Origin: Deltaproteobacteria bacterium
GTDB lineage: Bacteria > Bdellovibrionota > FAC87 > UBA2466
Length of the DNA: 34,835 nucleotides
Direction: 5' to 3'
Assembly (NCBI GenBank): GCA_900299195.1
Contig: OMIX01000112.1
Location: 1 to 34,835 of the forward strand
The notes beneath the pieces were generated by a model. The model was not told where the DNA came from. It saw only the letters and a list, made by a program, of their open reading frames with translations, and did not search any database. How positions within the stretch are numbered: position 1 is the first letter of the stretch; the number at the start of each line of letters is the position of its first letter. The position numbers were made by a program, and so were the translations under genes. Positions 1-34,835 of this stretch are shown here, piece after piece.

Positions 1-820
1 CCAAACCTAAAAGTCCGCTAATTTTGTGTTTGCTGATTTCATTTTTTACCCAATTAAAAGCGGTTTCAGCTAACCCTTCGGAGACTTTTAGGACCACGTT
101 ACCTACAAAACCATCGCAAATTACAATGTCTGTGGTTCCCCGGTAGATATCGAAACCTTCAACATATCCCTTGTAGTTAGGAACTTTGGCCTCTTTGAGC
201 AAAGCGTGGGTTTCACGGGTTAACTCATTTCCCTTACTTTCTTCTGATCCGTTGGAGAGAAGTCCAATAGAAGGTTTTTTCTTGTTTTCAACCAATTCGG
301 CGTAGATTCTTCCCATTTCAGCAAATTGAAAAAGATGGCTCGGTTTACAATCCACATTAGCTCCAGCATCTAAGAGAGTCACAAAGTTCTCCATGCTAGG
401 TAATTTTACTAAAATGGCGGGTCTTTCGACTCCATCAAGACGACCTAAAACCAAAATAGCCACCGCCATGACAGCACCACTGTTACCCGCAGAGATAAAG
501 GCGTGAGCTTTTCCTTCTTTGACTTGTTGAAGCCCGACATGGATGCTGGATTTTTTCTTTTTCCTCATCCCTTGAGAAGCGTGATCATCCATCGTGATGA
601 CCTCTTCTGCATGAAGAATTTGAAGGCGATCCGATTCTTTTTGTTTAAGACGTCCCAGTTTCTTAAGTAGGAGATCTCTGTCCCCCACTAATTGGATTTT
701 AATTTCAGGGTCGTCCGCTAGCGCTAATAGAGCTCCGTCTATATTGACGTCCGGAGCATGGTCTCCTCCCATGGCGTCAATAACGATACAGACACCCGAA
801 TTTAATTTGGGGGAGTTCAA
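1..820 (-). CDS. plsX: Phosphate acyltransferase PlsX (partial, C-terminus off the window)
   Basis: PlsX converts acyl-ACP to acyl-phosphate, feeding PlsY in membrane phospholipid synthesis. About 273 residues are visible. The family is usually about 330-350, so the C-terminus lies beyond base 1. The N-terminus carries the PlsX hallmark VIDAMGGDHAP, followed by ISAGNSGAVMA, LLDAGANVD and DIVICDGFVGNVVLK, all family motifs. The only start I can place in frame is TTG at 820-818, just after an in-frame stop; the context TTGAAGACTAATAC gives only a weak ribosome site. It begins 3 nt after the rpmF stop, so it is probably translationally coupled to rpmF. The order yceD-rpmF-plsX is the conserved bacterial arrangement. 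Identity is very secure; the exact start is less so. Confidence 0.95.
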   Translation of the reverse strand, partial: MNSPKLNSGVCIVIDAMGGDHAPDVNIDGALLALADDPEIKIQLVGDRDLLLKKLGRLKQKESDRLQILHAEEVITMDDHASQGMRKKKKSSIHVGLQQVKEGKAHAFISAGNSGAVMAVAILVLGRLDGVERPAILVKLPSMENFVTLLDAGANVDCKPSHLFQFAEMGRIYAELVENKKKPSIGLLSNGSEESKGNELTRETHALLKEAKVPNYKGYVEGFDIYRGTTDIVICDGFVGNVVLKVSEGLAETAFNWVKNEISKHKISGLLGL

Positions 821-823
821 GTA

Positions 824-1003
824 TTAGTCTTCAATATTTAAAACGCGCTTACCTTTATACCTGCTGCAACTTGGGCAAACTCGGTGAGGTAAAGTGGGCT
901 CTCCACAGTCTGGACAAGTGGTGACACTTGTCTTTTTAAGAGCCAAATGGCTTCTTCTTTTGGTTTTTCTGGTATGTGATTTACGTTTCTTAGGTACTCC
1001 CAC
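824..1003 (-). CDS. rpmF: 50S ribosomal protein L32 (59 aa, GTG start)
   Basis: This short gene encodes L32 of the large ribosomal subunit. The product begins MGVPKKRKSHTRKTKRRSH, the basic N-terminus typical of L32. A four-cysteine zinc ribbon follows, CPDCGEP ... HRVCPSC, then YKGKRV. Start is GTG at 1003-1001, with AGGAG at 1014-1010 and a 6-nt spacer. The Shine-Dalgarno lies in the end of the upstream DUF177 gene, leaving 3 nt between the two genes. The stop (TAA, 826-824) is 3 nt before plsX. The GTG start and small size make it easy to miss; a longer reading frame over the same bases in another phase is spurious. Confidence 0.95.
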   Translation of the reverse strand: MGVPKKRKSHTRKTKRRSHLALKKTSVTTCPDCGEPTLPHRVCPSCSRYKGKRVLNIED

Positions 1004-1006
1004 GAT

Positions 1007-1555
1007 CTACTCCTGTTTAAATAATTTAACTTCTTGAAGCACTGAAAAAGGGGTGACAGATTTTTTCTCTGCACACTGACACATTTTCGTGTTCAGGTTA
1101 CTCCCACATTGCTGGCAAATTCCTAAGCAATCGGGCTTGCATAAAGCCTGATATGGAATGCTTAAAAAGAACTGCTCGGTAATAATAGGATTTAAGTCGA
1201 TTTCATTACCTTCAAAAAAATTGATATCTAACTCTTCGCTCTCTTCGGTCAGTTCGGGAGAGCGCAACTTCCCTGAGGGAACATTGGCTAAAGCCACTTC
1301 AAAGGAAGAATTGACTTTAAGGTCAAACACCTCGGCACAACGAGCACAAGATTGTTCTACCGAACAACATAGCTTTCCTCTTAAATAGAAGTCGGGTTCT
1401 ACTTTAGTTAGATTGGCATCTACCCGTAGAGGAGTGTTGAATTGATAGCCCTGATTAGAGATTTCCTGAACTAGCTCTTTTAGCCAGGAATCCTTAGTAC
1501 TATCAAAGTGGAATAGATTTTCCCCTTCCACTAAACTTGTGACTGCAATTTTCAT
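1007..1555 (-). CDS. YceD/DUF177 family protein (23S rRNA accumulation protein)
   Basis: The gene encodes a 182-residue protein of the YceD/DUF177 family. In E. coli YceD is linked to 23S rRNA accumulation, and in many bacteria the gene sits just before rpmF, as here. The visible family pattern is a first cysteine cluster in the middle (CCSVEQSCARC, about residues 63-73) and a C-terminal set (CKPDCLGICQQCG, then CQC), consistent with zinc or metal binding. An acidic stretch rich in Glu lies between them. The stop is 3 nt before the rpmF GTG, so expression is probably coupled. It starts at ATG 1555-1553, 78 bp after the folE stop. The family assignment is based on pattern and synteny. Confidence 0.88.
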   Translation of the reverse strand: MKIAVTSLVEGENLFHFDSTKDSWLKELVQEISNQGYQFNTPLRVDANLTKVEPDFYLRGKLCCSVEQSCARCAEVFDLKVNSSFEVALANVPSGKLRSPELTEESEELDINFFEGNEIDLNPIITEQFFLSIPYQALCKPDCLGICQQCGSNLNTKMCQCAEKKSVTPFSVLQEVKLFKQE

Positions 1556-1633
1556 TAACTGTCTTACCCACCTTCAGGCTAATTTGACCCTAAACACCTT
1601 AAATAACAAACCGCGATAATGCAACAAGGTCAC

Positions 1634-2206
1634 CTATTTAATCAAGTTGAAAAACTCAGTTCTTGTGGCGGGATTACGAAAATCCCCCAAAAGTGAGCTG
1701 GTTGTTGTATAGGAGTTCTGTTTTTCTACCCCTCGCATCATCATGCACAGATGGCTAGCCTCCATAACTACTCCAACTCCCAGGGGATTTAGGTGATTCA
1801 TTAGGGCTTCAGCAATCTGCGAAGTTAACCTTTCTTGAACTTGAAGCCTTCTTGCAAAAGCATCTACAACTCGAGGAATTTTGGATAGGCCTATAATTTT
1901 GCCATTGGGAATATAGGCGACATGGCATTTCCCAAAAAAGGGCAGAAGATGATGCTCACAAAGACTATAGAGCTCGATATTCTTTACAATGACCATTTCA
2001 GAGTAGTCAGCATCAAAAAGAGCTTGATGAATGATTTCCACTGGGTTTTTGTCATACCCTTGGGTAAGAAACTTAAAAGCTTTAAGAAATCGAGAGGGAG
2101 TTTTTAACAAGCCATCTCGAGAGGGGTCTTCACCTACGGCCTCAAGTAAAGACGTGATATTTGATATAAGCTCTTGATTTAATTCTGGATTTTCTGTTTT
2201 TGTCAT
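1634..2206 (-). CDS. folE: GTP cyclohydrolase I
   Basis: FolE turns GTP into 7,8-dihydroneopterin triphosphate, the first step to folate, tetrahydrobiopterin or queuosine. The 190-residue length is normal. The catalytic zinc ligands are visible: Cys83 and His86 in [12 protein letters not shown] and Cys154 in [11 protein letters not shown]. The family blocks [20 protein letters not shown] and SLLGDF are present too. This is the zinc-dependent type IA enzyme. AAAGGG sits just upstream of the ATG at 2206. It follows the PTPS-family gene by 31 bp on the same strand; PTPS uses the FolE product, so the pair forms a pathway unit. A further 78 bp separate it from the yceD gene, so it may be the second gene of one long operon. 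Confidence 0.96.
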
Positions 2207-2237
2207 GGGGTTGCCCTTTCATTCACAAACGACAACG

Positions 2238-2696
2238 TTAGAGATATTCTGGGCCGAAATATTCTACCCAATGGTAAAGAGAGCTAGCTAACTTTAACTT
2301 CATTAATCTCCAAGGTTCCTGTTGAGAGGCTTTCTGAATCTGGTCCCAAAGAACCATGACTACATTTTCCGAGGTAGGAATGAGTTCTTTTAAAAAGGGG
2401 ATATCCTCATTGAGATTTTTGTGGTCCAGAGGGACCACGACAATCTCTTTAAGTAACTGTTTTGCTTTAGCAAAGTCGATGACCATTCCCGTGGCGGGAT
2501 CCATTTCACCTTTAAAGGTCGCCTGTAGGGTGAAGTTGTGGCCGTGACCGTTAGGATTTGCACACTTGCCAAACAAAGCTACATTTTGCTCAAGACTCAA
2601 ATCCGGGCGATATAGTTTATGAGCAGCACAGAAGGCTACCTCTTGGGTCACATAGAGATATCTTTTCTCCTGAACAGGTTGATTAGAGCGACTCAT
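2238..2696 (-). CDS. 6-pyruvoyl-tetrahydropterin synthase family protein (eukaryote-like PTPS/QueD)
   Basis: The protein belongs to the PTPS/QueD family, which acts on dihydroneopterin triphosphate. Numbered from ATG 2696, zinc ligands are His26 (FCAAHKLY), His51 and His53 (NPNGHGHNF), catalytic Cys is 45 (FGKC) and the catalytic Asp-His pair is 91-92 (PLDHKNL). The Cys-x5-HGH spacing and strings such as LFGKCANPNGHGHN and DPATGMV resemble animal BH4-type PTPS more than QueD. The glutamate that anchors the pterin in animal PTPS (in KVYETDN) is replaced here: the aligned segment reads KLASSLYH. A TTG codon at 2723 would add nine residues; I prefer ATG 2696, which has AGGG 8 nt upstream. It precedes folE by 31 bp. 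BH4 synthesis, queuosine synthesis or an altered activity are all possible. Confidence 0.85.
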   Translation of the reverse strand: MSRSNQPVQEKRYLYVTQEVAFCAAHKLYRPDLSLEQNVALFGKCANPNGHGHNFTLQATFKGEMDPATGMVIDFAKAKQLLKEIVVVPLDHKNLNEDIPFLKELIPTSENVVMVLWDQIQKASQQEPWRLMKLKLASSLYHWVEYFGPEYL

Positions 2697-3055
2697 AGGG
2701 CGCACCCTACTAGAAACGGTCAATCAGTGCAATGGTAGCCTTGTTCGTGCCTGGATCTCTGAAGAAAAAAGAGTTTACCCTCTCTAAACTCGGGAATCAG
2801 AAAGTTAGGTCTCTAACACTTGTTTGACAGTTTGACACTTTTATCTAGAGCCGAATCCCATTGATAGGTGCCCAAACTTGGATGAAAGATAGGTATTCTG
2901 ATTGAAGTCACCCCCCGAAAAGACCGTGGCATATTGATTGCTCATACAACCTATCGAGCGAAAGTCTCGTGTGTCGCTCACAGGAACAATACACGAGGTA
3001 AATTTTGAAGTTAGAAGTTGAAGTTGAAGTTCAAATGGCTAAAGGAGACGCTGAA
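2697..3055. promoter_or_regulatory. Divergent intergenic region with alternative leader hairpins
   Basis: This stretch separates the minus-strand pterin cluster from the plus-strand secreted-protein gene and encodes no convincing protein. Two TTGACA hexamers lie in tandem at 2824-2829 and 2832-2837, but neither has a good -10 box at 16-18 bp. Two overlapping inverted repeats lie nearer the plus-strand gene: GAGCGA (2956-2961) with TCGCTC (2974-2979), and CTCGTGT (2966-2972) with ACACGAG (2991-2997). The left arm of the second lies inside the loop of the first, so they cannot form together. AAGGAG (3042-3047) serves the ATG at 3056. Confidence 0.5.
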
Positions 3056-4963
3056 ATGAAAAGCTCGAAAGTAGATATCAAAGCAAAGTTGTCCGTATGG
3101 AGCGGAGTTGCCCTAATGGCACTAGCGCTATCCTCGGGTAAACCTATACTCGCTGCTAACGATATCAAATTGTGGCACAAAGCTGAGAAACCCGCTGATC
3201 AAACGCTGCTTCTTCATTTGGAAGAGAAATCGCTCAAGACCGAAGCCGACGAGTTGATTTTTGGAAAAGACTCAAAGAAACCGGATTTGGAAGCCTTTTC
3301 AAAAAAGTTTTCGAAAGAGCCAGTTCAGTTCTTAGAGGCTATCAAAGCCGCTTGGGTTAAAGTGGATAAAGAAGATACCACTGAGAATAAAGACAAAGTT
3401 AAAGAGTTTAAAGAGAAGCTGATTAAAGACTTGGAATCGATTGATTTCAAAGCATTTGGAAAAGTTCACAAGAAAGACACTTTGATTGCACTCGTTAAGC
3501 AACTTTTTGAGAAAAAGATTGATAGTGAGTCGGCGATTGCTGAGCTTTTAGAAAATCCGCTCATTCAATTAGCTTTAGAGATTACAGATAAAGCACCTCA
3601 AAAAGACGAAGCTAAAAAAGATGAAGCTAAAAAAGATGAAGACAACACTGTGAAAAAAGACACCACAGCTCCCCCTACTAAAGAGGAACCTAAAAAGGAA
3701 GAACCCAAACCCGAACCTCCTAAGCCTCCAGTAACTCCGCCCGTAGGTGAAGTGGGTGATGATGCAGCTGACAGATTAAAAGCCCAACAACTTTGTGACG
3801 CCATCAAAGGAAAAGAGGCTAATCGAGAAGCTGAACTTCAAAAATTAATGGATGCTGCTAACCAAATCCTAAACTCCAAAGCTTCGGAGTCTTCGATTGA
3901 CCCAGCAGCTCTACAAAACAAAAAGAATGAGAAAGGCTTGGAAGAGATATTGCCTGGGTTGTTAGCGAATGCCTTAGGACAAGATAAGCAGGAGGATATC
4001 ACTCCAGCTCCCAATAATACTCAACCGTTCACGCCTACTGCAAGGAACGATCGAAATAACGATCCTAGTGCCTTCAATCAACCGTTACCGCAGCAAGCGC
4101 AGAATCAAAATCCTCCGTTCTTCTTGCCTCCGAACACCAATCCTGGAGTTGCTACTCCTGTCAGATTGGATCTGCCTTCAAATTCCGGGCAGCAAGAGTT
4201 GAGAGACGCCCAAGCGTTATCGGCTCAGAACGAAGGTAGAACACCGATTTCAGCTCAGTTAAGTCCCTTAGCTACTCCGATGGACTTGATGTCAGCTAGA
4301 GTCAAAGTAAAAACTGATATTCAGAAAACTCAGATTACTCTGACTAACGCTAAAGATAGAGCCGCTAAGCTTGATGAGCAGTTGGAAGAACTTAAAGAAG
4401 GGGGGCGTGCCGCGCTATCTCCTGAAGTTAAGAAGCAACAGGCTCAATTACAAAGCGATGTGGATACAGCTAAGAGAAACTATGATCAGCAACGACAAAT
4501 GTTGATGATGGTAGCTCCAGAGCAAAGAAATGAATTACAGAGCATGTTGATGACTCTTCAACAGGACTTGAACTTCAAAGAGCAAAAACTCTCTCAGTTC
4601 AATGCTAATGTGGATGTAGCCATCGAAGATGGTAACAAACAGATTAAGAAGTTAGCTAAAGTTCGAGACATGTTAAACTCAGAAGTTAACAAGTTGAACT
4701 CTCAGTTAGCTGGAATGAAAGAAGATGAGCAAGCTATCGGTCAGCTCATCAATCAAAACCAGCAGCTGCAAATGGCACAGTTTCAACAAGGTGGAGCAGT
4801 TCAAAACGTCAATAACGGTACCAGACTTCAAGGGTTCAGCGGAAACGTAGGCGGACCTAGAACTCAGCTTCCTTCAAGATTCGGTGGAGTTCTAAATAAT
4901 AATCGAGCAGTGACTCCGAATAATGGAAACGCAGTTCGAGGGCCGTTGAATCGAAACAATTGA
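3056..4963 (+). CDS. Secreted Lys/Pro/Gln-rich coiled-coil protein of unknown function
   Basis: I do not recognise a family. The 635-residue product starts with an export signal: basic KSSKVDIKAKLS, hydrophobic VWSGVALMALALSS, then PILAAND with a plausible signal peptidase I site. Next come a mostly helical charged domain, a Lys/Asp/Glu/Pro-rich linker (KKDEA repeats, then PKPEPPKPP), a short helical segment with one Cys, and an Asn/Pro/Gln-rich stretch. Then a long predicted coiled coil rich in Gln, Lys and Leu (about residues 410-580), and an Asn/Gly-rich tail. I chose ATG 3056 because AAGGAG lies 8 nt upstream and the signal peptide begins there; a TTG at 3005 and ATG at 3035 are in frame but lack good sites. 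It is probably periplasmic or surface-exposed. A folded RNA and terminator follow. Confidence 0.75.
   Translation: MKSSKVDIKAKLSVWSGVALMALALSSGKPILAANDIKLWHKAEKPADQTLLLHLEEKSLKTEADELIFGKDSKKPDLEAFSKKFSKEPVQFLEAIKAAWVKVDKEDTTENKDKVKEFKEKLIKDLESIDFKAFGKVHKKDTLIALVKQLFEKKIDSESAIAELLENPLIQLALEITDKAPQKDEAKKDEAKKDEDNTVKKDTTAPPTKEEPKKEEPKPEPPKPPVTPPVGEVGDDAADRLKAQQLCDAIKGKEANREAELQKLMDAANQILNSKASESSIDPAALQNKKNEKGLEEILPGLLANALGQDKQEDITPAPNNTQPFTPTARNDRNNDPSAFNQPLPQQAQNQNPPFFLPPNTNPGVATPVRLDLPSNSGQQELRDAQALSAQNEGRTPISAQLSPLATPMDLMSARVKVKTDIQKTQITLTNAKDRAAKLDEQLEELKEGGRAALSPEVKKQQAQLQSDVDTAKRNYDQQRQMLMMVAPEQRNELQSMLMTLQQDLNFKEQKLSQFNANVDVAIEDGNKQIKKLAKVRDMLNSEVNKLNSQLAGMKEDEQAIGQLINQNQQLQMAQFQQGGAVQNVNNGTRLQGFSGNVGGPRTQLPSRFGGVLNNNRAVTPNNGNAVRGPLNRNN
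3602..3640 (+). repeat. In-frame KKDEA repeat
   Basis: Nearly identical 15-bp units, the first and last trimmed, encode KDEA-KKDEA-KKDE inside the secreted coiled-coil protein. They open its charged, proline-rich linker. Units this similar at the DNA level suggest recent slippage duplication, so copy number may vary between strains. Confidence 0.7.
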
Positions 4964-4969
4964 TAGAAA

Positions 4970-5126
4970 AAGCTTAAAGCAAGGTCCCCCAAAGGACTTG
5001 AGCTTAAAGGGCTAAGAGGAACTACTAAGTAGAGTTGAAGTGGTTGTAGAGTTGGGTTTTCACGGTAGCTGAAGTTCCCGCGAAGAGTTGAGAGTAGTGA
5101 GAACCAAAGTTCCTCTTAAAGCCTTT
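4970..5126 (+). ncRNA. Candidate structured RNA (independent sRNA or 3'-UTR element)
   Basis: Bases just after the secreted-protein stop codon fold strongly. A first hairpin pairs 4980-4987 with 4994-5000 (one bulged G, 6-nt loop), extended by AAGCT 4970-4974 with AGCTT 5001-5005. A long helix then pairs 5007-5023 with 5108-5126: 11 continuous pairs (5013-5023 with 5108-5118), a 2-nt AA bulge, and 6 more pairs with one G-U. Inside it, GGTTTTCAC (5055-5063) pairs with GTGAGAACC (5097-5105) through one G-U. The loop contains a second AGTTCC (5073-5078) that could compete for the same left arm. A terminator follows at 5137. It matches no RNA family I know (not 6S, tmRNA, RNase P, SRP RNA or the c-di-GMP riboswitch). 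I see no clear dedicated promoter. Confidence 0.5.
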
Positions 5127-5136
5127 AAAAAATAAA

Positions 5137-5168
5137 AAAAGCCTCTAGCAGTTAAGCTGGGGGCTTTT
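5137..5168 (+). terminator. Rho-independent terminator after the secreted-protein gene and structured RNA
   Basis: A 13-bp stem pairs AAAAGCCTCTAGC (5137-5149) with GCTGGGGGCTTTT (5156-5168) through two G-U pairs and a 6-nt loop. T-rich sequence follows on the plus strand, and an A-run on the left would also allow some function in reverse. Confidence 0.85.
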
Positions 5169-5298
5169 GATTTTTGGGTCATAACCACTTTTCGGTTTTT
5201 CTTGTTTTCTGGACCACTTCTAAGCTTTGCATAAGCAAACTAAAACAATCCCTACCCCTGTTTTAAAAAGTCGTTAAGAAACGATAGAGTCTTTTTAA

Positions 5299-5317
5299 GT
5301 GTCTAAACTTTAGACAC
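5299..5317. promoter_or_regulatory. Perfect 19-bp palindrome (operator candidate)
   Basis: GTGTCTAAA-C-TTTAGACAC has 9-bp arms around one central base. Its right end is 36 bp upstream of the -35 box of the zinc-ribbon gene promoter, a position typical for an activator or a secondary operator. It has no T-tract, so it is unlikely to be a terminator. I do not recognise the motif as a known regulator site. Confidence 0.5.
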
Positions 5318-5353
5318 ACGTCCATCATTGGAAATGCCCATCCCACATGGTTT

Positions 5354-5382
5354 TTGACCCTAATCTCCGCATTGGATATACT
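5354..5382 (+). promoter_or_regulatory. Sigma-70 promoter of the zinc-ribbon gene
   Basis: A -35 box TTGACC (5354-5359) and a -10 box TATACT (5377-5382) are separated by exactly 17 bp. Each box matches consensus at five of six bases. Transcription would begin near 5389, giving a leader of about 36 nt. Confidence 0.75.
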
Positions 5383-5424
5383 TAAAGTAGATGTGCATTC
5401 CCTCTCTGCGGTAAGGTGGGCTTT

Positions 5425-5802
5425 ATGAAGAAAAGAAAGAGCCATCGATTAGCTCCCCGATTTCTAGTGGAGGATAAGTATAGCCCCAGTACCTACCTTC
5501 GACTCTGCCACCGTTGTTTGTTTTTAAATGAGGGCTCAAAATACATTGAAAAATGCAGTCGATGTGAAAGCCAATTCGCTGAGTTTTCAAGTAGTGGAAA
5601 ATCCGACTATAAAAAGATGGATTTTGAACATGAGGAAGATCCGATTCATGAAGCTATCACCGATTTTGACACTGACCACATTTCATCCGAAGAAGGTTCG
5701 GTTTCTGTGGATTCGGAAGAACACGATGATGATTCTGATGAAGAAGAAAAAGAACAAAAGAAGAGGGCTTATCCCATTAGCGGTTTAAGTGTTCTTTGGT
5801 AG
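5425..5802 (+). CDS. Small acidic zinc-ribbon protein, unknown function
   Basis: The family is not recognised. The 125-residue protein starts basic (MKKRKSHR), then has two CxxC pairs, CHRC and CSRC, about 16 residues apart, forming a probable zinc ribbon. The second half is very acidic (runs of Asp and Glu around residues 65-108), then a short basic patch and a C-terminal PISGLSVLW. A zinc ribbon followed by an acidic tail would suit a protein- or nucleic-acid-binding adaptor, but that is inference. I chose ATG 5425, with AAGGTGG just upstream; an in-frame GTG at 5416 lies inside that ribosome site. It has its own promoter and converges on rtcB, with the stops 4 bp apart. Confidence 0.75.
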   Translation: MKKRKSHRLAPRFLVEDKYSPSTYLRLCHRCLFLNEGSKYIEKCSRCESQFAEFSSSGKSDYKKMDFEHEEDPIHEAITDFDTDHISSEEGSVSVDSEEHDDDSDEEEKEQKKRAYPISGLSVLW

Positions 5803-5806
5803 CTCA

Positions 5807-7273
5807 TTACCCCTTAATCACCCCGAGCGGCTTTAGCTTTGCGACAAAACTGGCAATGTGTGCGTGGCGAATGGATTCGACAACTTCTGTAATATCTTTG
5901 TAGGCTTCCGGCATTTCCTCAACGACCGTATCTCTTCCAGAAGCTTTGAGAAAAATTCCTCTGTCCTCCAGCTCTCGTTGGATGGCTCTCCCTTTAGCCC
6001 TTTTTTTAGCTTGAGTTCTTGAAAGCTCGCGACCGGCTCCGTGACAAGCACTTCCAAAAGACAATTCCATGGAATGGGGACTTCCTGCTAAGAGATAACT
6101 AAATCGACCCATATCTCCAGGGACAATCACAGGTTGTCCAGTGGTTTGGTATTTAGCGGGTAGGGAAGGGTGCCCGGGCGGATAGGCCCGAGTTGCCCCT
6201 TTTCGATGAACACAGACCCTTTGAGAATTTCGGTTGTTTTTGAAATGGAATTCCTCCCATTTCGCAATGTTATGGCAGATGTCATACAAAACTTCTGTTT
6301 TTAGTTCGGGAAAATGGTTTTTAAAAATACTCTTTACCCAGAAGCTGATGATTTGTCGGTTGGTGAATGCAAAATTGGCTGCAGCAGCCATCGCGCCTAA
6401 GTAGTTTTTTCCTTCTTGTGACTGAAGAGGAAGAGCCGCTAATTCCTTATCAACTAAATCAATTCCAAATTTGTCAGCACAATTTAATCCAAGATCGATG
6501 TACTCGCTGCATACTTGATATCCTAATCCTCTTGAACCCGTATGAATCATTATTAATACTTGTCCCTTTTCTAGTCCAAACGCTTGGGCAACCGTAGGAT
6601 CAAAAATAGTATCTACAGATTGGATCTCAAGAAAGTGATTGCCCGATCCTAAAGTTCCTATTTGGTTATGGCCTCGTTCTTTGGCCCGTTCGCTTACCTG
6701 ATTGGGATCGGCGTAAGAAAGGCATCCCTTTTCTTCGATGAATTCAAGCTCTGATCTTTCTCCAAATCCATTGTTAATGGCCCATGAAGCGCCCTCTACC
6801 AGTAAAGTATTTAGTTGCTCCAGAGAAAGTTGGAGATCTTTTCGGCGTGAGCCTACCCCACAAGGGATGATGTCAAAAAGTTCCCCGACCAGAGTTTTAG
6901 TGAGTTTGTATTTTACTAATTGTTCTTCTGTTAGGTTGGTTTTTAAGAGACGAACGCCACAATTAATATCGTAGCCCACACCCCCCGGGGAAACGACTCC
7001 TGTTTTTTCATGAAAAGCAGCAACTCCTCCAATAGGAAATCCATAACCCTGGTGAATATCCGGCATGGTCAAAACGGGATCGATCACCCCAGGTAAAGTT
7101 GTTACATGGGTGGCCTGTTCTAAACTTTTGTCATCTTTAATCCGTAGAATGAGTTCCTTGGAAGCTACAACGTGAACTCCAACTCTCATTTTCCCCTGAG
7201 GATCAATTCTCCAAATTCCGGGCAATATTTCATTGAGGGTGAACTTTTCAAGTTCAAGCTTTTCCAACTTCAT
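5807..7273 (-). CDS. rtcB: RNA-splicing ligase RtcB
   Basis: RtcB joins RNA ends bearing 2',3'-cyclic phosphate or 3'-phosphate to 5'-OH ends, using GTP and Mn(II), in RNA repair. All active-site elements are visible in the 488-residue protein: Asp102 and Cys105 in YDINCGVR, Asn212-His213 in GSGNHFLE, His244 in IHTGSRG, His334 in CHNIAKWEE and the guanylylated His411 in ACHGAGRELSR, plus HRKGATRAYPPG. Length matches the longer archaeal-type RtcB rather than the about 408-residue E. coli enzyme. It begins 22 nt after the archease stop. There is no clear Shine-Dalgarno before the ATG at 7273; a TATATT lies 8 nt upstream, but without a good -35. Archease, the RtcB cofactor, being its partner supports function. 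Confidence 0.97.
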   Translation of the reverse strand: MKLEKLELEKFTLNEILPGIWRIDPQGKMRVGVHVVASKELILRIKDDKSLEQATHVTTLPGVIDPVLTMPDIHQGYGFPIGGVAAFHEKTGVVSPGGVGYDINCGVRLLKTNLTEEQLVKYKLTKTLVGELFDIIPCGVGSRRKDLQLSLEQLNTLLVEGASWAINNGFGERSELEFIEEKGCLSYADPNQVSERAKERGHNQIGTLGSGNHFLEIQSVDTIFDPTVAQAFGLEKGQVLIMIHTGSRGLGYQVCSEYIDLGLNCADKFGIDLVDKELAALPLQSQEGKNYLGAMAAAANFAFTNRQIISFWVKSIFKNHFPELKTEVLYDICHNIAKWEEFHFKNNRNSQRVCVHRKGATRAYPPGHPSLPAKYQTTGQPVIVPGDMGRFSYLLAGSPHSMELSFGSACHGAGRELSRTQAKKRAKGRAIQRELEDRGIFLKASGRDTVVEEMPEAYKDITEVVESIRHAHIASFVAKLKPLGVIKG

Positions 7274-7295
7274 TGCGATTCAATATAGTGGACTC

Positions 7296-7733
7296 TTAGA
7301 GATCAAGAAAGACCTTTGCGTAGAAAACATGTTCGGGTTGGGATTTCATCCCGAGCTCAAGTTGATGATAAGTGACTGCTTTTATTTCTGAAACGTGGCC
7401 ATGTTTTATCGGATTATATTTTTCACCAAATAGCGAGGCGCTAATTTTCTTGCCGTCAAAATGGTTAAAGACGATTCTTTTGCTCAAGAATTTATGTTTT
7501 TCAAAAAGAAAAAGAATTTCGTTAAGCCATTTTACTAAGAGTTGCTCTTTATTTTCTGCTTCTACACTTAGAGTCATTTTCTCTTCATCAGAAATTTGGT
7601 CGAGCTTTACCATCAAGTCTGTTAAGGCTGAAGCCGAATCGATATATAGTCGCTGGAGAGAAGGCGCCTCTACAAAAAAACCGCTGTCAGATTTGTGTTC
7701 CAAAGATTGATAAGTCAGTTTCCGCTCGGGCAT
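7296..7733 (-). CDS. Archease, RtcB activator
   Basis: Archease speeds RtcB guanylylation and turnover. The protein has the family layout: an N-terminal metal-site segment EHKSDSGFFVEA, a central EQLLVKWLNEILFLFEK block and a C-terminal EIKAVTYHQL followed by KVFLDL with a terminal Asp. At 145 residues it has the usual archease length. I chose ATG 7733 (GTG 7736 is equally possible). A TTG at 7769 would add 12 residues, but that codon overlaps the -35 box of a good promoter, and there is no ribosome site. The -10 box ends only 6 nt from the ATG, implying a leaderless mRNA. The gene lies 22 bp before rtcB in a two-gene operon, downstream of a terminator that closes the sigma-54 activator gene. 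Confidence 0.88.
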   Translation of the reverse strand: MPERKLTYQSLEHKSDSGFFVEAPSLQRLYIDSASALTDLMVKLDQISDEEKMTLSVEAENKEQLLVKWLNEILFLFEKHKFLSKRIVFNHFDGKKISASLFGEKYNPIKHGHVSEIKAVTYHQLELGMKSQPEHVFYAKVFLDL

Positions 7734-7739
7734 CACAAC

Positions 7740-7769
7740 ATTATAAAAGCAATGGGGGAATGAATCCAA
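7740..7769 (-). promoter_or_regulatory. Promoter of the archease-rtcB operon (probably leaderless)
   Basis: On the minus strand TTGGAT (7769-7764) and a consensus TATAAT (7745-7740) are 18 bp apart. The -10 box ends 6 nt before the ATG at 7733, so the start point should fall at or beside the start codon. The -35 box touches the T-tract of the preceding terminator. There is no Shine-Dalgarno. A sigma-54 type -24/-12 element is not seen. Confidence 0.65.
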
Positions 7770-7772
7770 TAA

Positions 7773-7814
7773 AAAACCCCTGCACCATCCTCATCAGACT
7801 GTTGCAGGGGTTTT
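7773..7814 (-). terminator. Rho-independent terminator of the sigma-54 activator gene
   Basis: A perfect 12-bp stem pairs AAAACCCCTGCA (7773-7784) with TGCAGGGGTTTT (7803-7814) over an 18-nt loop. On the minus strand it is followed by a run of six T. It lies 14 bp past the stop codon of the activator gene. Confidence 0.9.
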
Positions 7815-7828
7815 GTTCATCGGTTTTT

Positions 7829-9409
7829 TTATAATTCGCCGGGTCGTTTGCCAGCAGCCATCAGCTTTCGCTTATCCAAATTGTATTTTTCAACTTTGTT
7901 GATGAGGCCCGCACGGCTGATTCCTAGCTCCTTAGCCAGACGAGATTTGTTCCATCCGGTACGTTTGAGTCCTTCGCGGATCATTTCTCGTTCTAGTTCC
8001 TCCAGAGCATCCCTTAACTTACCCTGAATTCGAACTCCTTGAACTTTATTGCGTTCACCGAATTCACGAATTCTTGCTGAGAGCATGTCGACAGTAATTT
8101 TGCCCTCTGCTCCAGCTAGTACAGTAACTCGCTCCATTTCATTTTCGAGTTCCCTGATGTTACCTGGCCAAGGGTAATCGAAGATTTTCTCGAGAGCTCT
8201 CTTAGTTAAAAGTTTAGGCTTGATCTGTTTTTCAGCAGCAGATTTAGCTAAGAAGTGCTCACAGAGAATGAGTATGTCCTCTTTGCGATCTCTTAAGGGC
8301 GGAACCGTGATGTTGATCACGTTGATCCGATAATATAAGTCTTCTCTGAAAGTTCCCTTTTCTACCATGTCTTTCAGATCTCGATTGGTTGCCGCAAGAA
8401 TTCTTACGTCAACTTTGCGAGGTTCTGTTGCTCCTACCGGTAGAAACGTACCTTCTTGGATGACTCGGAGCAATTTCACCTGCATGGTGGGTGAAGTATC
8501 TCCGATTTCATCTAGGAAGAAGGTTCCTCCGTCAGCGGTTTCAAAGAGACCCTTCTTGTCTTTGACGGCTCCCGTGAATGACCCTTTCACATGTCCGAAC
8601 AATTCTGAGTCTAGAAGGTTATCGTTGAAAGCTGAGCAGTTTTGGGTAACGAATATTTTGTCTTTCCTTGGTGAATTGTAATGAATGGCTTTGGCGATGA
8701 GCTCTTTACCAGTTCCGTTTTCCCCTTGAATCAGAACGGTACTTTCACTGTTTTTGATTTTATCTAAAAGCCCATAAACATCTTGCATGGGTTTCGACTT
8801 ACCAATCATGTTGTCGTACTTGTATCGAACCCCGAGTTCCTTGTTCAACTCCTGAATTCGGTCATCTCGCATGCTGATTTCTTTATGTAGAGTACTGATT
8901 TCTTGAGAAACCAAATCAGACAACTCAGAGAAGTACGGAAGCTCATCTTTACCTAAGCAGCGGACTTTCGAGACCGCAAGATCAATTTCTTGATGAGGTA
9001 AATTAAAGTGAGCCATGGCTTTGGATAATTCTTTCTTCTGTCCGTCGCTGACTCCATCTGGAAAGTGGCCCAAGCAAACCACCGCACCCATGAACTCGTT
9101 GTCGATCACAATGGGGAAAGCAGAACCCTGGAAGTTGGGAAGAAACTCTTTGATGGCCCCTTTCTCCTGGGTCTTTTTGAGTTCATTGGTGGTATTTCGT
9201 ATAAAATCAGCAAGAGCATCATACCCCTCGTCTCTTTGGAGAATGAGATTCATGACTTTGTTGGCATGCTCTCGTTTTCCGCCTTTCTCAATAATTTTGA
9301 GGTTGCCTCGGTCATCAGCAAAATAGACATCGATGCTAAACCATTTGGCAATCACCTCTTTAAGTTTTCTAATCACGTGTATATGTTCGAATTCATCCCA
9401 ATTAATCAT
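7829..9409 (-). CDS. Sigma-54-dependent transcriptional activator
   Basis: The 526-residue enhancer-binding protein has three parts. Residues 1-165 form a sensor region that looks GAF- or PocR-like (SIDVYFADDRGNL, GSAFPIVIDNEFMGAVVCLG); I cannot name the ligand, and there is no receiver Asp pattern. A coiled linker (about 166-195) leads to the AAA+ domain: Walker A GENGTGKE (229-236), sigma-54-contact loop GSFTGA (276-281, Ser replacing the usual Ala), Walker B GGTFFLDE and arginine-finger region FREDLYYRIN. A Fis-type helix-turn-helix follows (about 478-512, LAKELGISRAGLINKVEKY). A good ribosome site (GGGAGG) precedes ATG 9409. It lies directly upstream of archease-rtcB on the same strand but is separated by a terminator. 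It is not an obvious RtcR, whose sensor is a CARF-type domain. Confidence 0.92.
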   Translation of the reverse strand: MINWDEFEHIHVIRKLKEVIAKWFSIDVYFADDRGNLKIIEKGGKREHANKVMNLILQRDEGYDALADFIRNTTNELKKTQEKGAIKEFLPNFQGSAFPIVIDNEFMGAVVCLGHFPDGVSDGQKKELSKAMAHFNLPHQEIDLAVSKVRCLGKDELPYFSELSDLVSQEISTLHKEISMRDDRIQELNKELGVRYKYDNMIGKSKPMQDVYGLLDKIKNSESTVLIQGENGTGKELIAKAIHYNSPRKDKIFVTQNCSAFNDNLLDSELFGHVKGSFTGAVKDKKGLFETADGGTFFLDEIGDTSPTMQVKLLRVIQEGTFLPVGATEPRKVDVRILAATNRDLKDMVEKGTFREDLYYRINVINITVPPLRDRKEDILILCEHFLAKSAAEKQIKPKLLTKRALEKIFDYPWPGNIRELENEMERVTVLAGAEGKITVDMLSARIREFGERNKVQGVRIQGKLRDALEELEREMIREGLKRTGWNKSRLAKELGISRAGLINKVEKYNLDKRKLMAAGKRPGEL

Positions 9410-9464
9410 AAGAGACCTCCCAAACTTGATAAGTGAACTAAAAAATGACGGCTAACTAATTACT

Positions 9465-9493
9465 ACTGTACAGACTGTAACGCATGGAGTCAA
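9465..9493 (-). promoter_or_regulatory. Sigma-70 promoter of the sigma-54 activator gene
   Basis: TTGACT (9493-9488) and TACAGT (9470-9465) are 17 bp apart on the minus strand. Transcription from near 9459 would give a leader of about 50 nt ending in the GGGAGG ribosome site before ATG 9409. Confidence 0.6.
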
Positions 9494-9521
9494 TGCTCGG
9501 GTGGCCAACATTCAGTCGATG

Positions 9522-9545
9522 AATTGTGAAGAAAAAATCACAATT
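9522..9545. promoter_or_regulatory. Inverted repeat AATTGTGA-N8-TCACAATT
   Basis: The arms (9522-9529 and 9538-9545) are perfect 8-bp inverted copies with an A-rich 8-nt spacer, upstream of the activator-gene promoter. The half-site resembles a CRP half-site (TGTGA), but CRP sites have a 6-bp spacer, so another dimeric regulator is more likely. Confidence 0.45.
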
Positions 9546-9589
9546 AGAATAAAGAAAAAAAATCAATGATATAAAAATCTGAGATTGAT

Positions 9590-9611
9590 AATTATGTGGG
9601 CGATCATAATT
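9590..9611. promoter_or_regulatory. Inverted repeat AATTATG-N8-CATAATT
   Basis: The arms (9590-9596 and 9605-9611) are perfect 7-bp inverted copies, again with an 8-nt spacer. The centre is 67 bp from that of the similar repeat at 9522-9545. The ATTCAGTCG motif (9510-9518) lies just left of the first palindrome, and another copy overlaps the right end of this one. Confidence 0.4.
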
Positions 9612-9665
9612 CAGTCGTTGCAAAAAATCGCGACACTGTGTCTAGAAAATAAGTAGAGGTTTCAG

Positions 9666-12470
9666 TTACAGTAAATCGGATAGATATCGACTTGTGTGTA
9701 AAAGTTTTTTCTGGGCGACCGATTTAGGAGTTCCTTGGGCGACCAAAGTTCCACCGCCATCGCCCCCATCAGGTCCCAAATCAATGATGTAATCCGAAGC
9801 ACAAATTAATTGCAAATTGTGTTCGATGACAATCACAGAGTGTCCGTTCGAGATTAGCCTTCTAAGAACATGGATCAATCGCATCACTTCATTGAAATGA
9901 AGCCCAGTGGTGGGTTCATCAAAAATAAAAAGTGTCGAAGAACCTTTGGAAAGAGTTTGAGTAAGCTCTCTCGCAATTTTTAAACGCTGGGCCTCTCCAC
10001 CCGAAAGAGAGAATCCGGGCTGTCCAAGTTGTAAATACCCCAAGCCTACATCCATGAGGAGAGATAGTTTGGTTCTTAAGGAAGGGATGCCCTTAAAGAA
10101 TTCATAAGCTTCATCGATGGTAAGTCTCAAGCAATCATCAATATTTTTTCCTCGGTATTTCACACTTAAAATATTGGGTTTAAATCGCTTTTCATCGCAA
10201 TCTTGGCAGGGAACCCAAACATCTTCCATAAAAACCATATCCACTTTAACTCGACCTTCGCCTTCGCACGTTTCGCAGCGACCTCCAGCAACATTAAAGG
10301 AGAAAAAACCGGGAGAATAACCCTTGCTGACCGATTCAGGGGTTTGAGCAAAGAGGGCTCTGATTTCATCGTAGCCTTTGATGAAGGTGATGGGATTGGA
10401 GCGAGAGGATTTTCCTATTGGACTTTGGTCCACGAGTTCCACTGAGCTTAAATTTTCAAATCCACTAATAGAACTGAACTTTCCGATTTTATCGCTGGTG
10501 CCTTTCAGAATTTTTGATAAAGCTTGGTAGAGCGTGTCTACAATCAGTGTACTTTTTCCAGAGCCCGAAACCCCAGTGACTGCCACCAAACAATTAAGAG
10601 GAATATCAACATCGATATTTTTTAAATTGTTACTAGAAGCTCCTCTAAGTTCAATGAAATCTTTTTTGGGTTCGGCTAAAGGCCGCATCAATGAGTGACG
10701 ACATTCACTGCGCCAATCGCGAACCGCACGGGAAGTAGTGGAATCGGCCTTCATAAAAAGATCTTTCGAGCCCGAAAAAATCAATTCACCACCACGGGTC
10801 CCAGAACCCGGTCCCATATCAATGATATATTGCCCCCACTCAATCACTTCCGGATCGTGTTCTACTAAAAGCAAAGTGTTTCCTAAAGAATGGAGTTTAT
10901 TCAATACTTTCAATAACTGTTGAGTGTCTTTGGGGTGTAGGCCAATGGACGGCTCATCTAAAACGTATAAGGTTTCAGTGAGTCCTTGGCTGAGCTGTGT
11001 GCCTAATAAAATTCTTTGATATTCTCCTCCTGAGAGAGTTCTTGTGAGTCGGGACAATGTCAGATATCCGAGTCCTACAGTATCCAGAGTTTCCAAACGT
11101 CGATTAAGCTGAGAGATAATATCAGCAGATATTTTGGTTTCTTTTGGGCTGAGCTTAAGAGTTGAAAAAAAATCCCTGAGTTGCGAAACAGTCATTGAGG
11201 AGACTTGAGCAATGCTCAAGTTGTTAATTTTGACTCTTAAAATTTCATTGTTTAATCGCTGGCCTTCACAGGCTTTACAAGTAAAGGGAGAAGTATAGCG
11301 ACTGATGAAGACACGAATGCGCATCTTATATTTTTCTTCTTCAAGAAGTTTAAAAACACCTCGAACTCCTCGAAATTTTTTGTCGCCATTAAAAATAAGA
11401 TCCCGGTGTTTTTTGGAAAGATCTTTGTAAGGGAGCATGTCATCAATTTTGTGGGAATCACAAAACTCTAACATTTTTTTTTGCCAATTTTTTAGTGAAG
11501 GCTTGGTGAAAGGATCAATGGCTCCTCGAGAAAGAGATAGCGAGGGATTGGGGACAATCAAGTCTTCATCAATTTCCAAGGTGTTTCCAAACCCCTTGCA
11601 AGTTTCACAGGCTCCCAGGGGACTATTAAAAGAAAATGAAATGGCAGATTTAGGCGTTGCAGCCTCATGACAATTCGGGCACCGGGCAAAACGAGAAAAA
11701 TTTCCTGAAATTTCATAAGACTGCTGACTTTCCAAATAAACATTAGCTTCGTTATCACCCATTCCCATCGCATTTTGAATGGCCTCGGAGAATCTTTTTT
11801 GCTCATCACGGTTTTCGTCGAGGGTGAGTTTTAGCCTATCAATCACAACGATAAAGGATTTGGGAAGCTTCTTTTTTTTGAGTAATTCTTCCACCAAAAC
11901 AGCCTTGGAATTGACCAGAATTCGAGTGAAACCTGTTCTTAGTAACTCGGAAAGATAGTCCTGGGAAGATTCTTTGGGCTTGGTATGGGCGCAAATGAGC
12001 AAGGTCTTCCCTGCAAATTTACTTTTGATTTGTTCATAAATTTCTATGGGTGTTTGCTGTTCTTTAGCGAGATGACATTTGGAGCAATGTTCTTTTCCAA
12101 TTTTTTCGAACAACAAACGTAAGTAATCATTCAGTTCGGTGGTGGTTCCTACGGTAGCTCTCGAATTTCTAACCGGATTGATTTGCTCCAAGGCAATGGA
12201 TGGGGGAATATTTTGTAGTTTCTCTACCAGCGGGGCCTTAAATCTTTCAAGAAACTGACGGGCGTAAGTTGAGAGAGATTGCATGTACCTGCGTTGTCCC
12301 TCAGCATAAATCGTTTCAAAAGCCAAAGAGGACTTACCGGAGCCACTGGGTCCCGTGACAATAATTGTTTTTCCCAAAGGAATATCTAAGTCGATGTCCT
12401 TTAGATTATTTTGCCTTACCCCCCTGAGGATTAATTCGGGCTGGGTAGTTATGTCATTTTGTTCATTCAT
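9666..12470 (-). CDS. uvrA: UvrA-family excinuclease ABC subunit A (divergent type)
   Basis: UvrA is the damage-sensing ATPase of nucleotide excision repair. The 934-residue length is normal. First ATPase: Walker A GPSGSGKSS (40-48), signature LSGGEYQRI (479-487), Walker B YVLDEPSIGLH. Second: GVSGSGKST, LSGGEAQRL (822-830), FIFDEPTTGLH. Zinc-module cysteines are present (CPNC 264-267, CETC 288-291, CETC 732-735, CQDC 755-758). A UvrB-binding insert appears retained (about 130-245), unlike UvrA2. Some segments differ from E. coli-type UvrA: IALEQINPVRNSRATVGT where the usual text is ISIDQKTTSRNPRSTVGT, and Tyr in the first signature. This may be a distinct UvrA class or a paralogue beside a second copy. 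It starts at ATG 12470, 49 bp from the divergent GT51 gene. Confidence 0.9.
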   Translation of the reverse strand: MNEQNDITTQPELILRGVRQNNLKDIDLDIPLGKTIIVTGPSGSGKSSLAFETIYAEGQRRYMQSLSTYARQFLERFKAPLVEKLQNIPPSIALEQINPVRNSRATVGTTTELNDYLRLLFEKIGKEHCSKCHLAKEQQTPIEIYEQIKSKFAGKTLLICAHTKPKESSQDYLSELLRTGFTRILVNSKAVLVEELLKKKKLPKSFIVVIDRLKLTLDENRDEQKRFSEAIQNAMGMGDNEANVYLESQQSYEISGNFSRFARCPNCHEAATPKSAISFSFNSPLGACETCKGFGNTLEIDEDLIVPNPSLSLSRGAIDPFTKPSLKNWQKKMLEFCDSHKIDDMLPYKDLSKKHRDLIFNGDKKFRGVRGVFKLLEEEKYKMRIRVFISRYTSPFTCKACEGQRLNNEILRVKINNLSIAQVSSMTVSQLRDFFSTLKLSPKETKISADIISQLNRRLETLDTVGLGYLTLSRLTRTLSGGEYQRILLGTQLSQGLTETLYVLDEPSIGLHPKDTQQLLKVLNKLHSLGNTLLLVEHDPEVIEWGQYIIDMGPGSGTRGGELIFSGSKDLFMKADSTTSRAVRDWRSECRHSLMRPLAEPKKDFIELRGASSNNLKNIDVDIPLNCLVAVTGVSGSGKSTLIVDTLYQALSKILKGTSDKIGKFSSISGFENLSSVELVDQSPIGKSSRSNPITFIKGYDEIRALFAQTPESVSKGYSPGFFSFNVAGGRCETCEGEGRVKVDMVFMEDVWVPCQDCDEKRFKPNILSVKYRGKNIDDCLRLTIDEAYEFFKGIPSLRTKLSLLMDVGLGYLQLGQPGFSLSGGEAQRLKIARELTQTLSKGSSTLFIFDEPTTGLHFNEVMRLIHVLRRLISNGHSVIVIEHNLQLICASDYIIDLGPDGGDGGGTLVAQGTPKSVAQKKLLHTSRYLSDLL

Positions 12471-12479
12471 GAGTTAAAG

Positions 12480-12492
12480 TGTTAGTCTAACA
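12480..12492. promoter_or_regulatory. 13-bp palindrome between uvrA and the GT51 gene
   Basis: TGTTAG-T-CTAACA is a perfect 6-1-6 palindrome in the 49-bp divergent gap. It could be a shared operator for uvrA and the transglycosylase. It does not match the LexA boxes I know. Confidence 0.3.
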
Positions 12493-12519
12493 AATTACTA
12501 CCAAGGGTAGCTTCCAGCA

Positions 12520-13497
12520 ATGGACAAGAATAATAAAGTTTTATTGAGTATTTTTTTAGCTCTGACTGCGCTTGTGGGGGGCGCCATGGCTTTGATTTTG
12601 GATGCTTTTGTTCGTATTCCTGATTTTACTCAGATGAGGAGTAAAATTGTAGTTCCTATAAAGCTTGCTGATAAAACTTGGGTAGATAGAGAGATGGGGC
12701 CAAAAACAGCCTCTTGGGTAGGGGCTAAGCAAATATCGAATCCTATGTTTATGGCAGTCATTGCCTCGGAAGACACTAGTTTTTATAGTCATCAGGGTAT
12801 CGATTTCCATGAATTGCAAGAATCAATCAAAAAAGATTGGGAAGAGAAGCGCTGGGCCAGAGGGGCCAGTACCCTCACACAGCAGGTCGTTAAGAATGTG
12901 TTTTTAAGTCGGGAAAAGTCATTGTGGCGGAAGTTTAAAGAGATGGTTTGGGCCCGCGAAATTGAAAAAGTTCTCTCAAAAACAGAGATTCTTACTTTCT
13001 ATCTCAATATGGCTGAATGGGGGCCGAGTCTGTATGGCATTAAAGAGGCGTCTTTTCATTACTTCGGTATTTCTCCCTCCGAAATAAGCCCGAAACAAGC
13101 TGCGTTTTTAGCCATGCTCTTACCTTCACCGATTAAATTTCATTCTTATTTTGTGAAAAAAGAACTGACTCCTTATGCTCGTTCTCGAGTTGGAAAAATT
13201 TTACGAGTCATGAATCGAATGGGGTTCATCGATGAAGAACAATATTCGTTAGCGCTTACTGAGAAATTGTGGGGTGTGACTGGGGAGTTACCGGCTTTTA
13301 AGGAAGGTGGAGTGGAACCCGAAGAGGACTCAGATGCGGGCCTGTTGCTTGATGTACTTAAAGAGCCTTCACCTCAGAAGTTGCAAGCTCCGCTGCAAGA
13401 GGAAAAAACTATGGACTACTCTGAGCCAACCCAAGAGGAATCTTTGGCCCCTGATGTTTTTTCCGAACCCAACCCAGAAAAGAATCCGAATCCCTAA
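12520..13497 (+). CDS. Monofunctional peptidoglycan glycosyltransferase (GT51)
   Basis: The protein polymerises lipid II into glycan strands at the inner membrane. An N-terminal membrane anchor (about residues 8-28) precedes one GT51 domain: catalytic Glu84 in ASEDTSFYSHQGID, the RGASTLTQQ block (114-122), RKFKEMVWAREIEKVLSKTEIL with the second glutamate region, and FYLNMAEWG. No transpeptidase domain follows. Instead, after about residue 255, there is a 70-residue Glu/Pro-rich tail (ending PNPEKNPNP), longer than the usual MtgA of about 230-270 residues. The tail is presumably periplasmic and disordered. The gene is divergent from uvrA. AAGGG lies about 12 nt before the ATG, farther than ideal. 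It could be called mtgA by function, but orthology is not proven. Confidence 0.9.
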   Translation: MDKNNKVLLSIFLALTALVGGAMALILDAFVRIPDFTQMRSKIVVPIKLADKTWVDREMGPKTASWVGAKQISNPMFMAVIASEDTSFYSHQGIDFHELQESIKKDWEEKRWARGASTLTQQVVKNVFLSREKSLWRKFKEMVWAREIEKVLSKTEILTFYLNMAEWGPSLYGIKEASFHYFGISPSEISPKQAAFLAMLLPSPIKFHSYFVKKELTPYARSRVGKILRVMNRMGFIDEEQYSLALTEKLWGVTGELPAFKEGGVEPEEDSDAGLLLDVLKEPSPQKLQAPLQEEKTMDYSEPTQEESLAPDVFSEPNPEKNPNP

Positions 13498-13562
13498 TCC
13501 CCTGTTTGGCATTCAAGCTGCATATTCCTCCATAAGAGAACTATTTTGATTTGGAGGAGTTT

Positions 13563-14006
13563 ATGGCCCAGGCAGTAAGAGAAATCGGCCCCGTGATTGA
13601 GACACCGTATGCCACCCAATATAATTGGCTGCAAAAGTATGCTTTAATGCGATCTCATCCCAGAAAACTTTATTTTGATACTGCAGCTCTTCTTTGGGTG
13701 GTGAACTATCTTTGGCACGGACGGTGGGGAATAGCTCTCACTCTATGGCTAGTGACTAATGTGGTTAGCCTCATCGCGGTTTCAGATGTTGATGTTAATA
13801 AGATGGGAGAGACTATTTATGGAAAAATTATTTTGCTTCATGTTAAACCGAGCAATGTGTTTTTTCATTGGGTGGGTTATGTTTTTTTGGTCCAAGGATT
13901 ATTAAGTCATTCCACTCAGTCGATTCTGATAGGGAGCAGCTCAATTCTCCTGGGGCATCTGGTGGGATGGAATCAGGTTCATTCTTGTTTTAAAGGTAAA
14001 AAATAA
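13563..14006 (+). CDS. Small integral membrane protein, unknown function
   Basis: I recognise no family. The 147-residue protein begins with a hydrophilic segment (to about residue 35), then has hydrophobic stretches consistent with two pairs of membrane helices: around TAALLWVVNYLW and IALTLWLVTNVVSLIAV, then around FFHWVGYVFLVQGLL and ILIGSSSILLGHLVGW. An unusually high Trp and His content is noticeable. I chose ATG 13563 because GGAGGAG lies 3-9 nt upstream; an in-frame TTG at 13551 lies just before that ribosome site. It follows the transglycosylase gene by 65 bp on the same strand, so co-transcription is possible but unproven. Confidence 0.75.
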   Translation: MAQAVREIGPVIETPYATQYNWLQKYALMRSHPRKLYFDTAALLWVVNYLWHGRWGIALTLWLVTNVVSLIAVSDVDVNKMGETIYGKIILLHVKPSNVFFHWVGYVFLVQGLLSHSTQSILIGSSSILLGHLVGWNQVHSCFKGKK

Positions 14007-14084
14007 AAGTTTAAGCCAGTTCTTTTTCCCATTCTGAGAGGAGTAGGGTAGTCTACCTTGAGTTTTTCTTTTAAGGGGGAAGAA

Positions 14085-15014
14085 ATGGCAATCAAATTGG
14101 TAGAGGGTTTTTCTAAATCGATTTTCATTTGTTGGGGATTAGCTTCTTTTTTTGTCCTGTCTTGTAGCCACTTGGATAAGAAGGGTTCTCAAACCTTAAC
14201 GACAGAACCCACGAAGTTTGAACAAGCCTATCCCAATCGAATCATTGATGCTCACAGCCATTTTTCGTTAGACTCCAGCACGGAGCTCTCTCAACCCACT
14301 TTAGAAATGCAGACCATGTATCGTGAAAGTAACGTTCAGGCTGCTGTGGTTCATCTTCCCAAAGATAAGCACAAACGCAAATCCTTAAAAGTAGAACGAG
14401 CCAAGTCTCAGCTTAAGTTGGCAGTGTGTGCTGCAGTTGTTCCCGGAGAAAGTTCTTCGGCAGTAGAGCAGGGGATCCAACGGGGAGATTATCAGTGCAT
14501 GAAAGTCTATTTGGGATACATTCCCAAGTATGCTTCCGATCCCTTTTATCACGATTTTTATCGCTTAGCTGAGAAGTATCAACTCCCTGTAGTTTTTCAC
14601 ACCGGGGATACTTACGACAAAAAAGCCAAAGTGAAATTTGCAGAGCCTTTACAAATTGATGAAATAGCTCTGCAGTATCCTAAAGTAAACTTTGTGTTGG
14701 CCCACATGGGAAATCCTTGGATTCAATCCGCCGCCGAGGTCGTGTACAAAAATGACAACGTTTTTGTGGATGTTTCAGCTTTGATGTTGGGTGATGTTTC
14801 GAAAGCCAATCCTGAAGCCTTGGAAGAGCTGGCTATCAAACCGATTCGCTGGTTTTGGCTCTATGTTGAAAACCCTAAAAAGATGATGTTTGGTTCTGAT
14901 TGGCCCTTAATGGAAGTAAAACCTTATGTACAGGCCGTGATGAAAGCTATTCCAAAAGAGCACTGGGATGATGTTTTTTTTAAGAATGCAGCCGAGGTTT
15001 TTAAGTTGAACTAG
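14085..15014 (+). CDS. Amidohydrolase-family lipoprotein (COG2159-like)
   Basis: The 309-residue protein has a metal-dependent TIM-barrel hydrolase pattern: IIDAHSHFS (HxH) near the start, MKVYLGY, VVFHTGDT (third His), VLAHMGNPW (fourth His) and MFGSDWPL (metal-binding Asp). This is the amidohydrolase-2 arrangement seen in decarboxylases and lactonases; the substrate cannot be read. The N-terminus is a lipoprotein signal with hydrophobic IFICWGLASFF and lipobox VLSC (Cys27), so it should be membrane-anchored in the envelope, which is unusual for this superfamily. I chose ATG 14085, preceded by AGGGGGAAGAA; a TTG at 14058 adds nine residues without a good site. It converges on sppA with stops 4 bp apart. 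Confidence 0.85.
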   Translation: MAIKLVEGFSKSIFICWGLASFFVLSCSHLDKKGSQTLTTEPTKFEQAYPNRIIDAHSHFSLDSSTELSQPTLEMQTMYRESNVQAAVVHLPKDKHKRKSLKVERAKSQLKLAVCAAVVPGESSSAVEQGIQRGDYQCMKVYLGYIPKYASDPFYHDFYRLAEKYQLPVVFHTGDTYDKKAKVKFAEPLQIDEIALQYPKVNFVLAHMGNPWIQSAAEVVYKNDNVFVDVSALMLGDVSKANPEALEELAIKPIRWFWLYVENPKKMMFGSDWPLMEVKPYVQAVMKAIPKEHWDDVFFKNAAEVFKLN

Positions 15015-15017
15015 AGT

Positions 15018-15947
15018 TTAGAACCCAGAGGTTAGGTATAAAATTTTAGTTCTTGTGTTTTGAGTCAAAAACGCAGTGAGATCCACCAAGGAGTTTACCA
15101 ATCTGTCCCAATGGCTGTTTTCCTCCTCAGCCTGTCCCAACAGAAGCTCTCTCAGGAGCCCTTTGGTAGGTTCCTTGATGACCACTGAAGCTTTATCAGG
15201 CAATCCTGCCAATTTTTTAGCCTCTTTAACGGCATCTTGATAACCGCCCAAAGCGTCGACTAGTTTCGCCTTGTGTGCTTGAGCCCCGGTCATTACTCGG
15301 CCATCAGCCACTTGATCAAGTTCAGAATCTGTCAGACTTCGTCTGGCTTTAACCTCTTGTCGAAATTGGACATGAACATCATTTAAGAGTTCTTGAAGAA
15401 AAGCTTTTTCTTCAGGAAGCATTTTACGAGTCGGAGAGCCGACATCTTTGAGTTTTCCGGCTTTAATAGAGAACCGCTCGAGCTTTGCCCAATCCATCAA
15501 CTTCTCAGTGTTCATAAACTCCATGATGACACCAATACTAGCTGTGAGAGTCCCGGGATTTGCAAAAATTTTTCTTCCACCCAAAGCAGCATAATACCCA
15601 CCGCTTGCAGCAAGGGATCCCATTGAAATCACCACGGGTATTTTTTGGTCTAAAGATTTGATCGATTGATAAATTTCCTGAGAGGGTCCGACTAAACCTC
15701 CTGGAGAGTTAATCCTAATAACGGCAGCTTTACATTCGGTGTTGTCCAGTAGGGACTCAACGTCTTTGATGAAAGACGAACTCGAATAGATCACACCATT
15801 GAGGTCAACCACAGCTACATGGGGGCTGTGGGGGCCCTGAGATGTGGATGAAAGCGAGTGTTTAAAGACGGTGAATGTGAGAGACACAATCATGGCGGTA
15901 AAGCATACCGCCATGATTGTTCCAAGAATTCGCATGAGCTTTTTCAT
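15018..15947 (-). CDS. sppA: Signal peptide peptidase SppA (short form)
   Basis: SppA is a membrane serine protease that degrades cleaved signal peptides. The 309-residue protein is the short, single-domain form. It has an N-terminal transmembrane helix (about 8-28), the domain opening VAVVDLNGVIYSS, the oxyanion segment RINSPGGLVGPS, the nucleophile serine in MGSLAASGGYYAAL and the catalytic lysine region IKAGKLKDVGSP with its Ser-Lys dyad. The C-terminal RVMTGAQAHKAKLVDALGG is also typical. It begins 2 nt after the rpsA stop, so the two are almost certainly co-transcribed, placing envelope clean-up under ribosomal-protein control. It ends against the convergent amidohydrolase gene, with no obvious terminator hairpin between them. 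Confidence 0.93.
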   Translation of the reverse strand: MKKLMRILGTIMAVCFTAMIVSLTFTVFKHSLSSTSQGPHSPHVAVVDLNGVIYSSSSFIKDVESLLDNTECKAAVIRINSPGGLVGPSQEIYQSIKSLDQKIPVVISMGSLAASGGYYAALGGRKIFANPGTLTASIGVIMEFMNTEKLMDWAKLERFSIKAGKLKDVGSPTRKMLPEEKAFLQELLNDVHVQFRQEVKARRSLTDSELDQVADGRVMTGAQAHKAKLVDALGGYQDAVKEAKKLAGLPDKASVVIKEPTKGLLRELLLGQAEEENSHWDRLVNSLVDLTAFLTQNTRTKILYLTSGF

Positions 15948-15949
15948 GC

Positions 15950-17869
15950 TTAGTTATTTTCTGAACCTTCTCCTGAAGAGTCAGTTTCTGGTTTTCCAGC
16001 TGCCCCTTTCAGTTTTGCGGCTAAAGATTCATTAAGAACATCTCCAAAGCTTGTGCGAGATGAAGAGGAGGTCTGTTTCGCGTAGTGGCGAATGTTCTCT
16101 CGCTCTTCAGCCTTGTGCATAGCTTTTACGGAGAGTGATAGCTTATGTTCTTTAAGATCTACAGCTGTCACCATGCACTCAATTTCAGTGCCTTCAGCAA
16201 TGGTTTTGAGTTGTTCTTTGGGTTTTCCACCTTCGCCATCTAATTCGGAAACATGGAGAAGCCCTTCAACTCCCTGCTCGACTTCTAAGAAAATACCGAA
16301 GTCAGCAACTTTGGTAACTTTTCCTTTAACTCGAGTTCCAGGAGCATATTTTTCAGCCACGGCTCTCCAAGGATCATCCGACAATTGTTTAATACCCAAG
16401 CTGAATTTCTCAGCCGATTTGTCGATCGAAAGAACCATGCACTCGACTTCTTCACCCTTTTTGAAGTGGGTGTTAGGATCGATAGCCTTGTTTTCCCAAG
16501 TGATGTCACTGACGTGAATCAACCCGTCGATACCTTCAGGGACTCCAACAAAGACCCCGAAATCGGTGGTGTTTTTCACGACACCTTTGATTTTGCTTCC
16601 CGCAGGGTATTTTTCAGCGATGATATCCCAAGGATTGGGCTCGATCTGTTTCATGCCTAGAGAAATACGTCGGTTACCAGTATCCACGTCGAGAACAATA
16701 GCTTCGACAACATCATTCTCATTAAGGATCTTGGAAGGATGTTTCACTCGCTGAGTCCAAGACATTTCAGAAACGTGAACTAGTCCTTCAACTCCGGGCT
16801 CGAGTTCAACGAAAGCACCGTAGTCAGTTAAGCTGACCACTTTACCTTTAACTCGCATTCCGATGTTGTATCTTTGCTCCACGGTATTCCACGGATCTGG
16901 CAACATCTGTTTGTAGCCCAAGCTAACTCTTTCTTTATCCTCGTCATATTTGAGAACTTTAACTTGGATTTTATCTCCAACCTTAAAGAGTTCGGAAGGA
17001 TGTTTAATTCTTCCCCATGACATATCGGTGATATGTAGGAGTCCGTCCAAGCCTCCCAAATCAATGAAGGCGCCATAATCAGTGAGGTTTTTGATAAGAC
17101 CTTCAGTGACCAATCCTTCTTCGATGTTAGAAAGAGTTTTCTCTTTCATGCGAGCTCTTTCTTCCATGAGCAGCATTCTTCTAGAGAGAACAATGTTTCC
17201 ACGTTTTTTATTGAACTTAATGATTTTGAATTTGTAGGTTTTGCCTAGATATTGATCCAAGTTCTTGGTTGGGCGAATATCAACTTGAGAACCGGGGAGG
17301 AATGCCTTAACCCCGATATCCACTGACAATCCACCTTTGACCTTGGCAACGACCGTTCCTTCTACCAATTCATCTTTTTCACAAGCTTCACTGATTTCAT
17401 CCCAAGCTCGTAAGACATCGGCTTTTTCTTTGGAAAGAATTAAGCGCCCTTCATCATCTTCCACTCTTTCGATATAAACAAGAATATGATCCCCAGCAGC
17501 GACTATAAGTTCGCCTTTGTTATCAGTGAATTCTTGCGAGCTGATTTGGCCTTCAGATTTGTAGCCAATATCAATGGTGACAAAATCTCGATTAGTTGTA
17601 ACCACTAGACCTTCAACGACTTCTCCCTCTTGGAATTTAGCCCCTTTTTGGCTTTCTTCTAAGAGTTGGGAAAAGGTTTTTCCATTCTCTTGTAGTTTTT
17701 CTCCAAGATCCTCTAAAAAACGATCTTCGGAGGGAAGTTCAGGTAACTCAGTTACTGACAGTTTTTTTAATGTGGATAATAAGCCTTTGCTTTTTGTTTC
17801 TTGACTCAAGCTCATCCTCTTTTGGTTTCTTACGGTTTGTTCTCCCAAACCAGGGTTATCTAATGACAT
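15950..17869 (-). CDS. rpsA: 30S ribosomal protein S1
   Basis: S1 binds mRNA on the small subunit and aids initiation. The 639-residue protein has a 70-residue N-terminal extension and six S1/OB repeats. Each carries the characteristic pattern, for example VEGLVVTTNRDFVTIDIG (1), VDIGVKAFLPGSQVD (2), DYGAFIDLGGLDGLLHITD (3), DYGAFVELEPGVEGLVHVSE (4), DFGVFVGVPEGIDGLIHVSD (5) and DFGIFLEVEQGVEGLLHVSE (6). Repeats 1-2 are the more divergent ribosome-binding ones. I chose ATG 17869 with GGAG 9 nt upstream; a TTG at 17884 overlaps that ribosome site. sppA follows 2 nt after its stop. The leader is long (up to about 250 nt), as is common for autoregulated S1 genes. Confidence 0.96.
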   Translation of the reverse strand: MSLDNPGLGEQTVRNQKRMSLSQETKSKGLLSTLKKLSVTELPELPSEDRFLEDLGEKLQENGKTFSQLLEESQKGAKFQEGEVVEGLVVTTNRDFVTIDIGYKSEGQISSQEFTDNKGELIVAAGDHILVYIERVEDDEGRLILSKEKADVLRAWDEISEACEKDELVEGTVVAKVKGGLSVDIGVKAFLPGSQVDIRPTKNLDQYLGKTYKFKIIKFNKKRGNIVLSRRMLLMEERARMKEKTLSNIEEGLVTEGLIKNLTDYGAFIDLGGLDGLLHITDMSWGRIKHPSELFKVGDKIQVKVLKYDEDKERVSLGYKQMLPDPWNTVEQRYNIGMRVKGKVVSLTDYGAFVELEPGVEGLVHVSEMSWTQRVKHPSKILNENDVVEAIVLDVDTGNRRISLGMKQIEPNPWDIIAEKYPAGSKIKGVVKNTTDFGVFVGVPEGIDGLIHVSDITWENKAIDPNTHFKKGEEVECMVLSIDKSAEKFSLGIKQLSDDPWRAVAEKYAPGTRVKGKVTKVADFGIFLEVEQGVEGLLHVSELDGEGGKPKEQLKTIAEGTEIECMVTAVDLKEHKLSLSVKAMHKAEERENIRHYAKQTSSSSRTSFGDVLNESLAAKLKGAAGKPETDSSGEGSENN

Positions 17870-18123
17870 GATGATTAACTCCAAAACTTCTAACGAGAAC
17901 TATCGTTGGAAGCCACCTGTGAAATCTTCAATCAGGATTTTTCAATGGGTTCTACCCGTTAACTTAGTCAAAACGTTTCTGGTTTTGCTTCCGAGAATCG
18001 CGATTAAAGCCCCGCTTCAACCGTAGGGAATTAGAAAGATAGGAATAAACCCCCTACTTTGAGTGGCCAAGTTTTCCTATTTTTATGCTCTAGTGTCAAT
18101 AAAATTAACGATTTATCGAAGAT
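17870..18123 (-). promoter_or_regulatory. Leader/promoter region of rpsA
   Basis: This non-coding stretch upstream of rpsA holds a TTGACA on the minus strand at about 18093-18098, but no strong -10 box at the right distance. An inverted repeat GTAGGG/CCCTAC (18023-18028 and 18052-18057) could form a leader hairpin with a 23-nt loop. I see no tRNA or small gene. Confidence 0.35.
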
Positions 18124-19188
18124 CTAAGGCTTTAAAACCCCGCGAGCGATTTGATCTCTTTCAATCGCTTCAAATAAAGCAGTGAAGTTTCCTTCGCCAA
18201 AGCCGTTATCTCCGCGTCTTTGAATCACTTCATAAAAGAAAGGGCCTACCACGTTTTTAGTAAATATTTGAAGCAAATAGCCTTTTTCGCTTCCGTCGAC
18301 CAAAATATCCAGGTCCGCTAACTCATTTAGGTTTTCTTTAATGTTCGGAACACGCTTGGGGACGGCATCATAGTAGGTTCTGGGAACACTTAAAAAATCT
18401 AAACCTTCTCTTTTGAGTTTGACCAGGGTTTCCACAATATTGTTTGTGGTCAAGGCTAAGTGTTGAACCCCAGCCCCATGATTCATATCGAGAAACTCTT
18501 GAATTTGAGAAGCCTCCTCGGTGGGCTCATTAACGGGCATTTTAATGACTCCATTAGGGCTCTCCATCACTTTAGAATAGAGGCCTGTTCTTTGGGTGTG
18601 GATATCGAAAAAGCGAGTGTTCCGTAGCCCGAAAATTTGTTCGTAGTACTTAGCCCAATTTTCCATCTCTCCCTTTGCCACGTTATTAGTCACATGATCG
18701 ATTCCCATGAGACCAAATCCACGGCTAGTGACTTTATGAGGGACGTCAAATCCTTCCGCAAAAAGGTTTCCCCTTCTAGAGATAAAGGTGTGTCTGACAT
18801 CTCCAAAAGCTTTAATGGAAGCTTGGGTAACCGAACCAAAATCTTTTTGGTAGGAGCGCGGACTTTCTACCACTTCAGCACCTCGAGAAACCGCAATTTC
18901 CAGTGCAGAAACAGCATCTTCACACAAAAAAGCTACAGACATGATTCCATCCCCGTGACTGTGGTGGAATCTGGCAACCGGGTCCTTAGGATCTGTGCTG
19001 TGACTTAAAATGATGTTGATATCATTTTGAACGACTCGATAGGATCTTAATTTTCGCTCGTGAATCTCTCGAATGCCGGCCTTTTCAAAACCCATGTGCA
19101 AGTAAAGCGAAAGAGCTTTATCTAAATCGCCCACTGCAAACTCTACATAATCAAACCCAATAATTTTTAAAGCATCAAAGTCAGTCAT
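18124..19188 (-). CDS. hpd: 4-hydroxyphenylpyruvate dioxygenase
   Basis: HPPD converts 4-hydroxyphenylpyruvate to homogentisate in tyrosine catabolism, using Fe(II) and O2. The 354-residue length is typical. Two VOC-fold halves are visible: the structural N-terminal half (YVEFAVGDLDKA, MGFEKAG) and the catalytic C-terminal half with iron ligands His165 (GIDHVTNNV), His243 (GVQHLALTT) and Glu320 (FYEVIQRRG). The C-terminal GDNGFGEGNFTALFEAIERDQ gate segment is intact. It follows trmD by 34 bp but seems to have its own promoter overlapping the trmD stop. There is no good ribosome site before the ATG, so a near-leaderless transcript is possible. No homogentisate dioxygenase or maleylacetoacetate isomerase is in the window. 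Confidence 0.96.
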   Translation of the reverse strand: MTDFDALKIIGFDYVEFAVGDLDKALSLYLHMGFEKAGIREIHERKLRSYRVVQNDINIILSHSTDPKDPVARFHHSHGDGIMSVAFLCEDAVSALEIAVSRGAEVVESPRSYQKDFGSVTQASIKAFGDVRHTFISRRGNLFAEGFDVPHKVTSRGFGLMGIDHVTNNVAKGEMENWAKYYEQIFGLRNTRFFDIHTQRTGLYSKVMESPNGVIKMPVNEPTEEASQIQEFLDMNHGAGVQHLALTTNNIVETLVKLKREGLDFLSVPRTYYDAVPKRVPNIKENLNELADLDILVDGSEKGYLLQIFTKNVVGPFFYEVIQRRGDNGFGEGNFTALFEAIERDQIARGVLKP

Positions 19189-19196
19189 AGAGGCCT

Positions 19197-19226
19197 AGAC
19201 TAATGATTGGGGACTCAAATTGTCAA
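19197..19226 (-). promoter_or_regulatory. Possible hpd promoter overlapping the end of trmD
   Basis: A perfect TTGACA (19226-19221) sits at the trmD stop codon, with TAGTCT (19202-19197) 18 bp further on. The weak -10 ends 8 nt from the hpd ATG, predicting a leader of only a few bases. Confidence 0.4.
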
Positions 19227-19942
19227 ATGGACTCAAGTAGATCGGGCCGATTTTTTAGGGTTTTAAGTTTTGCCTGCTCGGTTCGCCAAAGTTCGATTTT
19301 GGGATGATTGCCGCTAAGTAAAACTTCAGGAACTTTTAAACCAAGAAATTCACTAGGGCGAGTGTAGTGCGGATACTCTAAGATGGGCTTGTTATCTAAA
19401 CTCAAAGAAAAAGATTCTGATTTGGCCCCATCCACGGCACCCAAAACACCCTCTAATTGCCTGATCATTGAATCAGCCATAGCCACAGCCGGCAATTCGC
19501 CTCCCGTGAGCACGAAGTCTCCGAGAGAGATTTCATCATCTACCCAATGATCAACAAATCTCTGGTCCACACCTTCATAATGACCGCACACAAAAATAAG
19601 TTCCTTTGCGATTAAACCCTCGGCATAGTTCTTGATTATCGAGTGGGTCAAAGGAGTTCCCGCTGGAGTAAAATAAATCACTCGGGTGTTTTGTTTGCCG
19701 ACGACATTTTGAATGGACTCTACAGCTTTCACTAAAGGTTCGATCTTGAGGACCATTCCACCACCGCCACCATAGGCCACATCATTAACGTTCAGGTGTT
19801 TGTCTGTTGAAAAGTTTCTTAGTTGATAAGTTTTAAAATCGAATAGCCCTGCTTTAAAAGCCCGTCCTAAAATACTGGTAGTCATCCAGATTTCGATAGT
19901 CTCCGGGAATAGAGTAATAAAATGAAAAAAAGGCTTTTTCAT
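19223..19942 (-). CDS. trmD: tRNA (guanine37-N1)-methyltransferase TrmD
   Basis: TrmD methylates G37 next to the anticodon with SAM, preventing +1 frameshifts. The 239-residue protein shows the trefoil-knot SPOUT signature: VAYGGGGGMVLK, VIYFTPAGTPL, FVCGHYEGVDQRFVDHWVDD, ISLGDFVLTGGELPA and the catalytic Asp region. The tail EYPHYTRPSEFLGLKVPEVL is also standard. Its ATG overlaps the rimM stop by 4 nt (ATGA), indicating translational coupling. In most bacteria rplS (L19) follows trmD; here it is absent and hpd follows instead, so this lineage has broken or moved that part of the operon. Confidence 0.97.
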   Translation of the reverse strand: MKKPFFHFITLFPETIEIWMTTSILGRAFKAGLFDFKTYQLRNFSTDKHLNVNDVAYGGGGGMVLKIEPLVKAVESIQNVVGKQNTRVIYFTPAGTPLTHSIIKNYAEGLIAKELIFVCGHYEGVDQRFVDHWVDDEISLGDFVLTGGELPAVAMADSMIRQLEGVLGAVDGAKSESFSLSLDNKPILEYPHYTRPSEFLGLKVPEVLLSGNHPKIELWRTEQAKLKTLKNRPDLLESI

Positions 19943-20475
19943 TCTACAGTTAAAATGTCTGAGAGGTTTTTTAACCAGATCGTCTTTTGGGAAACATCTA
20001 TTTTCTGAATGTACTGTGAAGTGGCGGGTATGGAAAAAATATTTCCCTGAGATTCAATCCACCACCGGTCCTGTTGAATGTCATTCGATTGGGTAGAAAC
20101 TGGTTCTACCGAAGCCAAAGTTCCACAAATTTTTTGAGAGTAACTATCCACTACCGAAGAACCTAAAAGGTCGTGAATATAAAATTCGTTTTCAGCCACA
20201 GGAGCTAAATCTTTTCTCAGGGCGTAGATAGAGAAGGTTCTATAACTTTTTGCCATGGCATCGCTAGTGATGCCAGAGAGTTCTAACTTCCAGCCCTTGG
20301 GCATCCAAGCGCTTTCAAGAACCTGGTGCTCTGTGGTTAAATCGGGAGACTTTCCTAGGAACAAGGTCGTTAAATAAGAGAGTGCAGAATCGCGACCTGA
20401 ATCGGTTTTTGCAACTAAGGCCCCTTTGAATCCGTGGGGGCGACTGACTTTGGCAATTTCAACTAAATCCTTCAA
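19939..20475 (-). CDS. rimM: Ribosome maturation factor RimM
   Basis: RimM assists 30S head assembly near S19. The 178-residue protein has the N-terminal RimM domain (VEIAKVSRPHGFKGALVAK, residues 5-23) and a C-terminal PRC-barrel (EFYIHDLLGSSVVD, about 107-120). The glycines and GxLxV pattern are weaker than in E. coli RimM, but order and size fit. The start appears to be TTG at 20475, with TAAGG a few bases upstream; a better start was not seen. The stop overlaps trmD by 4 nt. It lies 20 bp after khpA in the ffh-rpsP-khpA-rimM-trmD cluster. Confidence 0.9.
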   Translation of the reverse strand: MKDLVEIAKVSRPHGFKGALVAKTDSGRDSALSYLTTLFLGKSPDLTTEHQVLESAWMPKGWKLELSGITSDAMAKSYRTFSIYALRKDLAPVAENEFYIHDLLGSSVVDSYSQKICGTLASVEPVSTQSNDIQQDRWWIESQGNIFSIPATSQYIQKIDVSQKTIWLKNLSDILTVE

Positions 20476-20495
20476 CAGCCTTACTCTACTTTGTT

Positions 20496-20735
20496 CTATT
20501 CTAGAATTTCTAGAACGGAACGCTTTCGAAGTTTAGTAGAAACGGCTGCTAAAATAGTTCTCAAAGAACGAGCTGTTCTGCCTTCTTTGCCAATGATTTT
20601 ACCGAGGTCCTCTTTGGCGACTTTTAATTCAATCACGGTAGTTTGTTCTCCTTCGACTTCCGCAACATTAACTTGTTCCGGGAAATCGACGAGAGCTTTT
20701 GCCATCACTTCAACTAAATTTCTTAACTCTTCCAC
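20496..20735 (-). CDS. khpA: KH-domain RNA-binding protein KhpA (YlqC)
   Basis: The small (79-residue) single type II KH protein is related to KhpA/YlqC, an RNA-binding partner of KhpB in Gram-positives. The KH core is clear: [19 protein letters not shown] (about residues 46-64) with the GxxG loop, preceded by [12 protein letters not shown]. It starts with GTG at 20735, with GGAGGACTCAA giving a strong ribosome site. It sits between rpsP and rimM, the usual position for this gene. Its target RNAs are not known from sequence. Confidence 0.93.
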
Positions 20736-20778
20736 TTGAGTCCTCCGTTTTCAAGATAACCCAAAAGTAAAAAACTCA

Positions 20779-21120
20779 TTAAGCCTCTTTAGCTTGGGTT
20801 TTGGCTTTGGCAGTTTTTTTGGCTTTGGGTTCTTTTGCAGGTTTATCTTTAACCACAGGTTGAGGAGCTGCTGCTTGCAACTGCTTCATTACCGGTTTTA
20901 AACGAGTACGAACAGAGTCAGACAACTGAGCTCCAATGCTAAGCCAATATTCAAGACGGTCTCTTTTTACCGTCAGCGAGGCATCTCCCTTAATGGGATC
21001 GTAGGCCCCGATATGCTCAACGAAACGCCCGTCACGAGGAGAGCGTTGGTCTTGAACTACCATACGAAAATAGGGTTTTTTCTTTGTTCCGTGTCTTGCG
21101 AATCTAATAACTGTCGCCAT
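20779..21120 (-). CDS. rpsP: 30S ribosomal protein S16 with an extended tail
   Basis: S16 helps assemble the 30S body. The N-terminal 80 residues carry the family text: MATVIRFARHGTKKKPYFRMV, then DGRFVEHIGAYDP and a YWLSIGAQLSDSVRTRL block. After about residue 82 there is an extra 30-residue tail rich in Lys, Ala and Pro, making 113 residues instead of about 80-90. Such tails are disordered and occur in several lineages. TGGAGG lies upstream of the ATG at 21120. It follows ffh by 55 bp and precedes khpA by 43 bp. Confidence 0.95.
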   Translation of the reverse strand: MATVIRFARHGTKKKPYFRMVVQDQRSPRDGRFVEHIGAYDPIKGDASLTVKRDRLEYWLSIGAQLSDSVRTRLKPVMKQLQAAAPQPVVKDKPAKEPKAKKTAKAKTQAKEA

Positions 21121-21175
21121 TTATTTATAAGCCTCCACAATGCGCTTTTAGCGAATAATTCTACTGGTTACACTC

Positions 21176-22504
21176 CTACCACATCCTACCGCGTTTTCCC
21201 AAAGACATTTTTGTAAGTCGTGTCATCATCTTACGGGCTTCAAGAAACTGTTTGATGAGCTTATTAACATCCTCGACTTTCGTGCCTGAGCCCATCGCAA
21301 TTCGGCGTCTTCGGCTCCCATCTAATAAGTTGTGGTCGACCCTTTCCGTGGGGGTCATCGACTGAATGATAGCTTCAATTTTCTTGAGTTCAGTATCTGG
21401 GGGAGCCATGTTCTTGAATTGCTTAGTCATTTGGCCCATACCGGGTAAGAACTTCATTAGGTTTTCAAACGACCCCATCTTCTTGATTTGTTGAAGATGA
21501 GAGTAAAAATCGGCCAGGGTGAAGTCGTTTTTCTTGGCTTTTTTCGCCAATTTTAGAGTTTCTTCTGGGTCCAAGGTGGTAGAGGCTTTTTCGGCTAAAG
21601 ACAGCAAATCCCCCATGTCCAAGATTCTAGAGGCCAGCCGATCTGGGTGAAAAACTTCTAAATCAGCCGATTTTTCCCCAATTCCCACAAATTTAATCGG
21701 GACCCCAGTCACTGCTCTGACCGAGAGGGCAGCCCCCCCGCGAGCATCTCCATCCAATTTAGTGAGTATGACCCCGGTCAATGGGAGTCTATCGTTGAAA
21801 CTTGATGCAATTTTTACAGCATCTTGCCCGGTCATTCCGTCAACGACCAAAAGAATTTCAGCGGGTTCAAAGACTTGAGCCAGTTCTGAAACCTCGTCCA
21901 TCATCTCGTGGTCCACATGGAGTCTTCCAGCGGTGTCCACTAAGAGGACGTCCATATTTTTCCGGATAGCTTCTTCCTTGGCTAAAATAGCTCTTTCTCG
22001 AACCGATTTGGTTACGGAACTTTCAAAGTGTTCGATCCCTAGGGCTTCCATTTGGGTTGCCAATTGCTCAATAGCCGCAGGTCGGTAAACATCCATCGAG
22101 GCTGCAAAAATAGATTTTTTAAATTTCTCTGTGATGTGCTTGGCCAATTTGACCGTACTGGTTGTTTTTCCACTTCCTTGAAGTCCGACCACCATGATTA
22201 CAGCGGGAGGCCTCACTCTAAAATTAAGTTCAGTGGCTTTGCCTCCCATAATCTGCGTCAGCTCTTCATAAACGATTCGAATAAAATGCTGTTCCGGAGA
22301 GATGCTTTTTTGAACTTCTGATCCCAAAGCCTTTTGGCGAACGGATTCGATAAAGTCTTTCACAACTTTTACATTTACGTCCGCTTCAAGAAGATTCGTT
22401 CTAAGTTGACGGCAAACTTCATCGAGTGTTTCTTCCGACAAACGAGTTTTTCCGCTAAGAATTCTTAAAGTTCCAACCAATTTTTCTGTGAGTGAATCAA
22501 ACAT
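21176..22504 (-). CDS. ffh: Signal recognition particle protein Ffh (SRP54)
   Basis: Ffh binds signal sequences with SRP RNA and delivers ribosomes to FtsY. The 442-residue length is normal. The N domain (residues 1-85) is followed by the GTPase G domain: P-loop GLQGSGKTTS, G3 VDTAGRLHVD, G4 TKLDGDARGGAALS and closing FVGIGEK. The Met-rich M domain (about 300-430: MGSFENLMKFLPGMGQM, then GSGTKVEDVNKLIKQF) binds RNA and signal peptides. No Shine-Dalgarno precedes the ATG at 22504; a promoter-like pair ends 9 nt upstream, suggesting a nearly leaderless mRNA. It heads the ffh-rpsP-khpA-rimM-trmD cluster. The C-terminus LTKMSLGKRGRMW is short and basic. Confidence 0.97.
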   Translation of the reverse strand: MFDSLTEKLVGTLRILSGKTRLSEETLDEVCRQLRTNLLEADVNVKVVKDFIESVRQKALGSEVQKSISPEQHFIRIVYEELTQIMGGKATELNFRVRPPAVIMVVGLQGSGKTTSTVKLAKHITEKFKKSIFAASMDVYRPAAIEQLATQMEALGIEHFESSVTKSVRERAILAKEEAIRKNMDVLLVDTAGRLHVDHEMMDEVSELAQVFEPAEILLVVDGMTGQDAVKIASSFNDRLPLTGVILTKLDGDARGGAALSVRAVTGVPIKFVGIGEKSADLEVFHPDRLASRILDMGDLLSLAEKASTTLDPEETLKLAKKAKKNDFTLADFYSHLQQIKKMGSFENLMKFLPGMGQMTKQFKNMAPPDTELKKIEAIIQSMTPTERVDHNLLDGSRRRRIAMGSGTKVEDVNKLIKQFLEARKMMTRLTKMSLGKRGRMW

Positions 22505-22513
22505 AATGGCCGT

Positions 22514-22542
22514 AAAATAGGCGCAATCTAGACCGTTGTCGA
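22514..22542 (-). promoter_or_regulatory. Candidate ffh promoter
   Basis: TCGACA (22542-22537) and TATTTT (22519-22514) lie 17 bp apart on the minus strand. The -10 ends 9 nt from the ffh ATG, giving a predicted leader of about 2-4 nt, in keeping with the missing Shine-Dalgarno. Confidence 0.45.
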
Positions 22543-22591
22543 GAGGGGGATTTTAAATTGAGGAGTTCAGATTCGATGCGATGCAAAAACT

Positions 22592-23104
22592 TTAAAATGA
22601 GTAATCGCGAACATAGTGGCAAGTGTATCCACCCGGATTTTTTTTGAGATATTTTTGGTGATAGTCCTCAGCTGGATAAAATGGCATGGCTGGGCTGATT
22701 TCAGTGACCACAGGTCGTTTCCAAGCTCCGGATTTGTCTACGAGCTCTTTTACTTTTTGAGCTGTCTTTTTTTGAACTTCATTATGGTAAAAAATAACGG
22801 ATCGGTATTGCGAACCTATGTCATTGCCTTGACGATTTAGAGTTGTGGGATCGTGCATTTTAAAGAAAAACTTCAAAATTTCCTCATAGGAAATTTGAGA
22901 AGGATCAAATTCGATTTGAACAGTTTCTGCATGGCCAGTGGTGCCAGTTTTGACAATCTCGTATGTGGGCCCAGGTAGAGACCCCCCTGTGTAGCCGACC
23001 TGTGTGGAGATAACCCCGCGGTAAGTTCTCAGCAACTCTTCAACTCCCCAAAAACAACCCCCTGCCAGAGTTGCGATTTCAGTCTTTTTCGATTTGGCTT
23101 CCAT
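22592..23104 (-). CDS. msrA: Peptide methionine sulfoxide reductase MsrA
   Basis: MsrA reduces methionine-S-sulfoxide in proteins. The catalytic motif GCFWGVEEL lies close to the N-terminus, followed by GYTGGS, HAETVQIEFDP, HDPTTLNRQGNDIGSQYRS and YHQKYLKKNP, all diagnostic. No MsrB domain is fused. From ATG 23104 the protein is 170 residues, the usual cytosolic size, starting 1 nt after the pmbA stop. However, the frame stays open upstream through the end of pmbA, and from an in-frame GTG at 23161 it would add MTKKALLFLSTIFLLLGAR, a good signal peptide. So an exported form is possible; it lacks a well-spaced ribosome site. It is the last gene of the tldD-pmbA operon. Confidence 0.95.
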   Translation of the reverse strand: MEAKSKKTEIATLAGGCFWGVEELLRTYRGVISTQVGYTGGSLPGPTYEIVKTGTTGHAETVQIEFDPSQISYEEILKFFFKMHDPTTLNRQGNDIGSQYRSVIFYHNEVQKKTAQKVKELVDKSGAWKRPVVTEISPAMPFYPAEDYHQKYLKKNPGGYTCHYVRDYSF

Positions 23105-23105
23105 T

Positions 23106-24497
23106 CTAGCCCCCAGTAACAGAAATATTGTTGATAAGAAGAGTAGGGCTTTCTTCGTCACAGTCAATAACTTCTGTTTCCTTTGAAATATCGACCAAAT
23201 CATTACCCAGGGCCTCAAAGATATTGCCTGAAATAAGCGTTTCTTGAACATAATATTGTTTTTCTCCATTGACCCACCATTCAGCCCCTTTAGCGACCCC
23301 TGAAAAATCACCCGTTACAGGATCCGATTGTCCGGAATACCGATGAACCACTAAAAAGGCTTTTTGGGATTCGGTGGCTTGAGTGTAGAGCGTTTTTCGA
23401 GTGGAATTTCCAGAAGCTAGGCAAAGGGTGTGGGTTCCCACGGTTGGAAGACTGGAGGGCCCTCCGGCAGCATGGCCGGTGCTTGATAGTTGGAGTGCAT
23501 GGGCTGCATAATGATCCAAACAGAAACTTTTAAGGACTCCTTGATCAATGAGGCACACAGGTTTCGTCGGGGTTCCTTCTCGGTCAAAACTAGAACAACC
23601 AGAACGGTCTCTTAACCATGGGTTATCGATTAACGTTAATTGGGAGTTTAAAATTTTTTGATCCCGGTGTTTCATTCCCCAACGGCCAATATTTTCGGCA
23701 ATGACTCGACCATTAAAATGGTAGGCTAAGCTCGATACTAAAATATCTAAAACCGCTCTCGGGGTAAAAATAACTAACCCCTTGTAGCTTTCGGATTTGC
23801 CCGTTTTTAAATTTCTAAGAACTTCTTCAACAAAGTTTCTAGTAGAGAGAATAATTTTGTCGGCTCCTTCAGCCGCTTTTCGAGTCATGTGGGAAAAATA
23901 GTCAAAACTCGTGATGGAATCACCTTCAACTCCCATTCCCATGAGGCTCCAACTTGCAGCCGCGTCTGTTTCTGATTGATGGGTGCCCAAAGAATTGAGA
24001 ATCAACGAAATACTTGAACCAATTTCTACGGCTCCTTCATTGATTCGAAAACGTTTGTCTTTAGTGGCCTCAGCGACCATGAGTCGAGTCCAATCCTTCT
24101 GAGTTTGAAGGGAGAGATCCACCAGTGCGGGATCCATTAAGTTTTTGGGGGCTTCAGTGGGAATGTTCTCCCCTTGTTTGATCTGATAATGGGGGTTGAT
24201 CGGTGAAAATCCTGCGATCTCGTTAGCTCTAAGGGCAATCTCTTTTAACTCAGAAGGCTCGGTAGAATTACAAGAGGCAAATCCCTGACGGTTATCCTTA
24301 ATAACTCGAACGCCCAGTGAATAACCATCGTCGGATGAGGCTAAATGATAATCCTGCTTTTCTAAGGCAATTTTAGTTTTTGATCCATAACTTCCGCACA
24401 CCTCAGCTGACTCTGCACCTGATTTGATCGCGTAGGAGAGAAGTTTTTCAGCTGCCGTTTCTAATCGATTCTTTTCGTTTTTAAATGGAGAACTCAT
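23106..24497 (-). CDS. pmbA: PmbA/TldE-family metalloprotease subunit
   Basis: TldE (PmbA) is the non-catalytic partner of TldD in a heterodimeric protease that degrades unfolded peptides and matures some modified peptides. The 463-residue protein has the family N-terminal fold (YSLGVRVIKDNRQGFASC) and C-terminal domain (GTPTKPVCLIDQGVLKSF, VVHRYSGQSDPVTGDFSGVAKG, EALGNDLVDI). It lacks the HExxH of its partner, as expected for TldE. I chose ATG 24497, whose ATGA overlaps the tldD stop; ten extra upstream residues are possible. Adjacent tldD and msrA make a single operon. Confidence 0.93.
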   Translation of the reverse strand: MSSPFKNEKNRLETAAEKLLSYAIKSGAESAEVCGSYGSKTKIALEKQDYHLASSDDGYSLGVRVIKDNRQGFASCNSTEPSELKEIALRANEIAGFSPINPHYQIKQGENIPTEAPKNLMDPALVDLSLQTQKDWTRLMVAEATKDKRFRINEGAVEIGSSISLILNSLGTHQSETDAAASWSLMGMGVEGDSITSFDYFSHMTRKAAEGADKIILSTRNFVEEVLRNLKTGKSESYKGLVIFTPRAVLDILVSSLAYHFNGRVIAENIGRWGMKHRDQKILNSQLTLIDNPWLRDRSGCSSFDREGTPTKPVCLIDQGVLKSFCLDHYAAHALQLSSTGHAAGGPSSLPTVGTHTLCLASGNSTRKTLYTQATESQKAFLVVHRYSGQSDPVTGDFSGVAKGAEWWVNGEKQYYVQETLISGNIFEALGNDLVDISKETEVIDCDEESPTLLINNISVTGG

Positions 24498-25894
24498 TCC
24501 TGCACACCTCCGATGGTAGCCCGACATCGAATGAAAGGTCCACCCGCATCAACTTTTGCGGGTTGCCCCTTTCCACAATAACCCGAACCCAAATCTAGGA
24601 AGAACTCTCTAGAGACCGCATCTACAGTCGATAAAACTTCAAATGCTTGGCCAGAGATGGTAGCCCCACGAAACATTTTAGTCAGCTTTCCGTTTTCGAT
24701 TCGAGTCACCTTTTGGGCTCCAAACATAAACTCTCCAGTCGCATCGGCTTGACCACCTAATGGACAATCAACCAAATACCCGTCCTGTGTTGAGCTGATG
24801 ATCTCCTCCAAACTCTGATGTCCTGGTTCTATGTAAGTATTTCTCATTCGAATGAGGGGCTCATCATAGTAAAGCCAAGCCCGACCATTACCCGTAGGTG
24901 TGACTCCGAAAATGGCAGCTGACTCTCGATTGTGTAAATAAGAGTTGAGAACGCCATTTTTGATAATGGTGGTTTTAGTGGTCAAAACCCCTTCATCATC
25001 GACAAGAAGTTCACCACCTGTGTTTTCGATTCCGTTAACAGTCCCACTATCGCTCAAAGTTACCAAAGGACTTGCAACTTGAGTTCCGATTTTGTCTTTA
25101 GCTACTGAACCTGAAAGAACGAAATCGGCCTCTACAGTATGTCCGATGGCTTCATGAGAGAGCAGGCCCACCATAGCCGGAGATAAAATGAGAGTAGCAG
25201 TTCCACCTGGGATCTTGGGAGCTGAAAGTAAATCGACCGCAAGTTTTGCAGCTGACTGAGACATTTCTGCCAAACTGTTTTTAGAAAATAAACATTCCCA
25301 GCTTCCAGTTTTACCCACAGACTCATGGCTCTCAGCCATTTCTCCATCTTTAGAAGCGATGGCGCCCAATTTAATTTCGCTTCTAGCTAAATTCGAACTG
25401 GCGTGGGCACCATCGGTAGTAATAACAACCTTATCTTCAAATAGTTCGTTATAAACGCAAGTGGCACTTTGAATGAGCGATGAGTTTTTTCGAGTTTCTT
25501 CTTCTGCTTTTAATACGGCTTGAAGTTTCTGTTCTAAGGGCATTTGTTTCAAAAGATCGTAGCCTGAAATTTTAAATTCCCCCTTGGCCAAATGGGATTC
25601 AGGTAATTTTTTTACCTGCGCTTTTTTTAACTGACTCAAAGATTTAGCGCATTCGATAGCTAGTTTTAGCGCCCTTTCCAAAGAGTCGGCGGTGAGGTCT
25701 GAGGTCGAAGAAAATCCCCACGCGCCATCGACTAAGACTCGAATTCCTACCCCGGAAGTCAGATTAGATTTTGCTTGTTTGACCAGTCCTTTTTGAACCG
25801 AGAGCGACTGTGAGTTTCGTCTATGATAACGGGCTTCAGTCCAATAGGGGGACTTTGCTAATGTTTTTTCAAGAAGTTCTGAAATGTGCTTCAT
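24494..25894 (-). CDS. tldD: TldD-family metalloprotease
   Basis: TldD is the catalytic subunit of the TldD/TldE protease. The metal-binding motif HEAIGHTVEAD (HExxxH) is intact, along with the downstream ligand region GSGYCGKGQPAKVDAGGPF near the C-terminus. Other family text includes VTPTGNGRAWLYYDEPLIRMRN split by small changes, and ATISGQAFEVLSTVDAVS. At 466 residues it has the usual length. The ATG at 25894 overlaps the end of the membrane protein gene by 4 nt, and the stop overlaps pmbA by 4 nt, so three genes are translationally chained. No peptide precursor or microcin-like gene is adjacent, so general peptide turnover is the safer role. Confidence 0.94.
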   Translation of the reverse strand: MKHISELLEKTLAKSPYWTEARYHRRNSQSLSVQKGLVKQAKSNLTSGVGIRVLVDGAWGFSSTSDLTADSLERALKLAIECAKSLSQLKKAQVKKLPESHLAKGEFKISGYDLLKQMPLEQKLQAVLKAEEETRKNSSLIQSATCVYNELFEDKVVITTDGAHASSNLARSEIKLGAIASKDGEMAESHESVGKTGSWECLFSKNSLAEMSQSAAKLAVDLLSAPKIPGGTATLILSPAMVGLLSHEAIGHTVEADFVLSGSVAKDKIGTQVASPLVTLSDSGTVNGIENTGGELLVDDEGVLTTKTTIIKNGVLNSYLHNRESAAIFGVTPTGNGRAWLYYDEPLIRMRNTYIEPGHQSLEEIISSTQDGYLVDCPLGGQADATGEFMFGAQKVTRIENGKLTKMFRGATISGQAFEVLSTVDAVSREFFLDLGSGYCGKGQPAKVDAGGPFIRCRATIGGVQE

Positions 25895-26562
25895 GAATTT
25901 CCTTTCGAAGATAAATTGAGAAAGTAGAGACTCACCATGATATCTAAAAAACTCGCAAACATCATTGAAATGAGCATATCACACAGGGAGGGATGTCCTA
26001 TTAGGCTAGATAGAGAATCAACGAAATAAGAGATGGGCAACTCCATAAGGAGTGTTGCGAGCGCGAGCCCGGCGGTCGTCCAAAAAATGTTTCGAGATTG
26101 GGTGACTATTGTTTTTGAAGCAAAAAGATAATTAGCAATCGGTTGGATAGGTTCTCTAACAACCAAAATAGGAACGAAAAAATAGAGAGAAATAAAATAA
26201 AGGCCCGGCAAAATAAATGCCGCCAAGCCGAGCCCAAAAAAAATAGCAACACATAACGAAGTAGGAACCAAATATTTTAGTTTTTTTGAAGAGTCTTTTA
26301 ACAAATGAGCAAAAGTCGATAACTTGCGGGGACTGGGCGTTTGTAAGTAGAGAAAAGTCAGGGCAGTGCTTAAACTTGAACCCACCGAGAAAAGGGGGAG
26401 CAGTAACAGAACTGCCAAAATGGGATGACTCTCAAAATGACTGTCGAAAAATCTTTGAGCTACTACCAAAATACCTAACGGCAATTGAAGTAAAACGACA
26501 AAACCAAAGTGACCGAACCAGAATTTGAGTGCCTCATTGAAGATAGTCGCTATGGATTTCAT
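25891..26562 (-). CDS. Multi-pass membrane protein (YciC-like), unknown function
   Basis: The 223-residue product has six likely membrane segments: around FGFVVLLQLPLGILVV, ILAVLLLLPLFSVGS, VPTSLCVAIFFGLGL with FILPGLYFISLYFFVP, FWTTAGLALATLLM and FASFLDIMVSLYFL. The pattern resembles the YciC/DUF975-type inner-membrane proteins with the FILPGLYF turn, but I cannot assign a name with confidence. It overlaps tldD by 4 nt and probably heads the tldD-pmbA-msrA operon. There is no obvious Shine-Dalgarno before its ATG. A link between the membrane protein and TldD/E function is only suggested by coupling. Confidence 0.72.
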   Translation of the reverse strand: MKSIATIFNEALKFWFGHFGFVVLLQLPLGILVVAQRFFDSHFESHPILAVLLLLPLFSVGSSLSTALTFLYLQTPSPRKLSTFAHLLKDSSKKLKYLVPTSLCVAIFFGLGLAAFILPGLYFISLYFFVPILVVREPIQPIANYLFASKTIVTQSRNIFWTTAGLALATLLMELPISYFVDSLSSLIGHPSLCDMLISMMFASFLDIMVSLYFLNLSSKGNS

Positions 26563-26649
26563 GATTGATGGTGAGTGTCATGGTAGCTAATTTTCGGCTG
26601 CAAGTCTATCTAAGCTGTGTCACTGATTGTGGACCGCTAGATAGAGATG

Positions 26650-26678
26650 ATGACTTTGATTTTAGGAACCATTAATAT
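26650..26678 (+). promoter_or_regulatory. Weak promoter candidate before the C45 hydrolase gene
   Basis: ATGACT (26650-26655) and TAATAT (26673-26678) lie 17 bp apart; each matches consensus at four of six. The -10 ends 8 nt before the ATG at 26687, which lacks a Shine-Dalgarno. Confidence 0.3.
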
Positions 26679-26686
26679 TTAATTCT

Positions 26687-28390
26687 ATGAAACATCTTTG
26701 GCCAGCTCAACCAGTTCAAGTTCTCCACACTACAGGAAGCGATTTCGAGATTGGAAGGCAGCATGCTGAAGTTTTAGGCGACAGAGTGCATGCGGGAATG
26801 GTTGGATTCTACGGAGACTTTTGGCAGCGTCTTTTAAAAAACAAACCCAAATCCCTCGTAAAAAATTTTACGGTCTCTCTCCTTCAGAAGCTGATAGATC
26901 CGGGGTTGGTCAATCAGTTAATCAAGCAAGTTCCCGATCATGCTCGAGACAGAATTTTAGGGGTTTCTGTGGGATCGCAATTGCCCTTTCAGAAACTCCT
27001 GACTCCGTTAGTATTGCCTGACTTATTACCCTTGCTTCAGGCTTATGCTGGGCGATTTGGGGCCGTGAATTTCGTGGATGTCTCTCCACCTCCGTTATTT
27101 GGTTGCTCTAGTTTTGTTCATAATGGAAAGAAGTTTTTGCAAGCGAGAAATTTAGATTTTCCTGGAGTGGGTTATTGGGACAGATATCCTGTCATTCAAA
27201 TGATGGCCCCTAAAAAAACACTCCGATATATTGGATTTACTACTGCGGGTGTTCCCATCGCGGGGATTACCGGAGTCAATGAAGCCCAGATCAGTGTGGC
27301 GCTCCATCAACATTATTGTTTTGAAACTAATTTGAAAGGGCATTTACCTTTTGTGATTGGAGAAGATATTTTAAGGCGGGCCCGAAACTTAGAAGAGGCT
27401 TTGGCAATCTTAAGAAATTATAAAGTAGCTTCATCTTGGGCATTTGTGGTTGCTGATGGCAAAAAACGAAGAGCCTTTATTTATGAGACCCATCCCAAAG
27501 CTGCGGGGGTGCGGTGGTTAGATGAAAGTAATCCTACTTTAACCCACTCTAATTTTTATCAAACCTCTGAACCTGCCTCTCTTGAGTATGCAACCACCGA
27601 AAGGATGGTTTGGGATAATTATTCCCGTTCTCAACGATTGAAACAAATCATTGAGAAAGCCGGTGACAGGTTTGATATCGCAGAGGCTGTGAAAGCGATT
27701 AGTGACCATTGGGATCCTTATTGGGATACCGAAAAAATTATGAACCGAACTGTTTCTCAAATCTACAATGTCCAAAGTGTGGTCTGGGATTTGGAAAACA
27801 TGAAGGCCTATTTTGCTGAGGGAGATGCGCCGGTTCAGCTAGGAAAATATTTTGAATACGACATGGGAGCTATTTTTGCTGGCCACTCAGGAAAAACAGG
27901 ACGTAGTTTTGACGGGTATGTTTTCCAGAACGATAATCGAAGAAAAGCTAAGCATTATTTTATCCAGTCTTTTGTCCATTCCTTTGAAGGCAAAACCTCA
28001 GAGGCCAGGAGTGAATTAACTGAAACTCTGAAGCATGAAGATTTTGCAGAGGTAAGACTTATCTCGGGTCTCATTGCGATGAAGGAGGGGGATTATTCTT
28101 GCGCCTCAGAAATGTTTAAGACAGCCAAAGAGTCTATTGAGCAAGAAAAACTAAGATTAAAAAAAGAGGTGTTTCCACCTGAATATTTTGAAATATGGCT
28201 CTATTGGGCTCGTAGTTTAGATCTTCAAGGAAAGCGAGAAGCGGCTTTAAAAGAGTATTCAGGGATAGAAGTCCACCCTGATCTTAAAGACACAAGTATC
28301 AAGAAAATTGTTTCACAAAAAAAGGTCTACACTCGGGATAAATTGGACCAAATTGTCATGCCTTATTCGAGTTATTTGCCGTTTACTTGA
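26687..28390 (+). CDS. C45-type Ntn-hydrolase / acyl-transferase-like protein with C-terminal helical repeat
   Basis: The protein resembles the C45 family (acyl-CoA:6-aminopenicillanic acid acyl-transferase and choloylglycine hydrolase relatives). N-terminal text EIGRQHAEVLGDRV matches the family opening. A candidate nucleophile Cys140 is in FGCSSFVHNGK, followed by ARNLDFPG and GFTTAGVPIAGITGVNEAQISV, typical of the fold. In true Ntn hydrolases the nucleophile is exposed by autocleavage before it, which would be after Gly139. The last 130 residues look like TPR-type helical repeats (GLIAMKEGDYSCASEMFKTA), an addition to the usual 350-residue core, making 567 residues. No signal peptide. The substrate is unknown. 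It converges on exbD with a 2-bp gap. Confidence 0.82.
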   Translation: MKHLWPAQPVQVLHTTGSDFEIGRQHAEVLGDRVHAGMVGFYGDFWQRLLKNKPKSLVKNFTVSLLQKLIDPGLVNQLIKQVPDHARDRILGVSVGSQLPFQKLLTPLVLPDLLPLLQAYAGRFGAVNFVDVSPPPLFGCSSFVHNGKKFLQARNLDFPGVGYWDRYPVIQMMAPKKTLRYIGFTTAGVPIAGITGVNEAQISVALHQHYCFETNLKGHLPFVIGEDILRRARNLEEALAILRNYKVASSWAFVVADGKKRRAFIYETHPKAAGVRWLDESNPTLTHSNFYQTSEPASLEYATTERMVWDNYSRSQRLKQIIEKAGDRFDIAEAVKAISDHWDPYWDTEKIMNRTVSQIYNVQSVVWDLENMKAYFAEGDAPVQLGKYFEYDMGAIFAGHSGKTGRSFDGYVFQNDNRRKAKHYFIQSFVHSFEGKTSEARSELTETLKHEDFAEVRLISGLIAMKEGDYSCASEMFKTAKESIEQEKLRLKKEVFPPEYFEIWLYWARSLDLQGKREAALKEYSGIEVHPDLKDTSIKKIVSQKKVYTRDKLDQIVMPYSSYLPFT

Positions 28391-28392
28391 AG

Positions 28393-28815
28393 TTAATTTG
28401 GGGCTTGGGTGGCTAGAGCAATTTTTTCGGCCCCTGCAGCTCGGGCTGCATCCATGATTTTTACAGCTTTGCCAAGAAAGATCGATTCATCACCCCTAAT
28501 GACCACGGTCTTGTCTGAGGATTGAAGAATGGTTTCTTTAATGACTTGGGCTAAAGCTGATTCCGTGGCCTCTTTATCATTGACTGAGATTCTGCCGTCT
28601 TTTGAGAGCGTGACAAAGGTAGGCTTTCCAGTTCCAGACTTAGTTAGATTAGTAGTTTTGGCAGAGGGGAGTTTTACTTGCAGACCCCCTTCAAGCATCG
28701 CCGAGCTAGAAATCATAAAAATGATTAAAAGAACTAAGAAAATATCGGTCAGCGGAGTGATGTTAATTTCAGCTACAATGGCATCATCTTCATTTTCTGA
28801 GAACCTTAAGGCCAT
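28393..28815 (-). CDS. ExbD/TolR-family energy-transducing protein
   Basis: ExbD/TolR proteins form proton-driven motors with ExbB/TolQ in the inner membrane. The 140-residue protein has a short cytoplasmic start, the classical INITPLTDIFLVLLIIFMI transmembrane segment with its essential Asp (TPLTD), and a periplasmic domain (VTLSKDGRISVND, VVIRGDESIFLGKAVKIMDAARAAG). It starts 13 bp after exbB on the same strand. No TonB, TolA, TolB or Pal gene is nearby, so whether it serves TonB-type transport or Tol-type envelope work cannot be decided here. Confidence 0.93.
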   Translation of the reverse strand: MALRFSENEDDAIVAEINITPLTDIFLVLLIIFMISSSAMLEGGLQVKLPSAKTTNLTKSGTGKPTFVTLSKDGRISVNDKEATESALAQVIKETILQSSDKTVVIRGDESIFLGKAVKIMDAARAAGAEKIALATQAPN

Positions 28816-28828
28816 AGACCACCTACAT

Positions 28829-29452
28829 TTAACTGTTTAGGGAGTTAGAATAAGCCAAATCTAACAATTCTTCGGTCGCTAGTTTCACTCCGTTGATTGT
28901 TTGATTAGCTGTAGTTACAAAAATATTGTAAGTGATGAGAGCCACAATCGCTACAACGAGACCCGCAGCAGTAGCAATCAATGCTTCCGAAATTCCTCCC
29001 GCTACTACTGAAAAACCACCAGCTCCTTTTTCAGCCATATCATGAAAAGCCCTGACGATACCTACTACGGTTCCTAAAAGACCCACAAAAGGGCTGGCAC
29101 TTCCGATGGTACCTAAAATCCACAAATTTCTTTTGAGGTTTCCCATGAGTCGAACTCGACTTCTTTCAGTCATCCGTTCGGCTAACTCTCGTGGTCTTTT
29201 GGTTTCCAAGGCATTAATAAAAACATCACTGATTTGTGGTTTTCCCGCCATGCAAATTTGACGGGCAGTGGTTGAATCTCCAGAACGAAGACTTTGAATT
29301 AGAGAAGTTGCAATTTCAGCAAGCTTGGGTCTTAGGGTGAAATAGGTGTAAATCCGCTCTAGGATCACAGCCCATGAGAGCACTGAAAAAACGAGAAGGG
29401 GCCACATGACCCAACCGCCGGTTATAAAAAGTTGTCCTAAATTGGTGTTCAT
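28829..29452 (-). CDS. MotA/TolQ/ExbB-family proton channel protein
   Basis: This 207-residue protein forms the channel half of the ExbBD/TolQR motor. Three membrane segments are visible: VMWPLLVFSVLSWAVILER (about 15-33), WILGTIGSASPFVGLLGTVVGIV with the family's conserved GLLGTV motif (about 110-132), and ALIATAAGLVVAIVALITYN (about 156-175). The segment between carries the RERLMR-like basic loop (RSRVRLMGNLKRN). AAGGAG stands before the ATG at 29452. It lies 13 bp before exbD, the usual gene pair. Confidence 0.93.
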   Translation of the reverse strand: MNTNLGQLFITGGWVMWPLLVFSVLSWAVILERIYTYFTLRPKLAEIATSLIQSLRSGDSTTARQICMAGKPQISDVFINALETKRPRELAERMTERSRVRLMGNLKRNLWILGTIGSASPFVGLLGTVVGIVRAFHDMAEKGAGGFSVVAGGISEALIATAAGLVVAIVALITYNIFVTTANQTINGVKLATEELLDLAYSNSLNS

Positions 29453-29541
29453 GCTGCGATCTCCTTGAAAATTCAGATTTAGAATAACAGATCGATATCA
29501 AGGTGGGTAGAAAAGAGCTATTAACTCGTTGAGCCAAAAAA

Positions 29542-29573
29542 AATAGCTCCGAAGAATCTTCTTCGGAGCTATT
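29542..29573 (-). terminator. Rho-independent terminator of hppA
   Basis: A perfect 14-bp stem pairs AATAGCTCCGAAGA (29542-29555) with TCTTCGGAGCTATT (29560-29573) across a 4-nt loop. On the minus strand a run of eight T follows. It lies 24 bp past the hppA stop and ahead of exbB. Confidence 0.93.
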
Positions 29574-29597
29574 CATAAAGAGCTTGTGAGTTCTCTG

Positions 29598-31706
29598 TTA
29601 GATAAACAGAGGAGCCATCAAGAGAGTGATGGTGGATAACAATTTTATCAACACATGAAGGGAAGGCCCTGCAGTGTCTTTAAAAGGATCGCCAACAGTG
29701 TCTCCCACGACTGCCGCTTTGTGTGCATCAGAGCGTTTACCGCCGTGAACTCCGGTTTCGATGTATTTTTTTGCGTTATCCCAAGCGCCACCACCGTTGT
29801 TCATCAGTGTAGCCATGAGGATTCCAGCGATGGTTCCAACCATGAGCAGCGCAGCTACCGACTCAGCACCTCGGCCAGGTTCGCTAGATAGCATTTTAAA
29901 GGTAACCCCAACTACTAAGGGGACCACCACAGCAAGTACTCCAGGAGCCACCATAGCTTTTAGAGCTCCGATGGTCACGATGTCGACACATCGGCCATAA
30001 TCAGGAGATGAGGTTCCTGCCATAATTCCTGAGTTCTCTTTAAACTGTCGGCGAACTTCTTGGATTACATATTGAGCTACATTGCCCACAGCTTTAATTG
30101 CCAATGCTGAGAACAAGAAGACAAGACCCGCTCCAATGAGACCTCCGATGAAAACTTCTAATTTCGCCAAGTCCACTGAGTGGAATTCTCGACCCAAAAG
30201 ATCGGAAATTTCATCCAAGTAAGCAGAGAAAAGAAGGAAAGCAGCTAAAGCGGCACTTCCAATTGCGTATCCTTTAGTTAAAGCTTTAGTTGTGTTACCC
30301 ACTGAATCTAAACGGTCGGTACGCTTACGAATCTCCTCAGGCTGTCCCGACATTTCAACAATGCCGCCCGCATTGTCGGTGATGGGTCCAAAAGTATCCA
30401 TCGCCAAAATGTAAGCTGCAGTCGACAACATTCCCATGGTAGCCACGGCAGTTCCGTATAATCCGCCTCCGACAACTGCTTTTTCGCCTAGCCAAAAAGC
30501 AGAGTAGATAGAGACGCAAATGGTGAGAACAGGTGCAGCAGTGCACTCCATACCTACCGCAAGTCCAGTGATGATGTTGGTAGCAGCACCAGTGACACAA
30601 GACTCAGCAATCGAACGTACTGGACGGAATCGGTACTCGGTATAGTATTGAGTGATCAAAACGAATACAAAACTCGTTAAAACCCCAATCACTCCAGCTG
30701 CAAAATAATACATACTTCCTTCAAAAGGGAGTAACCATTTTACAGCAAAGAAGAAACCGATAATCGCTAGTACAGTCGACACATAATAACCATGGTTCAA
30801 TGCTTCCATGGGATCCGACTCTTCATCTTTCATTTTTACCCAAAAGATTCCAACGATGCTGGCTAGAATTCCAAAAGCTCTAGCAACCAAGGGGAAGAAA
30901 ACGACCCCAGTTCCCAATTCCGGATGTTTTTGGGCTAAGAAAGCTCCCAAAACCATGGCTCCCACGTTTTCAGCAGCAGTTGATTCAAAAAGATCTGCTC
31001 CACGACCCGCACAGTCTCCAACGTTGTCGCCTACTAAGTCTGCGATCACAGCTGGGTTTCGAGGATCATCCTCCGGAATTCCCGCTTCAACTTTTCCTAC
31101 AAGGTCAGCACCCACATCAGCCGCTTTGGTGTAAATACCACCGCCCAATTGAGCAAAAAGAGCTACGAAACTCGCTCCGAAACCATATCCGACGAGTTGT
31201 AGTGCAACATTTTTTAAATCGATAGCTTCCATGGAAACTTTTCCACCAAAAGCAACGAAGAGACCTGCTACGCCTAAAAGGCTTAGAGCTACTACCGCCA
31301 AACCTGAAACCGCTCCACCCCTCAAGCTGATTTGAAGTGCTTTATTTAAGCTGGTTCTTGCGGCAGCTGCGGTTCTAATGTTGGATCGGATAGAAACAAA
31401 CATTCCGATGAACCCTGAAAGACCAGAGGATAAGGCTCCTAAAAGGAAACCAACAGTCATCTTAGTTGCAACGTCAACTCCCTTAAACTTCATGTAAAAA
31501 ATGAAGAGTAAGACTGAGAAAACAACACTTAATAAAGTAATTGTTTTGTTCTGACGTCTTAGGAAGGCTTCTGCCCCTTCCTTAATAGCATTAGAGATTT
31601 TTTGCATTTCTGGTGTCCCAACGTCCTGTTTCATGACGTAATTGGACAGGTAGAACGCAAAAACGAGCGCTACTAGAGCAATCGCAAAAATGACAACGAG
31701 TTCCAT
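29598..31706 (-). CDS. hppA: Membrane-bound proton-translocating pyrophosphatase, K+-independent type
   Basis: The enzyme pumps ions across the membrane on hydrolysing pyrophosphate. All 702 residues are typical: about 16 membrane helices, the pyrophosphate-binding block DVGADLVGKVEAGIPEDDP, then DNVGDCAGRGADLFES, and the C-terminal GDTVGDPFKDTAGPSLH. In the segment SVGNTTKALTKGYAIGSAAL a Lys (474) sits where K+-dependent enzymes have Ala, and Thr477 is next to it, which marks the K+-independent proton-pumping subclass. GGAGG precedes the ATG at 31706. A strong terminator follows. It stands alone as its own unit. Confidence 0.96.
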   Translation of the reverse strand: MELVVIFAIALVALVFAFYLSNYVMKQDVGTPEMQKISNAIKEGAEAFLRRQNKTITLLSVVFSVLLFIFYMKFKGVDVATKMTVGFLLGALSSGLSGFIGMFVSIRSNIRTAAAARTSLNKALQISLRGGAVSGLAVVALSLLGVAGLFVAFGGKVSMEAIDLKNVALQLVGYGFGASFVALFAQLGGGIYTKAADVGADLVGKVEAGIPEDDPRNPAVIADLVGDNVGDCAGRGADLFESTAAENVGAMVLGAFLAQKHPELGTGVVFFPLVARAFGILASIVGIFWVKMKDEESDPMEALNHGYYVSTVLAIIGFFFAVKWLLPFEGSMYYFAAGVIGVLTSFVFVLITQYYTEYRFRPVRSIAESCVTGAATNIITGLAVGMECTAAPVLTICVSIYSAFWLGEKAVVGGGLYGTAVATMGMLSTAAYILAMDTFGPITDNAGGIVEMSGQPEEIRKRTDRLDSVGNTTKALTKGYAIGSAALAAFLLFSAYLDEISDLLGREFHSVDLAKLEVFIGGLIGAGLVFLFSALAIKAVGNVAQYVIQEVRRQFKENSGIMAGTSSPDYGRCVDIVTIGALKAMVAPGVLAVVVPLVVGVTFKMLSSEPGRGAESVAALLMVGTIAGILMATLMNNGGGAWDNAKKYIETGVHGGKRSDAHKAAVVGDTVGDPFKDTAGPSLHVLIKLLSTITLLMAPLFI

Positions 31707-31854
31707 GGTTCCTCCGAAATTGAAATGGGGCTACCTCCCCACATCATTTGTGATTTAAAAGGCCCTAATATATGCAGTAACCCCAAGGGTCTGGCAAGAC
31801 AAAGTATAGAATTTACTTAAATAGTGGCTGACAGCAGTTGTTTTTCACTAGTTT
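31707..31854 (-). promoter_or_regulatory. Region upstream of hppA
   Basis: The gap has no gene. On the minus strand TATACT (about 31802-31807) is a possible -10 with no good -35, and TTGCCA with a TATATT 19 bp further on is an alternative. Neither is strong. Confidence 0.25.
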
Positions 31855-32079
31855 CTATTTAATGGGAGATTTTTGTTCGGTGGCGTAAGAGCTGCGGTGA
31901 CGGGCTTCCGGTAAATGGGCATCCCAGCATGCTACGCTACAAAAAAACAGCTGAAATCTGACCCGATTGCAGGTGGAAACCGAACATTTGTAATAAACCG
32001 AATTAAATCCAATCGGTTTTTTGCAAACGCTGCATTTGTTCCAATTGGGCGGAAGAGGCTGGGGAGTTTGGTCTGTCAT
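31855..32079 (-). CDS. Small zinc-finger protein (MYND/treble-clef-like), unknown function
   Basis: This 74-residue protein has six cysteines and nearby histidines in an ordered pattern: Cys16-x2-Cys19, Cys32-x4-Cys37, Cys47-x3-Cys51, and His55, then His61. The sequence FFCSVACWDAHLPEARH looks like the second half of a MYND- or TRASH-type zinc finger. MYND fingers mediate protein-protein contacts and are common in eukaryotes but scarce in bacteria. The tail (RSSYATEQKSPIK) is basic. It starts at ATG 32079, with a 13-bp palindrome (32107-32119) upstream, and lies in the gap between galE and hppA. The family is not certain. Confidence 0.65.
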   Translation of the reverse strand: MTDQTPQPLPPNWNKCSVCKKPIGFNSVYYKCSVSTCNRVRFQLFFCSVACWDAHLPEARHRSSYATEQKSPIK

Positions 32080-32106
32080 GGTATTCTCGTTGTAAGTTTT
32101 AAACTT

Positions 32107-32119
32107 TTAACCAGGTTAA
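32107..32119. promoter_or_regulatory. 13-bp palindrome upstream of the zinc-finger gene
   Basis: TTAACC-A-GGTTAA is a perfect 6-1-6 palindrome about 28 bp before the ATG of the zinc-finger gene. It may be an operator. Alternatively it could be part of the short hairpin structure between galE and this gene. Confidence 0.3.
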
Positions 32120-32154
32120 TGGGTTCGTTTTAGCCAAAGGCTGATTCCATTTTA

Positions 32155-33153
32155 TCATAGGATTTCCATTGAGCGCCTTAATCGGATGAAATCCGAATGG
32201 TCTCGGATCATGTCCATCGCTGAGAATTCAGGCTCCCATTTTAACCAGGCTTTCATTTTTGAATTGTCAGCGATTAAAATGGGTGGATCCCCTGGACGGC
32301 GAGGAGAAATAGAGACTTTGGCTTCTTGGTTAAAGACTCTTTCAGTGAAGGTGATAGCTTCCTGCACCGAGAGCCCTTTCCCCGAACCAATATTTAAGGT
32401 TTCAAATCTCATTGGTTTCTGTGACTCCAAAAATTGAAGGCCTAAAACATGGGCCTTCGCCAAGTCCTTAATATGAATGTAATCTCGAATACAGGTTCCA
32501 TCGGCGGTCGAATAGTCGTTACCAAAGATCTCAAAAGAAGTGTTTTTTATAAAACTAGTAATCAAATTAGGGATTAAATGGGTCTCGGGTTCGTGAAGTT
32601 CTCCAAGATTAGCTTCATGAATAGCTCCTGCAGGATTAAAGTATCTTAAATTCAAAACAATCAGATCTTTCCATTGAGAATATTGCTGCAAGATATTTTC
32701 CGAAGCCAGTTTACTGTGGCCGTAGGGAGTGACAGGGTTCAGGGGTGCTGTTTCACTAATGGGTAATAGCTTTGGATGTCCGTAAACTGCACAAGTTGAT
32801 GAGTGAATGAAAAAAGGAATGGAGGAGCGGCAGGCAAATTCAGACAGGTTTAAAGTGGCATTTATATTGTTATAAAAGTAATCCCTCACCTTAATAGTGG
32901 ACTCTGGAACCAAGGCTTTTGCTGCAAAATGGAAAATGGCGTGGGCTTTTTTAAATTCCAAGGGAAGCCCATCCAAACCGTTTGCCTGGGTAAGATCGAT
33001 TTCAAAGGTGGGAAACAAAAACTTTTTGGGGCGTTGGCTAGAGGAAAAGTTGTCCAGAATAACAGGTTGGTAACCCGCTAAAGCCAGAAAATAGGCGGTA
33101 CAAGAACCAATGTAACCTCCGCCTCCAGAAATCAGTACCACTTTTTTTTCCAT
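32155..33153 (-). CDS. galE: UDP-glucose 4-epimerase (GalE-like)
   Basis: GalE-type enzymes interconvert UDP-glucose and UDP-galactose for surface polysaccharide. The 332-residue SDR protein has the NAD-binding GGGGYIGS (residues 10-17), then FHFAAKALV, the SSTCAVYG segment with the catalytic Ser or Thr, and YGHSKLASE with Tyr and Lys of the YxxxK. The C-terminal NIGSGKGLSVQEAI and ISPRRPGDPP support epimerase rather than dehydratase. AAGGAC is the ribosome site before the ATG at 33153. It follows the prepilin peptidase by 21 bp. Substrate specificity beyond UDP-hexose cannot be read. Confidence 0.88.
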   Translation of the reverse strand: MEKKVVLISGGGGYIGSCTAYFLALAGYQPVILDNFSSSQRPKKFLFPTFEIDLTQANGLDGLPLEFKKAHAIFHFAAKALVPESTIKVRDYFYNNINATLNLSEFACRSSIPFFIHSSTCAVYGHPKLLPISETAPLNPVTPYGHSKLASENILQQYSQWKDLIVLNLRYFNPAGAIHEANLGELHEPETHLIPNLITSFIKNTSFEIFGNDYSTADGTCIRDYIHIKDLAKAHVLGLQFLESQKPMRFETLNIGSGKGLSVQEAITFTERVFNQEAKVSISPRRPGDPPILIADNSKMKAWLKWEPEFSAMDMIRDHSDFIRLRRSMEIL

Positions 33154-33174
33154 AAAAGTCCTTGATGCCCTGTT

Positions 33175-33975
33175 TTATTGAGGGCTCCAGTGAGGAAAAA
33201 TCCACTCTTGAACTTGGTCTCCCCAAAATAAATAGACTAAAGCTCCCAATGCTAAAAAGGGCCCAAAGGGAATCGCAGTTTTAAAATCTTTCTTTAAAAA
33301 AAGCATGGTACCGATACCCACTACTGACCCTAACAAACTCGATGTGATAATCACAACAAGTAGACTTTGAACTCCCAACCAAGCCCCAATCATGGCTAAC
33401 AACTTGATATCCCCACCGCCAAGCCCTTCTCTTTGGGTCATTTTTTCGTAGCCCCAGGCAATCGCTAGAAAAATACCACCGCCTACAAGAATTCCTGAAA
33501 GAGATTCTATCCATGAAATTTTTCCGAGCCAAAAAGAAAAAAGAAAACCCACGACGATACCCGATAGACTAATTTCATCTGGAATGATCTGATGATAGAG
33601 ATCAATCACGGAGATCACCAATAAACTCGAACAAAAAATAGTACTAAAAATCCACTCTAGGGTAAGTCCGAAGTGAAGATACAATCCGACAAATAAAAGA
33701 CCGGTGATCAACTCTATAAGGGGATACTGCCAAGAAATTTGGGTTTTACACTGATTACATTTTCCTAGAAGTATTGCGTAACTGACAAGGGGAATATTGT
33801 AATACCAAGGAATGAGTTTGTGACATTGGGGACAGGCTGATCTTCCCCAAACAATTGATTTTTCTTGAGGTAATCGGATGATGCAAACATTAAAAAAACT
33901 TCCCCAGAGCAGACCCAATATAAAAAGTAAAATTGAAATCATCTGAGGTGAAATGACTTCGTTTAATTTGTTCAC
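33175..33975 (-). CDS. pilD: Type IV prepilin peptidase / N-methyltransferase
   Basis: The enzyme cleaves and N-methylates prepilin and pseudopilin leaders, serving type IV pili or type II secretion. Both aspartic-protease aspartates are clear: SVIDLYHQIIPDE and GLGGGDIKLLAM (the GxGD motif). Four cysteines, CPQC and CNQC, form the usual cytoplasmic zinc site beside the N-terminal methyltransferase half (GSFFNVCIIRLPQ). Eight hydrophobic segments follow. I chose GTG 33975, whose GTGA overlaps the permease stop; ATG 33942 (255 residues) is an alternative, and a longer form reaching ATG 34035 would overlap the permease by 64 bp. No pilin genes are in the window. Confidence 0.9.
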   Translation of the reverse strand: MNKLNEVISPQMISILLFILGLLWGSFFNVCIIRLPQEKSIVWGRSACPQCHKLIPWYYNIPLVSYAILLGKCNQCKTQISWQYPLIELITGLLFVGLYLHFGLTLEWIFSTIFCSSLLVISVIDLYHQIIPDEISLSGIVVGFLFSFWLGKISWIESLSGILVGGGIFLAIAWGYEKMTQREGLGGGDIKLLAMIGAWLGVQSLLVVIITSSLLGSVVGIGTMLFLKKDFKTAIPFGPFLALGALVYLFWGDQVQEWIFPHWSPQ

Positions 33976-34730
33976 GTTAAGATGTCTTTCTTTTGGAAAG
34001 TCAGGGAAGCTAAAGTCAAGAACATCGCAGTGCACACCAAGGCATAACTCAAACTGAGTCCCAATTCACGATTGGAGATGGTGACACCGTAAGAAGCAAA
34101 AGTCTTTAAATTAAAAACTTCAAGATTGGGGACTATTGTCACGATCATTTCTGTGATTGGATTTGATTTAGTAGCTGGAGAACGTTCGGAACTAAACGAG
34201 TAGTGTCCCAAAGCAAAAAACACAAAAGTTGCCAATGCAGTGGTGATACTTCCTGCGTTGACTGAAAAGAAATAAGTAATCGCGGTGATAATACAAGTTT
34301 CAAAAAATATGAGCAGAGTGGCTTGTAGCACCGACAGATATTGAACATTTTCAAATCGACTCAGGCTTAAAAATATGACTCCAGTGAGGGTAACCATGAC
34401 TCCCAATTGAACCAGGATCTGACCAAAGTACTTTCCCAAAAGAAAAGAGGTTCTTGAGATCGGTTTTGAGAGCAGCATTGATACACTTCCCATTTGGAGC
34501 TCGCGTTGAAACAAACTAATTCCCATAAAAATAGAGAACAAAATCATGGCTAAGTGGGCACTTCCCAACATAAAATCGATAGTCAGTTTGGTTTGTTCTC
34601 CGAAGGTCAGCTGACCCAGTAAAACTCCGAGCGCCAAGGCTAATCCTACGAAAGAAAACAAAAGATAAAACACTTTCTCATAGATAAGCTCTCTAACGGC
34701 TATCCAGGAAATAAAAAAAATGGATTTCAT
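33972..34730 (-). CDS. ABC-2-type transporter permease
   Basis: The 252-residue integral membrane protein matches the ABC-2 permease pattern of about six helices. N-terminal ISWIAVRELIYEKVFYLL precedes the first helix, then comes the amphipathic loop FQRELQMGSVSMLLSKPISRTSFLLGKYFGQ, the family landmark after helix two. It overlaps the partial ABC ATPase gene by 4 nt (ATGA) and the prepilin peptidase GTG by 4 nt, so all are one operon. The substrate is not evident; exporter function is likely. Confidence 0.87.
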   Translation of the reverse strand: MKSIFFISWIAVRELIYEKVFYLLFSFVGLALALGVLLGQLTFGEQTKLTIDFMLGSAHLAMILFSIFMGISLFQRELQMGSVSMLLSKPISRTSFLLGKYFGQILVQLGVMVTLTGVIFLSLSRFENVQYLSVLQATLLIFFETCIITAITYFFSVNAGSITTALATFVFFALGHYSFSSERSPATKSNPITEMIVTIVPNLEVFNLKTFASYGVTISNRELGLSLSYALVCTAMFLTLASLTFQKKDILT

Positions 34731-34835
34731 AGAGATGTCTCCAAACTTTGTGTGTTGTCATTTGCTTTAAAAAGACTTTCCTCAAGGTTTTTTCTCTGGC
34801 TGTTGATTCCTAATATTTTCGCAGGAGAGGACACG
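34727..34835 (-). CDS. ABC transporter ATP-binding protein (C-terminal 35 residues only)
   Basis: Only the end of the gene lies in the window; its start is beyond base 34835. The visible frame ends in a segment with the LEESLFKAN motif that closes many ABC-2-linked ATPases, and stops at TGA overlapping the permease ATG by 4 nt. Walker motifs would be upstream, off the window. The call rests mainly on this overlap with the permease. Confidence 0.6.
   Translation of the reverse strand, partial: VSSPAKILGINSQRKNLEESLFKANDNTQSLETSL

Follow-up and report, generated by a model that had tools for sequence, protein, structure and literature searches.

Positions 4970-5126 of the window, a stretch of 34,835 bases on a single contig of an incomplete genome, carry a member of a genuine structured RNA family that is as yet undescribed. 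It occurs in one Bdellovibrionales family and is a variant of the 3'-UTR regulatory RNA. For this locus, sequence comparison establishes a conserved structured 3' UTR (4970-5126), a sigma-54-type start of the message, and arrays of a short motif, AG[U/C]DG (AGYDG), in the loops of the RNA as well as near or across the predicted ribosome-binding site.

Fold of the RNA

An earlier note on this DNA had described a 5' hairpin, a closing helix, an inner helix, the hexamer AGTTCC and a terminator, and the coordinates of every one were confirmed on re-inspection and folding. The elements of the RNA are as follows.

4970-5005, + strand: P1, the 5' hairpin, from minimum free energy (MFE) folds; present at the same position in 5/5 genera, with a sequence that differs per genus
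5007-5023, + strand: 5' arm of P2, the closing helix, paired with 5108-5126; covariation between genera
5024-5054, + strand: J1, a C-poor single strand with the array AGUAG-AGUUG-A-AGUGG..AGUUG; enriched in AGYDG at 5-6 nt spacing
5055-5063, + strand: 5' arm of P3, the inner helix, paired with 5097-5105; compensatory G-C to A-U changes even inside genus g1
5064-5096, + strand: L3, a large C-poor loop with more AGYDG copies; holds the non-conserved AGTTCC (5073-5078)
5097-5105, + strand: 3' arm of P3; compensatory changes within and across genera
5108-5126, + strand: 3' arm of P2, with an AA bulge at 5118-5119; covariation between genera
5137-5168, + strand: intrinsic terminator of 13 pairs, from a terminator scan

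P2 comprises 17 pairs, including a G5009-U5124 wobble. The MFE of positions 4960-5175 (216 nt) is -68.5 kcal/mol (z = -3.6), and none of 200 dinucleotide shuffles was as low. When the terminator was left out, the energy z-score of the core was -2.8 in the window genome and -0.3 to -3.2 in its relatives. Since these values are modest in several homologues, energy was not taken as proof of the fold. A terminator hairpin followed by a T-run lies 3' of the RNA in genera g1 and g6, whereas g2, g5 and g7 show no obvious one.

A switch in which the AGTTCC of L3 swaps for the outer right arm had also been suggested. The swap is geometrically possible, but the hexamer is missing in G002, in G005 and in all genera other than g1, and switching was rejected for this lack of conservation.

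Homologues and covariation

The decisive support for the predicted fold is comparative, and comes from homologues and covariation. The relatives that share the locus are metagenome-assembled genomes (MAGs) of Bdellovibrionales/Bdellovibrionaceae, several of them from lakes such as Baikal and Lanier. By blastn, the element was found in 6/6 genomes of genus g1 and in 0/33 of the other relatives searched. A covariance model built from the six genomes of this single genus (R1) matched G009 (E 4.8e-5 per genome) and G010 (E 0.0015) without the use of synteny. Both matches fall at the syntenic site, between the stop codon of a Q/N/P-rich secreted coiled-coil gene, which they follow closely, and a small CxHxC...CxxC ORF. 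An enlarged model (R2) matched the held-out G013 (E 1.2e-11), G006 within the syntenic intergenic region (E 2e-4) and, weakly, G011 (12 bits), where an independent fold gave the same layout. Altogether the element is present in 5/7 genera of one Bdellovibrionales family, each time directly 3' of the secreted-protein stop codon; the homologous intergenic regions sought after the earlier note were thus found in all of g1 and in four more genera. The G007 contig stops short of the site, and G008 does not preserve the neighbourhood. A scan of 291 genomes of the phylum with R2 gave matches confined to this family. In G014, from the sister family, the RNA was not found in the corresponding intergenic region. 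Two strong hairpins stand in that region (L044 1207-1440) where the RNA would be.

Because MAFFT misaligned P2 between genera, a covariance-model alignment was used. It contains 12 sequences from five genera, in which 96.4% of the cells are paired, a value that none of 500 shuffles attained and that falls to 55% when the partner is slid by one column. Both sides changed at 22/32 pairs, a number that none of 500 shuffles equalled, and the cells changed on both sides amount to 58, against 15.5 in shuffles (0/500 reach it). Such an alignment is fitted to the structure; as a control, individual sequences were folded without constraint, and the same arrangement of P1, P2, J1 and P3-L3 emerged. Compensatory changes, which had been proposed as a check on the two helices, are present in both across genera. 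Within g1 alone, 14 of the 17 P2 pairs are invariant, and with helix arms so nearly constant this genus alone could not have established the fold. The helix changes are often from G-C to G-U or from A-U to G-U, which favours RNA of the + strand as the functional strand. We are almost certain that the RNA family exists with this fold.

Probable parent mRNA

The features of the message upstream of the RNA are listed below.

2927-2941, + strand: sigma-54 type promoter TGGCATATTGATTGC, the only strict match within the window
3007-3032, + strand: AGU array of the 5' UTR, GAAGTTAGAAGTTGAAGTTGAAGTTC, about 10 nt before the Shine-Dalgarno sequence AAGGAG (3042-3047)
3056-4963, + strand: gene of a secreted Q/N/P-rich coiled-coil protein, preceded by that Shine-Dalgarno sequence; g6 homologues align from MKS

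A sigma-54-type promoter (TGGCAY-N5-TTGC) precedes the secreted-protein gene in 5/5 genera and in G014 of the sister family; the counterparts in the other genera and the sister family are TGGCACACCCCTTGC, TGGCACACGCCTTGC, TGGCACAGAGCTTGC, TGGCATAGTGCTTGC and TGGCACAGCACTTGC. A sigma-54 activator gene lies a few kb downstream (7829-9409), and is near the site in most other genomes. Judging from the sequence, the true start of the protein is probably ATG 3056, which opens the signal peptide MKSSKVDIKAKLSVWSGVALMALALSS, rather than the mechanical ORF start TTG 3005. The protein has no Pfam or NCBIfam match, and no relatives were found in IMG/VR. The gene is fast-evolving: between G009 and the window, BLASTP gives an E value of 0.67 and the alignment is lost, so that conservation is stronger in the RNA than in the adjoining protein. 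A second secreted-protein fragment, L017 (G002:C22:2-769), is 55% identical, with one TAA in the match and a contig edge; it is a paralogue or the contig end of another copy.

The RNA begins about 6-40 nt past the secreted-protein stop codon in the five genera, and 7 nt past the stop at 4963 in the window. On its other side lies a small, acidic zinc-ribbon-like ORF (5425-5802; CxHxC...CxxC, ending GLxVxW), which is conserved in most genera of the family and in the sister family and has no Pfam or NCBIfam match. In G003 this ORF is inverted and convergent with the RNA, although a MAG assembly error is possible there; in G011 it is gone from the site, where an archease gene stands instead, and the RNA is retained. 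In the window, a sigma-70-like promoter candidate (5354-5382) lies between the terminator and the ORF. The adjacency to the stop codon, the inversion in G003, the loss in G011, and the intervening terminator and sigma-70-like site all indicate that the RNA is, very probably, the 3' UTR of the sigma-54-driven secreted-protein mRNA. Of the two origins proposed earlier, derivation from the 3' UTR of the secreted-protein gene fits, as the RNA stays with that gene in G003 and G011. An independent sRNA gene is disfavoured: no sigma-70-like promoter was found ahead of the RNA, in a scan that knows only the sigma-70 consensus.

RtcB and archease genes (5807-7769) adjoin the locus and are variably lost among the relatives. 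Archease stands alone in G010 and G014, and neither gene is at the site in G001, G002 and G009. The RNA is retained in G001, G002, G009 and G010 despite these losses.

Repeated motif in the loops

J1 and L3 are poor in C (3-16%) and carry AGYDG repeats. In the loops, AGTGG occurs 16 times (1.7 expected) and AGTTG 13 times (1.0 expected); of the 51 gaps between successive AGY triplets, 31 measure 5 or 6 nt, where about 1.1 would be expected, and G fills the fifth position of 53 of 65 copies. The AGYDG chain statistic reaches z = 17.6 relative to shuffles, which ignore the relatedness of the sequences. The motif was defined on g1 and g6 and was also first scored there, while three genera were held out. 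The held-out sequences contain 6 copies in G009 (0.7 expected), 6 in G006 (0.75 expected) and 3 in G011 (0.6 expected), with p < 0.0002, 0.0002 and 0.018, respectively.

Array at the ribosome-binding site

Arrays of the same kind stand at the same place in the 5' UTR in G001, G003, G004, g2, g6, g7 and G014. Thus the twin 5' array occurs in four of the five RNA-bearing genera (g1, g2, g6 and g7) and in the sister family. The g2 array reads AGCAGAAGTTGAAGTGG, and in g6 and g7 the motif is also found between the Shine-Dalgarno sequence and the start codon (AAGGAGAAGCGGAAAATG; AAAGGAGTAGCGGAAATG). In single genomes, enrichment at the 5' end ranges from p = 0.10 in the window (2 strict AGYDG) and p = 0.11 in G013 to p < 0.0005 in G003, which has five AGYDG copies. 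At least three AGYDG copies lie upstream of 2/586 other ORFs of the window genome. Chains of at least four AGT at 5-7 nt spacing number five on both strands of 900 kb, and one of them is this 5' array. When 900 kb of the window genome, roughly one third, were scanned for further AGYDG arrays that might mark a regulon, nothing convincing emerged.

The array is in frame from TTG 3005 (EVEVEV) and might be coding if translation begins there. The MKSSK start of the signal peptide, the well-placed Shine-Dalgarno sequence and the fact that in g6 the motif lies in another reading frame speak for a location in the 5' UTR.

The two ends of the message are not strictly coupled. G009 has a short 5' UTR with a single copy and almost no 5' array, though the 3' RNA is present; G014 shows the reverse. 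The array in G014 without the 3' RNA suggests that the 5' element may have come first, the 3' element having been added in the RNA-bearing family.

Further upstream in the 5' UTR (2956-2997), a possible H-type pseudoknot is predicted, with pairings GAGCGA (2956-2961)/TCGCTC (2974-2979) and loop CTCGTGT (2966-2972)/ACACGAG (2991-2997). All four g1 genomes that include the 5' end share it.

Known RNA families and candidate protein partners

The RNA had earlier been matched to no known family, and this stands: Rfam 15 gave no match in the window at the gathering cut-off, and under lax thresholds the best was the trpB motif (23.2 bits for a cut-off of 59), mostly over the terminator. 6S RNA (RF00013) was rejected, as the only 6S match of the genome lies elsewhere (G000:C64, 99.5 bits). 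The neighbouring RtcB and archease genes prompted a comparison with Y RNA/YrlA, which was also rejected: Ro60/Rsr (TROVE, PF05731) was not found in the genome, and the link is further weakened by the missing RtcB-archease pair beside the RNA in several relatives.

OppZ and CarZ are autoregulatory sRNAs derived from 3' UTRs (PMC7398697; reviewed in PMC9438474). The present RNA resembles them by its position directly after the stop codon, by its terminator (in g1 and g6) and by an apparent feedback on its own gene. However, OppZ and CarZ base-pair with mRNA and do so, as far as is known, together with Hfq, whereas Hfq (PF17209) was not found in the 97% complete window genome by a search that detected it in control genomes. 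Being of like sequence on the same strand, the 3' and 5' arrays are unable to base-pair with one another, although a single factor could bind both.

The known protein with the most similar-looking sites is TRAP, whose sites consist of 9-11 NAG repeats with short spacers (PMC4347634). As in TRAP sites, NAG triplets recur here at a 5-6 nt register in single-stranded RNA, with one array at the ribosome-binding site. Unlike in TRAP sites, the letters that follow AG are constrained (U/C, D, G) and the copies are split over two helix-held loops. Scored for a TRAP-type (G/U)AG register of 5-6 nt, KAG chains in the loops reached z = 4.4, against 17.6 for AGYDG, and TRAP itself (PF02081) was above cut-off in 0/59 genomes (the window genome and relatives).

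Within the same broad lineage, the attack-phase sRNAs and merRNA of Bdellovibrio bacteriovorus are also structured non-coding RNAs; merRNA contains a c-di-GMP riboswitch, and no homologues of these RNAs were reported outside B. bacteriovorus (PMC3627812). In contrast to merRNA, the present RNA has no c-di-GMP riboswitch by Rfam, and it differs from the B. bacteriovorus RNAs in that R2 matches no genome of the phylum beyond its own family.

Proposed regulation and alternative explanations

The arrays at the two ends suggest the following mechanism. A putative RNA-binding factor, most likely a multimeric protein that reads the repeats in register, would bind the 5' array and control translation of the secreted protein. 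P2 and P3 would keep the 3' copies, about six in number, single-stranded and accessible. The 3' element, either attached or possibly released from the 3' UTR as an sRNA of about 160-200 nt, would titrate the factor or bridge the ends of the mRNA. The circuit would then be autoregulatory, the message carrying its own decoy. Regulation of the secreted-protein mRNA through the same motif at its two ends is, on the strength of these sequence patterns, a reading to which we give slightly less than an even chance. That the arrays, in the same sense at both mRNA ends, are read by a new AG[U/C]DG-repeat-specific regulator outside Hfq, CsrA and TRAP is a more tentative suggestion, which may well prove wrong.

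Other explanations were weighed against this one. The RNA might be a passive 3'-end element, in which P1/P2 and the terminator end the sigma-54 mRNA and protect it as an exonuclease barrier while the loops have no specific partner. The stop-codon adjacency in 5/5 genera and the strong stem with its terminator agree with this, but a plain stabiliser needs no big internal loop with a 5-6 nt motif register across genera, and a twin array at the ribosome-binding site would be superfluous; we consider a passive role unlikely. A trans-acting, base-pairing type II 3'-UTR sRNA is about as unlikely. Its loop seeds would pair with CNACU-type mRNA stretches, or it would act as a sponge for an antisense RNA able to pair with the 5' array as well, a variant of the same low probability. 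In the window, the RNA does lie in the 3' UTR and shares the terminator of the mRNA, and such a location with an intrinsic terminator is typical of the class (PMC9438474, PMC7398697). Against base pairing stand the failure to find Hfq in the genome, the lack of an outstanding complementary array on either strand in 900 kb of it, and the nature of AGYDG, which is rich in G and occurs in repeats instead of as one seed.

Three further possibilities are less probable still. Type I 3'-UTR sRNAs with their own promoter within the end of the ORF exist; no promoter-like site was seen here by the scan for the sigma-70 consensus, and we regard this origin as very improbable. A decoy for CsrA, of the CsrB/RsmZ type, would likewise show many copies of a short motif in its loops. 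CsrA is encoded in the window genome, and GGA is present in the loops of g2, g5, g6 and g7. However, GGA is absent from J1 and L3 of all six g1 genomes, the window's own included, and GGA chains are not above shuffles (z = -0.5); the motif is AGYDG instead of GGA in hairpin loops, and the RNA is a 3' UTR instead of a separate gene. A CsrA decoy is thus highly improbable. Finally, because the RNA is situated between two genes, it could be read as a cis leader or riboswitch of the downstream zinc-ribbon ORF. The terminator and the sigma-70-like candidate separate the RNA from that ORF, and the inversion of the ORF in G003 and its absence from the site in G011, where the RNA persists, largely refute such a leader, which was rejected as having next to no probability.

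Significance

The AGYDG repeats of the loops, the matching array near the start of the message and its sigma-54 promoter are new with respect to the earlier note. The RNA constitutes a new structured family among uncultured bacteria related to predators, and its covariance model recognises members in several genera. That one mRNA carries similar repeats both in its 3'-UTR loops and at its ribosome-binding site leads to a concrete, testable hypothesis. Should a protein read this motif, it would count as a new RNA-binding regulator that recognises repeats, and the locus would be a small natural example of an mRNA with a built-in decoy. The RNA also offers a handle on the control of a rapidly evolving secreted protein of the Bdellovibrionales.
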